Of a stretch of 48,599 bases of DNA, positions 1 to 48,599 are shown piece after piece. The DNA is from Natronorubrum halalkaliphilum (lineage in GTDB: Archaea > Halobacteriota > Halobacteria > Halobacteriales > Natrialbaceae). Positions within the stretch are counted from its first letter, which is position 1; each line of letters begins with the position of its first letter. The translations under genes were made by a program, and so were the position numbers. The notes under the pieces were generated by a model. That model ran no database searches and was not told the DNA's origin. It worked only from the letters and a program-made list of their open reading frames with translations. Location of the stretch: NCBI RefSeq assembly GCF_009834785.1, contig NZ_WUYX01000068.1:1-48599 (forward strand), written 5' to 3'.

Positions 1-112
1 CTACGGAGAACGGATTCGGCTCTGACTCGTCGGTAAATCACACTTCAGCGCCGGTTAGCTGAGACTGATTTGTGAGGTACTGATTCTGGAGTAAGATCAC
101 GTCTACGAGTCA

Positions 113-451
113 TTGGGGCATCCTCGCCGTCGATACGTTTGCTACACGCTTCTCGAGGACACGCAGTGGACGCTGACCGATCTGTCGACGAAAATCGCTG
201 CATGGGAGAACGACATCCCCGAACACGCGGTTACGAGCGACCAACGGGAACGGGTGTACGTCTCACTTTATCATGCTCATGTTCCCAAGTTAATTGATGA
301 GGGCATTGTCGCCTTCGACGACGTAACTGAGATGATTACGCCCGTCGAAAACGCCGACCAAGTCTTGGCAGCACTCAACGGTATGGGGGCTAGTCTCGAC
401 AGTGCTCAAGAAACGCACGCACGAGGTGACATGAATGACGGCAAGCGATAA
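113..451 (+). CDS. DUF7344-type winged-helix protein, possibly 5'-truncated
   Basis: This is a small haloarchaeal regulator-like protein of about 112 residues. It opens with GHPRRRYVCYTLLE and contains REDVYVSLYH-like helices (RERVYVSLYHAHVPKLIDEG), which fit the DUF7344 winged-helix family. Such domains usually sit in DNA-binding or signalling proteins. The next gene, a HalOD1 protein, overlaps its 3' end by 17 bases, so the two are probably cotranscribed. The only start is a TTG just before the conserved motif. An in-frame TAA lies six codons upstream, and no ATG or GTG is available. Family members usually carry 10-20 residues before this motif, so the 5' end may be lost. The family assignment is fairly good; the start is uncertain. 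Confidence 0.65.
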   Translation: MGHPRRRYVCYTLLEDTQWTLTDLSTKIAAWENDIPEHAVTSDQRERVYVSLYHAHVPKLIDEGIVAFDDVTEMITPVENADQVLAALNGMGASLDSAQETHARGDMNDGKR

Positions 452-797
452 CGGCGGAACCGGGAGTGGCGATGACCCAACGCTCGACCACGACACTCGC
501 TGGCGGCAAGTTGCACAGCGGCACTACGAACCCGAGCGAGACGGCGGCCTCACGACACCAATCGTGTTCGCTCTCGCCGAAGCCGAGGACGTCTCTCCGA
601 GCGAGATGAAATCCCCGCCATTGTACGAGTCTGTTGACGTGGCCGGGATTGAACAGACGTTTTTCGGCTTGAATGATGACGTGAAACCTCGGCAGGGAAT
701 CGGAAGCGTTGAATTTCGCTACACCGAGTATCTCGTAAAAGTCAGAAGCGACGGCTGGATCCAGGTCTACGAATCGTCTGAACCCGAGCGGGTGTGA
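435..797 (+). CDS. HalOD1 output-domain protein
   Basis: This 120-residue acidic protein matches the HalOD1 domain, a haloarchaeal output module found alone or after receiver and PAS domains. The core is LTTPIVFALAEAEDVSP, then PPLYESVDVAGIEQTFFG, then a strand pair with SVEFRYTEYLVKVRSDGWIQVYE. The first 30 residues are a low-complexity polar leader. The ATG lies inside the 3' end of the preceding DUF7344 gene in another frame, which suggests translational coupling. The biochemical role of HalOD1 is not established, and pairing with a winged-helix protein suggests a signalling role. The domain call is confident; the role is inferred. Confidence 0.8.
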   Translation: MTASDNGGTGSGDDPTLDHDTRWRQVAQRHYEPERDGGLTTPIVFALAEAEDVSPSEMKSPPLYESVDVAGIEQTFFGLNDDVKPRQGIGSVEFRYTEYLVKVRSDGWIQVYESSEPERV

Positions 798-982
798 ACT
801 GCGATCTGCTGATCGTGGTGTCACCCCATCTACAGTCACTGACACCCAGGACTACGCTGGAATGCACTGAACTTCTGTTCGATTATCACCTGCTGTTTCG
901 TTCATATGTCGTCGATGGTAGAGTTCGCTATCCACCCGTGCATTGACGAGTAGCGGGGATACGATCGCCCGCCGCGGCGCGC

Positions 983-1861
983 TCAGGAGACAGTCAGCAC
1001 GGGAACGGTCGATCGGCGAACGATGCGAGCCGTCGTGCTCCCCAGCAGGGGGCCGGAGCCGACCGTTTGTCCGCGCGTACCCATGGCAACGAGGCTGGCA
1101 TCGATCGTCGACGCGTACTCGAGCAGTTCCTCGGCGGGCGGTCCGCGTCGCACGTCAGTCCGTACGTCGAGGCCGCGGTCGTGGGCCATCTCCGCGATCG
1201 CCTCCGTCGCGTTCCGGCCGCCCTCCTTCAGTAACCCGACGATACTCCGGGGTGCGTCCTCGAGATCGTACGTGGTCGAATCGACGACGTAGACCGCGCA
1301 AACCTCGGCGTCGTACGTCTCGGCGACATCGAGGGCGGTCTCGGCGGCGCGTTCTGCGTGATCGCTCCCGTCGGTCGGGACGACGATCCGATCGTACGAG
1401 ACGGCCGCCGCGGGGGTCGGCTCACCGTCCTCGGGGAGACGCACTGACAGCACCGGCACGTCGGCCCGCGTGAGCACGCGCTCGGTGGTGCTCCCGAGAC
1501 GGACTCGATCGGCCCCGGTCCGGCCGTGGGTCCCCATCACGACGAGGTCGACGTCGTGGTTAGCGGTGTACGAGAGGACCTCGCGATAGGGGACGCCTTC
1601 GCGCACTTCGCGCGCGGCGTCGAGGCCGCGTTCTTCGGCCCGGTCTGTGACGCGGATAGTGGCCTCGCGTCCTCTGGCTTCCGAACGATCGCGGACCGTC
1701 GTTCGCTCGTCGTCGGGGAGTTCGGTCGGAGCGCTCCCGGCTTCGACGACGTAGAGGGCGTGGACGGCCGAGCCGTAGGTTTCTCCCAGTTCGATCGCGT
1801 GGCCGATCGTCGCGTCGGCTCCAGCACTGTCGTCCGTCGGAACGAGGATCGTATCGAACAT
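983..1861 (-). CDS. tandem-domain universal stress protein (UspA)
   Basis: Two UspA folds lie in one chain of about 292 residues. The first starts at MFDTILVPTDDS and the second at YDRIVVPTDGSDHAE. Each carries the ATP-binding signature G-2X-G-9X-G-S: MGTHG...LGSTTERV in the first and MGTRG...LGSTTARI in the second. This places both in the nucleotide-binding branch of the family. Such proteins are cytosolic stress or energy-status proteins. An ATG ten codons upstream gives an extension (MMRFRIERSG) unlike the family, so the internal ATG at 1861 was chosen. The gene diverges from another Usp gene across about 100 bases. The call is confident; the specific stress cannot be read from sequence. 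Confidence 0.93.
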   Translation of the reverse strand: MFDTILVPTDDSAGADATIGHAIELGETYGSAVHALYVVEAGSAPTELPDDERTTVRDRSEARGREATIRVTDRAEERGLDAAREVREGVPYREVLSYTANHDVDLVVMGTHGRTGADRVRLGSTTERVLTRADVPVLSVRLPEDGEPTPAAAVSYDRIVVPTDGSDHAERAAETALDVAETYDAEVCAVYVVDSTTYDLEDAPRSIVGLLKEGGRNATEAIAEMAHDRGLDVRTDVRRGPPAEELLEYASTIDASLVAMGTRGQTVGSGPLLGSTTARIVRRSTVPVLTVS

Positions 1862-1964
1862 ACCGCTCCGTTCGATGCGGAACCTCATCAAGTGGTGTGT
1901 CCATTCTTGGCCATTGAACCCGCCATCATAATGACCGTGTAAACAGTACGTACAACCCGACGAT

Positions 1965-2402
1965 ATGAACGAGCGAATTCTCGTTTCCTACGACGGGAGC
2001 GATCACGCGGAAGCCGCACTTCGATTCGCGTTCGAGACGTACCCTGATGCGACGATCGTGGTGTTCCACGTCGTCGAACCGTTCGCCGAGCACACCGACG
2101 CCGGGGTCGAGAACGTCCGCCGGTGGCAGGGTCGCGCTCGCGAGTACGCGGAAGCGATCTTCGAAGATGCAGAGGCCGTGGCCGAGGCGTACGATCGATC
2201 GGTCGAGACGGATTGGGAGTACGGTCGGCCACGACACGTGATCGTACGGTACGTCGACGATCACGACATCGATCAGGTCGTGATGGGGAGTCGCGGGCGG
2301 GACGGGATTGATCGACTCCTGCTCGGCAGCATCGCGGAGACCGTTGTTCGACGAGCGCCGGTTCCCGTCACGGTTGTCGGGGACGCGAAACTGGACGAGT
2401 AG
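1965..2402 (+). CDS. universal stress protein (UspA), single domain
   Basis: This 145-residue single UspA domain begins MNERILVSYDGSDHAE. It carries the nucleotide-binding motif MGSRGRDGIDRLLLGSIAETV and ends on the typical strand VPVTVVGD, so the domain is complete. The start codon is immediately followed by the conserved first beta strand, which leaves little doubt about the start. The gene is divergent from the tandem Usp gene. The spacer holds an alternating GTACGTAC stretch about 15 bases before the ATG. Downstream, the opposite strand carries only degraded reading frames, so the gene appears monocistronic. Confidence 0.93.
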   Translation: MNERILVSYDGSDHAEAALRFAFETYPDATIVVFHVVEPFAEHTDAGVENVRRWQGRAREYAEAIFEDAEAVAEAYDRSVETDWEYGRPRHVIVRYVDDHDIDQVVMGSRGRDGIDRLLLGSIAETVVRRAPVPVTVVGDAKLDE

Positions 2403-2462
2403 CCGGTGCGAGCGAGCACCGTCTCACCGTTCCCGACCATCGGCTGATCGACACCGGTAGTA

Positions 2463-2723
2463 CTACTCTTCGGTGCCGAGCAGCGGTTCGTAGGACGACT
2501 CGCCCTCGCCCGTCTCGTCCTGATCGACGAAGACAACCTTGTAGGTGGGCACGTCGTCTCCGTCGTCTTCTTCCTACGAGGCCAGAACACCGAAGACTAC
2601 CTGAACGACTCCTCGTCAGTGCCGACGAAGGACCCAGCCGTTTCGCTGTGTCGCGGAAAGACATCAGTAACAGAACCTTGGGGACTATCCCCGATCCGGT
2701 AATATACTGTTTCCGCCGTTTTC
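2463..2723 (-). pseudogene. decayed small gene between Usp and sugar isomerase genes
   Basis: No intact gene lies between 2403 and 2903. On the minus strand two short stretches have haloarchaea-like acidic composition but sit in different frames, each ended by TAG. The upstream one (about 2597-2723) starts at a TTG and reads through VYYRIGDSPQGSVTDVF to GTDEESFR and stop. The downstream one (2463-2573) reads VPTYKVVFVDQDETGEGE to LLGTEE and stop, with no good start. This looks like one frameshifted gene remnant, but chance open frames in GC-rich DNA cannot be excluded. No family was recognised. A strong palindrome lies exactly at the 5' edge. Confidence 0.3.
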
Positions 2724-2724
2724 A

Positions 2725-2746
2725 ATTACAGACATACGTCTGTAAT
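2725..2746. promoter_or_regulatory. 22-bp perfect palindrome, operator-like
   Basis: Two perfect 9-base arms, ATTACAGAC and GTCTGTAAT, flank the four bases ATAC. The site is AT-rich relative to its surroundings and is not followed by a T-run, so a DNA-binding-protein site is more likely than a terminator. It sits upstream of the decayed minus-strand frame and about 160 bases beyond the 3' end of the isomerase gene. The regulator is unknown. Confidence 0.45.
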
Positions 2747-2903
2747 GGTTCACATAGGAAGACGACGCATGTGGGAAATACAGATCTAAATTAGGTGAAA
2801 CGGACGAAACAATTGATTATGCTACTCATACGTAGAATCTGCCGTGACTATGCTGTGACTCGACTGATACGTCGACGGAAACAGGAATCGAACCCCAGCG
2901 GGG

Positions 2904-3656
2904 CTACGAGTCAGCCTCGAGCGCACCTCTCGCACGCTGTGCAGTGTCACGTAACAGCGCCACGTCGTCGGTGAAAACCTCGACCGCGACGGTTCCGTCG
3001 AACCCCGCGAGATGATCCGTGACGATGTCGTAGTCGATCTCGCCGGCCCCGATCGGAAGATGGGTGTCACCCCGGCTACGTGCGTCGTGGACGTGGAGGT
3101 GCGAGACGAGGTCGCCGTCGCTTGAGAGGAAGCGATCGATCGCGTCGTTGCCGTCTTCCATGTAGGCGTGACCGACGTCGAAACAGACGCTCGTCCCGGT
3201 CTCGCGGGCGAGGTCGCCGAGCACTGACAGCGGGAGCCCCTGTTTCTGGTGGCCGACGTTCTCAACGACGAGTTCCACGCCGGCATCGGCGGCTGTTGTC
3301 CCGATCGCTTCGAGTTGATCGGCGAAGAGCGGCCGGAGGTCCGTGTCGTGTGGGTTCCGTGCCGTCCCGTGGAGAACGGCCTTTTGCGCGCCAGCTGAGC
3401 CGGCCCACTCGAGCAGCCGCGTTAGGTAGTCGACGATCGCATCGTTAATCTCGGCGACCGGTGTGACGACGACCTGTTTAAACGGGAGGTGAACGCAGAG
3501 GTCGGCGTCCGCGTCGTCGAGGAGTCGGTCGAGACGGTTCGAGTCAATCGAGCCCGGGTCTTGTCCTTCGACGATTGATAGCTCGGCTAGATCGAAGCCG
3601 TCGATCGTCTCGTTCATTCGCTCGAGCGAGTCGCCGACGGTGAGGCCGATGTCCAT
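2904..3656 (-). CDS. sugar phosphate isomerase/epimerase (xylose-isomerase-like TIM barrel)
   Basis: This 250-residue protein has the AP-endonuclease-2/xylose-isomerase-like TIM-barrel pattern. Metal-site-type strands are visible: LCVHLPFKQ, KAVLHGTARNPHD, VELVVENVGHQ (Glu ligand), SVCFDVGHAYMEDG (Asp and His), VSHLHVHDARSRGDTHLPIGAGEIDYD (His ligands) and VAVEVF (final Glu). Family members isomerise or epimerise sugars, inosose or related compounds. The substrate here is unknown. The start MDIGLTVGDS gives the first barrel strand directly. No metabolic partner lies next to it, because both flanks hold remnants and Usp genes. Endonuclease IV is less likely because the protein is short. Confidence 0.8.
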   Translation of the reverse strand: MDIGLTVGDSLERMNETIDGFDLAELSIVEGQDPGSIDSNRLDRLLDDADADLCVHLPFKQVVVTPVAEINDAIVDYLTRLLEWAGSAGAQKAVLHGTARNPHDTDLRPLFADQLEAIGTTAADAGVELVVENVGHQKQGLPLSVLGDLARETGTSVCFDVGHAYMEDGNDAIDRFLSSDGDLVSHLHVHDARSRGDTHLPIGAGEIDYDIVTDHLAGFDGTVAVEVFTDDVALLRDTAQRARGALEADS

Positions 3657-3761
3657 ACGCTAGTGTCTCGCGCCGGGAAGATAACCTCACTGGGAAACGC
3701 CTCCTGATCGGCACCACCCGCGGTATCACTCTATTTCGAGCTGTCGAGCACGACGAGTAGC

Positions 3762-3935
3762 AACCGAGCGATCGCACCAGTGACAGCGTCTCTCGCGTCC
3801 GATGAGGTGACGGGCATTACTGGCGCGATCGTTCGGGCCAACGGTGGCCGCAAACAGGTTCTGTTCGACCGGTTTCCCGACATGGAGGGCATGAGTGGTG
3901 GGATTCGAGTTCTCGTGAGTACACGGGGTCCCTGA
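3762..3935 (+). pseudogene. C-terminal remnant of a short-chain dehydrogenase/reductase
   Basis: An open frame with no sensible start reads AIAPVTASLASDEVTGITG followed by AIVRANGG and then a tail to a TGA. This matches the last conserved block of classical SDR enzymes, which commonly reads like VAFLASDEASGITG...VDGG. About 200 N-terminal residues, including the Rossmann glycine motif and the YxxxK catalytic pair, are absent. The tail after the Gly-Gly looks scrambled. This explains most of the 330-base gap between the isomerase and the next Usp gene. The rest of that gap (3657-3761 and 3936-3985) shows nothing recognisable. Confidence 0.6.
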
Positions 3936-3985
3936 CCGGGCGGGTCAGCAGGATCACCGGCGGCATGGAGCGGTCGCTGGGACCG

Positions 3986-4873
3986 TTAAACCGCCCCCGG
4001 TTCTCCTCGAATCAGCGTCACCGTTTGCGGCGAGTCCCGCGTGACTCGTTCCGCGACGGAGCCAGTCACCAGTCTGGCGGCAAGCGACCGGCCATGGCTC
4101 CCCATGATAATCTGGTCGTACCCTTCGCCGTCAGCGTAGTCGACGATTTCGGCGGCCGGCGTCCCGTAAACGGTCGCCGTCTCGACATCGCCGCCGCGCT
4201 CTGCGGCGACCGCAGCGGCCGACTCGAGAATCTCCTCGGCGCTCGACTCGTGGGCTGTGCGGATTTTGTCGAGGTACGTTCCCTCGACGTCCGCGCGATC
4301 GTGATCCAACGGGAGATCGATGACGTTCAGCAGGGTGTGGGACGCGTCCGGAAACGCTTCGACGGCGTACGCGACTGCGGCTTCGGCCTGCTCGGAGCCG
4401 TCGACCGCGACGAGGATGCGGCCCGGAAGGTCGCGGTCGCGGATTGCCGGGGGCGTTTCGGGAACGATCGTCGTCGAAACGGGGGATCGGCGTACCACGG
4501 CTTCGCTGACGCGACCGAGGAACGGGCTGCGGATCGGCGACCGGCCGTGGCTCCCCAGGACGAGGTGATCGATGTCGTCCTCCGACGCCACCGACAGGAT
4601 CTCGCTGTGCGGTCGGCCGGTTCGAAGCTCCGTCTTGATCTCGTGTCCGTGGTCGTCGGCCAGATCGATCGCCCGTTCGAGGAACTGCTCGCCGCGCGCC
4701 TCGGCGCGTTTCTCGGGCGTATCGGAGTCGCCGACGCTCGCGTAGTTGTCGTGGGACGGATCGACGACGTGTAACGCGGTGAGCGTCGCATTCGGAAACG
4801 ACGCGAAACAGTACTCGAGGCCGGCGTAAGATTGCTCGGCCCCGTCGATCGGAACGAGGACGTGTCGTGACAT
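3986..4873 (-). CDS. tandem-domain universal stress protein (UspA)
   Basis: This protein of about 295 residues has two UspA domains. The first begins MSRHVLVPIDGAEQ and the second PGRILVAVDGSEQAE. Both nucleotide-binding signatures are present: LGSHGRSPIRSPFLGRVSEAV in the first, where Arg replaces the usual Ser/Thr after the last Gly, and MGSHGRSLAARLVTGSVAERV in the second. The first domain may therefore bind nucleotide differently. The ATG at 4873 places the first beta strand at the N-terminus; the longer start adds an unlikely leader. An AT-rich TTTTTAAGG run about 40 bases upstream could be the TATA element. It lies in the same direction as the next single-domain Usp gene. Confidence 0.92.
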   Translation of the reverse strand: MSRHVLVPIDGAEQSYAGLEYCFASFPNATLTALHVVDPSHDNYASVGDSDTPEKRAEARGEQFLERAIDLADDHGHEIKTELRTGRPHSEILSVASEDDIDHLVLGSHGRSPIRSPFLGRVSEAVVRRSPVSTTIVPETPPAIRDRDLPGRILVAVDGSEQAEAAVAYAVEAFPDASHTLLNVIDLPLDHDRADVEGTYLDKIRTAHESSAEEILESAAAVAAERGGDVETATVYGTPAAEIVDYADGEGYDQIIMGSHGRSLAARLVTGSVAERVTRDSPQTVTLIRGEPGAV

Positions 4874-4979
4874 GGTAGTTGAGAAATCCCTGTCCAATCG
4901 TAGGTCGGCGGAGACCTTAAAAACCGTTGCTGATGGTTGTCCGATAGGTTCAACAGCCGTCGGCGGCCGTCCGGCGTCC

Positions 4980-5417
4980 TCACCGGACGACCGTCACCGG
5001 CATCGCCGCCCGCCGAACCACCGTTTCGGCGACGCTTCCGAGTAGCACCCGCGAGACGCCGGACCGTCCGTGGCTTCCGATCACGACCAGGTCGACATCG
5101 TGGTCGTCGCCGTACCGGACGATCGTCCGAGCGGGACGACCGCGTTCGACGGCTGTCTCGAGAACGGTCGACGAATCGGTTCCCGCCTCCTCGAGTCGTT
5201 CACGGGCCCGATCACAGAGTTCTTCGCCGCGCTCGAGTGCGCGATCGAACGCGGCTCCGTCGTAGTATCCTCCCTCGACGCCGGTGTAGACGGCGTTGGA
5301 GGGATCGGCGACGTGTAACACGGTGATCCGTTCGCCTTCGTATTGATCGAGTGCGTGTTCGAACGCTGCCCACGACGGCTCCGATCCATCGAGGGGGACG
5401 AGTATGTGCTTGGTCAT
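4980..5417 (-). CDS. universal stress protein (UspA), single domain
   Basis: This 145-residue UspA domain begins MTKHILVPLDGSEPSW, carries IGSHGRSGVSRVLLGSVAETVV and ends MPVTVVR. The frame is open far upstream, but the family fold starts at the ATG at 5417. Just upstream are an AT-rich TATA-like element and a small inverted repeat, so this looks like the true leaderless-type promoter. The gene is divergent from the pyridoxamine-phosphate-oxidase-like gene. It lies 106 bases from the tandem Usp gene in the same direction and could be cotranscribed with it. Confidence 0.93.
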   Translation of the reverse strand: MTKHILVPLDGSEPSWAAFEHALDQYEGERITVLHVADPSNAVYTGVEGGYYDGAAFDRALERGEELCDRARERLEEAGTDSSTVLETAVERGRPARTIVRYGDDHDVDLVVIGSHGRSGVSRVLLGSVAETVVRRAAMPVTVVR

Positions 5418-5424
5418 AGTGTAC

Positions 5425-5450
5425 TGTACAACGTACAAACCTAAAATATT
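5425..5450 (-). promoter_or_regulatory. promoter with TGTAC-N3-GTACA inverted repeat
   Basis: Upstream of the Usp start at 5417, the arms TGTAC and GTACA (5425-5437) are separated by AAC. Next to them lies an AT-rich block that reads AATATTTTAGG on the minus strand, about 25-33 bases before the ATG. The spacing suits an archaeal TATA box with the inverted repeat near the transcription start, a usual repressor position. A related GTACGTACAA string precedes the Usp gene at 1965. Confidence 0.45.
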
Positions 5451-5617
5451 CTCCGTATTTTCCGCCGGGACGATCAATCGCACCATTCGCTCGACAACGG
5501 CGGGTATTCCGGTGGATGATGGCCCGCAACGGTGACGGATTGCTTCGACACCAACGACGGCCGGGTGTTTTGCCCGCCGTGAGAGGATTTTTTGCCGCCC
5601 ACGTGGTTGACGGTCAC

Positions 5618-6058
5618 ATGGACGGACTTCGATGGGTTCAACTACCCGAAGACGACCGAGACGAATTCCTCGGAACCGGCGGCACCGGCGTGCTCTCGTT
5701 CGCGACGGACGACGACGAACCGCCGGCGTCACTGCCGGTGTCGTACGGCTACGTTCCCGATGTGGAACACTTTTACTTCCGACTCTCGTTTCCGCCGGGA
5801 AGCGACAAAGATGCAGTTGTCGACAATCCAGTGTCGTTCGTCGTCCACGACGAAACGGACGACGGCTGGCGAAGCGTCGTTTCGACGGGACAACTCGAAG
5901 AATTGACCGAAATGCCGGTAGAATCCGCCGCGGTTCAGCGGATGTGGGCGGTTACCATTCCAACGGTGGAGATATTTGATCGCCCGCGATCGGAGATTCC
6001 GTTCCACGACTTTCGGCTCGTACCGGAGTCGATAACGGGACGGATGGAGGCAGAGTGA
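5618..6058 (+). CDS. pyridoxamine 5'-phosphate oxidase-like flavin/F420 split-barrel protein
   Basis: This 146-residue protein fits the small FMN/F420-binding split-barrel family. It has a first helix LPEDDRDEFLGTGGTGVLSFA, strands around PPASLPVSYGYVPDVEHFYFRLSF, a NPVSFVVHDE segment and a terminal RLVPESITGR strand. Haloarchaeal relatives are annotated as pyridoxamine 5'-phosphate oxidase family, but true PNP oxidase activity is unlikely at this length. Members may reduce flavin, F420 or small electrophiles. The upstream in-frame Met extension lacks family character, so the ATG at 5618 was chosen. Divergence from a Usp gene suggests membership of the same stress regulon. Confidence 0.82.
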   Translation: MDGLRWVQLPEDDRDEFLGTGGTGVLSFATDDDEPPASLPVSYGYVPDVEHFYFRLSFPPGSDKDAVVDNPVSFVVHDETDDGWRSVVSTGQLEELTEMPVESAAVQRMWAVTIPTVEIFDRPRSEIPFHDFRLVPESITGRMEAE

Positions 6059-6298
6059 TATCCTGCCATCGGAATCTATCAAACGCCTACTAGTCATCTA
6101 TCAGATATCGCAGATCCATTCCATGGTATGTCGGCAATGGAGTACTCGATCACCGTTTGCGGTCCAGTTAGTCGGTGATCACGTCAAGCAATACCTGGAG
6201 TTGACTGGCAACGGGGGGCTCACGAAGAACTCGCCGATCGTCGCCCTCGATCCGTAGCGGGATATGGCCAACGTCCGGCCCGACGACGGCGGAGGCCG

Positions 6299-7516
6299 CT
6301 ATTCCTCAAGGAGCCAGCCAAAGCGTTTCTCCCAGAACTCCTCGCCTGGCGGTTTTTTCGTGCGACCGCGGGTCTTTTCGTCGCGGATCTGTCGCTCGAG
6401 CACGTCTCGGGCTTCGTTGATCGCGTGTCTCGCGCCGTACCCCTCTCCGGACGCGATGAACAGTCCACTGTCGGTGTAGAGGCGAACGCGGGCGAGCAGG
6501 AGCGATCGACCGCGCCGCGTTTCGTCGTGCTCTTGCAAATGGATCTTCGCGTCGAGGACGTTCATCCCGTGATCCCGGTCGTCGAACTTCTCGACCATCG
6601 CGACGATGTCGTCGTAGGAGAGGTCGTCGATCAGGTTGGCGCCGTAGAGTTGCACGCCGCGGTTGCCGCCGGCTTCCCACGTGAGCGAGTCGAGGACGTC
6701 GGTCTTCGTCACGATGCCGAGGGGCGATCCATTGTCGGTCACCACCAGGGAGGAGCCGTCGATCTCGAACATCGCTTCGACGGCCGTCTCGAGCGTTTCG
6801 GACGGCGATACGGTCCGAACCGGCGATGCCATAACGTCTCGGATCGGCAGATCGAGTACGCGCTCGAGTTCGCCCTCTCGTGCGCCGAATCCGCCGCGGC
6901 GTGCGCGGGCCGTACTCGAGGAAATCTCGCCGCCGAAGGGGTCCACGCCGCCGGCGTCGCCGCCCTGGCTCTGAACCTCGGCCCGGACCGTCAGGTCGGT
7001 GACGTCGTAGAGGCTCAGGATGCCGACCGCCGCCCCGTCTTCGACGACGGGCAGATGCGTGATACGGTGCTCCCGGAAGGTGTTCAGTGCCTCACCGAGT
7101 TGCGACTCCGGCGCGAGCGAGATGAGGTCCGTCGAGGCGGCTTCGGAAACGGTCGCCGCATCGAGATACGGCTGTACCGCCTCGAGGATGCCGTCGACGG
7201 TGACGACGCCGCGCAACTCGCCGTCCTCGAAGACGGGCAACAGCTGGGAGTCACTGTCGATCATCAACTGTGCGACTTTGCGGACGTCCTCGTCGGGGGC
7301 CAGCCGAGGGACGTGCCAGACCAGCGAGCCGAGTTTTTCGTTCGGCTGGCGGTGCGACGTGGCCAGTTGTCTGCGGGTGACGACGCCCTCGAACTCGTCG
7401 CCGTGAACGACGACGCCTCTGACGTCGGCGTCCGCGAACGTGCCGACGAGTTTCGAGACGGTGGTGTCCGGAGCGAACTCGATGTACTCTTCCGAAATGA
7501 GTGGTTCGATATTCAT
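6299..7516 (-). CDS. four-CBS-domain protein with HPF/RaiA-like C-terminal domain
   Basis: This 405-residue protein has two CBS pairs. Units lie at about residues 5-60 and 60-115, then 120-180, with a further pair half after a linker at about 230-285. Recognisable strands include VRGVVVHGDEFEGVVTRR, LLPVFEDGELRGVVTVD, ITHLPVVEDGAAVGILSLYD and SSLVVTDNGSPLGIVTKTDVL. CBS pairs bind adenosyl nucleotides and sense energy charge. The C-terminus (about 295-385: MNVLDAKIHLQEHDETRRG, then GYGARHAINEARDVLERQIRD) resembles the beta-alpha fold of ribosome hibernation factors. It could link nucleotide state to ribosome silencing, though this is inferred. The internal linker is rich in Gly and Arg. It is flanked by stress genes. 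Confidence 0.85.
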   Translation of the reverse strand: MNIEPLISEEYIEFAPDTTVSKLVGTFADADVRGVVVHGDEFEGVVTRRQLATSHRQPNEKLGSLVWHVPRLAPDEDVRKVAQLMIDSDSQLLPVFEDGELRGVVTVDGILEAVQPYLDAATVSEAASTDLISLAPESQLGEALNTFREHRITHLPVVEDGAAVGILSLYDVTDLTVRAEVQSQGGDAGGVDPFGGEISSSTARARRGGFGAREGELERVLDLPIRDVMASPVRTVSPSETLETAVEAMFEIDGSSLVVTDNGSPLGIVTKTDVLDSLTWEAGGNRGVQLYGANLIDDLSYDDIVAMVEKFDDRDHGMNVLDAKIHLQEHDETRRGRSLLLARVRLYTDSGLFIASGEGYGARHAINEARDVLERQIRDEKTRGRTKKPPGEEFWEKRFGWLLEE

Positions 7517-7689
7517 GATTTGTGTTGGTATTGTTTGGTCGTTCGGGTGGTACGGCTACCGCAACTCGGTCGTACTCGATCGTTCGTCGGATGGTACGAA
7601 ATACTCGGCGGGTATTCCCGAGTTCTGGTACGACCCGTTCGGCCACGGCGAACTGCAGACACCGGGCCCCGGTCGCATTGTAAGTCCCA

Positions 7690-8328
7690 TTACGACTCGA
7701 GATACGCCATTGCATCTTCGTCGGATACTTGCCCAAAGTCTGCATAGAACTGCCCGACACCGCTGAATCCTGGTGGCGTCTCGAGACAAACGACCGCGTC
7801 GACCTGCGCCTCGAGATCGGCAATCGTGTCCGGCGGACCGACCGGCACCGCGAGGACAATCCGGGTTGCATCGGACTGTTGGAGTTGGGAGAGGCAGGCT
7901 CTAACGGTCGACCCCGTCGCGACGCCGTCATCGACGACGACCACCGTCTTGTCGGTTAATTCGGGCGCCGATCGACCGCCACGGTAGCGTGCCGCTTTCT
8001 GCCGGGCGTTCTCGGCTTCGGTCTCACGCCGTTCCTGAAAGTACCCCTCGTCGGTCCGCGTTCCGCTAATCGCCCGTTCGTTTCGCCAGACGCTGCCGTC
8101 GCTCGCCACGGCGCCGACGGCGTACTCCGGATTCCCCGGTGCGCCGATCTTCTTCGCGACGACGACGTCCAGTGGCGCCTCGAGCGCGTCCGCGACTGCA
8201 CGGCCGAGCGGGAGGCCGCCGCGTGGAATCGCGAGAACGAGCTCGGCGTGGATCCCCCGCTCGAGCAGGGCCTCGCCGAGCCGTTCCCCGGCGTCGGTTC
8301 TATCGGCAAACTGTCGTGTGCTAGCCAT
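7690..8328 (-). CDS. phosphoribosyltransferase
   Basis: This 212-residue type I phosphoribosyltransferase carries the PRPP-binding loop VVVVDDGVATGSTVRACL, an N-terminal LAIPRGGLPLGRAVAD block and a DVVVAKKIGAPGNPEYAVGAV strand. A flexible charged loop (YFQERRETEAENARQK) corresponds to the catalytic hood. It belongs to the group found beside or fused to dienelactone-hydrolase-like domains. In Mycobacterium, Rv0571c combines the two modules within the dormancy regulon. The substrate base is unknown. The ATG at 8328 (MASTRQFADR) fits a TATA-like element about 30 bases upstream; longer starts give an atypical leader. It is divergent from the hydrolase gene. Confidence 0.9.
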   Translation of the reverse strand: MASTRQFADRTDAGERLGEALLERGIHAELVLAIPRGGLPLGRAVADALEAPLDVVVAKKIGAPGNPEYAVGAVASDGSVWRNERAISGTRTDEGYFQERRETEAENARQKAARYRGGRSAPELTDKTVVVVDDGVATGSTVRACLSQLQQSDATRIVLAVPVGPPDTIADLEAQVDAVVCLETPPGFSGVGQFYADFGQVSDEDAMAYLES

Positions 8329-8357
8329 CGTCCTAGACGAATCCACGAGACGAGAGA

Positions 8358-8367
8358 CCATATAACG
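8358..8367 (-). promoter_or_regulatory. TATA-like element for the phosphoribosyltransferase gene
   Basis: On the minus strand the sequence reads CGTTATATGG, centred about 34 bases before the ATG at 8328. That spacing is usual for a haloarchaeal leaderless or very short-leader transcript. It lies in the 94-base spacer shared with the divergent hydrolase gene. Confidence 0.5.
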
Positions 8368-8422
8368 GACCGTCGAGCGCAACGCTCCCCACCATCACGG
8401 TCGTCGACGGAGTCGTACTAGT

Positions 8423-9076
8423 ATGGGCCACGATATCAACACTGAGAGCATCGTCTCTATCCCGGTCGACGACGGCGATATCGAACTCGAGGGAGCGCTC
8501 GAGATGCCGACGGATGCACCGGGGATCGTCGTCTTCGCCCACGGCAGCGGCTCGAGTCGGAAGAGCCCGCGGAACAACTACGTCGCAAGCGTGATCCGCG
8601 ACCGTGGACTCGGGACGTTGCTGTTCGATCTTCTGACTGAGGCTGAAGACCAGCGACGCGAGAACCGGTTCGACATCCCGTTGCTCACGGATCGGCTCGT
8701 CGCGGTGACCGAGTGGGTGTGGACTCGCGAGACGACACCGGCTGCCAGCGTTGGCTACTTCGGCTCGAGTACGGGTGCTGCGGCCGCACTCCGGGCAGCC
8801 GCACGCCTCGGGAGCGATGTCGATGCCGTCGTCTCTCGCGGCGGACGCGTCGACATGGCCGAGGACGTGCTCGGCGAGGTTCGGGCATTGACGTTGTTCA
8901 TCGTCGGCGGCGAAGACACACAGGTACTCGAGTATAACCGTGAGGCGCGCGCACAACTCGACTGCGAGAACGACCTCCACGTCGTCGAGGGCGCGGGCCA
9001 CCTGTTCGAGGACGAGGGCGAACTCGAGGAGGTCGCCGACGTGGCGGCTGACTGGTTCGCCGACACGGTAGCGTGA
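8423..9076 (+). CDS. dienelactone hydrolase family alpha/beta hydrolase
   Basis: This 217-residue alpha/beta hydrolase has an oxyanion-hole strand GIVVFAHGSGSSRKSPRNNY at about 34-53. The nucleophile elbow is GYFGSSTGA with Ser116. An acid is likely at Asp165 (VGGEDTQV), and the catalytic His193 lies in EGAGHLFEDEGELEEV. Length and motif order match the DLH-like proteins often paired with phosphoribosyltransferases. Substrates of this group are not known; true dienelactone hydrolases normally use Cys, whereas Ser is present here. It is divergent from the phosphoribosyltransferase gene, suggesting shared control. Confidence 0.88.
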   Translation: MGHDINTESIVSIPVDDGDIELEGALEMPTDAPGIVVFAHGSGSSRKSPRNNYVASVIRDRGLGTLLFDLLTEAEDQRRENRFDIPLLTDRLVAVTEWVWTRETTPAASVGYFGSSTGAAAALRAAARLGSDVDAVVSRGGRVDMAEDVLGEVRALTLFIVGGEDTQVLEYNREARAQLDCENDLHVVEGAGHLFEDEGELEEVADVAADWFADTVA

Positions 9077-9175
9077 TATCGTCGGCTAACGAAACGGTTC
9101 AGTGCCCGAGGCGGTACTCGAGCGCACGCTGGACCCCCTAGATTGACACCCCTGCTCGAGGAGTGAACGAGTGCA

Positions 9176-9646
9176 ATGAACTTCGACGAGTTCACCGGCG
9201 ACATACAGCACCGACTCGAGTTCCCCGACACCGGCCGAACGGTACGGACGATTCGGGCGACGCTCATGACACTTGGCGAGCGGATTCCCGAAGGCGCGGC
9301 CGAAGACCTCGCGGCGTCGCTGCCCATAGAAATCAAGTGGTATCTGACCGGAGCAGTTCAGGAACACGGCCAGCGGTTCGACTGGCAGGAGTTCATCTCG
9401 CGGGTCAGCGACCGCGAAGGCGACCGAACCGACTTCTCGGAGGCCGCCTACCACTCCCGGATCGTCGTCGATTTCGTGGAATCACAGGTGCCGCCGTCGG
9501 ACTTCCAGCAGCTTCGGGATCAGCTGCCCGAAAGCGCGGACGACGAGAACTGGGGCAAGCTGTTCGAGGTGGTCGACAGCGGCGGCTGGGGCGACGCGCA
9601 AGAGGCCCAGACCGGCGGCGGTCCGCAGCCTGAGACTGAGGAGTGA
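9176..9646 (+). CDS. DUF2267 domain protein
   Basis: This 156-residue protein carries the DUF2267 repeat pattern. The first unit has LEFPDTGRTVRTIRATLMTLGERIPEGAAEDLAASLP; the second has FSEAAYHSRIVVDFVESQVPPSDFQQLRDQLPE. The last 20 residues are acidic and Gly-rich (GDAQEAQTGG). DUF2267 proteins are all-helical and are often found beside stress genes; no reaction is known. A Usp gene follows 46 bases downstream on the same strand, so the two may form an operon, probably together with the hydrolase 99 bases upstream. Confidence 0.88.
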   Translation: MNFDEFTGDIQHRLEFPDTGRTVRTIRATLMTLGERIPEGAAEDLAASLPIEIKWYLTGAVQEHGQRFDWQEFISRVSDREGDRTDFSEAAYHSRIVVDFVESQVPPSDFQQLRDQLPESADDENWGKLFEVVDSGGWGDAQEAQTGGGPQPETEE

Positions 9647-9692
9647 GTCGCTCGAGGACGGGTATCACGTTCAATCCAAGACGAGAGACACG

Positions 9693-10160
9693 ATGTACGA
9701 CACCATCCTCGTTCCGACCGACGGCAGCCCCGGCGCCGAGCCGGCGATCGAGAACGCGCTCGACCTCGCACGACGGTACGATGCGTCCGTCCACGCGCTC
9801 AGCGTGATCGACGTCGCCGAACTCATGGAACTGGACTATCTCGGCGATCGGACTGACTTCGAGCGGACGATCGAACCCCTCGAGGACGCGGCCAAAGACG
9901 CGGTCCAAACGGTCGTGGCGCAAGCTCGAGAGAGGGACGCCGATCTCGAGGTCGTCACCGTCGTCCGTCAGGGAATACCCTTCGAGGTGATTCTCGAGTA
10001 CGCCGATCGCATCGATGCGGACCTGATCGTGATGGGAACCCACGGTCGCCGCGGGCTGTCACGATTCCTCCTCGGGAGCACGACCGAGCGAATCGTGCGG
10101 GCTTCGCCTGTCCCTGTGCTAACCGTCCGGTTTCCCGAGGATTCCGAGGGGTCCGAGTGA
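9693..10160 (+). CDS. universal stress protein (UspA), single domain
   Basis: This 155-residue UspA domain begins MYDTILVPTDGSPGAE and carries the signature MGTHGRRGLSRFLLGSTTERIV and the terminal strand VPVLTVRFPED. All ATP-binding glycines are present. It lies directly after the DUF2267 gene, probably in one operon. Its 3' end faces the glycerol dehydrogenase gene across 92 bases of convergent spacer with no clear terminator. Confidence 0.94.
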   Translation: MYDTILVPTDGSPGAEPAIENALDLARRYDASVHALSVIDVAELMELDYLGDRTDFERTIEPLEDAAKDAVQTVVAQARERDADLEVVTVVRQGIPFEVILEYADRIDADLIVMGTHGRRGLSRFLLGSTTERIVRASPVPVLTVRFPEDSEGSE

Positions 10161-10252
10161 CTGTCGGCGTTCGGTTGCCCTGAAACCTGCCTACTCCCAC
10201 TGCACAGCGGTCCGTGCCAGACCACTCATCGATCGTCACGTCACCACTCCCG

Positions 10253-11365
10253 TCATTCCCCGCCGCGTCCGCCCGCCGAGAGACGGTGGCCGATCGCGTC
10301 CGCACCGACGAGCGCGTCGCGCACGTCCGCAGGTACCACCGGGAATGGTTCGTTGTGGATCGTCTCCTCCTCGGCACAGGCGGCTTCCGCCACGACCTCA
10401 AGGTCCTCGATCGAGGGATCCTCGAGCCCGATTTCGGCGAGCGTCGTCGGTAGCCCGACAGAAACTGCGAAGCCGGCAACGTCCTCGACGAATGCGTCGT
10501 CGCGTCCCTCGAGGACGAGCTGTGCGATCGTCCCGATAGTCACCTTCTCGCCGTGGGTTGCATCGTGGGTCGCCTCGAGCTGCGTGAGGCCGTTGTGGAT
10601 CGCGTGCGCGGCGGCGAGTCCGCCGCTTTCGAAGCCAAGACCGCTGAGCAGGGTGTTGGCCTCGACGACGGCTTCGACGCTGTCGGTGACGGCGTCACGC
10701 TCGACGGCGTCGACCGCCGATCGGCCGTGTTCTCGCAACGTCGTGTACGCGAGTCTGGCGATCTGCTGGGCCGTTCGCGTCGAGCGCGTCCCGAAGATCG
10801 TCGTCGCCCCCGATCGGTGGGCCGCCTCGGCCTCGAACCAGGTCGCCAGCGCGTCGCCGATCCCACCGCGGAACAGCCGCGTCGGCGCCTCGGCGACGAT
10901 TTCGGTGTCGACGAGGACGAGTTCGGGATGCCGCTCGTAGACGTGAAACTCGACGAACTCGCCGTCTTCGGTGTAGATGACGGCGACGGAACTCGTCGGC
11001 GCATCGGTCGAGGCGATCGTCGGCAGCGAAACGAGCGCCCCGCCGGTGTGCTCGCGGGCGGCCCGTGCGGTGTCGATAGCCTTGCCGCCGCCCATACCGA
11101 CGATCACGTCGGCGCCGTACTCCTCGTGGACGCCGGCAATGCGCTCGATTTCGGCCTCGGAGCACTCGCCGTTGAACTCCTCGAGCGTGACGTCGAATCC
11201 ACCCGCCTTGAGTCCGTCCCGGACGCGATCGCCGACGAGATCGAGGACGAATTCGTCCCCGAGAACGACGGCGCTGTCTCCGAGATCAGCGGCGTGGTCG
11301 CCGAGTTCGTCGGTAGTGTTTCGACCCTGTACGTATCCTGCTGGAGATCTAAATACCTGTGTCAC
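10253..11365 (-). CDS. gldA: glycerol dehydrogenase (iron-containing alcohol dehydrogenase superfamily)
   Basis: This 370-residue protein matches NAD-dependent GldA, which oxidises glycerol to dihydroxyacetone. It has an N-terminal VFRSPAGYVQGRN strand and the nucleotide-binding VIVGMGGGKAIDTAR (about 88-101). The presumed Zn ligands are Asp171 (GGIGDALATW), His254 (AAAHAIHNGL) and His271 (DATHGEKV), closely matching the known spacing in Bacillus GldA. The frame is open about 94 codons further upstream, but that extension is Arg-rich. The GTG at 11365 follows a GAGGAG ribosome-binding-like string and gives the family N-terminus. The archaeal lipid enzyme EgsA is related but has a different N-terminus, so GldA is favoured. 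Glycerol is a common haloarchaeal carbon source. Confidence 0.88.
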   Translation of the reverse strand: MTQVFRSPAGYVQGRNTTDELGDHAADLGDSAVVLGDEFVLDLVGDRVRDGLKAGGFDVTLEEFNGECSEAEIERIAGVHEEYGADVIVGMGGGKAIDTARAAREHTGGALVSLPTIASTDAPTSSVAVIYTEDGEFVEFHVYERHPELVLVDTEIVAEAPTRLFRGGIGDALATWFEAEAAHRSGATTIFGTRSTRTAQQIARLAYTTLREHGRSAVDAVERDAVTDSVEAVVEANTLLSGLGFESGGLAAAHAIHNGLTQLEATHDATHGEKVTIGTIAQLVLEGRDDAFVEDVAGFAVSVGLPTTLAEIGLEDPSIEDLEVVAEAACAEEETIHNEPFPVVPADVRDALVGADAIGHRLSAGGRGGE

Positions 11366-11878
11366 GCGTTCTCCTCGAGACTGGCGTCTCGAATCCGCTC
11401 GGAGCGCTACCACAGGTACGACTAAATAAGCAGGCGGTTTGTCAGATTTCGAATGGAAGGGCGATTCGATCCAGGAACGAAGCCCCGTCGGAGACGTTGC
11501 TACTGATCGCGAACGGGGACTCTCAGGGCCGACCAAACGGACAGACTCCGCTCGCAAATCGACACCTCGAGGTCGGTCGCCGAGAGGGGTCGATTTGCGA
11601 GCGACTCGCCGTCGCGCCTCCTCTCGAGGACTGACGACCCCAATCATCTTCGTCCGTCCGGGTCACCGCCCACCGCGCTGGTGCTATCGTCTCACTTCCG
11701 GAACTGGTCTGGGCTTCCATCCGCCCCCGGCGGGTAACTCATCAGTGGCTTTCCCCTCGTCGATGTCGACGGCCACCCGTCTGCCGACCTTCAACACCGG
11801 AGACGGAAGCAGCCGAGCTAACGGCTATCAGCGGCAATAGTACAGAAACGGTGTTACGGAGATTGAGCTGTAGAAACG
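11366..11878. other. non-coding stretch upstream of gldA
   Basis: No gene is supported here. A plus-strand open frame (11439-11840) is Arg- and Ser-rich, unlike the acidic proteins around it, and is judged to be a chance frame. The stretch holds a strong inverted repeat at 11549-11603 and ends at the IS630 relic. Confidence 0.6.
11549..11603. repeat. 15-bp perfect inverted repeat (long hairpin)
   Basis: The arm CGCTCGCAAATCGAC (11549-11563) is perfectly complementary to GTCGATTTGCGAGCG (11589-11603). The 25-base loop is itself rich in CTCGAGG-type bases. It lies about 185 bases upstream of the gldA start. No T-run follows, so an ordinary terminator is not evident. It may be a recombination site, a structured RNA or a mobile-element end. 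Confidence 0.6.
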
Positions 11879-12786
11879 TTAGAACTCTTTACTCGGATAC
11901 TTCTATCGCGTGTAACGGACCATCCCGACGCGATATTTGTCGAGGAATTACAAGCTACCCTGTGAAATGTGGAGGGAAAGAGGTCGACACAACGGCTAGT
12001 AGCTGCAATAGCGTATAATATAGCCTCACACGGACCGAACTAGCCGATCGGTACGACGTTCGGCGACGAACGATCCACAACTGATCAATCGACTCGATAT
12101 CGGCAAGCCGCTTGAGCATGCTGTCACTGATACTCAGTGATCTAGTAGAAAGGAGAAAACCTCGGAAAAAGATGAAAAAGCTCGAGCAAAAGTACGATGT
12201 CGAATACTCAGTCCTGTGTTGTCGGCGGTTGCTCAAAGAACAGAGATTGAGTTACCAGAAACCACGCCGAACAGTCGCTGAACCTGAAGCTGAGGGACAA
12301 GATCTGTTCCGCGAGGTACTAAAAAACGGCGGGGAATGAACGCCACAGTAGTCTGTATCGATTATACCAAAACCCGTTCACGTGGCCATTTATCGAATAA
12401 TCAGGCAAGGGCGACTGGAGGTATCTGTTAGGCGCGATCGCCAGAGGCAGCAATTGCTTTTTTGCCGATTTGAAGAGTATGTTACCGTCGTCCACGCAAT
12501 TGATATCACTTTCACGACATATAAAAGAGGCCGATGTGAATTGATTATTGTGCCGAGTTACCTCCCGTATTTTGATGTCTGTCATCACGGAACAAGCGGC
12601 TCGTGACGGCCTCGTCTTCGTAACATCGCCAGGGTATTTGCCGGCGCTAAACCCTGTTGAAGAGTGTTGGAGCTAACTTCAGGCGCGCTCACCAATCGCT
12701 TCTTGACTCATACAACGACCCACACCAACAACTGATACCGCTCTTGCTCAGCTTCCCGCCCCAATATATGAGCAATTATTTCTAAT
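11879..12786 (+). pseudogene. degenerate IS630-family transposase (copy 1)
   Basis: Recognisable pieces of an IS630-type transposase occur in order but in several frames with many stops. An N-terminal piece reads HPDAIFVEEL, and the HTH region has ELADRYDVRRRTIHN. A middle piece has KKLEQKYDVEYSVLCCRRLLKEQRLSYQKPR. The catalytic region has DWRYLLGAIARG, FEEYVT, and AARDGLVFVTSP leading to LPALNPVEECW; the last is the typical DDE end. The C-terminus ends at MSNYF. The copy is clearly dead. It is collinear with a second copy at 23.9-24.8 kb in the same orientation. Lower GC than the neighbours also fits an imported element. Confidence 0.85.
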
Positions 12787-13184
12787 GCTATCGTCATACG
12801 GCCCTGTTCAATAGAGCCAACTATAGCCCCCACTGAAGGCTCAGACACAATCAGTTCCACGCCAACTATGGGATTGGTGTGGACCATTTCAGTCGTGACT
12901 ATAGCGGCTCAATTGTAAATCGTCTGTTGGAACCATCGATAGATATGCAACTGACGCATCCGGATGATTCCTCATTTAATACGTTGGAATATACTCTCAC
13001 CAACAGATAACAATAGTACGACTGTAAATCAGGCCGTCCTATCTGGCTCGGAATTCAGCTCTGTTGAAAACAGATCCCATTCTATGGGTACGGAACGCAA
13101 GGAAGCTCTCTCAGAATACAATTTGTAGGATCGAAAGCCACATCGATGGGTGAATCCGTGTTCTACCGTACCGAACACTCCGTG
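12787..13184. other. non-coding, repeat-bearing spacer
   Basis: No gene is seen between the IS630 relic and the IclR gene. It contains the 84-bp element described separately. Near its end is a short palindrome, TCTGTT, GAA, AACAGA (13060-13074), that recalls insertion-sequence borders common in haloarchaea. Composition is AT-rich compared with the gene regions. Confidence 0.55.
12821..12904 (+). repeat. 84-bp MITE-like element, copy A
   Basis: The element is bounded at both ends by CTATAG. Reading inward from each end gives CTATAG, five variable bases, ACTGAA, so the ends are imperfect terminal inverted repeats. Outside the box the inversion continues as GAGCC on the left and GGCTC on the right. 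The inside shares ACTATGGGATTGGTGT-like sequence with copy B at 37141-37224, which is in the opposite orientation and is also exactly 84 bases long. No coding capacity. Confidence 0.6.
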
Positions 13185-13949
13185 TCAGGAGTATCTGACG
13201 TCGATGCTGATGGCGTTGGCCGTGTTGACGATGGTTTTCGGCAGTTCATTACCGAACAGCTGATCATCGATTCGGCTTGTTGGTCCTGAAACGCTCACGG
13301 CTGCATATTCGTCCTCGGAAAGCTTGATCGGTGCTGCAATGCACCGGAGGCCCGCAAGCCGTTCTTCGTCATCCAGTGCATATCCCCGGGATCGAATCTC
13401 TTCCAGTTCGGTAAACAGCTCCTCACGGTCTGTAATCGTGTTCTCAGTCAATGCTGGAAGCCCGTGCTGGTCAAGAATCTCTTCGACTCGCTCTCGAGGC
13501 AGGTTTGCGAGGATCGCCTTTCCGAGCGCGGTGCAGTGGAGGTATTCCCGGTCCAAGGTGTACGGATCGAGATAGAGCGAGTTGTCGCCGCGAGAGACGA
13601 TCACGAATACTCCTCGTCCATTTTCTTCGACCAGTAGCTTCGCAAATTCGCCCGTCTCTTGGGCGAGTTCGTGCACGTTTGCTCGAGCGCTGTCGTAAAT
13701 TTCCAGTCGGTGTTTGGCGTGCTCACCGATGTGGATGAATCGCAGGGCAACCCGGTACTCGTTCCCGTCTTTGATAACGTATCCGAGCTTACAGAGGGTG
13801 TGTAGATGATTGTGGATCGTACTTGCTGGTAACTCGAGTTTGTTCGCGAGTTCCGTTACGCCTGCGGTTTCGAGCCGCTTGAGCTCCTCTATGATCCTGA
13901 ACGAGGTTTCAACAGCCTGGATCGGCGTATCTGAGTCACGCGTTGTCAC
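13185..13949 (-). CDS. IclR family transcriptional regulator
   Basis: This protein of about 254 residues has an N-terminal winged HTH (IQAVETSFRIIEELKRLETAGVTELANKLELPASTIHNHLHTL) followed by a GYVIKDGNEYRVALRF wing. The C-terminal IclR effector domain has the features ARANVHELAQETGEFAKLLV, YLHCTALGKAILANLP, ITDREELFTELEEIRSRGYALDDEE, and AAPIKLSEDEYAAVSVSGP. IclR proteins bind small metabolites and control catabolic operons. The GTG at 13949 was chosen because the domain starts there and a TATA-like element lies about 30 bases upstream; the longer ATG start adds 58 atypical residues. It is likely the local regulator of the transport and catabolism island. Confidence 0.92.
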   Translation of the reverse strand: MTTRDSDTPIQAVETSFRIIEELKRLETAGVTELANKLELPASTIHNHLHTLCKLGYVIKDGNEYRVALRFIHIGEHAKHRLEIYDSARANVHELAQETGEFAKLLVEENGRGVFVIVSRGDNSLYLDPYTLDREYLHCTALGKAILANLPRERVEEILDQHGLPALTENTITDREELFTELEEIRSRGYALDDEERLAGLRCIAAPIKLSEDEYAAVSVSGPTSRIDDQLFGNELPKTIVNTANAISIDVRYS

Positions 13950-13975
13950 AGTAGTTGTAGAAGGAGCGTACAGTC

Positions 13976-13983
13976 GTATAAGT
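13976..13983 (-). promoter_or_regulatory. TATA-like element for the IclR gene
   Basis: The minus strand reads ACTTATACG about 30 bases before the GTG at 13949, in an AT-rich stretch with a run of A residues. The spacing suits a leaderless transcript and supports the chosen start. Confidence 0.5.
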
Positions 13984-14146
13984 GTTTTTTCAAACCTGTG
14001 ATGGGATTCACCAGAGTTGAATTTCGAATCAGCTACTGTGATTTCCCGAGAGGTGATGGTACCTCGGTACACGAAGTAAGCCACCCAAACTCGTAAATAA
14101 AGGGGTATACCTTCTAAAAACAAAATTACGGGGCGCGTTACCGGCT

Positions 14147-15517
14147 TTACGAGGCGTCGTTCGTACTCGCTCGAATGGCGTCTTCGATGATCTCGAGGCC
14201 GATTTCGGCCTGTTCGTGCGTGAGGACGAGGGGCGGAAGCAGTCGCAGGATATTGCCGTGACGGCCTGCCGTCCAGACGAGGACGCCGTGTTCGTAACAG
14301 TACTGCTGAATAGCATCGACGGCGTTGCCATCAGGCGCGCCGCTCCTGTCGACAAATTCGGCACCGATGAAAAGCCCTTTTCCTCGAACCGATGCGAGAG
14401 CGGGATTGGTCTCGCCGATTTCAGTAAGCCGTGAGCGAATGACGTCGCCCAACTCACGAGCGTGAGCTAACAGGTCATGGGATTCGATGTATTCGATTGC
14501 CCGAGCACCGGCGCGCATCCCGACGACGTGACCGCGGTAGGTCCCGGCGTGACCACCTGGTTCCCACGTATCGAGGTCCTCGTGATAGATGGTGGCCGAC
14601 AGGGGGAATCCGATGCCTCCAAGCGCTTTCGCCGAGGTAATTGCGTCCGGTGTGACATCGTACCACTCGCTGGCCCACCATTTCCCGGTTCGGCCGAAAC
14701 CACTCTGGATCTCGTCGAAGATAAGCGGAAGTTCGTTCTCGTCTGCGATTGTCCGAAGCCCTTCGAGGAAGCCCTTCGGTGGAACGATGACGCCGCCTTC
14801 GCCTTGAATCGGTTCGACGAAGATACCGGCAGGGTTGGCAAGTCCACCGTAGGGGTCTTCGACTATCGACCGCACTTCGGTCAGAGCGTCTCTGACAGCT
14901 GTTTCCGGATCCTTGTCCTGGCGGAACGGATACGGATACGGGGCATGAACGACGTCGGGAAGCAGCGGCGTATAATCGCTCTTGAAGCTCTTATTCGACG
15001 TGAGGCTCATTGCTCCGCTCGTCGCACCGTGGTAGCCGCCGCGGAACGCGATGAGTCCGTCGCCACCGGTGTTGTGCTTTGCGAGTTTGATTGCTGCTTC
15101 GTTCGCATCGCTTCCGGTGGGGCCGCCGAAGACGACGCGGCTGTTTCCAGCGAGGTTTCCCGGCGCAATCGTCTCAAGTTTGTCGATCAGTTCCAGCCGC
15201 GCATCGGTCGGGAAATCGATCGTATGGACCAGTTTGTCGGTCTGTTCGTGTACAGCCTCCAAAACATACGGGTTCGAGTGGCCGACGTTCAAAACGCCGA
15301 TCCCCGCGAAGAAGTCGAGGTACGTGTTTCCGTCGACGTCTCGGATGGTCGCACCTTTTCCTTCTTCAAACGCGAGCGGGATGTCGTTCGGATAGGCAAC
15401 TGCGCTACTGTCGATCTCGTCTTGCCGTGCGATCAAACGTTTGGATTTCGGGCCGGGAACGGTATCAACATCAGGTGCATCGAACTGGAATTCGTCAATC
15501 GGTGGTCCTACAACCAT
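14147..15517 (-). CDS. class III PLP-dependent aminotransferase
   Basis: This 456-residue fold-type I aminotransferase of class III belongs to the GABA, ornithine and diaminobutyrate group. The motifs are [17 protein letters not shown] (130-146), FRGGYHGAT with the stacking Tyr162, [26 protein letters not shown] with the PLP Asp268, and [16 protein letters not shown] with the Schiff-base Lys297. Such enzymes move an amino group from an omega-amine to 2-oxoglutarate or pyruvate. The N-terminal [13 protein letters not shown] segment fits the 4-aminobutyrate branch. It lies next to the IclR gene on the same strand and divergent from a Pot-type binding protein. The likely role is diamine or omega-amino-acid catabolism; the substrate is inferred. 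Confidence 0.9.
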
Positions 15518-15539
15518 AACCTCTCGTTCCCAGTTGGAG

Positions 15540-15548
15540 GATAAATAG
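15540..15548 (-). promoter_or_regulatory. TATA-like element for the aminotransferase gene
   Basis: The minus strand reads CTATTTATC, 24-32 bases before the ATG at 15517, in the divergent spacer shared with the binding-protein gene. The spacing suits leaderless transcription. Confidence 0.5.
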
Positions 15549-15739
15549 GTTTGGCTGTTGCTACGGAATCTCGTTCGGACTCCGGACGGTTCGATGAGAC
15601 TTTTACCGAGATATCTATCTCCAGTGAGTGGTCCGGCGCTTTCGAGCCAGTTATCGTGGTTGCTGTGACCCGGTCAGCCGGTTGCCAGCACCGACTTGCA
15701 AGCGGTTTGTGGCCGATATAGTTTGATATTCGACGAAAC

Positions 15740-15747
15740 GCTTAAGA
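15740..15747 (+). promoter_or_regulatory. TATA-like element for the binding-protein gene
   Basis: GCTTAAGA lies about 30 bases before the ATG at 15774. This spacing favours the ATG just ahead of the Tat signal over the upstream in-frame starts. Confidence 0.45.
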
Positions 15748-15773
15748 TGGTGGAGTTTACACTCCTATTTGGT

Positions 15774-16928
15774 ATGCCGTCACAAGACAGAGTAGATCGT
15801 AGAACGTTCACCAAACTAGCGGGTGCTGGTGCACTCGCCGGGATGGCGGGTTGTCTCGGAGGCGACGACGAACCGTCGGTCCGGCCGATGGAAGTTGAAT
15901 CGATTCCGACGGACGAATACGAAGATTCGCTTCACATCTGGAACTGGTATGTGCAGTGGGTCGAGTGGGGTGCTGAGCGGTTCGAAGAGGAATACCCTGA
16001 CGTGAGCACCACCGTTGACGCGTACTCACAACCGTCTCAATGGTATTCGCAGCTTCAAGCAGGCAATCACGAAATCGATAGCGTTGGCACGACCGCAGAG
16101 TGGGTCGATCGGGCGATGGGCAACGACTTCCTCGAACCGCTTCCAGTCGACCGAATGCCGAACTGGGATAACATCGACGATCAGTTCAAGGAACCAGTGT
16201 TGGAGCACTTTTCGGACGACGATGGCGGTGTTTACGCGCTGCCACACTCGATGAGCGTCTTCCCAACGCTCGTGTACAACGAGAACAATTTCGACAGTCC
16301 ACCGACGTCGTGGGATATCCTCTGGGATGACGAGTACGAGGACCGAATGGCGTTAATGGCCCACTATTCGGCGGCTGTGTGTCAGGTCGGGGCACTGTAC
16401 ACTGGTCAAGACCCCAACGACCCCGACGACTTCGAAGATATCAAGGAAGCATTGATTCAGCAAAAGCCCCTGAACCTGACCTACGGTGACGAACACGAGA
16501 CGCACATGCAGATGTTCATCAACGAGGACATCGACGTCGGGACCCATACCAGTGGCCGAATCAATATGGCCAACTATCTGCACGACGGTGACCACGTTTC
16601 GTGGACGATTCCCGAGGAGGGCGCCGTCTACACAACCGACTTGCTTGCGGTGCCTGCGGACGCACCGAACCCGCGTACCAATCTGAACTTCCTCAACTTC
16701 ATGCTCAGTGACGAGGCGCTCGAGGAGTTCGTACGTATCTTTACGTACAAAACGCCACTGAAAGACCTCGAAGAGAAGGTGCGGGGTAAAGAGGGCATCC
16801 CGGACGAACTGGTCGACGACATTCTGTGGGATGACGAAATGATGGAAAACCTTCACTGGGCTCGTCCGCTTGATCAAGACGTTCAGGAGAGATACGACGA
16901 AATCTGGACCGAAGTACAAGCAGCATAA
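15774..16928 (+). CDS. PotD-type ABC transporter substrate-binding lipoprotein
   Basis: This 384-residue extracellular solute-binding protein begins MPSQDRVDRRTFTKLAGAG. It carries a twin-arginine signal and a lipobox ending AGMAGCLGGDDE, so it is probably Tat-exported and lipid-anchored, as is usual in haloarchaea. The mature part has LHIWNWYVQWVEWGAERFEEEYP, GVYALPHSMSVFPTLVYN and PRTNLNFLNFMLSDEALEEF, matching the spermidine/putrescine-binding family. The partner ATPase and permeases lie about 4 kb downstream, separated by three other genes. The ligand could be a polyamine, an opine or another amine, and is not readable from sequence. The start is fixed by the signal peptide and a TATA-like box. 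Confidence 0.9.
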   Translation: MPSQDRVDRRTFTKLAGAGALAGMAGCLGGDDEPSVRPMEVESIPTDEYEDSLHIWNWYVQWVEWGAERFEEEYPDVSTTVDAYSQPSQWYSQLQAGNHEIDSVGTTAEWVDRAMGNDFLEPLPVDRMPNWDNIDDQFKEPVLEHFSDDDGGVYALPHSMSVFPTLVYNENNFDSPPTSWDILWDDEYEDRMALMAHYSAAVCQVGALYTGQDPNDPDDFEDIKEALIQQKPLNLTYGDEHETHMQMFINEDIDVGTHTSGRINMANYLHDGDHVSWTIPEEGAVYTTDLLAVPADAPNPRTNLNFLNFMLSDEALEEFVRIFTYKTPLKDLEEKVRGKEGIPDELVDDILWDDEMMENLHWARPLDQDVQERYDEIWTEVQAA

Positions 16929-17113
16929 CTACTCAGAGGGAACGGAGCCTTTCCGAGGGGACCACGATCAATTTCCGGATTGTGTTTCGACAGCCGTCGC
17001 TCGTTTAGTAGTAATCGTCAGGGCGTTTTCCATACCAGTCGAAGAGTGAAACGCGAATCAAGTGGAACGAAGATGAAGAACGAATCACCGATCAGCAACC
17101 GAGTGGACGAGCG

Positions 17114-18472
17114 GTGACAGGGACAACGACCACCCAGTCACAGCTCTACAGCGTATGGATAGACCTACGGAAACGCCGGTGGATCCTCTGGATCCTCCTT
17201 GCACTGGTGTTCTTGCTGGTGAACGTGTATCGGCTCTCGTCGGCGGTTCTGGCTGATCGGCTTATGGCTGGATTCGACGTAAGCGGGGCCCAGCTCGGAA
17301 CGTTACATGCGTCGTTTTTCTACGTTTACGCACTGTTACAACTCCCGGCAGGGGTTCTCGTCGACCGCATCGGCCCCCGGAGAACGGTAACTGCAGGCTG
17401 TCTGTTGTTGAGCCTCGGTGCGATCGGATTTGCAGCGAGTACCGGATTTTACACCGGATTTCTCACTCGAGCCCTGATCGGCGTAGGCGGGAGTGTCGTG
17501 TTCGTGTCGATCATGCGATTTTGCGTGAGCTGGTATCGCGCCGACGAGTATGCAACGATGAGTGGACTTACCGTCGCAATTGTTGGGTTAGGAGGTATTC
17601 TGGCGGCGACACCGCTCGCGGTGGCGACCGATGCAATCGGATGGCGCCCCGTGATCTTCGGTCTCGGTCTTTCCGGGCTCTGTCTCAGCGCAGGTGTCTA
17701 CCTATTCGTGCGCGACGATCCGCCAGAACCGCTCTATGAGGACGAAAACGAGAAATCGGTCCCGTCGACAGCCAAACGTCAGATCACGTACAGAAAACGC
17801 GTCGCTCGAGTCCTCGCCCACCCGCGGACGTGGCTTGTCGGGACTATCCTGTTCTGTACAACCGGGACGGTCACGACGCTGCTCGGTCTCTGGGGCGTTC
17901 CGTTCGTCGTTCAGACGTACGACGTTTCGGTGACGACAGCCTCGCAGTATACGCTGCTCGGGAGTGTCGGACTGTTAGTGGGTCCGCCGGCAATCGGCTG
18001 GCTCTCTGACCGACTCGGTCGCCGAACGGAACTGCTCGTCGCGGGATCGGGTGCGTACATCCTTGCGTTTCTCGTGTTGGCCAGCCCTGGTCGCCAACCC
18101 CTCGCCCTCGTCGCCGTCGCGTATTTTTCTATCGGATTGCTCACGGGTGCTTTCACACTCGGCTATCCGGTCATCAAGGAGCAGTTCTCGGTTCAGACGA
18201 GCGGACTCTCGACGGCGACCGTCAACTGTGCGGGATTTACGGGTGCAGCGGCGTTTCCGACGCTTATGGGCGCTGCGCTCGACGCGTACTGGACGGGTGA
18301 GACTGTCGGTGGTACTCGCGTCTACACCGACGTCGGGTACCAAATTGCGTTCGCTATCGCCGCGGTTGCTGCGCTGGTCGCCCTTCTGTGTAGCGTAATT
18401 CTCCATCGCACCAGCGACGGTGGGAATCCAGAACCGACGCGTTCGTCTCCCGCGGGGTCGGAATCCGAGTAA
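17114..18472 (+). CDS. MFS transporter
   Basis: This 452-residue major facilitator protein has about 12 membrane helices. The first loop motif is VLVDRIGPRRT and the equivalent second-half motif is GWLSDRLGRRTELL. A cytoplasmic loop rich in charged residues (ERYEDENEKS-like, near 205-225) separates the halves. The N-terminal RLSSAVLADRLMAGF region resembles the nitrate/oxalate/organic-anion branch. It likely imports or exports a metabolite of the island's pathway. The start is a GTG; 185 bases of spacer follow the binding-protein gene, so cotranscription is possible. Its 3' end is convergent with the M20 gene. Confidence 0.9.
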   Translation: MTGTTTTQSQLYSVWIDLRKRRWILWILLALVFLLVNVYRLSSAVLADRLMAGFDVSGAQLGTLHASFFYVYALLQLPAGVLVDRIGPRRTVTAGCLLLSLGAIGFAASTGFYTGFLTRALIGVGGSVVFVSIMRFCVSWYRADEYATMSGLTVAIVGLGGILAATPLAVATDAIGWRPVIFGLGLSGLCLSAGVYLFVRDDPPEPLYEDENEKSVPSTAKRQITYRKRVARVLAHPRTWLVGTILFCTTGTVTTLLGLWGVPFVVQTYDVSVTTASQYTLLGSVGLLVGPPAIGWLSDRLGRRTELLVAGSGAYILAFLVLASPGRQPLALVAVAYFSIGLLTGAFTLGYPVIKEQFSVQTSGLSTATVNCAGFTGAAAFPTLMGAALDAYWTGETVGGTRVYTDVGYQIAFAIAAVAALVALLCSVILHRTSDGGNPEPTRSSPAGSESE

Positions 18473-18639
18473 TCGACGTATCCTTGCTCAATCGAATTAG
18501 GCACAACGAGTGGAATCGATGGTATTGCAGCCTGCCGGCCCGACACAGTCGTGTTCGATTTACTCCGAGAACGGTGCTGATACTGTAGTTCGAGCCAAGT
18601 TGAATACCACAGCACGTCGGGTGACCGCTCCCGATCGCC

Positions 18640-19947
18640 TTAGCTGTCGACAGTACCGCAGTAATCAACGATCGTTCGGGCGATCGTCCGCGAAGTCGTG
18701 AGCAACGAATCGAGCGTAACGTACTCGTCGACACCGTGAAGGTTTGCACCCGTTGGGCCCGCGGTAACGACCGGGACATCGTAGTACCGCTGGTAAAACC
18801 GCTCGTCGAGCGATGCGTTGCCGCCGACGAACTCGCCCGGTTCACCGGTTATCTCCTCCGCGTGAGCTTTCGCCAACTGGACGATCTCCGCATCGGTCGA
18901 GACTTCGTGTGGCGCCGCGTTCCAGCCGAACCAATCCACAGTCGGCGGGTGTTCACGCAGCCACTCGTCTTGCTCTGTCGCAGCGACAACGGCGGCTTCG
19001 ATCTGCTCTCGGATCTCGCTTCGACTTTCTCCCGGCGGCCAGCCGACGCGTCCCTGGAACACCGTCTCGTTGGGAACCGTCGACGGCCAGTCACCCGCCT
19101 CGACCATCCCAATATTGATGTTCGTCTCGTTCCCTTCGAGGGCCGGATCGGCCGCGTAGGCCGGTTCGAAGTCGATCTCGCGTTGTCGTCGGTCGTTGAG
19201 CGCCACGAGTTCGTCGGCGACGAGTCGAGACTTGAGGAACGAGCTCACGCCTTCGTGTCCCCAGGCGGCGTGGGCACTCTCTCCCGGCACCGAGACTTCG
19301 AAGTACATTACGCCGGCGCTTGCGATCCCGACGTTGGGCAGATCGAACGGCTCCGGGATGAGTGCGGCATCCGGAACGTACCCCCGCTCGAGCGCCGAGA
19401 GAAGACCGCCCGTTCCGCCGGCCTCCTCCTCGATCGTGCTCTGTAAGATGAGGTCGCCGTCAAGTTCGACACCAAGCGCCTGAAGGGCTTTCACCGCGAT
19501 GACCGCTGCGGCGAGTCCGCCTTTCATGTCCGCGCTTCCGCGACCGTAGAGCCGGTTCCCCTCGCGTCGAAGCTCCCAGGGACTGGTCGTCCACTCGGAT
19601 TCGGGGGTTGCCGGAACGACGTCCATGTGACTGTTGATAGAGAGGGTCGGACCATCGCCGCTCCCGTGTAGCGTTGCAGCCACGTTCGGTCGGTCTTCGA
19701 AGCCGACCTCGTCGTACGCCGACGTTCGGAAGAACCCTTCGTGGTCCTCGAGAGCGTCGAGATCGGGAACCCATACGTCCGTTTCGAGTCCCATCTCTTC
19801 GAATACCTCCAGAATGAGATCCTGCCCGGGCTTTTCGTGACCGGTGATGGTCTGTTTCGAGACCAGCTCCGATAGGAGTGTTACGAGGTCGTCCTCGAGC
19901 GAATCGATTTCATTGTCTATGCGTACCCCTACCTCTTGGGAAGACAT
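18640..19947 (-). CDS. M20 family metallo-amidohydrolase (ArgE/DapE type)
   Basis: This 435-residue zinc-dependent deacylase shows SINSHMDVVPA (first metal His and neighbouring Asp), YGRGSADMKGGLAA (bridging Asp), STIEEEAGGTGG (catalytic Glu and metal Glu), PEPFDLPNVGIASAG and TAGPTGANLHGVDEYV (terminal metal His). A lid domain of about 110 residues lies between GESAHAAWGHEG and the last block. Relatives remove acyl groups from N-acetylornithine, N-succinyl-diaminopimelate and similar compounds. In this island it may release a free amine from an N-acyl substrate before transamination. The ATG at 19947 was chosen because the upstream extension is not acidic. It points the same way as the GNAT gene 112 bases upstream. 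Confidence 0.9.
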   Translation of the reverse strand: MSSQEVGVRIDNEIDSLEDDLVTLLSELVSKQTITGHEKPGQDLILEVFEEMGLETDVWVPDLDALEDHEGFFRTSAYDEVGFEDRPNVAATLHGSGDGPTLSINSHMDVVPATPESEWTTSPWELRREGNRLYGRGSADMKGGLAAAVIAVKALQALGVELDGDLILQSTIEEEAGGTGGLLSALERGYVPDAALIPEPFDLPNVGIASAGVMYFEVSVPGESAHAAWGHEGVSSFLKSRLVADELVALNDRRQREIDFEPAYAADPALEGNETNINIGMVEAGDWPSTVPNETVFQGRVGWPPGESRSEIREQIEAAVVAATEQDEWLREHPPTVDWFGWNAAPHEVSTDAEIVQLAKAHAEEITGEPGEFVGGNASLDERFYQRYYDVPVVTAGPTGANLHGVDEYVTLDSLLTTSRTIARTIVDYCGTVDS

Positions 19948-20059
19948 AGCATGGACATCGAAGGGGCGATATTTAGTTGTTCCGAAACGCTGGATTCGCT
20001 GCCGGAGAAGTATTGATCCGACCGCAAAGAGCCGGTAATCGTGTGCGCAGCCGAACAGG

Positions 20060-20518
20060 TTACCCGTCTTCTGTCGACTGGTTGTCCGATCCGAGGGATT
20101 TCTTGAAGGTATAGGTGTATTTTTCGTAGTCCATTCGATCTTCGTAGAATCGATGCGCATCTGACCGCCAGAGCCCCGATTCCAGCACGATCGTTTCACA
20201 CCCCTGCTCTCGGGCCCAGGATTCGACGTGAGCGAGCAACTCGGCACCGATCCCTTCCGACTGTCTGGATTCGGTCGTGACGAGGTCGTACAGGAACGCG
20301 TGCCGGTCGTAGTAGAAGTTCGTATGGACGATCACGCCAGCGACAGCCACGAGTTCATCCTCTTCGACCGTGGCAAACAATCGATACCCGTCGGATCGCA
20401 TCGAGTCGAGACGGTCGAGAAACGATTCTTCGGTCAGGTGCGATCGGAGTTCTCGAAGCACCGGAAACGCCGCTTGCCACTCGCTCGGTTCAGTGAGTTC
20501 TGTAATTTGCCTGGACAT
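20060..20518 (-). CDS. GNAT family N-acetyltransferase
   Basis: This 152-residue protein has the GNAT fold. It shows LFATVEEDELVAVAGVIV, the beta4 strand YDLVTTESRQSEGIGAELLAHVESWAREQG with an acetyl-CoA loop (Q/R-x-x-G-I/G pattern), and ETIVLESGLWRSDAHRFYEDRMDYEKYTYTF. The last segment is typical of acetyltransferases acting on small amines or amino compounds. It stands upstream of the M20 deacylase on the same strand. The pair suggests opposite acylation and deacylation steps on related compounds. The ATG start is followed directly by domain sequence. Confidence 0.9.
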   Translation of the reverse strand: MSRQITELTEPSEWQAAFPVLRELRSHLTEESFLDRLDSMRSDGYRLFATVEEDELVAVAGVIVHTNFYYDRHAFLYDLVTTESRQSEGIGAELLAHVESWAREQGCETIVLESGLWRSDAHRFYEDRMDYEKYTYTFKKSLGSDNQSTEDG

Positions 20519-20830
20519 TGTTGATTATCCACTACCCACTCCACCCTTTCTGACGAGTGATACTAAACCTAGGCCTCAGAAGACGTAATCGGGAATCGAG
20601 ACAATGGGTGCAACTGCTTGAATAGTACCGACTTAGAGTCTGGGGCCAAGAGCAGTCCGACGACACCACGTAGCGACGGACCGCAATCAACTCATTTTGG
20701 TGTTCAAAACATTTATTACACCTACCGATAAACGGGGTGTATAGGTTTGATGAGAGTTGTCAAGGCACAATGTAGTGTCGAAATCGATTCGAAAGAACAG
20801 GAACAGTACAGTTCTAAATCAATAAATTAA
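20519..20830. other. divergent promoter region between GNAT and ABC operons
   Basis: No gene is seen in these 312 bases. The stretch is AT-rich toward the ABC ATPase start and holds the TACACC/GGTGTA inverted repeat described separately. A GGTTTAGTATC string on the minus strand, about 45 bases before the GNAT start, is a weak TATA candidate. A CCTAGG palindrome lies near 20570. Confidence 0.5.
20717..20741. promoter_or_regulatory. inverted repeat upstream of the ABC operon, operator candidate
   Basis: Arms TACACC (20717-20722) and GGTGTA (20736-20741) are separated by 13 bases, about 90 bases before the ATPase gene and beside AT-rich DNA. The position suits an activator or repressor site. 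The local IclR protein is the obvious candidate ligand, but no similar site was found before the IclR or aminotransferase genes. Confidence 0.35.
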
Positions 20831-21970
20831 ATGACACGCATGCACACAATAGAAGTTGAAAACGTCACAAAGGAATTTGGATCCCTCGTCGCGGTCGAGG
20901 ATGCAAACTTTCAGATCAAAGACGGCGAGTTCGTCTCGATTCTGGGACCGAGCGGTTCAGGTAAATCAACAATCCTTCGAATGGTCGCCGGTTTCGAAAC
21001 CCCGACGACGGGATCGATCGCGATCGAAGGGAACGAAGTCGTCGGTGTTCCACCGTTCGAACGTAACAGCAACATGGTGTTTCAGAACTTGGCGCTGTTC
21101 CCCCACCTCACCGTTGCGGAGAACATCGAGTATGGTCTCAAACAGGCCAATGTCGATAAAGAAACGCGTCAGAAGCGAGTTTCGGAAATGCTCGAGACCG
21201 TTCGGCTCGAAGGATACGGAGACCGCCAACCCGACGAGCTAAGCGGCGGTGAGCAACAGCGTGTTGCACTGGCTCGGGCGATCGTCAACGAACCTGCGGT
21301 CGTCCTGTTCGACGAACCGCTGGCATCGCTCGATCGGAAACTCCGACAGCACATGCAGTTCGAACTCCAGCGGATCCAAGCGGAAACTGGGATTACGTTC
21401 CTGTACGTGACACACGATCAGGACATCGCACTTTCGATATCGGACCGGATGATCGTGCTGAACGAGGGCGCTATCCAGCAGATCGGAACCGTCGAAGAGT
21501 TGTACAACGCGCCGATGTCGCAGTTCGTCGCTGACTTTCTGGGCGACCTCAATGCGATACCATCGACGATCACCGATCTGTCGGAGGAGTACGTTACGCT
21601 CGATACGAGCGAGGGGACGATCGATATCGAGTTAGATGCAGGGGGACGAAATGAAAACCTGATCCACAGTGACGGTTTGGCCGAGGGCGAACCGGTCAAC
21701 CTCTGTCTCCGGCCACACGAGATTTCACTTCAGACGGAACCCCCGGGCGACGGTCAGCCCTCGGTTACGGGAACCGTAAAAAGCCGGATGTTCCGGGGCA
21801 ACGAAATTGCCTACATTATCGAAACCAGGTGGGACGAGTTCCTGGTCATCGAAGATGCAGGGAACGAACAGCTCACGAACGGTACACCCGTTCATCTCAC
21901 CTGGTCGCGAGCCGGGACGTATCTGTTCACTCCAGCGAACGGGACGAAACCCAATCCAAAACCCGCGTAA
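20831..21970 (+). CDS. PotA-type ABC transporter ATP-binding protein
   Basis: This 379-residue ATPase is the energy subunit of a spermidine/putrescine-class importer. It shows Walker A GPSGSGKST, Q-loop MVFQNLALFPHLTV, signature LSGGEQQRVALARA, Walker B VVLFDEPLASLD and H-loop YVTHDQ. The C-terminal 140 residues (NAIPSTI, LCLRPHEISLQ, GTPVHLTWSRAGTYLF) form the TOBE domain typical of PotA and FbpC. Four bases separate its stop from the next ATG, so the three ABC genes form one operon. The binding-protein gene lies upstream at 15.8 kb. Confidence 0.94.
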   Translation: MTRMHTIEVENVTKEFGSLVAVEDANFQIKDGEFVSILGPSGSGKSTILRMVAGFETPTTGSIAIEGNEVVGVPPFERNSNMVFQNLALFPHLTVAENIEYGLKQANVDKETRQKRVSEMLETVRLEGYGDRQPDELSGGEQQRVALARAIVNEPAVVLFDEPLASLDRKLRQHMQFELQRIQAETGITFLYVTHDQDIALSISDRMIVLNEGAIQQIGTVEELYNAPMSQFVADFLGDLNAIPSTITDLSEEYVTLDTSEGTIDIELDAGGRNENLIHSDGLAEGEPVNLCLRPHEISLQTEPPGDGQPSVTGTVKSRMFRGNEIAYIIETRWDEFLVIEDAGNEQLTNGTPVHLTWSRAGTYLFTPANGTKPNPKPA

Positions 21971-21974
21971 TTAA

Positions 21975-22889
21975 ATGGCAAGCTCTACCTCCTCCCGTCG
22001 ACTTCCCGTCAAAGATCATCTGTACCGTCTGTATATGTCGGTTCGAGATCGATACTGGCTCCGCCTTCTCTTGTTAGTCGGGATACCGGTCGGTGTCCTT
22101 CTGCTATTCTTTGTCTTGCCGCTCGTGATTATGCTGTGGCTCTCGTTTCACGACGGGATGCCGCCAGCGCCGTATACGCTCGAGAACTACGTGCGGCTGT
22201 TCGACGGCCTTTACCTGAACGTCCTCTGGCGGACGCTGACGATGACCGTTCAGGTTACGGTACTTGTGACGATCGTTGGATACACCCTCGCGTACAGCGT
22301 CGTCCAATTTAGCCGCCGGACGACCCTGCTGTTGCTATTGGTTATCCTTCCGTTCTGGACGAACTACATCGTTCGGATGTATGCGCTTATCAATATCTTC
22401 CAGACCGGCGGTGCCATGAGTTGGGCACTCAACGCTGTCGGCGTTCTCAACGAAGATTACGGGATGTTGTTCACCCACGAAGCCGTACTGATCGGTCTGG
22501 CATACGTCTGGCTTCCGCTTGCAACCCTCCCGTTCTATGCCTCGTTGAGCAACCTGGATACGGACCTCATCGATGCCTCGAAAGATCTCGGTGCCGGTCC
22601 GATCAAAACGTTCTACTCGGTGACGCTCCCGCTCACCTACAACGGGCTGATCGCAGGAATCATCCTGGTTGCCATTCCCACATTCGGTGCGTTCGTCACG
22701 CCCGCTCTCCTCGGAGGGACTGATCAAATCATGATCGGAAACGTAATCGACCAACAGTTCAATCAGGCGTTCAACTGGCCCTTCGGTGCTGCGATCGGGA
22801 TTTTCGTCTCCCTGATCGTCCTCGTCGTGTTAGGGCTCAGTACCAAAATCGGTGGGAATATCGTCGGCGTAGGAGGTGACCAACAGTGA
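21975..22889 (+). CDS. PotB-type ABC transporter permease
   Basis: This 304-residue integral membrane subunit has about six helices. The first is LLLLVGIPVGVLLLFFVLPLVI. The EAA loop that contacts the ATPase reads DASKDLGAGPIKTFYSVTLP, followed by LTYNGLIAGIILVAIPTFGAFVTPALLGG. The N-terminal family motif WLSFHDG and the segment TNYIVRMYALINIF are typical of PotB. The ATG lies four bases after the ATPase stop. The 3' end overlaps the next permease start by four bases, so the two are probably translationally coupled. Confidence 0.93.
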   Translation: MASSTSSRRLPVKDHLYRLYMSVRDRYWLRLLLLVGIPVGVLLLFFVLPLVIMLWLSFHDGMPPAPYTLENYVRLFDGLYLNVLWRTLTMTVQVTVLVTIVGYTLAYSVVQFSRRTTLLLLLVILPFWTNYIVRMYALINIFQTGGAMSWALNAVGVLNEDYGMLFTHEAVLIGLAYVWLPLATLPFYASLSNLDTDLIDASKDLGAGPIKTFYSVTLPLTYNGLIAGIILVAIPTFGAFVTPALLGGTDQIMIGNVIDQQFNQAFNWPFGAAIGIFVSLIVLVVLGLSTKIGGNIVGVGGDQQ

Positions 22890-23722
22890 GCGCCCTGGGC
22901 TCAGCGTTCGGCTGGCTCGAGCGGTTCTGTCACAACTACGGCCCAAAAATCGGGCGGTCGACGATCGTCATCGTTTTGCTCGCGCTGTGGCTACCGATCG
23001 TCCTGGTTGTCGTCATGTCGTTCGCCGCTGATGGTGTCCTCTCGTTTCCGCCAGACAATCTCACGCTCGAGTGGTACTTCGTCTTCCTCGAGAACGACGC
23101 GGCAATTAGCTCCGTGTTTACGACGATGAAAGTCAGCCTCGTGGCGACGCCGATTACGGTCGCTCTGGCTACGATGCTGTCCTACGGCGTCTCGCGGTAC
23201 GATTTCCGCGGAAAGAGCGCGATCCAAGGGCTTGTGACGCTCCCTATCATCGTTCCGCTGATCGTCGTCGGTGTCGCACTGGCACTGTTCTTCGGCATGA
23301 TCAACGTCGGCGGTGGATTCTGGTCCGTAGTCGCCGCACACGTCGTTCGGACGATTCCGTTCGCTGCATTGATCATTCTCCCGACGTTCATGACGTTCGA
23401 TAGAAGTCTCGAAGAGGCCTCGAAGGATCTCGGCGCAAACGAACTCGAAACGTTCTGGAACGTGACACTTCCGAACATCATGCCGGCAATCGTCGCGGGT
23501 GGGATTCTGGCGTTTACGGTCTCGTTCAACGAATTCATCTACACTTATTTCGTCCGCGGAACCGGCATGGAGACGATGCCGATCTACTTGTGGAGCCGTA
23601 TCCAGCACAACGTGACGCCCGAGGTGAACGTCCTCAGTGTCGTGTTCCTTGTTGTTGCGATTCTCCTGGTCCTGGTCGCTGTGCTGTTGACCAACATTAG
23701 TCGACTCACTATGCGGTCCTAA
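22886..23722 (+). CDS. PotC-type ABC transporter permease
   Basis: This 278-residue second permease has about six helices and the EAA loop EASKDLGANELETFWNVTLP. It shows the PotC-like start LALWLPIVLVVVMSFAADG and PDNLTLEWYFVFLEN, then VSFNEFIYTYFVRGTGMETMPIYLWSRI near the end. It starts with a GTG inside the stop of the preceding permease (GTGA overlap). With the other two it forms a complete heterodimeric PotABC importer. No gene follows before the second IS630 relic; 23723-23906 contains nothing recognisable. Confidence 0.93.
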   Translation: MSALGSAFGWLERFCHNYGPKIGRSTIVIVLLALWLPIVLVVVMSFAADGVLSFPPDNLTLEWYFVFLENDAAISSVFTTMKVSLVATPITVALATMLSYGVSRYDFRGKSAIQGLVTLPIIVPLIVVGVALALFFGMINVGGGFWSVVAAHVVRTIPFAALIILPTFMTFDRSLEEASKDLGANELETFWNVTLPNIMPAIVAGGILAFTVSFNEFIYTYFVRGTGMETMPIYLWSRIQHNVTPEVNVLSVVFLVVAILLVLVAVLLTNISRLTMRS

Positions 23723-23906
23723 CTACATCCGGGTCTTTTTCACCATATTCCGCCACTGTAGCCCGGCTGAAAACGGATACTGCTGAACGCTGGTGAACTT
23801 GTTGTACCCGCGATTGCTGCTATTGTCGGTAATTTTGGAGCGGCTATTGTTTTTCATTATTTGAGCAATCAGGGCCGTTTGAGGAGTCACAACGAAATAC
23901 CGAACA

Positions 23907-24810
23907 TTAGAACTATTTACTCGACTGCTTGCACCAGTATAGTGGCGCATCTCGGCGCGATCTTTGTCGCGAAATTATACGAGGTCCTCGACAATATAGA
24001 AGAAAAGCAGCCGTAATAACGGCTAGCAACTGCAATAGCCTACAACCAGGGCCTCACACAGACTGAACGGACCGGTTGGTACGACGTTCAGCGACGGACA
24101 ATCTACAATTGGCTCAATCGACTCGAGATCGCCGAGCCGCTTGAGCATACTGTTGCTAATGTCTATAATCTGGTAAAAATTGTAGTATCTCAGATATACT
24201 GGAAACGGGGAAACGGATAATGTCGGATATTCAATCCCGATATGGTAACGGTTACTGAAAGAAGGGGGCTGGGCTATCAAAAACTTGCCGTACAGCCGCT
24301 GAAAATGTAGCTGAGGGCCAAGTGGTGTGCGAGAAAAAACCAAATAAGCGGCGGGAACGGACATCACAGTAGTCTGCATCGCTCTTACCAAGAAATCCGT
24401 GTACGCGCTAGCTGTCGAACTATTTGCCCGACACGACTGTACGTATCTGCTGGGCGCGAGCACCGAAGACGGTGACTGCTTTTCTCTCGGTTCGAGAGTA
24501 CGTTACTGCTGAATACGCAAAAATACCATACTAGTATTATAATAAGAATTCGAAGATGATTTGATCAATTCACCAGATGGATTGCCGTACTTTCGGGCGT
24601 CGATCATCACGGACGTAGCGGCCCGAAACGGCCCTGCATCCGTACGATTACCAGCAAATGCACCCGACCGAAATTCGGTTGAGGAGTGCTGGAGACAACT
24701 TCAAGCGGTACTCAGTAACCAATCTATGATACACTTCCTGAACTCATAACGACGATCGATACCGTTCTTGCTCAGATTCACTCTCAAGAATGTGCAATTA
24801 CTTCCAATGA
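23907..24810 (+). pseudogene. degenerate IS630-family transposase (copy 2)
   Basis: This is a second dead transposase with the same layout as copy 1. From a GTG at 23942 it reads AHLGAIFVAKLYEVLDNIEEKQP, two stops, then RLATAIAYNQGLTQTE and YDVQRRTIYNWLNRLEIAEPLEH. The middle is scrambled. The end has a shifted frame with NSVEECWRQLQAVLSNQS, the conserved DDE terminal block. The upstream flank shares TTAGAACT.TTTACTCG with copy 1, so the homology begins before the gene and covers a whole element. It is less scrambled at the N-terminus than copy 1. Same orientation as copy 1, 12 kb apart. Confidence 0.87.
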
Positions 24811-24835
24811 CTCCTGTCGTCAACCGCCTCGAGGG

Positions 24836-24869
24836 CAAGTCGTTCGAGAATCTTCGGTTCTCGTGATCA
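24836..24869 (+). repeat. 34-bp hairpin repeat, copy 1
   Basis: The unit contains GAGAATC, a short loop and GGTTCTC, inside CAAGT.GTTCGAGAATC and TTCTCGT.ATCA. It matches the unit at 40648-40681 at 28 of 34 positions by my count, with most differences in the loop. A further small inverted repeat GAATCGACGATTTC follows. It sits just beyond the IS630 relic. Confidence 0.55.
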
Positions 24870-24954
24870 TAGGAATCGACGATTTCCGGACGGCCCAAGC
24901 ATTCGCCTCGATCGCTGTAAAATCATCCGTAGACTATAGGTCATCAAAATTTAG

Positions 24955-24964
24955 TTTTATATTC
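24955..24964 (+). promoter_or_regulatory. TATA-like element for the FAD oxidoreductase gene
   Basis: TTTTATATTC is centred about 33 bases before the ATG at 24993 in an AT-rich stretch. The spacing suits a leaderless or short-leader transcript. Confidence 0.5.
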
Positions 24965-24992
24965 TAGCAATCACTGGTAATAACCGTATACA

Positions 24993-26414
24993 ATGTCTTC
25001 GCACAAGCATCCGCTCGGAACCGTCGCTGAACTCGGCGAGCAGCGGCTTCAGGAGTTCGACGACGATATTCGCGGCGACCTTATTCTCCCCGATAGCGAG
25101 GAGTACGACGACACGCGTGATGTCTGGAACGGCCTCATCAACACGTATCCTGCCGTCGTGGTACGCGTCGCCGATGCGACCGACGTCGCCCGAACCGTTC
25201 GATTCGCTCGCGACGTCGGCCTCGAGCTCGCCGTTCGTGGCGGCGCCCACCACCAGACTGGCAGCGCCGTCGTCGACAACGGACTCGTCATCGATCTCGA
25301 GGATCTCGACGATATTCAGGTCGATCCCGAGACCCAACTCGCCCGCGTCGAACCCGGCACTCGGGCCGAAGACGTGCTCGCGGCGACGCAGGAACACGGC
25401 CTCGCTACGCCGACCGGGAGCGCCGGCAGCGTCGGCATCCCCGGGTCCACGCTCGGCGGGGGCATCGGTTGGATCCGCCGCAAGCACGGCCTCGGAATCG
25501 ACGCGCTTCGCAGCGTCGAAATCGTCACACCTGACGGCGAACTCCGCACGGCCAGTCCGGACGAGAACGAAGAGCTGTTCTGGGCCATCCGCGGCGGCGG
25601 CGGTAACTTCGGCATCGTCACGAGTTTCGAGTTCGAACTGTACGAAGTCGGGCCGATGGTACAGGGACTCGGCGTCTTCTACCCCGCTACTGCGGCCGAA
25701 TCGGTCGTGGAAACGTATCGGCAGGTGATGGACGACGCGCCCGAAGAACTGACCACGATGCTTATCAGTGGTCACGTCCCCGGTCTCCCGCCGATCCCGG
25801 ACGAGATTGCCGGCGAGAACGCAGTCGGTATTCTCGGCTGCTACGCGGGCGATCCCGAATCGGGCGCCGAGATCATCGAACCGCTTCGCAACATCGCGGA
25901 GCCGCTCATCGACATGAGCGACGTGATGCCCTACGAGGCGCTTCACGACCTCGGGACGCAGATGTATCCGTGGGGTCGCAAGTACACCCATCGCTCGGTC
26001 TTCGTCGACGAACTCACCGACGAGATTCTGGAGGTCGTCCTCGACCGAACCGAAGCGGCACCCACGCCGATGGCCGCGATCGGTGTCTGGGCGCTCGGCG
26101 GCAACATCGGCGACGGGCCAGACGCCGCCTACGCGTGGGAGGATAAGCAGTACATGATCACGATCGAGGGTAACTGGGAAGACTTCGAGAATCAGCCGAC
26201 CCTCAACTGGGCTGCCCAGACCGAACGCGACCTCCGCCGAAGAGGCGCGGAAGGGGCGTACAGCGGCTTTACCGGCGTCGAAGAGCGAAACTGGGAGGAC
26301 TGGACGAAACAGGTCTACGACGACAACTACGGCCGTCTCGCCGAGGTCAAAGCCGAGTACGATCCCGACAACGTCCTGAGCCAGAACGTCAACATCGATC
26401 CCGACGAGGCCTGA
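24993..26414 (+). CDS. FAD-binding oxidoreductase (berberine-bridge/glycolate-oxidase-like)
   Basis: This 473-residue flavoenzyme has an FAD_binding_4 (PCMH) domain at about 40-220. It shows YPAVVVRVADATDVARTV, LAVRGGAHHQTG, ARVEPGTRAEDVL, TPTGSAGSVGIPGSTLGGGIGWIRR and IRGGGGNFGIVTSF. His86 in RGGAHHQTG aligns with the residue that covalently holds FAD in the berberine-bridge family. The C-terminal berberine-like element is the WEDWTKQVYDDNYGRLAEVKAEYDPDNVLSQN segment. Relatives oxidise sugars, alcohols or hydroxy acids with oxygen. The usual Cys of the bicovalent subgroup is not seen, so a single covalent link is expected. It stands alone, convergent with the RND gene. Confidence 0.88.
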   Translation: MSSHKHPLGTVAELGEQRLQEFDDDIRGDLILPDSEEYDDTRDVWNGLINTYPAVVVRVADATDVARTVRFARDVGLELAVRGGAHHQTGSAVVDNGLVIDLEDLDDIQVDPETQLARVEPGTRAEDVLAATQEHGLATPTGSAGSVGIPGSTLGGGIGWIRRKHGLGIDALRSVEIVTPDGELRTASPDENEELFWAIRGGGGNFGIVTSFEFELYEVGPMVQGLGVFYPATAAESVVETYRQVMDDAPEELTTMLISGHVPGLPPIPDEIAGENAVGILGCYAGDPESGAEIIEPLRNIAEPLIDMSDVMPYEALHDLGTQMYPWGRKYTHRSVFVDELTDEILEVVLDRTEAAPTPMAAIGVWALGGNIGDGPDAAYAWEDKQYMITIEGNWEDFENQPTLNWAAQTERDLRRRGAEGAYSGFTGVEERNWEDWTKQVYDDNYGRLAEVKAEYDPDNVLSQNVNIDPDEA

Positions 26415-26557
26415 TCGAGCGAACGGAACGCACCATCGATTTTCTCGGATTTCGGGACCATCGGCCGGCTCGAGTTCGTAGACGGACTGCCGTCAGTCAT
26501 TGCCCGGGCGGCCGCAAGACCCCTCAGTCGCTCCGGGAAACAGGTACAGCAGCCTGT

Positions 26558-29092
26558 TCAGTCGTCGCCGGTTTCGGCGGGTGGGGTCTGTATCTGACTC
26601 GCTTCCCTCAACTCGATCGAACCAACGTGGCGGGCCCAGACGTACAGCAGGCTTGGCAGCACGATCACGCTGGTGACGAACGCACCGAGCAGCGCCAGCA
26701 CGACCAGCCACGCGAAATGCGTAAAGTCCGGCTGCGGATGGATCAACATCCCGGCGAAGGCTGCGACCGAGGTGAGCATACTCCCGAACAGCGCCCCGCC
26801 CGTGCCGGTGACCGCGGTGGACAGCGCGCTAATCGAGTCGTTGCCGCGCTCGAGTTCCTGTGCGAACCGATCGCTGATGTGAATGTTGTAGTCGACGCCG
26901 ATCCCGATGACCAGGCTGATCAGCAGCGCGGTCAGGAACGTAAGCGGAATGTCGAGCAGGGCCATTCCGCCGACGACGAATCCGAGCACCAGCGCGATCG
27001 GTCCGGCCGTGACCGCGCCGAGGGTCGCGCTGTCGTGGACTCGTCTGTAGATCAACGACAGGGCGACGAACACGGCGGCGACGCCGACGACCATCACCTG
27101 CAGGATGCCGTCGGTGATCGTCTCGAGGGTTTGTTGTTGTTCCGTCACGCCGGCAACAGGGGTCGCGGTCAGGTCGTCATCGGTCTCGGCTTCCATCTCG
27201 TCGGCCACCGCGAACAGCTCGTCGGCCTCGTCGTCGCCGGGGGCGATACCGCTCGTTCCTTCCGGCGGCCCGATCACGCGGAGCGATTCGTACTCACCGT
27301 CGGTCCGTTCTATCACCTGAGTCGCCGCTTCGGGGGCGACCTCGAAGAGGTGATCGTAGACCGATTCGAGGTTCGAATCCGGGATCCCGTCACCGCTGGT
27401 GTCCGCCGCCGCGACGGTTTCGGCGAACTCGTCGTCTTCCGCTGCAACGGTCTGAATCACCGTCACCGGCGACTGTATCATGTCGGCGCGCTGCTCGGCG
27501 AACGCGCCCGTTTCGAAGCCGGATTCGATACCGTCGTCCACTGCGGTCAACGCCCCGTCGCTGGCGATGTCGCCCTCGACGAGGAACTGAACCCGATCGC
27601 CCTCGCTATCGGATGCGGTCCGGAACTCGTCGCTGACGTACTCCTGATTCTGGATGACTTCGTTCTCTTCCCAGCCGACCGGTCCGGGGAGGTCCTGTTT
27701 CCACTCGGCGACGTCACCGTCGGGTCCCTGGCCGGCCTCCTCGTCTAGTGCCGTCCACGCCACCCCGCCCGCGGCGGCGGTTATCAGTGCGATCGCGATC
27801 ACGGCCGGCGCGGCCCGCCGTGCGAGCGCGACCGTCCCGTTCAGCAGGGGCTCGATATAGGCGCCGTGACCGAGCGGCTCCTTCCGGCGATCGATCCCGA
27901 CCCGCTCAAGCAGCCGATCGACGGAGAGCTTCAGCGCCGGCACCAGCGTCACGAAGACGATGAACGCCGCGACGACGCCGAGCGTGATGCCGACGGCGAG
28001 CTCTCTGAGCTCGGGGACCGGGTTGAACACGTTCGAGAGGAACCCGATGCTGGCGGTGATCGTCACGAGTCCGAGCGCGAGGGCGAGCGATCGGACGCCG
28101 CGTCGCATCGGCGGGACGATCGGCTCGTCGGGACCCCGCTGTTCGCGATAGCGCATGAACACGTGGAAGCCGTAGTCGATCGAGAGCCCGGCGATGAGCA
28201 CGGGCCCGATAACGGCCGAGGCGCCGACGGGAATGCCGGCCCACCCCAGCAGTCCGAACATCCAGATGATGGAGACGAACACGCCGGTGACACCGACGAG
28301 CACGTCGACCGGGTCGCGGTATGTAAGCGCCGCGACGACGAAGATCAGTCCGAGCACGATCGGCACGATCAGGAAGAGCGTGTTCTCGACGTTCGTGCTC
28401 GCGAGGTCCTCGCCCGCGTGCTCGCCGAGCGTGAAGATCTCCGGGTCGTCGTGGTCCGCAGCAGCGTCGTACAGCGCCTGCTGTGCGTCGCTTGGGGGCT
28501 CCGGATCGTCGCTCTCGAAGACAACGATCAGCTGGTGGCTCTCGGCTGAGGCCGTTCCCGGCTCGTAGCTGTCCGGCACCAAGAGTCCAGCACGTTGGTC
28601 CTCGGAAATCGTCTCCTCGACGAGCGCCGCGACCTCGTCGTCGTCCAGTTCCTCGAGCGCTGCACGCTGTTCATCCAGCGTGGCGTCCGGATCCTCAGCG
28701 GCGCGCTCGCCGACCAGACCGGCGACGCTGAGGACGCCTTCGTCGGCGAGTGACTCGTCGACCCGTTCGTCGTCGGTGATCGCTTCCTGGTACTCAAGCG
28801 TCGTCAGCAACGCGTCCTTCGAGAGCGCGTTGCCGTCTTCGGCGTACACGTACGCGGGTGCTCGAGCGAGTGACTCATCGTCCGCCTGCTGTTGGCCGTA
28901 CTGTTCCTGGATGTACTGTTCTCGCTGTTCGACTGGCGTTTCGATCGAGCCGCCGATTCCCTCCTCGTCGCCGATTTCCGCGTTGGTAATTCCGACGATC
29001 ATCCCCGCGGTGACCAACAACATGACCACCACGACGATGTGGTGATGTGCGGTGACCGTTTCGACGCATCGATCGATCGTGTTCCGAATCAT
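26558..29092 (-). CDS. MMPL/RND superfamily transporter
   Basis: This 844-residue membrane protein has duplicated halves. An N-terminal helix (about 15-38) is followed by an extracellular domain of about 180 residues rich in Asp and Glu. Five helices follow, with the motif GLSIDYGFHVFMRYREQRG. A second helix (AVIAIALITAAAGGVAWTAL) and a second extracellular domain precede five more helices with VIGIGVDYNIHISDRFAQEL. The GxxxDY(G/N)xH motifs match the proton-relay region of MMPL-type exporters. Archaeal members may move lipids or hydrophobic compounds. There is no adaptor or TetR neighbour. It is divergent from the 7TM signalling protein, with 360 bases between the two starts. Confidence 0.92.
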   Translation of the reverse strand: MIRNTIDRCVETVTAHHHIVVVVMLLVTAGMIVGITNAEIGDEEGIGGSIETPVEQREQYIQEQYGQQQADDESLARAPAYVYAEDGNALSKDALLTTLEYQEAITDDERVDESLADEGVLSVAGLVGERAAEDPDATLDEQRAALEELDDDEVAALVEETISEDQRAGLLVPDSYEPGTASAESHQLIVVFESDDPEPPSDAQQALYDAAADHDDPEIFTLGEHAGEDLASTNVENTLFLIVPIVLGLIFVVAALTYRDPVDVLVGVTGVFVSIIWMFGLLGWAGIPVGASAVIGPVLIAGLSIDYGFHVFMRYREQRGPDEPIVPPMRRGVRSLALALGLVTITASIGFLSNVFNPVPELRELAVGITLGVVAAFIVFVTLVPALKLSVDRLLERVGIDRRKEPLGHGAYIEPLLNGTVALARRAAPAVIAIALITAAAGGVAWTALDEEAGQGPDGDVAEWKQDLPGPVGWEENEVIQNQEYVSDEFRTASDSEGDRVQFLVEGDIASDGALTAVDDGIESGFETGAFAEQRADMIQSPVTVIQTVAAEDDEFAETVAAADTSGDGIPDSNLESVYDHLFEVAPEAATQVIERTDGEYESLRVIGPPEGTSGIAPGDDEADELFAVADEMEAETDDDLTATPVAGVTEQQQTLETITDGILQVMVVGVAAVFVALSLIYRRVHDSATLGAVTAGPIALVLGFVVGGMALLDIPLTFLTALLISLVIGIGVDYNIHISDRFAQELERGNDSISALSTAVTGTGGALFGSMLTSVAAFAGMLIHPQPDFTHFAWLVVLALLGAFVTSVIVLPSLLYVWARHVGSIELREASQIQTPPAETGDD

Positions 29093-29452
29093 CGTATCTG
29101 AATGGGACGGCAGCCCGCTCTCTGGAACCCGCTGCTAGCTACTACGAAACCCGTCGCTGCGTCGTCTAGTAGTGAAGAGGCCGTCGAGAAAATCCGGGCA
29201 GCATCCGCTCAGCGGAGGTGGATATGTGTCGCCGAGTTCCGCCAAACCGTCCTGATCGGTGATCTCGTCGCCGTGATCGGTTTGGGATTTAATACCGATC
29301 GTCTCGATAGGACGACACGTTGGTGCGGACGAGAGCGGCCCGATCGCCGATCGGATTCGAGGGATTCACCGCGGCCGTCTCGAGAACGGAACGAACCGAC
29401 GTCACAGGATGAAAACGTCCGCGAACACGGGGTGACACAACACGCGCGAACG
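29093..29452. other. divergent promoter spacer
   Basis: A plus-strand frame is open here and joins the signalling gene, but its product is Arg- and Ser-rich with no domain, so it is treated as non-coding. GGATTTAATACC near 29285 is the best TATA candidate for the plus strand. If used, it leaves a leader of roughly 130 bases before the first domain-compatible ATG. Confidence 0.5.
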
Positions 29453-31255
29453 ATGACCACGACTTCGGCGACGACCGCGCTGCAGTACGGTGCCGGGCTC
29501 GGAGCGGTGGTGCTGTCGGGATATTTCGCCGCCGCGATGTTAGAGCGACGCGGAAAGCCGACGGTCCGCCCGCTGCTCCTGCTCGCGGTCGTGGTTGCCG
29601 TCGGTTCCGTTGTGTCTCTCGCGACGAGCTATCCCCCCGTCGAGCGCGCGCTGACGCCTGCCGTCTGGCCCGACGGGGCCGGTTCGTTCTGGGTCGTCTT
29701 GCTGACCGTACTGGTGATCGTTACGTCCGGGCTCTGGTTTCTGTTCGCGCTCCGGTACAGCGGACGGGGCGGGCCGTTGATTCGCCCGGCAGCGGCGACG
29801 GTCGGCGTCTTCTGGGCGCTCATTTTCGGACTGGCCGTCTTCGGTGACGTCTCTCCGCCTCCGGAAGCGGGACAGACCCACGTCGAATTCGCGCTCGGGC
29901 TCGGGGCGTTTTTCATGACGATACTGCTGGCTATCGGCGTTCTGCTCGTTCTGACGACCTCGTTGCAGCAGAACGCGATCGGATTCAGGGAGGGACTCGC
30001 GTTGTCCGGTGGAGCGGTCGCGCTGGCGTTCGGCCCGATCATCGCCAACAGTACCTATCATCCGGCATCGGTCCCGATAACGCTCCTGGCCGCGAGCGGG
30101 CTGTTCTCCCTTGCGGTCCGTCGCTATCCCGTCTTTGAGGCCCCTCCTATCGTCCGGATCGCCGGCCGAGATCGCCTCATCGAGGAGATGGACGACGCGG
30201 TCATCGTCACCGACCTCGAGGATCGGATTCGCGATCTGAACCCTGCAGCCGAGGGTCATTTCGACACCGATCGGAGCGAGGCGTTAGGCGAGCCAGTAGA
30301 GTCGCTGCTCCCCGGTGGACCTGAGCCGAGCGATCTCGAGCGGACCGAGGAGCCGGTCGAACTCCGGACGGCCGCGGAGACCACGCTGGCGGTCACCGCG
30401 AACCGGATCACCGACGCCCGAGACCGAACGTTCGGACACCTCCTGGTCTGTCGAAACGTGACCGAGCGGCGGCGTCGCGAGCGCCGACTGGGCGTCCTCA
30501 ACCAGCTGCTGACCGGCGCGGTCATCGATCGGATGAGCGACGTCGCGGAGAGCGCCGCACCGATAGCCTCGTCGGGACGGGACGGGGGGTCCGACTCTCG
30601 CACGGCGGACGATCCGGCCCCCTCGAGCGTCGGGGCCGAGATACGAGCGCAGACGAGCGAACTCGTCCGACTCGTGACGCGAACCCGCGAGATCGAACGC
30701 GCGCTGGCGGACGAAAGCGCCGCCGAGGCGGACGCCCTCTCGGCGATTCGGAACGTCGCCGACGCGGTCTCCGAGGACGCCGGTATGGATATCGATTTCG
30801 AGGTGGAAGCAGCCGACGCCGTCCCACCGGCGGCGATCGACGCCGCGGTCCTGGAGACGATCCTCGAGACGCTGCTCGCGGACGCGATCGATCGCGAGCG
30901 AAAACGGGTTTCCCTCGAGATCACCGATGCCGGTCGGCAACTGGAGATACACGTCGTCGAGGCCGGACCGACGCCTTCGGAGTCGCCAGGGATGACGAAC
31001 GTCGACGCAGATCGCACTGCGAAGGGCGACGAGGAAGACCGAGAGCGGTGGCTCCGAGAGCTCTCGATCGAGATGGCCCGGCTGGCGGCGACCCACGTCG
31101 GCGGCGACGTCTCGACGCGGTCCGACCGAGACGTTCGACGAGTCGTGCTCGAGGTGCCGACGACCGAGGAGCGTTCCGCGACCGGAACCGAACCGGTTCT
31201 CGTCGACGAGAGTGCCGACGACGGACCGACCGGCGAACGGAGGGAGTCGAGATGA
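29453..31255 (+). CDS. 7TM-PAS sensor with degenerate histidine-kinase core
   Basis: The protein has about 600 residues. Seven membrane helices (about 10-235) match the N-terminal 7TM sensor of haloarchaeal kinases. A PAS domain (about 247-350; LIEEMDDAVIVTDLEDRIRDLN) follows, then the junction RRERRLGVLNQLL that normally leads into the phospho-acceptor box. Here the expected RHNLRND is replaced by TGAVIDRM, so no His is available. The region equivalent to the N-box (ETILETLLADAIDRERKRV) lacks Asn, and no DNGPG or GLGLW glycine boxes are found. It is probably catalytically dead but folded. Its stop overlaps the start of an intact paralogous kinase (ATGA). Expression as a heterodimeric sensor with that kinase is inferred. 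Confidence 0.82.
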   Translation: MTTTSATTALQYGAGLGAVVLSGYFAAAMLERRGKPTVRPLLLLAVVVAVGSVVSLATSYPPVERALTPAVWPDGAGSFWVVLLTVLVIVTSGLWFLFALRYSGRGGPLIRPAAATVGVFWALIFGLAVFGDVSPPPEAGQTHVEFALGLGAFFMTILLAIGVLLVLTTSLQQNAIGFREGLALSGGAVALAFGPIIANSTYHPASVPITLLAASGLFSLAVRRYPVFEAPPIVRIAGRDRLIEEMDDAVIVTDLEDRIRDLNPAAEGHFDTDRSEALGEPVESLLPGGPEPSDLERTEEPVELRTAAETTLAVTANRITDARDRTFGHLLVCRNVTERRRRERRLGVLNQLLTGAVIDRMSDVAESAAPIASSGRDGGSDSRTADDPAPSSVGAEIRAQTSELVRLVTRTREIERALADESAAEADALSAIRNVADAVSEDAGMDIDFEVEAADAVPPAAIDAAVLETILETLLADAIDRERKRVSLEITDAGRQLEIHVVEAGPTPSESPGMTNVDADRTAKGDEEDRERWLRELSIEMARLAATHVGGDVSTRSDRDVRRVVLEVPTTEERSATGTEPVLVDESADDGPTGERRESR

Positions 31256-32883
31256 CGGCGCCGACGACGATCGGTCTCGGCGTCGGTATCGCGTCGACGC
31301 TCGTAATCGTCGCGGCACTGGCCCGCCGGTATCGCGAGCAACCCGGTGCGCGTCCGTTCGTCGTCCTGGCCGTTCTTCTTGCCGCCATGGCGGTCGGCAC
31401 CACGCTGGCGCGGGTCGGGATCGTTTCGGGCCACGCCATCGAAGTCACCGTCTTCTTTCCGCTCGTGTTCGCGCTGCTCGCGTGGCTCGTCCTCGCCTTC
31501 GAGTACACGGGACGAGGGCCGGTAATGACGGAACGCCGGATCGCCGGACTCGTCGGCTTCGGTATCGCCGTCATCTTCGTTTCGGTGGGCGGAATCGTTG
31601 TTCCCGACTCGCTCATGCCGCTCTACATACCGATCGTCAACGTCGTTCAGCTCGCCCTCATCGCGGCGGCCGGCTACGGGGCGGTGCTCGTCGCGCGGTC
31701 GGCGATCAGTTACGACGACCTCCCGCTCAGTGGCAGCCTCCTCCTGACGACCGTCGGGGGCGGACTCACCGCGATCACGATCGTCGTGGCGCTCGTTCCC
31801 GTGGTGTTTCCCTTCGAAGCCGGGGCCGACGCGGTGCAGTTCCTGCTCGGTGCCATCGCCGGTCTCCTGTTGCTCACGCAGGTCAGGTATCGCGTCTTCG
31901 AGACCGGACCCAGCGCCGGGCATCTGGCGCGAGAGACTGTCCTCGACGAGATGTCCGCGGCGGTCGCCATCACTGATCGGAGTGACCGGGTCCTCGACGT
32001 CAACCGAACCGCCGAACGCGCGTTCGGTATCGATCGATCCGAGACGCTCGTCGAACCGATCGACGACGCGTTCGGGATCGGGCCGGACGCGGCCGACGGC
32101 GGTCCCGTTGCGATCGAGACGACGGAGGGCCACCGACAGTTCGACGTGGATCGATTGACGCTTACGGACAGGGATACCCGGCCGATCGGTCGGGCCGTCT
32201 TGCTCCGAGACGTGACCGAACGACGGACCCACGAACAGCGTCTCGACGTTCTCAACAGGGTGTTGCGGCACAACCTCAGGAACGATCTGGACGCCGTCCG
32301 CGGATTCGCCGAGGCGCTCGAGCGAGAGGAGACCGACGATCCCGGGGCGCTCGCCGAACGGATCCACGCCTCAGCGACCGATCTGGTGGCGCTCGGATCA
32401 GCGCTCGAACGGGCCGAGCGACTGCTCGCTCGAGAGACGCGCGAACGCGACTGCGTCGACGTGCCGGCGATCCTCCGGCGGGTCGCGGAGACGGTGGACG
32501 ACGCGGCGTCCGACGTCTCGATCACAGTTTCGGCGTCCGACGCGCCGATCGAACTCCGGACCGACGTCCAGATACTCGAGACCGTCCTGGAGGAGGCCGT
32601 CGAGAACGCGATCGAGCACACCGACGCCGACGCGCCGCGCGTCGAACTCTCGGTCCGCCGGGAGCGATCGGAGGTGGTGATTGATATCGCGGACAACGGG
32701 CCGGGAATCCCGGCACAGGAGCGGGCGGTGTTACTCGAGGGCGAGGAGACGCCGCTTCGCCACGGGAGCGGCCTCGGCCTGTGGTTGATCTACTGGGGCG
32801 TGACCCGACTCGGCGGCGACCTCGAGTTCGACGAGAATGAGCCCCGCGGAAGCCTCGTCTCGCTTCGAATTCCCATAACGTAG
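31252..32883 (+). CDS. 7TM-PAS histidine kinase
   Basis: This 543-residue membrane kinase has seven helices at about 5-215 and a PAS domain (about 225-320; EMSAAVAITDRSDRVLDVNRTAERAFG). The H-box is VLNRVLRHNLRNDLDAVRGF. The HATPase_c domain has EEAVENAIEHTDADAP (N-box), VIDIADNGPGIPAQER (G1) and HGSGLGLWLIYWGVTRLGGDL (G2). All residues needed for autophosphorylation appear present. The ATG lies inside the stop of the degenerate paralogue, so the pair is likely coupled. A longer upstream frame exists but runs through the paralogue. The nearest receiver protein, a HalX regulator, is 0.7 kb downstream and could be the partner. Confidence 0.9.
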   Translation: MTAPTTIGLGVGIASTLVIVAALARRYREQPGARPFVVLAVLLAAMAVGTTLARVGIVSGHAIEVTVFFPLVFALLAWLVLAFEYTGRGPVMTERRIAGLVGFGIAVIFVSVGGIVVPDSLMPLYIPIVNVVQLALIAAAGYGAVLVARSAISYDDLPLSGSLLLTTVGGGLTAITIVVALVPVVFPFEAGADAVQFLLGAIAGLLLLTQVRYRVFETGPSAGHLARETVLDEMSAAVAITDRSDRVLDVNRTAERAFGIDRSETLVEPIDDAFGIGPDAADGGPVAIETTEGHRQFDVDRLTLTDRDTRPIGRAVLLRDVTERRTHEQRLDVLNRVLRHNLRNDLDAVRGFAEALEREETDDPGALAERIHASATDLVALGSALERAERLLARETRERDCVDVPAILRRVAETVDDAASDVSITVSASDAPIELRTDVQILETVLEEAVENAIEHTDADAPRVELSVRRERSEVVIDIADNGPGIPAQERAVLLEGEETPLRHGSGLGLWLIYWGVTRLGGDLEFDENEPRGSLVSLRIPIT

Positions 32884-32935
32884 GCTCGAGAAGCGGCGGA
32901 ATCGCAAGACGGATCAGAGCCGTTCTCAGTACTCG

Positions 32936-33370
32936 TTACCGGGAGGCGATGCGGACGGACTTCCGCCGGCTGGATTCCGAAACTGCACACGACGAGGGTT
33001 CGACGTCGACGCTGAATTCGCCGCCGTCGAATCGGAGGACCGCTTCCTCGAACGCCGCGCTGTACCGTTTGTAGTGGTGCCCGTTCGGGTCGAGAACAAA
33101 CTGACTCGTCACGAGCCCCGCGTTCTCGAGTCGGTGGAGGTGGCGATACGCGGTCGGTTCCGAGACTGATGCTACCTCGGCCGCTTCGCCCGCGGTCCGT
33201 GACCGATCGGCGACCGCTCGGAGGATTTCTCGGGCGTACTCGTCGCCCAGGAGTTCGAGCACGCTCGAGGCGGTCTCCGCCGAGTCACGGTCGGATCGCT
33301 CTCCACCGTCGTGAGGGGGATCGAAATCGATGCCGTCACCGTTGGCGTTTCGAACGCGTGTTCTCGTCAT
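32936..33370 (-). CDS. winged-helix (ArsR-like) transcriptional regulator
   Basis: This 144-residue protein has a helix-turn-helix at about 33-90: SSVLELLGDEYAREILRAVADRSRTAGEAAEVASVSEPTAYRHLHRLENAGLV. A wing and a short beta tail follow (HHYKRYSAAFEEAVLRFDGGEFSVDVE). This layout is common among small haloarchaeal HTH_20/ArsR-type regulators, often found near sensor kinases and acting as one-component repressors or activators. No Cys metal site is seen apart from a single C-terminal Cys. It converges with the kinase gene and diverges from the HalX regulator, about 200 bases away. Confidence 0.85.
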   Translation of the reverse strand: MTRTRVRNANGDGIDFDPPHDGGERSDRDSAETASSVLELLGDEYAREILRAVADRSRTAGEAAEVASVSEPTAYRHLHRLENAGLVTSQFVLDPNGHHYKRYSAAFEEAVLRFDGGEFSVDVEPSSCAVSESSRRKSVRIASR

Positions 33371-33571
33371 TGCTTACCAGCAACCATGACCGGCACGACC
33401 CTGTGAGTCGTCGCTAGGAGTTCAAACCCGTCTTCTCGACTCGATCTAGTAATCTAGATCGCGGCGCCCGGTGCGACGGTGAGGGGTTCTGTTCACGCTG
33501 TCGACGACGCGTGATGATTGGGATACATTTTACGGCTCCGCGGTGTAACGTCGACCGAGAGTCACGTTCAT

Positions 33572-34156
33572 ATGCCGGACCAGACCGAGGAAGATAACCT
33601 GCCGAGGGCGCTCGTCGTCGACGACGAGCGGGAGGTCGCGGACGCCTACGCGCTTCGACTGCGCGGCCTCTGTGACGTCCGTACCACCTATGCCGGCGAT
33701 ACCGCACTCGAGATCCTCGGCGACGAGGAAATCGATATCGTCCTGCTCGACCGACACATGCCCGGCCTGTCGGGCGACGAGGTGCTCGCCGAACTCGACG
33801 AACGGGAGTACTACGGCCGGATCGTCATGGTGACGGCCATCGACCCCGGATTCGACGTGCTCGATATGCCGTTCGACGACTACCTCTGCAAACCGGTCGA
33901 ACGCGAAGACGTGCGGGCCGCCGTCGAACAGCAGTGTGCCGTCCTCGGCTACGAGACCCTTGGTGCGTACTTCCAGATTGAGGCGAAACGCAGCGTCCTC
34001 GAAGCCGAACTTCCCGCAACCGAACTGGCCGATCGCAACGACTACCGCGAACTGGCCGATCGCGCGGAACAACTCCGGCGGCGCGCGAACCGACTGCTCG
34101 ACGATCCGAGCGAGCTGCTCGACACGTTCGACGCCGTCGGTCGAGAGGGGCGGTGA
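33572..34156 (+). CDS. HalX-domain response regulator
   Basis: This 194-residue protein has a receiver domain at 10-120. ALVVDDEREVADAYALRLRG carries the acidic pocket, VLLDRHMPGLSGDEVL the phospho-acceptor Asp, MVTAIDPGFD the switch Thr, and DYLCKPVEREDV the conserved Lys. The C-terminal HalX domain (about 125-190; AYFQIEAKRSVLEAELPATELADRNDYRELADRAEQLRR) is haloarchaeal and helical, with no known DNA-binding motif. The ATG at 33572 gives the correct N-terminus; an upstream Met adds 18 atypical residues. It lies close to two kinases, either of which could phosphorylate it. Only two bases separate its stop from the convergent Bat-like gene's stop. Confidence 0.92.
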   Translation: MPDQTEEDNLPRALVVDDEREVADAYALRLRGLCDVRTTYAGDTALEILGDEEIDIVLLDRHMPGLSGDEVLAELDEREYYGRIVMVTAIDPGFDVLDMPFDDYLCKPVEREDVRAAVEQQCAVLGYETLGAYFQIEAKRSVLEAELPATELADRNDYRELADRAEQLRRRANRLLDDPSELLDTFDAVGREGR

Positions 34157-34158
34157 TC

Positions 34159-35742
34159 TCAGTTCCCCTCGCGCACCTCCTCGCTCTCCTCGAGTTCGAC
34201 GCCGGTCTTGTCGCTCTCGGGATCGAAAAACGAGGCCAATAGCTTTCGCTGTCCCGCCCGAAGGTGATAGAGTAACGTCGGCCCCGTGATACCGAGGGCG
34301 TCGGCGACGTCTTCGGCGCTGCTCTCGCGGGGTGACTCGAAGTAGTCCGCGAAAAACGCCGTTCTGAGCGCGTTCGCCTGATGATCGGTCAGCCGATCGC
34401 GCAGTTCGTCGCGGAACTCCCGCGCCGTCGTCGTCGAGCGCTCGCGTTGCTGTTTGGCGATCACGGCGGCGTCGAACGTTCGGGTCACCGCGTCGGCGAT
34501 TCGACGGACGTCCTCTTCCGGCGGGAGTTCGATCACGATTCGTCCGGACCCGGCCTCGTACTTGGCCGATCGAACCGTCGCGCCTCGAGTCGACAGTCTC
34601 CCGAGCGGCGTCCCCTCCCCGAGGGTGAGCTCCACCGATCCCTCGTCCCCGTAGTCGGCAACCACGCGCACGCGTTCGACGGCGTCTTCGACCGTCAGCG
34701 CGTTGGCGACTCGGTGCGGTTCGTCGTCGACGGAGAGATAACAGAGCGGCCGGCCGTCGCGCTGGGGGACCAGTCCGTCGAGCGAGAGCGTGACGTCGAA
34801 CTCGGCGGCCACCGCAACCAGCGGCGTTTCGGCGTCGGTGATCTCGAACGTGAGTTCGACGACCGTATCGGACAGCAGGATGTTTCGATGGCGGGTCGCG
34901 TTCACCGCGAAGCCGGCCATCTCGCCGACCGTCGCGAAACTCGCCCGTTCGCGCTCCGAGAAGGCGTCCCGATCGGACGCGTAGACGCCGACCGCACCGT
35001 ACACGTTCGTCCCGTAGGTCAGCGGAATCGCGAGCAGCGATTGGAGGCCGTCGGCGAACGCCGCCCGCCGGACGGACTCGGGAACGGACGGGTCCTCGCC
35101 GACCGACTCGATAACCTCCGGCGTCCCCGTTTCGACGGCTCGTTCCTCGGGGACGGTCGTGGGTCCGTCGAGGTGTTCCGTGACTCGCTCGAGCGTTCGG
35201 CCCGTCGTCCCAGCCGCTGCTCGCACGGCGATTCGGTCGTCGCCGAGTTCCCGCTCGCCGAACCAGGCGAACTCGTAGATGTCGGACTCGCCCAGCCGTT
35301 CACAGATCGTCTCGGCGATTTCTTCGCGGGTCGACGCGTCGATGAGTTCGTTCAGGATCTCCGAGATGAGCCCGTTGAGCACGACGATTCGGTCGAGATC
35401 GTCGCGGAGCCGATCGTTCGTTCGTTCCGTTCGGCGTCCAGCCGTCCGATCGCGGAGAAACAGCGTCACGCTCTCGTCGGTCGGAACGAGGGACACCTCG
35501 AGCCACCGGTCCAGTTCCGGGTAGTACTCTTCGACCGACTGCTCGTCGGCGATCGTCTCCCCGATCGCGTTCGGGACGGTATCCTCGACCGAGCGGGGAA
35601 AGACGTCGTTGATTGTGCGGGCGGCGGCGGCCTCTGGATCGACGTCGAGTAGCTCGCTCCCGGCGTCGTTGATCGCCGTCACCGTTCCGTCCCGGTCGAC
35701 CTCGAGTACCCCGATCGGTGCGCGTTCGAGTCGTTCGTTCAT
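34159..35742 (-). CDS. Bat-like PAS/GAF/HTH-10 transcriptional regulator
   Basis: This 527-residue bacterio-opsin-activator-type regulator has a PAS at about 1-100 (ERAPIGVLEVDRDGTVTAIN) and a GAF at about 115-270 (LQSLLAIPLTYGTNVYGAVGVYASD). A BAT-specific beta domain lies at about 285-430 (VVELTFEITDAETPLVAVA and IVIELPPEEDVRRI). The C-terminal HTH-10 (about 450-510) shows LTDHQANALRTAFFADYFESPRESSAEDVADALGITGPTLLYHLRAGQRKLL. Such regulators respond to light, oxygen or redox and switch operons such as bacteriorhodopsin. The ATG at 35742 gives the PAS start; an upstream TTG is less likely. It follows the kinase gene by 18 bases and is surely cotranscribed with it. Confidence 0.93.
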   Translation of the reverse strand: MNERLERAPIGVLEVDRDGTVTAINDAGSELLDVDPEAAAARTINDVFPRSVEDTVPNAIGETIADEQSVEEYYPELDRWLEVSLVPTDESVTLFLRDRTAGRRTERTNDRLRDDLDRIVVLNGLISEILNELIDASTREEIAETICERLGESDIYEFAWFGERELGDDRIAVRAAAGTTGRTLERVTEHLDGPTTVPEERAVETGTPEVIESVGEDPSVPESVRRAAFADGLQSLLAIPLTYGTNVYGAVGVYASDRDAFSERERASFATVGEMAGFAVNATRHRNILLSDTVVELTFEITDAETPLVAVAAEFDVTLSLDGLVPQRDGRPLCYLSVDDEPHRVANALTVEDAVERVRVVADYGDEGSVELTLGEGTPLGRLSTRGATVRSAKYEAGSGRIVIELPPEEDVRRIADAVTRTFDAAVIAKQQRERSTTTAREFRDELRDRLTDHQANALRTAFFADYFESPRESSAEDVADALGITGPTLLYHLRAGQRKLLASFFDPESDKTGVELEESEEVREGN

Positions 35743-35760
35743 CGTCTTTTCTCGCCTCAA

Positions 35761-36852
35761 TTAGCGCGTCTCGAGTCCGGTAATCTCGACCCGTGCGCCG
35801 CCGCGTTCGGCGTCCGTCACGGCGACCGACCAGCCGTGGGCCGTCGCGATCCGCTCGACGATCGCCAACCCGAGCCCGGTCCCGGTGTCGCCAGCGGTGA
35901 ATCCGGGCTCGAAGACCGCCTCGCGGTGATCGGGATCGATCCCCGGCCCGTCGTCCGCGACGTAGAACCCGTCCGATCCGACGACGCCGACGGTAATCTG
36001 TGGGTGGGTTCCGCCGTGTTCGATCGCGTTTCGAAACAGGTTCTCGAAGAGTCGATCCACGCGATCCCGATCGGCGGTGACCGTCGGCAACGAGTCGTCG
36101 AATCGCAGTTCCGTTTCGTCGGTTTCGACGGTCTCCCAGACCGCCTCGGCGGCGGCCTCGAGATCAACTGCGTCCCCGGGATCGATCACGTCCTCGCTCC
36201 GGGCCAGTGTCAGAACGTCTTCGATGATTCGCTCCATCCGATCGTGGGCCCGCGCGACGCGCTCGAGGTGCTCGTCGTCCCCCGTTTCTCGACCGGCTCG
36301 AAGGCGGGCCTTCGCGACGTCGAGCGGATTCCGGAGATCGTGGCTGACGACGCTCGCGACGGGGTCCATCGCAAGTCGTGCGGGCTCATCGTCGCCGGAC
36401 GTCTCGACGAAGAGAACGTAGCCGATGGTCTCCTCGGCGGGCGGGATTGCTCGCGCGAGATATCGCGTCCCCGATGTGGCAGCCGGCTCGACACGGACGG
36501 TACACCCGCCATCGTCCAGGAGACAGTCGGGAAACGCGAGCGAGGAATCGCGAACGGTGATCTCCGCGTCGTCGAAAACCGTCGAAAGTGGCGTCTCGGT
36601 CGAGACCGTCCCGAACCTGTCCTCGAACGGACCGTTGGCGTCTACGATGACCGGTCGCTCGTCCCCGATCGCGTAACTCAGCGCGGGATCGAGATAGCGC
36701 TCGAGTGGTAGCGCTTCGCCGTGGGTCTCGGCCTCGTCGGTGGTCATCTTTGCGTCCTGTTCGGCGGTATCGACCGACATCGCGATTCGCTGACGACCCC
36801 GGCCGCTCGTCCCCCGACACAGCGATGTAGCGTCACTCGTTCCATTTACCAT
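35761..36852 (-). CDS. soluble sensor histidine kinase
   Basis: This protein of up to 363 residues has no membrane helices. A degenerate PAS-like region (about 50-160; LSYAIGDERPVIVDANGPFEDRFG) is followed by a HisKA domain with VASVVSHDLRNPLDVAKARL. The ATPase domain has LFENLFRNAIEHGG (N-box), FYVADDGPGIDPDHREAVFEPGF (G1/F) and TGTGLGLAIVERIATAHGW (G2). All catalytic residues appear intact. A TATA-like TGTATAGCTA about 36 bases upstream supports the ATG at 36852, but an internal ATG at 36780 is also possible. It is in an operon with the Bat-like regulator and may signal to it or to the HalX regulator. Confidence 0.92.
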   Translation of the reverse strand: MVNGTSDATSLCRGTSGRGRQRIAMSVDTAEQDAKMTTDEAETHGEALPLERYLDPALSYAIGDERPVIVDANGPFEDRFGTVSTETPLSTVFDDAEITVRDSSLAFPDCLLDDGGCTVRVEPAATSGTRYLARAIPPAEETIGYVLFVETSGDDEPARLAMDPVASVVSHDLRNPLDVAKARLRAGRETGDDEHLERVARAHDRMERIIEDVLTLARSEDVIDPGDAVDLEAAAEAVWETVETDETELRFDDSLPTVTADRDRVDRLFENLFRNAIEHGGTHPQITVGVVGSDGFYVADDGPGIDPDHREAVFEPGFTAGDTGTGLGLAIVERIATAHGWSVAVTDAERGGARVEITGLETR

Positions 36853-37310
36853 CCCATTTCACGTCGGCGACCTTAGAGGTGGAGTCTAGCTATACAGATC
36901 GAAGTTACGCGCTCGACGCTCTTGTGACGGAGATTGGTGGTGGGTCATAGCGTAGTTTCAAGGATAGTTTTCAGTGCTTCTCTTCCTGGTTTTCGATAGA
37001 CTTGACGGCGGAGTTGGAACGGTCTGGGCTTCGACTGCCCCTTCGATCCGGAGACGAGGTACGTCCAGAAACGACCGTCTTGATTGGAGTAGCCGTTTGC
37101 CGAGTGGCGCGTTCGCGCCACCCTTGCCCGCTTCGACTTTTATAGTATCAACTGAAACTGTTTTATACCGATCCCACAGCTGTCGTGCGATCGAGTGTGC
37201 ACCGACTTCAAGTGGCTACTATAGCTACTGCGAGGGGTGAAAATAAGAACGATCACAATCCAAACTCCGAAACTGTATTCTGACCGAGCGTGTGTGGATA
37301 TACCAAGATC
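36853..37310. other. non-coding spacer with MITE-like element
   Basis: No gene is seen in these 458 bases. It contains the kinase promoter region on the left, an unexplained stretch at about 36900-37130, and copy B of the 84-bp repeat (37141-37224). AT-rich sequence before the next ATG includes GGATATACC only about 14 bases upstream, too close for a normal TATA box. Confidence 0.55.
37141..37224 (-). repeat. 84-bp MITE-like element, copy B
   Basis: Read on the minus strand, it opens CTATAGTAGCCACTTGAA and closes with the inverse of TATAGTATCAACTGAA, so the ends form terminal inverted repeats like those of copy A. The middle holds CAGCTGTGGGATCGGTAT, matching ACTATGGGATTGGTGT in copy A. It is exactly the same length as copy A. 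Non-coding. Confidence 0.6.
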
Positions 37311-38015
37311 ATGGGCGTCAAATCTGACCCGCTTCGCGTGTCACTGGACGTGTGGCACTCCGGGTGTTGGACGATCCAAACCACCGAGACGGTCGACGTC
37401 GGTATTCTCGGCCGGGTAGTCGCGCACGATACCGGGTCACGATCCACAGCCCTCGTCACGCTTTATGCCGACAAGCGGCGTGAACTCGATGACGCCATCG
37501 AGACTGTCCGTGCTTCCCCGCATGTCCACAGTGCAGAGGAAGTGCCACGAGCAACACCCGACTCGAGATCGGGTCCGGGGAACGCAACGACCGATCTCTT
37601 GATCGATCACGAGGCGAGTTCACAGATCAGCGGCGCGTTCCTCTCGTGTGACTTCGTTCATGCCCGCCCCGTAGACACGCGTGACGGTACCGAGCAGTGG
37701 GAACTGCTCACCAAGCGACCCCGAGACGACGTCTACAACGCTCTGGACTCGATCATGCGAACCCACGACGCTGACATCACCATCAGGGGCATTTCGCGGA
37801 CGACAAACGCCACTGATGAGACGCCGTTCTCACTCACATCGCTCTCTTCGCGCCAACGCGAGGTGTTCGAACTCGCCCGCGCCAGAGGCTACTACGAGTG
37901 GCCAAAAGAGGTCTCCGGGACCGAACTGGCGTCTGAACTCGGTATTGCGACAGCCACGCTTCACGAGCACCTCCACAAGGCAGAGGCCAAATTGCTCGGA
38001 AACGAGCAACCGTAG
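37311..38015 (+). CDS. HTH-10 family (Bat-type) transcriptional regulator
   Basis: This 234-residue protein has an N-terminal sensor-like half (VSLDVWHSGCWTIQTTETVDVGILGRVVAHD; the Trp- and Cys-bearing strand is usual in this group). The C-terminal HTH-10 shows LSSRQREVFELARARGYYEWPKEVSGTELASELGIATATLHEHLHKAEAKLL. Such proteins activate or repress catabolic genes and are common beside the pathway they control. Here it is followed, convergently, by the M20 peptidase and threonine synthase pair. The ATG at 37311 was chosen because domain sequence begins there. Confidence 0.9.
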   Translation: MGVKSDPLRVSLDVWHSGCWTIQTTETVDVGILGRVVAHDTGSRSTALVTLYADKRRELDDAIETVRASPHVHSAEEVPRATPDSRSGPGNATTDLLIDHEASSQISGAFLSCDFVHARPVDTRDGTEQWELLTKRPRDDVYNALDSIMRTHDADITIRGISRTTNATDETPFSLTSLSSRQREVFELARARGYYEWPKEVSGTELASELGIATATLHEHLHKAEAKLLGNEQP

Positions 38016-38030
38016 GTTGAGGGCTGTGGG

Positions 38031-39233
38031 TCAGACGAACTCGGAGCTATCCGTCGACAGGATCGTCCTTGCCGCCCGCTCCAGAATCTCACGCCCGTCT
38101 TTTGCCTCCTCGAGGTCGACATACTCGTCGACAGTGTGTGCTTGGGCTAAACTCCCAGGTCCCCACGTGATTGCTGGAATGTCGGCGTGATTGATGAACT
38201 CGCGAACGTCGGTCGAGGCACGGATCCCCCACGGTTCGGTCGACGCGTTCGCGATTGCTCTCGAGTGGTCACGAAAGACTTCCGCTAATGAATGGTCGAT
38301 CGGGATTTCGGCCGAGGAATAGGTTTCGGCGCGATCCCACGAGGCCTCGATATCATGGTCGCGGTTGAGTTCCGAGACGATTCGTTCAATCTCGTCGTCT
38401 ACTCCACCGATCGTTTCGTCGGGGAGAATCCGTCGGTCGAGGGTGACGGCCGTCCGATCTGCGAGCACGGCCTTATTCGAGCCGTCACCCGCACTGATCT
38501 GGGTGACGGTGGCGTACGCTCGGCCACAGAGAGAATCACGCTGTTCACGGAGGCTGGCGTCGTAGTCGTTTAATCTGGCGAGAACTGGTTGAACGTGGTC
38601 GATCGGGTTCACCCCTCGATCAGGGTTGCTCGCGTGTGCGGGCTCTCCGGGCCAACTAATCTCGTACCACGCCATCCCCTTTTCACTGGTTGCGACACGA
38701 CACTGCGTCGGTTCGAGCACGACGCCGACGTCGCCGTCGAAGCCCGCGTCGAGAAGCGATTTGGTCCCGGGATCGGCAGTCTCCTCGCCCATCGCGGCGT
38801 GGACGACAATCGAACCATCCAGGTTCCCGTTCTCGATATCCGCTCGGAGGTTGAGCGCCACGAGCATGGCAATGGCGACGGCCGTCTTCATGTCGACGCT
38901 CCCGCGACCGTAGAGTCGCCCGTCCTCGATAACGCCGCCGTAAGGGGGATACGTCCACTCGTCAGGATCGCCCGCGGGGACGACGTCCAGGTGTCCGTTC
39001 AACACTAGCGTGGGCCGGCCGGATCCGATTCGTGCGCCTACCTGCTGGCGGTCAGGATCGGGTTCGTCGACGAGCGTCGACTCGATTCCGTGGTGTGTAA
39101 ACCAGTCGTGGACGTACTCGGCGCACGCACTCTCGTTCCCCGGCGGGTTCTCAGATTCGATGCGAACCAGCGTGGCGGCGAGCGACGGAAGAGCAGTCGG
39201 ATACCGCTTTGAGCCGCTCGATCCGGGATTCAT
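38031..39233 (-). CDS. M20 family peptidase/deacylase (ArgE/DapE type)
   Basis: This 400-residue zinc amidohydrolase shows VLNGHLDVVPAGD (metal His and Asp), YGRGSVDMKTAVA (bridging Asp), AAMGEETADPGTKSLL (catalytic Glu pair), YEISWPGEPAHASNPDRGVNPI (start of the lid domain), IRASTDVREFINHADIPAITWGPG and LAQAHTVDEYVDL (terminal metal His). It differs from the island M20 protein, so it is a paralogue rather than a duplicate. Its ATG overlaps the stop of the threonine synthase gene by four bases, so the two are coupled and should act in one pathway. It may release a beta-hydroxy amino acid or diamino acid from an acylated form; this is inferred. Confidence 0.9.
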   Translation of the reverse strand: MNPGSSGSKRYPTALPSLAATLVRIESENPPGNESACAEYVHDWFTHHGIESTLVDEPDPDRQQVGARIGSGRPTLVLNGHLDVVPAGDPDEWTYPPYGGVIEDGRLYGRGSVDMKTAVAIAMLVALNLRADIENGNLDGSIVVHAAMGEETADPGTKSLLDAGFDGDVGVVLEPTQCRVATSEKGMAWYEISWPGEPAHASNPDRGVNPIDHVQPVLARLNDYDASLREQRDSLCGRAYATVTQISAGDGSNKAVLADRTAVTLDRRILPDETIGGVDDEIERIVSELNRDHDIEASWDRAETYSSAEIPIDHSLAEVFRDHSRAIANASTEPWGIRASTDVREFINHADIPAITWGPGSLAQAHTVDEYVDLEEAKDGREILERAARTILSTDSSEFV

Positions 39234-40486
39234 GGGGAGTGCTCCATTCCGTCTTTCGCCGCTCCGTACTGGTCTGCCACGTCGTCGAGCGTCGGTTCGA
39301 TACGAGTCACGTCACCGACCGCTCGCTTTGCGCCGGCGGTGTCTTTGAGTCCTATCCCGGTGACGACCGCGACGACGGACTCGTCGGAGCTGATGATCCC
39401 CTCCTCGCGGGCTCGGCGGATGCCGGCGATGGGGGCCGCGCCCGCCGGTTCGGCGTAGATTCCTTCCGTCCGTCCGAGCAGTGTTTCAGCTTCGAGGATG
39501 TCCTCGTCGGTCACGGTTACTGCGGTCCCGCCGCTCTCCTCGAGCGCGCGACAGGCCTTGAGCGTGTTCCGGGGCCGACCGACGGCGACCGAGTCGGCGA
39601 GCGTGTCCGCGACCTCGTCGATCTCGTCGTGGCCGTGAAACGCATCGTGAATCGCGCTCGCCCCTTCGGGCTGGACACCGAGCATTTTGGGCGTGTCCTC
39701 GACGTAGTCCAGCTCGGCGAACTCTCGGAATCCCTTCCAGCAGCCGCCGATCGTACACCCGTCGCCCATAGAGAAGACGACCCAGTCGGGGATCGAATCC
39801 CGCGTCTGCTCGGCGAGTTCGTGGCCAACGGTTCGCTTCCCCTCGATCTGGAAGGGGTTGATCGCCGCATTTCGGTTGTACCAGCCATACGACTCGGTGA
39901 CCTCCATACTCAGATCGTACGCCTCGTCGTAGCTCCCGGCGACCGCGAGGACGTCCGCTCCGTAGACGCGGGGCTGGACAAGTTTCCCTTCGGGGGCACT
40001 CTCGGGCACGAATATGCGGCAGTCGAGGTCGGCTCGGGCTGCATAGCCTGCGAGCGACGCGGCAGCGTTCCCCGTCGACGCGCAGGTAACGATGTCCCGT
40101 CCGGCGTGGCGTGCTTTGGTGACGGCGACGCTGGTCGCCCGGTCTTTGAAGCAGCCCGTCGGGTTCAGACCGTCGTTTTTCACGCGAACGTCGACCCCGA
40201 GTTCGGCGCCCAGTCGCGGTGCCTCGAGCAAGTCCGTCCCGCCCTCATCGAGTGTGACAGGCGTCGCTTCCGTGTCTACCGGAAGGAATGCGCGGTATTT
40301 CCACTGGGTCTGGATGTTTCCGTCAAGCGGCGCGTCGAACCGGTCGTGGATGATGTCGTAGTCGTACACGACCTCGAGGATACCGGCAACGCCGTCGTGT
40401 TCTGGACAGGTGTAACTGACCTGTTCGGGGTCGTACGTCGCTCCACAGAGCGTACATTCGAGGGTTTCGACGTGATCGAGCGTCAT
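39230..40486 (-). CDS. thrC: threonine synthase (PLP fold type II)
   Basis: This 418-residue enzyme has an N-terminal zinc-ribbon-like part with CTLCGATYDPEQVSYTCPEH. The PLP lysine motif is LNPTGCFKDRATSVAV (Lys114), with the phosphate-side loop CASTGNAAASLAGYAA and the closing glycine motif VVAVVTGIGLKDTAGA. It would convert O-phosphohomoserine to threonine. Close relatives act on diaminopropionate or related amino acids, so a side role is possible given the coupled M20 gene. A TATA-like element lies 25-34 bases before the ATG. It is the first gene of a two-gene operon. Confidence 0.9.
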   Translation of the reverse strand: MTLDHVETLECTLCGATYDPEQVSYTCPEHDGVAGILEVVYDYDIIHDRFDAPLDGNIQTQWKYRAFLPVDTEATPVTLDEGGTDLLEAPRLGAELGVDVRVKNDGLNPTGCFKDRATSVAVTKARHAGRDIVTCASTGNAAASLAGYAARADLDCRIFVPESAPEGKLVQPRVYGADVLAVAGSYDEAYDLSMEVTESYGWYNRNAAINPFQIEGKRTVGHELAEQTRDSIPDWVVFSMGDGCTIGGCWKGFREFAELDYVEDTPKMLGVQPEGASAIHDAFHGHDEIDEVADTLADSVAVGRPRNTLKACRALEESGGTAVTVTDEDILEAETLLGRTEGIYAEPAGAAPIAGIRRAREEGIISSDESVVAVVTGIGLKDTAGAKRAVGDVTRIEPTLDDVADQYGAAKDGMEHSP

Positions 40487-40510
40487 ACGATACCTCGCGT
40501 CCGCGTTACC

Positions 40511-40520
40511 ATTATATCAC
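40511..40520 (-). promoter_or_regulatory. TATA-like element for thrC
   Basis: The minus strand reads GTGATATAAT, 25-34 bases before the ATG at 40486, which suits a leaderless transcript. The rest of the spacer up to 40648 shows no gene. Confidence 0.55.
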
Positions 40521-40647
40521 CACCAACCATTGTCGGGGGTCGAACGAGTACCACTTCGTGGACCTGCTACCGTTGTTCGACACGAAAACGCGTCAGGGTC
40601 GTGGCAGGGGCCTTTCCGTCGACTCGAGTCCGTAAATCGCTTCGGGT

Positions 40648-40681
40648 CAAGTGGTTCGAGAATCAGAGATTCTCGTCATCA
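40648..40681 (+). repeat. 34-bp hairpin repeat, copy 2
   Basis: It contains the perfect hairpin CGAGAATC, AGA, GATTCTCG (40657-40675) inside CAAGTGGTTCGAGAATC and TTCTCGTCATCA. It corresponds base for base in length to the unit at 24836-24869. It marks the left edge of the decayed mobile region. Confidence 0.55.
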
Positions 40682-40694
40682 CGAGAGAGCTTGA

Positions 40695-41498
40695 GTGGTC
40701 TGGACCACTTCTGAATCGTGCCTACGTCGGTACGCTATTCCAACCCGGGACTCGAGCGAACGCTATGACCAAGACACGATCGACATCAGCGCCATCGAAA
40801 GCAAAAACGAGTGGACGCAGAAGATTACCCACCGGGACGCACTCTCGTTGTCAGCCGGTGATCTCACTCACCACTATATACGAGCAGCAACCACCGGCAG
40901 CGGGAAAACCGTCGCCACCATCCACGATATGCTCACCGCCCACCGAGACCTCGAAGGCCCACTCATCCTGGTCGACCCCAAGGACGGTGACATGTGTGAG
41001 AATTACCTGCGATGTCACCGGACCATCTTCGGAGACCTCGAGGACGTCGAGTACATCCAAATTCCTCCGAAAAATGGAAAGATCCCAGGGATGCCTTTCT
41101 TCGACCTCCGCTCGCTCACACGTGGCGCAGGCCGCGAACGTGAAGCGGCTATACAGGACATCACGGATCATTGCTTCCAGGTATTGCGTTTCGTCCTTGG
41201 GAGGGACACCGTCGACCAAGCGTTCGTCGCAAACGAGATTTTGAAAAGTCTCATCAAAGCCAAATTCGACCGCAACTACGGGACCGACTACTTCTCCATT
41301 GGTGAGTTGATGGAAGCCGCTCAACGCTTCCAGCAATATGGAAAAGAAGTAGAAGACATCACGGAGGACGCAGACAACGCACAAAAGGCAATTCCCCGCA
41401 CATCCGACACCCAGGTCAAAAGCATCCTCGAGTCCCACCTCACCAAGGATCAGACCCAGTTCATGAACACGACAGACGCGGTTCTGAACCTGGCATAG
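40695..41498 (+). pseudogene. truncated TraG/VirD4-like conjugation ATPase
   Basis: This 267-residue fragment of a conjugative or DNA-transfer ATPase keeps the Walker A AATTGSGKTVATIHDML (about 65-80) and the Walker B-like strand GPLILVDPKDGDM. It continues through IPGMPFFDLRSL and AFVANEILKSLIKAKFDRNYG. The N-terminal membrane or assembly part is missing, as is most of the C-terminal ATPase lobe. The first 30 residues are atypical and the reading ends at NLA-stop exactly where an IS630 transposase fragment begins. It is therefore probably a relic of an integrated plasmid or conjugative element. HerA-like ATPases are an alternative family. Confidence 0.65.
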
Positions 41499-41707
41499 AT
41501 CTCGTGTTCCTTCCGTCAGGATCACCGCATCTCAACCCGATCGGGTAGGTCTGGAAATACCTCAAGTGGACGATGGCACCGATCATCGTTGAGGACGAAG
41601 ACGAGTTCCACGAACTCGTCAAGGACGTGTTCGATCAAGTGACACAGCGAATCAGTTTTGCAAAAGACTGGTGTGAGAAGTTCCTCGACTTTCAAAAGTT
41701 TTCTTGA
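41498..41707 (+). pseudogene. IS630-family transposase C-terminal fragment
   Basis: Directly at the 3' end of the ATPase fragment, another frame reads LVFLPSGSPHLNPIG, a stop, then VWKYLKWTMAPIIVEDEDEF and RISFAKDWCEKFLDFQKFS-stop. This is the catalytic Asp/Glu end of an IS630/Tc1-like transposase (the usual text is SPHLNPIE.VWK), with the expected Glu codon region replaced by a stop. It is from a different subgroup than the two longer relics, which read NPVEECW. All of the N-terminus is missing, so an insertion followed by a deletion is likely. Confidence 0.75.
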
Positions 41708-41800
41708 TCATTAAACGGTGGGATTCTCTTGCTGATTAAAGATAGTAAATGTGCAGATAGCCAATTCTCAATTAGACTATTTAGAAATAGGCTATCCGGA

Positions 41801-41810
41801 AGTATTATTC
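41801..41810 (+). promoter_or_regulatory. TATA-like element for the archaeal ATPase gene
   Basis: AGTATTATTC lies 23-32 bases before the ATG at 41833. The region back to 41708 is AT-rich and contains no other feature. Confidence 0.5.
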
Positions 41811-41832
41811 TTCACTGGGGCAGAGTACACCT

Positions 41833-43215
41833 ATGAACCACTTCGTAGACCGAGAGGACGAACTCTCTCGATTACGTGGGTGCTACGAGTCCGATGATGG
41901 CGAGATGGTCGTCATCTTCGGTCGGCGACGTCTCGGGAAGACCCAACTTGTCCAGCACTCGCTCTCAGATCGGGATGACGCCGTCGTCTATCAGGCCACA
42001 GAAACCACCTCCCAGATACAACTCGACGAGTTCGTGGATGTTGCGTCTGAGACCTTCCCTGGCATCACGCAAATTAAACAGAACTGGGAAGCGCTGCTCG
42101 GATATATCGGAGATCAAGACGGAGTCGTCGTTCTTGACGAATTCCCCTACCTCATCGACGCCGACGAGAGCCTTCCATCGGTCATCCAGCGATTGTGGGA
42201 CCAGCGATTCCAGCACACCTCGGGAACACTCGTTCTGGTCGGCTCGTCGATTAGTATGATGGAAGAAGCGACCCTTCTGGGCAACAGTCCCCTGTATGGA
42301 CGATTCACGGAAAAAATCGACCTCCGCCCCCTCAACTTCGCTGCTGCTCAGGAGTTTATTCCAGACGACTATTCTCCTGAGGAGCAGATCTTCACGTGGG
42401 GTATCTTCGGCGGTGTCCCGTACTACCTCGACGGCGTCGATCTCGACCAACACCTTGGGACAGTCCTCGCTGACGAAGTACTCTCCCAAAAGGGGTATCT
42501 TCACAACGAACCAGAGTATGTGCTCCGGACCGAACTCACTAATCCAAACCGGTACTTTGCGATCCTCACCGCGATTGCGGCAGGGAAGACGACGGCAAAC
42601 GAAATCGCCCAAACAGTGGGTATCGATGGAAAGCAGATCTCGACGTATACCCAAAAGTTAGAACGGCTACGGCTTATCGAACGAGAGGTCCCAATCACTG
42701 AAGAGAAGGCAAAGTCACGTCGTGGACGCTATCGTCTCTTAGATCCGCTATTCCGTTTCTGGTTTCGCTTCGTCTACGGGAAAGAAGACCGGTACGAACG
42801 CTTAGGTGAAGATGCATACGAGGCGATTATCGAACCAGAGCTTCCGAATTTCGTTAGTCCAGAGTTCGAGACACTGTGTCAGGATGCCCTCCCAAACCTC
42901 TACCCAGAGAAAACGTTTCTCGATATCGGCCGCTGGTGGTACAAAGAGCATGAAGTTGATGTCGTCGGATTCACAACAGATGGGACGATGGTCGTGGGGG
43001 AGTGCAAGTTCACTAATGCGCCGCTTGACTACGGAGCCCTTGCCTCACTCGAAAATCATGCTACTGAAATCCGCTGGACTCCGGATACTGGTGAGGAAGA
43101 GAAAAAATACGCATTATTCACACGAAGGGGTGCAACGCAGTCTGTCCAGGAGGCAGTCTCAGAGCGTGATGACGTCCGTTTGTTCGATTTGGATGCCATT
43201 GTGCGGCATGCCTAG
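41833..43215 (+). CDS. archaeal ATPase (STAND-like NTPase) with DUF234 nuclease-like C-terminus
   Basis: This 460-residue protein opens with the family start FVDREDELSRL. It has Walker A FGRRRLGKTQLV (29-40), Walker B GVVVLDEFPYLID (97-109) and sensor-like TLVLVGSSISMM. A winged-helix part lies at about 240-290 (TANEIAQTVGIDGKQISTYTQKLERLRLIERE). The C-terminal DUF234 domain carries a PD-(D/E)xK pattern: Asp376 in HEVDVVGF and Glu390-x-Lys392 in VVGECKFT. Members are widespread in archaea, vary in copy number and are suspected of roles in defence or mobile-element biology; no function is proven. It is complete and has its own promoter, although both flanks are decayed. Confidence 0.88.
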   Translation: MNHFVDREDELSRLRGCYESDDGEMVVIFGRRRLGKTQLVQHSLSDRDDAVVYQATETTSQIQLDEFVDVASETFPGITQIKQNWEALLGYIGDQDGVVVLDEFPYLIDADESLPSVIQRLWDQRFQHTSGTLVLVGSSISMMEEATLLGNSPLYGRFTEKIDLRPLNFAAAQEFIPDDYSPEEQIFTWGIFGGVPYYLDGVDLDQHLGTVLADEVLSQKGYLHNEPEYVLRTELTNPNRYFAILTAIAAGKTTANEIAQTVGIDGKQISTYTQKLERLRLIEREVPITEEKAKSRRGRYRLLDPLFRFWFRFVYGKEDRYERLGEDAYEAIIEPELPNFVSPEFETLCQDALPNLYPEKTFLDIGRWWYKEHEVDVVGFTTDGTMVVGECKFTNAPLDYGALASLENHATEIRWTPDTGEEEKKYALFTRRGATQSVQEAVSERDDVRLFDLDAIVRHA

Positions 43216-43217
43216 AC

Positions 43218-43541
43218 TCAGTTCTTCTTGATATAGTCGGCATCCGTCCCGAGGAGATCGCGGACGCTGATGTTGTCCGAGAGTGCCTCCGGGGACTCGC
43301 CGACGTCCGGGTTGAGGGCGAACGCCGTGTTCGTCATCTCGGCCAACCGGACTTCGACAGTTGCTGCAGTCGGAGCATGGGCGCGGGCGTATCGCTCGAG
43401 GACGCGGCGTCGCTCCTCGCTCTGGCGGAGGGTGGACGGCTTGACTGACGTATCGAAGTTGTCAGGGTCGAAGCCAGCATTACTGCCGATCGTGATGAGT
43501 TTGAGTTTCGGGGAGATCCGCGAGGACTGAGTCTGGTCAGC
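43218..43541 (-). pseudogene. 5'-truncated gene of unknown function
   Basis: The minus strand has an open frame with convincing acidic haloarchaeal sequence but no usable start. It begins around RISPKLKLITIGSNAGFDPD, continues DTSVKPSTLRQSEERRRVLERYARAHAP and LAEMTNTAFALNPDVGESPE, and ends ISVRDLLGTDADYIKKN-stop. The stop lies two bases past the end of the archaeal ATPase gene. In the same frame upstream is the stop codon of the membrane protein (43605), with junk-like residues between. I do not recognise the family. It could be the last 105 residues of a larger plasmid-type protein. Confidence 0.5.
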
Positions 43542-43604
43542 ACGGATTCTGTTAGTCGCGCACCCATCTCGAACAATAAATACCGTGGCTGGTCTGTCCC
43601 TGTT

Positions 43605-44216
43605 CTATTTGCTGTATGAGATGTCTTCGTCGTCCTTTGCGTTCTCGAGTGTACGCAGCATGAGCACGAGTAGGCAGAGTGCATAGTAAATTCCCCCGTT
43701 TCGACCAAATTCGCCCCATCCAATTGGTGCTGCATGGGCTGTCTCTATAAGAAGAAATACTCCTGCCAAACAACCGATTGAAAGCCAAAAGGCGCTCCTG
43801 TCCTCGTCAGTTATTACAGTGGCAGAATAGGAACTTGCCCCCCAAACTACTGCGATTGATGCAATACTAAGCAGTAAGCCAGTGGTGAAGGAACTCATGA
43901 CTGTAAACGACCCAATTAATCCCGGAAGGAGTGCAGCGGTTGCGACAAGTATACCAACGAGTCGACTTCCACCCATTCCTGCAACTATCAATAGAACGAT
44001 ACCGATTCCTATGGCGAGAACATCTCCTGCAATGCCATGGTCCAAACTCCCTCCGACACCTATAATCGTGAAACCCCCAGCCCAGAATAGAAGGAAACAG
44101 GCTCCAAAAAGCTCTTCAGCGAGGCCATGTTCTGCGGAGCCGCCGCCGTTAAATAGAGAATTGTCTTTCTCTTCTTTGTAATACGTCGCATCGTCGGTTT
44201 CTGCTATTTTGTCCAT
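43605..44216 (-). CDS. small integral membrane protein of unknown function
   Basis: This 203-residue protein has a soluble start (MDKIAETDDATYYKEEKDNS) and about six hydrophobic helices, including LFGACFLLFWAGGFTIIGVG, VLAIGIGIVLLIVAGMG and LLLSIASIAVVWGAS. A short charged tail follows (KDDEDISYSK). No transporter or enzyme motif is visible. A TATA-like TATAATATTA lies 25-34 bases upstream, so it is probably expressed as a leaderless single gene. Codon use is more AT-rich than most of the window, consistent with transfer. Confidence 0.75.
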   Translation of the reverse strand: MDKIAETDDATYYKEEKDNSLFNGGGSAEHGLAEELFGACFLLFWAGGFTIIGVGGSLDHGIAGDVLAIGIGIVLLIVAGMGGSRLVGILVATAALLPGLIGSFTVMSSFTTGLLLSIASIAVVWGASSYSATVITDEDRSAFWLSIGCLAGVFLLIETAHAAPIGWGEFGRNGGIYYALCLLVLMLRTLENAKDDEDISYSK

Positions 44217-44240
44217 ATATAGTCACACCTGAATTGATTA

Positions 44241-44250
44241 TAATATTATA
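44241..44250 (-). promoter_or_regulatory. TATA-like element for the membrane protein gene
   Basis: The minus strand reads TATAATATTA in a long AT-rich block, 25-34 bases before the ATG at 44216. Confidence 0.55.
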
Positions 44251-44375
44251 TATAAGCCCTTCCATCACTGGACGCCAGTGCGGTTTGGCCGTCTCGGGGG
44301 TTCTGACGGTCGGCGATCGCTATTCTGCTTGGGAGGCCGCGCTGTTCGCTGCACGGTGCCTGTTGATCTTGAGTG

Positions 44376-44806
44376 TTAGTCCTTGACCGGATTGCCGTCT
44401 TCGTCGACCCGATAGGCGTTCCGGACTCGGAACTTAATCTCCCAGCTTACGTCTCGTTCGGGGATCTCGTGGGAGATGATTGCTTTTTCATCGCCGCAGA
44501 ACCGGATCTCTGTGTAGTAGCCGTCGAGGTCGACTGAGGGTCGGCAGGGGCCGTTCGATTCGCCGAGGTAGAACTCCCATCCGTCTTTCCTGACTCGAGT
44601 GTGTTCAACACGTTGCCGACATCTTTCAGCGGCGCTTCAGCCGTCCATGAGACGTCAGTTACATCCTCAAGGAGCGTCGCGACCTCTTCGAGGTCGGTGG
44701 CGAATTGCTTTTTGTCTCCTTCCCATTCGGTTTGCTCCGCGCGATAGCACCGACCGTTGTACTGTCTGGCAGGATAAATTATTTCTGTTACTAATATCTC
44801 TTTCAA
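44376..44806 (-). pseudogene. frameshifted gene of unknown function
   Basis: The N-terminal half, from a TTG at 44806, reads YPARQYNGRCYRAEQTEWEG, then FATDLEEVATLLEDVTDVSW. The C-terminal half continues in another frame as VEHTRVRKDGWEFYLGES, YYTEIRFCGDEKAIISHEIPERD and VRNAYRVDEDGNPVKD-stop. The switch lies between about 44592 and 44632. The joined product of about 143 residues looks like a compact alpha/beta domain, but I do not recognise it. The start is also weak, so the 5' end may be missing. It is divergent from the surface-protein gene with only six bases between the starts. Confidence 0.6.
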
Positions 44807-44812
44807 TTTAGA

Positions 44813-46939
44813 ATGAGCCAGAGGTGGGGGGACGTCGTTTTAATATTGGGGATCGCGATGCTAGGGGCGTTCGTGGTCGCATCGGGGAGCGCCCACGCCG
44901 CAACGGACGTCGAGATTGTCGACGCCGATCCGAATCAGTGTACCGAGCTGGAACCGGGAACAACCCAAGAGTTCGAACTCACAGTCGATTACGATATCGG
45001 CGGTGAAACGCCAGGCCATATCTCAGTTACTGTCAGCGAGGAGGGATACGGATCTACGACTGACGAGGTAGACTTATCGGGGTACGAGTCAGATGACCGC
45101 GTCACGTTCGTGACAGACGGCGAGGTCGGAAACTTTTGGGAGGAGGCCACGGTCAAGGTCAGTGTCTACGCCGAAGATAGTATCGCGTCGTCGGCCATCG
45201 ATGAGGCGTACTACAACATCGCGGGATCCGGACAGACGTGCGATGCGAATCCGGAGACGATCGTCGGACAGGTCTACGACAAGAGCGGTAATCTGGATTC
45301 CTCGGGGATTCTGACGGTCGAGCGAAAAAGCGACGGCGAACGGGAACTCGTCGAGTACGGCGAGCGAAACGACGGTTTCTTCGAGTTTACTGATCAAGCG
45401 CTGCTGGAGCCAGGAGCGTATCGACTTGCAATCTATCCAGAGGAGGGTGGCTATCCTCCCTACTGGGGCCATCGCGATATCACGCTCAGTGAGGGAGAGT
45501 ATCAATCAGTTCCGATGGAACGCGGTGGCGTCTACATTACAGATCAGCATGTGGTTGATGCAACTGGATCAACGGATCAGCTACTGTTCGAACCCGGATC
45601 CGACATCGAGTTCGAACTCGACGTGAACCGACCGCGAAACGGGGATTCCGTCACTGTGGAGACGTACATCTACCCCGTTGGAGACGAACCCAGCAACAGA
45701 CCCGATGCGGTCTACGACCACGGAGCGATCGGGATGGGGCCATCGACGCTCGAGTTCACGGCACCCACACCGCAGTCCGAGGGCGAGTACGAGGTCAAGT
45801 TCGTCGTAGAGACCGAGTTCTCGGACCTGGATAGCCAACTGACGACTGACGTCGCGTCAGGACCAGACCTCGAGGTCGCGCCGTTGGAGCAGCCTCAAGT
45901 CGAGTCGAAGACGCCGAAACACGCAACACAGACGCTCGTTGGGTACAACGAGCTTCCGTTTTCCGTATCGGTAATAAGCGCTGGAAATGGGGACGCGACC
46001 GTCGAGTGGTTCGTTGACGATGAACGGGTCGCGACCGGCAAGTCGATGACCATTGACGGATCCGACTACGAACTAGGTGAGTACGAGGTCCGGGCCTCGA
46101 TCTCGGACGGGATCGACACAACAGACGACATTACGCAGACGTGGACCGTAACGCTCACCGAATCCGAGCCGCCGGAACTCAGTCGCATTGAACCGGCCGA
46201 GGAGGTCATCGAGTTGCGCTCCGGAGATACGAAAACGTTCGCTCTCGACGCGGAAACAGACGGCGGTGGAGACCTAAGCTACGAGTGGTCTCGAGACGGA
46301 ACCGCTATCGGGACCGGAGACAGCGTCACACAAACCTTCGACCGGGCGGGCAGGTATACGATTACGGCCACCGTCACTGACGAGTGGAACGCGACGCACA
46401 CCAAGGCATGGACCGCCGACGTCGGATCGTTCAGAGATGACCCGAGGGTGACTTCGACCGCTTCGACAACCGAGATTGGGGTGCGCGAGGGAGTCGAGTT
46501 CCTGTCGCTGTCCGTCCAGAACCCGTCGGTCAACGAGCGAGCGGCCGAAGTCGAATTGATCACCGAACTGCCGCCGGGCGTGGAAGTGACGGGAAACCAC
46601 GACGTTACCTACGGTGACGGGACGACCCATATACAGGTTGGCACGGTCGCACCCGGAGAGGGAACGTCGATGCGAATCAACCTTCGTGTTTCAGACGGCT
46701 CTCTACGGGGCGAAACGTTTTCGCTCCCCTATGCAGTCCAATATTATCCTGCTGAGAAACCGGATGACTACCACACTGTCAATGAGACGACGGAAATAAT
46801 CGTCGAGGAGAGCAGTGACGATGGTGGACCGCCCAGCGGTACCGATGATGGTACGCCCGGCTTTACCGCCCTGCTCGGTATTATCAGCGTTGTCTCTTTG
46901 ATCCTCTACCGAACTAGTGAAGTAGAGCTTGAGGGCTAG
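44813..46939 (+). CDS. PGF-CTERM surface glycoprotein-like protein with Ig/PKD-like repeats
   Basis: This 708-residue exported protein has an N-terminal signal (VVLILGIAMLGAFVVASGSAHA). The body is a series of beta-sandwich-like units. Two are PKD-type: LPFSVSVISAGNGDATVEWFVDDERVATG and LDAETDGGGDLSYEWSRDGTAIGTGDS, each with a closing strand like YEVRASISDG or YTITATVTDEW. A DUF11/CARDB-like unit (VEFLSLSVQNPSVNERAAEVEL) follows, then an acidic Gly/Thr linker. The C-terminus has PGFTALLGIISVVSLILYR, a PGF-CTERM tripeptide and helix, the signal for archaeosortase A processing and lipid anchoring. The final tail is longer and more acidic than usual. The protein is probably a surface adhesin or structural protein. 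Confidence 0.88.
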   Translation: MSQRWGDVVLILGIAMLGAFVVASGSAHAATDVEIVDADPNQCTELEPGTTQEFELTVDYDIGGETPGHISVTVSEEGYGSTTDEVDLSGYESDDRVTFVTDGEVGNFWEEATVKVSVYAEDSIASSAIDEAYYNIAGSGQTCDANPETIVGQVYDKSGNLDSSGILTVERKSDGERELVEYGERNDGFFEFTDQALLEPGAYRLAIYPEEGGYPPYWGHRDITLSEGEYQSVPMERGGVYITDQHVVDATGSTDQLLFEPGSDIEFELDVNRPRNGDSVTVETYIYPVGDEPSNRPDAVYDHGAIGMGPSTLEFTAPTPQSEGEYEVKFVVETEFSDLDSQLTTDVASGPDLEVAPLEQPQVESKTPKHATQTLVGYNELPFSVSVISAGNGDATVEWFVDDERVATGKSMTIDGSDYELGEYEVRASISDGIDTTDDITQTWTVTLTESEPPELSRIEPAEEVIELRSGDTKTFALDAETDGGGDLSYEWSRDGTAIGTGDSVTQTFDRAGRYTITATVTDEWNATHTKAWTADVGSFRDDPRVTSTASTTEIGVREGVEFLSLSVQNPSVNERAAEVELITELPPGVEVTGNHDVTYGDGTTHIQVGTVAPGEGTSMRINLRVSDGSLRGETFSLPYAVQYYPAEKPDDYHTVNETTEIIVEESSDDGGPPSGTDDGTPGFTALLGIISVVSLILYRTSEVELEG

Positions 46940-47087
46940 TGCCTGCGGTTGCTTGGCAACAGCAGTCCGGTCGACGACCCTGAATTTCGTCCCAGTACTG
47001 CATTCCCATCACGCGATCCTGATCTATCACCAGTATTGTCGAAAATATTTATTATAATCTAACGATATTGTTTTCAGTAGAGACACA

Positions 47088-47379
47088 ATGGCGAATAGAC
47101 AGTACACGCTCGTAGTCCCTCTCGCAGCGGGGAGTTCCAGCTGGGACCGCTGTTGGAGGGACATACAGGAGGGTGGAGCCCAACGCATTGGTCGCCGCCG
47201 GCGAATTCGAGCGCTATCACGAGAGACGCGGGGTGGGCTACGCCGAATCGACCGGGGTTGCGGTCCGGTACTAGAACGAGCAGTTCGCGGAGGACCTCTC
47301 GTTGGGTGATGCGTTCGAGATCACGGACGACGCCAGGATGCCCGCACACGTCGAAGGACGCGGTCAAAACGCTCATTGA
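47088..47379 (+). pseudogene. degenerate small gene with an apparent promoter
   Basis: AATATTTATTATAATCT (about 47045-47060) looks like a TATA region 30-40 bases before an ATG at 47088 (MANRQYTLVVPLAAGS). After about 25 codons the frame loses coding character. Another frame then carries PNALVAAGEFERYHERRGVG, YAESTGVAVRY-stop and NEQFAEDLSLGDAFEITDD to a TGA at 47379. Together these suggest a gene with at least one frameshift and one nonsense change. The family was not recognised. The spacer 46940-47044 shows no gene. Confidence 0.45.
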
Positions 47380-47428
47380 TGAGACCTGAAATGCAACAAG
47401 CAACGGAACGGACCGACAGAAACAGACA

Positions 47429-48028
47429 ATGACAGAACACACTACGACGACCGACCGTACGATCACGACGAACGCGACCGCCTCCTGTGAGACAGCCCCC
47501 GAACTGGCGAGGATTGCAGGAACAGTAACCGGCGACGGTGACACAGCGACAGTTGCACGGTCGACGGCCCGAGATCGGGTATCAACAATTCGAGACTCAC
47601 TGACGGATATCTCGGCCGTTCGAATTCAAATTGTGAATCGCCGCATTGAACATACGTCGGAGATGTTCGAACCCGAGACCGACGCGCAGTATCAGGCGAC
47701 GGAACGGCTTCAGATTGAGTGCGCCCCTGAAACCGCAGCGGACGTCGTCGTCGAGGTGACGGATGCCGGCAGCACTATCCAATCTGTCGAGTTCGGACTC
47801 CAGGAAAAGAGCCGTCGAGAACTCCGAAACGACGCACTTGCCGAAGCGATGAACCGGGCCCGTAAGCGGGCCGAGTCAATCGCGGCCGCCGAAGGAGTCG
47901 CTGTAGGCTCCATTCGGGACGTAACAACGGATACCATCCGTGTTCGGTTAAGGAGCGAAATCGACAGACGCCAGCGTTTTGATGAGGTTATCTTCAGAAA
48001 CCGCGTAGAGAGAGGTTGTGCTACCTGA
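47429..48028 (+). CDS. SIMPL-domain (DUF541) protein, apparently 3'-truncated
   Basis: This 199-residue cytosolic form has the SIMPL pattern. It starts TITTNATASCETAPELARIAGTVTGDGDTA, continues ARDRVSTIRDSL, then YQATERLQIECAPETAADVVVEVTDAGSTIQSVEFGL. The core helix is RRELRNDALAEAMNRARKRAESIAAAEGVAVGSIRDV. DUF541 proteins include periplasmic stress proteins of unclear function. Haloarchaeal members normally finish with a strand near the end reading like VSVSASVSVVYEL; here that part is missing. After RRQRFDEVIF the sequence departs, and the stop lies inside the start of an ISH8-like transposase gene. An insertion probably removed the last strand. Confidence 0.75.
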   Translation: MTEHTTTTDRTITTNATASCETAPELARIAGTVTGDGDTATVARSTARDRVSTIRDSLTDISAVRIQIVNRRIEHTSEMFEPETDAQYQATERLQIECAPETAADVVVEVTDAGSTIQSVEFGLQEKSRRELRNDALAEAMNRARKRAESIAAAEGVAVGSIRDVTTDTIRVRLRSEIDRRQRFDEVIFRNRVERGCAT

Positions 48029-48599
48029 ACTCTCTCCAACACTCATACGCCGCCGGTTGACTTCCCTCTTTCCCGTAGACGTCATCGAAGGCATCGCGCG
48101 CGAGCGCGATGCCGTCCAACGTCAGCGGACGATCGACATCACGATGCTCGTCTGGTCGCTCATCATGGGCTTCGCCGTAGACGGCGAAACCCGCTCTATC
48201 GCCTCGTTTCAGCGGGTCTACCAGACTGCGACCAACCAGACCGTCGTTCGCTCCAGCTTCTACGACCGATTTACGCCGGAACTCCGTGACCTCCTGAGCG
48301 ACCTCTTCACGCATGCGCTCGAGGAGGTCGCAGTTCCCCACACTATCGCACCCCAACTCACCCAGTTCTGCGACACGATGATCGCCGATGCAACTGTGTT
48401 CAGGTTGCATCGGCTTTTGACGGCGTTTCCAGCGACTCACGAAGATCAATCCGGAGCACAGCTGTACCTCGTCTACAACGTGACCAAGCAGACGCTCGCA
48501 CAGTTCAAGCTCACCGACGAACGAACCCATGAAAGCAGCCAGTTCCGCACAGGGAACTGGCTGCGTGGGCGGCTGTTTCTGTTCGATCTCGGCTTCTAC
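48018..48599 (+). CDS. ISH8-like (IS4 family) transposase, cut by the window end
   Basis: At least 194 residues of a transposase are visible, with no stop before the window ends. They read LTSLFPVDVIEGIARERDAVQRQRTIDITMLVWSLIMGFAVDGETRSIASFQRVYQ, then SSFYDRFTPELRDLLSDLFTHALEEVAVPHT. The catalytic strand is CDTMIADATVFRLHRLL (DDE Asp), followed by GAQLYLVYNVTKQTLAQFKLTDERTHES and WLRGRLFLFDLGFY (next catalytic Asp). This layout matches haloarchaeal ISH8-type elements. A GTG at 48018 is the likely start, overlapping the truncated SIMPL gene. The reading frame is intact so far, so the element may be active. The left element end probably lies near 47985-48010. Confidence 0.85.
   Translation, partial: MLPELSPTLIRRRLTSLFPVDVIEGIARERDAVQRQRTIDITMLVWSLIMGFAVDGETRSIASFQRVYQTATNQTVVRSSFYDRFTPELRDLLSDLFTHALEEVAVPHTIAPQLTQFCDTMIADATVFRLHRLLTAFPATHEDQSGAQLYLVYNVTKQTLAQFKLTDERTHESSQFRTGNWLRGRLFLFDLGFY

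Follow-up and report, generated by a model that had tools for sequence, protein, structure and literature searches.

Conserved pairing of a predicted 7TM-PAS pseudo-histidine-kinase with an intact paralogous kinase in haloarchaea, and its probable role as a regulatory subunit

We analyzed a window of 48,599 nucleotides from Natronorubrum halalkaliphilum (contig NZ_WUYX01000068.1, positions 1 to 48,599, forward strand). Two adjacent genes in this window, here called A and B, encode proteins that align with each other end to end (29% identity, E = 5e-32). The features of the pair are as follows.

29453-31255, plus strand: gene A, 7TM-PAS pseudo-histidine-kinase, 600 aa (translation, Pfam, orthologues)
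29453-30148, plus strand: 7TM sensor of A, residues 1-232 (HisKA_7TM, PF16927, E = 6.2e-7; helices in the model)
30170-30478, plus strand: PAS domain of A, residues 240-342 (PAS_4/PAS matches; PAS-like strands, pLDDT about 90)
30461-30709, plus strand: DHp-like helical hairpin of A, residues 337-419 (AlphaFold helices 337-376 and 390-419; alignment columns)
30728-31162, plus strand: CA-like domain of A, residues 426-570, with the N, G1 and G2 boxes lost (model, alignment of 36 orthologues, Foldseek)
31239-31243, plus strand: GGAGG, ribosome-binding site of B lying within the 3' end of A (sequence)
31252-31255, plus strand: ATGA stop/start overlap from A to B (sequence; RTGA in 33 of 36 pairs)
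31252-32883, plus strand: gene B, intact 7TM-PAS-HisKA-HATPase histidine kinase, 543 aa (translation, Pfam, orthologues)
32269-32271, plus strand: codon of the phosphoacceptor His340 of B (H-box RHNLRND)

The start of A at 29453 is consistent with the orthologue alignment, and the frame is open throughout, as a preliminary description of this DNA had stated. The exact coordinates and reading frames, together with Pfam, likewise bore out its account of 7TM and PAS parts in both proteins and of genes overlapping by ATGA. B matched HisKA_7TM, PAS, HisKA and HATPase_c (E = 6.5e-17 for the last). With its H-box histidine and its N, G1 and G2 boxes, as that description had it, B is predicted from its sequence to be a histidine kinase of the HisKA-HATPase type. 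In A, Pfam detected only HisKA_7TM and PAS, with no match to HisKA or HATPase. Just upstream of A and divergent from it, a large MMPL/RND-type transporter is encoded on the minus strand (26558-29092).

An AlphaFold model of A, built with 26 orthologues, had a mean pLDDT of 82, with a confident DHp hairpin and an alpha/beta order like that of a CA domain kept up to residue 570. When the model was searched with Foldseek, the top crystal-structure matches were PAS-DHp-CA histidine kinases (best E = 3.3e-11), and the NifL-NifA complex was also among the matches; overall TM-scores were low because the domain arrangement differs. At the 20 DHp core columns that are hydrophobic in B, the A proteins were hydrophobic in 81% of alignment cells, as against 24% in other columns. 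Arg412 (30686-30688), in the second DHp helix, was invariant in all 36 A proteins, and B most often has Glu at this position. Arg412 is therefore, from the alignment, a candidate determinant of heterodimer formation.

Homologues of the pair were sought at several taxonomic depths. No orthologue of A was found in nine congeners in a search within the genus, which suggested that A was a singleton. This idea was overturned by a family search, which recovered A orthologues in three genomes (57, 43 and 34% identity), and by a search of the order (an even draw of 392 genomes), which added about twenty more genomes. In a class-wide draw, 26 of 391 genomes gave a match at the strict threshold. Ten of the pair loci were added from the family and class searches, and a scan of named genomes was queried with the B alignment, A alone as query having returned no related loci. 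The resulting set comprised 36 complete A-B pairs in 35 genomes (35 pairs from 34 genomes other than that of N. halalkaliphilum), which represent six haloarchaeal families of one order. Carriers among the named genomes include Natronococcus pandeyae, Haloarchaeobius, Halovivax asiaticus, Halorhabdus, Halovenus, Halorientalis, Salinarchaeum, Candidatus Halobonum and a Halococcaceae MAG.

The pairing was strict. In the flanking DNA of every complete case, the gene immediately after A was a B orthologue, and A was never encountered without B in the loci examined. The scores of the best 80 B-like loci in the named genomes were bimodal: B proteins above 455 bits all had A directly upstream, and those at or below 421 bits all lacked A, with the exception of locus L124. 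The latter was considered as an unpaired B inside the B clade and rejected, since its contig begins inside A and the C-terminus of A lies at the contig edge. The junction was conserved as well. A four-base RTGA overlap occurred at 33 of 36 junctions, and the remaining three apparently overlap by a few bases. A Shine-Dalgarno match of at least 5 nt lay within the end of A at 28 of 36 junctions, compared with a mean of 8.75 and a maximum of 15 in shuffled sequences. These signals indicate that translational coupling of A to B is conserved across the pairs.

The catalytic residues of A are lost throughout this set. In N. halalkaliphilum, His340 of B (RHNLRND) aligns with Gly355 of A (30515-30517; LLTGAVIDRM), which agrees with the earlier reading that the H-box of A was replaced and its N and G boxes lost; the alignment of orthologous pairs called for in the preliminary description extended this reading to the entire family. 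At the phosphoacceptor position, the 36 A proteins had Glu (14), Gly (11), Asp (9) or Ser (1), with one unaligned, and none had His. The N-box Asn was present in 0 of 36 A proteins (mostly Asp, 22) versus 36 of 36 B proteins, and the G1 and G2 glycines were mostly gone from A. In B, by comparison, His340 and Asn452 were intact in all 36 orthologues, and the G1 and G2 glycines were kept except for single substitutions and one truncated sequence. Both the His and the Asn were retained in 67 of 67 B relatives that have no A partner and were taken as a control. The uniform loss in A, set against intact unpaired relatives, indicates that it is the property of one clade and not of one genome. Among the 36 pairs, no frame-broken A was found in any relative, and no A was active by these residues.

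Judged by the same residues, A lacks the phosphoacceptor His and the ATP-binding boxes that define a histidine kinase, and its annotation as one is misleading. We regard A as a pseudo-histidine-kinase, because a kinase fold is predicted to be kept, the catalytic residues are lost and the gene appears to be under selection (see below). In 23 of the 36 A proteins, an acidic residue stands where the phosphoacceptor was lost, and it may mimic a fixed charge state.

One tree was built on the 7TM and PAS columns alone, so that the dead core could not group the A proteins artificially. In this tree, A and B each formed one clade (support 98 and 90, respectively), and in a full-length tree the A clade had a support of 100. 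The branching orders of A and B agreed almost everywhere (Mantel r = 0.966 between distance matrices, with none of 5000 permutations as high), indicating that A and B have been passed on as a pair from a time before today's copies separated. Mirrored trees and co-inheritance follow from tandem inheritance alone, however, and are no proof of contact between A and B. Transfer between families is likely, because the Halovivax pair groups with sequences of family f4 and the congeners of N. halalkaliphilum lack the pair. In the sensor-only tree, A sat on a long branch and joined other kinases weakly (59), and we therefore make no claim of an origin of A by in-place duplication of B. Rough estimates of omega (NG86, dS up to 1.4) were 0.24-0.45 for whole A and 0.17-0.40 for whole B, values indicating that A is under purifying selection. 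Together with the strict pairing, co-inheritance and conserved coupling, this lends good support to the earlier proposal that A has been retained for a signaling role.

Downstream of B lies a group of further regulatory genes.

32936-33370, minus strand: ArsR/HTH_20-type winged-helix protein (Pfam; recurrent neighbor)
33518-34156, plus strand: REC-HalX response regulator, candidate target of B (Pfam; recurrent neighbor)
34159-35760, minus strand: PAS-GAF-BAT-HTH_10 (Bat-type) transcription regulator (Pfam; recurrent neighbor)
35761-36852, minus strand: second, soluble HisKA-HATPase kinase (Pfam; recurrent neighbor)

This neighborhood (32936-36852) recurs with the pairs across families in shuffled order. 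Within a few kb, an HTH homologue was found near 23 of the 35 other pairs, as against 5 of the 63 control loci with an unpaired kinase. The corresponding counts were 22 of 35 versus 7 of 63 for a HalX orthologue (59-72% identity near the pairs, some of the control matches being at lower identity) and 22 of 35 versus 6 of 63 for a Bat-type homologue. Matches to the soluble kinase occurred near 24 of the 35 pairs, and weak ones also near 22 of the 63 controls. In most loci, A is immediately preceded by the HTH gene on the same strand, and HalX diverges from the HTH gene. The nine congeners without A also gave no HalX orthologue, and the neighborhood is thus an accessory module. The HTH and HalX genes, in some cases with Bat and kinase genes, were also located near a single intact 7TM-PAS kinase, belonging to the clade sister to B, in loci L099 (1083-4198), L108 (5839-13525) and L121 (5320-13562), and an unpaired sister-clade kinase lies near them in L122. 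These sister-clade kinases indicate that the module also occurs with one kinase only.

Since the dead core is conserved in 36 pairs, A very probably works as a regulatory partner and is not a gene in decay, and an allosteric action on B seems to us the best explanation. We hypothesize, with a probability of about 0.62, that A is an obligate dead sensory subunit, which joins B in a complex and sets the balance of kinase and phosphatase activities of B toward the HalX regulator, a proposal built on sequence comparison and structural modeling. Translational coupling would provide A and B at a fixed ratio. Assembly would most likely proceed through the DHp four-helix bundle, giving either a hetero-dimer or a hetero-oligomer of homodimers; homodimers of A could also form. 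With its 7TM and PAS domains, A would sense an input of its own, and it would shift B between kinase and phosphatase states. As the phosphoacceptor His and ATP binding reside on B alone, autophosphorylation of B would be in cis within an A-B dimer. The phosphoryl group would then most likely pass to the neighboring REC-HalX regulator, and the HTH and Bat-type proteins would be likely output partners. The HalX target is uncertain, because about a third of the pairs have no HalX gene in the stretch examined. Sensor kinases are normally homodimers. A more specific version, which we offer only tentatively, is that the pair constitutes an obligate heteromeric two-input archaeal receptor, an asymmetric sensor kinase by design whose catalytic role falls to one subunit while the other acts only allosterically, and in which A-specific residues of the Arg412 type would enforce the heterodimer over the homodimer.

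Several other roles for A were weighed against this proposal. A might be a dedicated inhibitor resembling RetS, whose heterodimers with B sequester the kinase or whose binding blocks the DHp surface of B until a signal to A frees it. RetS-GacS has the same general anatomy (PMC6944256), and the preserved hydrophobic DHp core of A is compatible with such binding. This would be a special case of A-B assembly with a fixed negative sign, and we consider it unlikely, because the coupling of A to B suggests a constitutive complex, although the sign of the effect cannot be read from sequence. Alternatively, A could act in parallel to B as a separate receptor or scaffold, with its dead core bound to the HTH protein or to the response regulator and not to the core of B. 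The position of the HTH gene directly before A in most loci fits this idea, and so does NifL-NifA, in which a kinase-like core can be a binding domain. However, A occurs only with B and never with HTH or HalX alone, whereas HTH and HalX do adjoin single intact kinases, which makes a scaffold role improbable.

It could also be argued that only the 7TM and PAS domains of A matter, with coupling to B through the membrane domains and the dead core drifting as ballast. The CA-like domain is indeed the least conserved part of A, with a mean pairwise identity of 25% against 47% in B, and its omega is the highest (about 0.33-0.58, a rough NG86 estimate that is relaxed yet below 1). Nevertheless, omega in the DHp-like part (0.15-0.52, equally rough) falls as low as 0.15, Arg412 is invariant, the fold is predicted with confidence and none of the 36 A proteins has lost the core by truncation, so that we regard ballast as very unlikely compared with an assembling allosteric subunit. 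Finally, although every catalytic box of A is gone, we rejected the reading of A as a pseudogene or a recent remnant of tandem duplication, given its intact frame, a dead state conserved in six families, purifying selection and conserved coupling.

To our knowledge, few natural pseudo-histidine-kinases have been described, nearly all of them bacterial; nor do we know of RetS and GacS being co-translated from tandem, translationally coupled genes, or of DivL sharing an operon with CckA. DivL carries multiple PAS domains and senses the regulator DivK, whereas A has the 7TM-PAS architecture of a receptor and is coupled to B. In Caulobacter, the pseudo-histidine-kinase DivL controls the active kinase CckA and can dispense with its own ATPase domain and phosphoacceptor (summarized in PMC9491836). 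In Pseudomonas aeruginosa, RetS inhibits another sensor kinase, GacS, through heterodimer formation (PMC6944256; discussed in PMC12675982). The A-B pair would likewise have a histidine-kinase-like membrane protein modulating an active kinase by hetero-association; unlike RetS, A is devoid of the His and the ATP-binding boxes and occurs only alongside its kinase. FasB and FasC of group A Streptococcus form a heterodimer and no homodimer, and FasC has been proposed as a pseudokinase, although its phosphoacceptor H246 is kept and is phosphorylated in the FasBC model (PMC12675982). As in FasBC, two membrane histidine-kinase-like genes and one regulator gene are encoded together; A and B are adjacent in all cases, and the regulator, HalX, is near the 22 pairs counted above and at the N. 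halalkaliphilum locus, but not always in one operon. Unlike FasC, no A has the His, and phosphate flow must therefore stay within B.

In Corynebacterium glutamicum, a catalytically inactive ChrS alters signaling by its paralogue HrrS (PMC9491836); that pseudokinase is a laboratory frameshift mutant, whereas A is a conserved natural gene. Galperin et al. (2018) described archaeal nonenzymatic histidine-kinase-like proteins, mostly from Archaeoglobi and Methanomicrobia, in which the HisKA His is kept and the HATPase is absent (PMC5847659). A resembles them as an archaeal sensor with a kinase-like C-terminus and, as predicted from its lost boxes, no kinase activity, but is haloarchaeal and their converse, with the His absent and a degenerate CA-like domain kept, and so falls outside their definition. 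The same authors noted that HalX has no documented function (PMC5847659). In the open literature searched, we found no description of an archaeal kinase/pseudokinase pair of the A-B type. Bacterial analogues are known (RetS-GacS, DivL-CckA, FasC-FasB), and the haloarchaeal variant appears to be new.

The role of a dead sensor kinase becomes directly testable here in genetically tractable haloarchaea, and the uncharacterized HalX regulators would gain a candidate input. The closely related single-kinase modules beside the same HTH and HalX genes serve as a built-in control, and the 36 archaeal kinase/pseudokinase pairs form a naturally replicated set. One genome in this set, the Halococcaceae MAG (G210), carries two divergent A-B pairs (L062 and L083).
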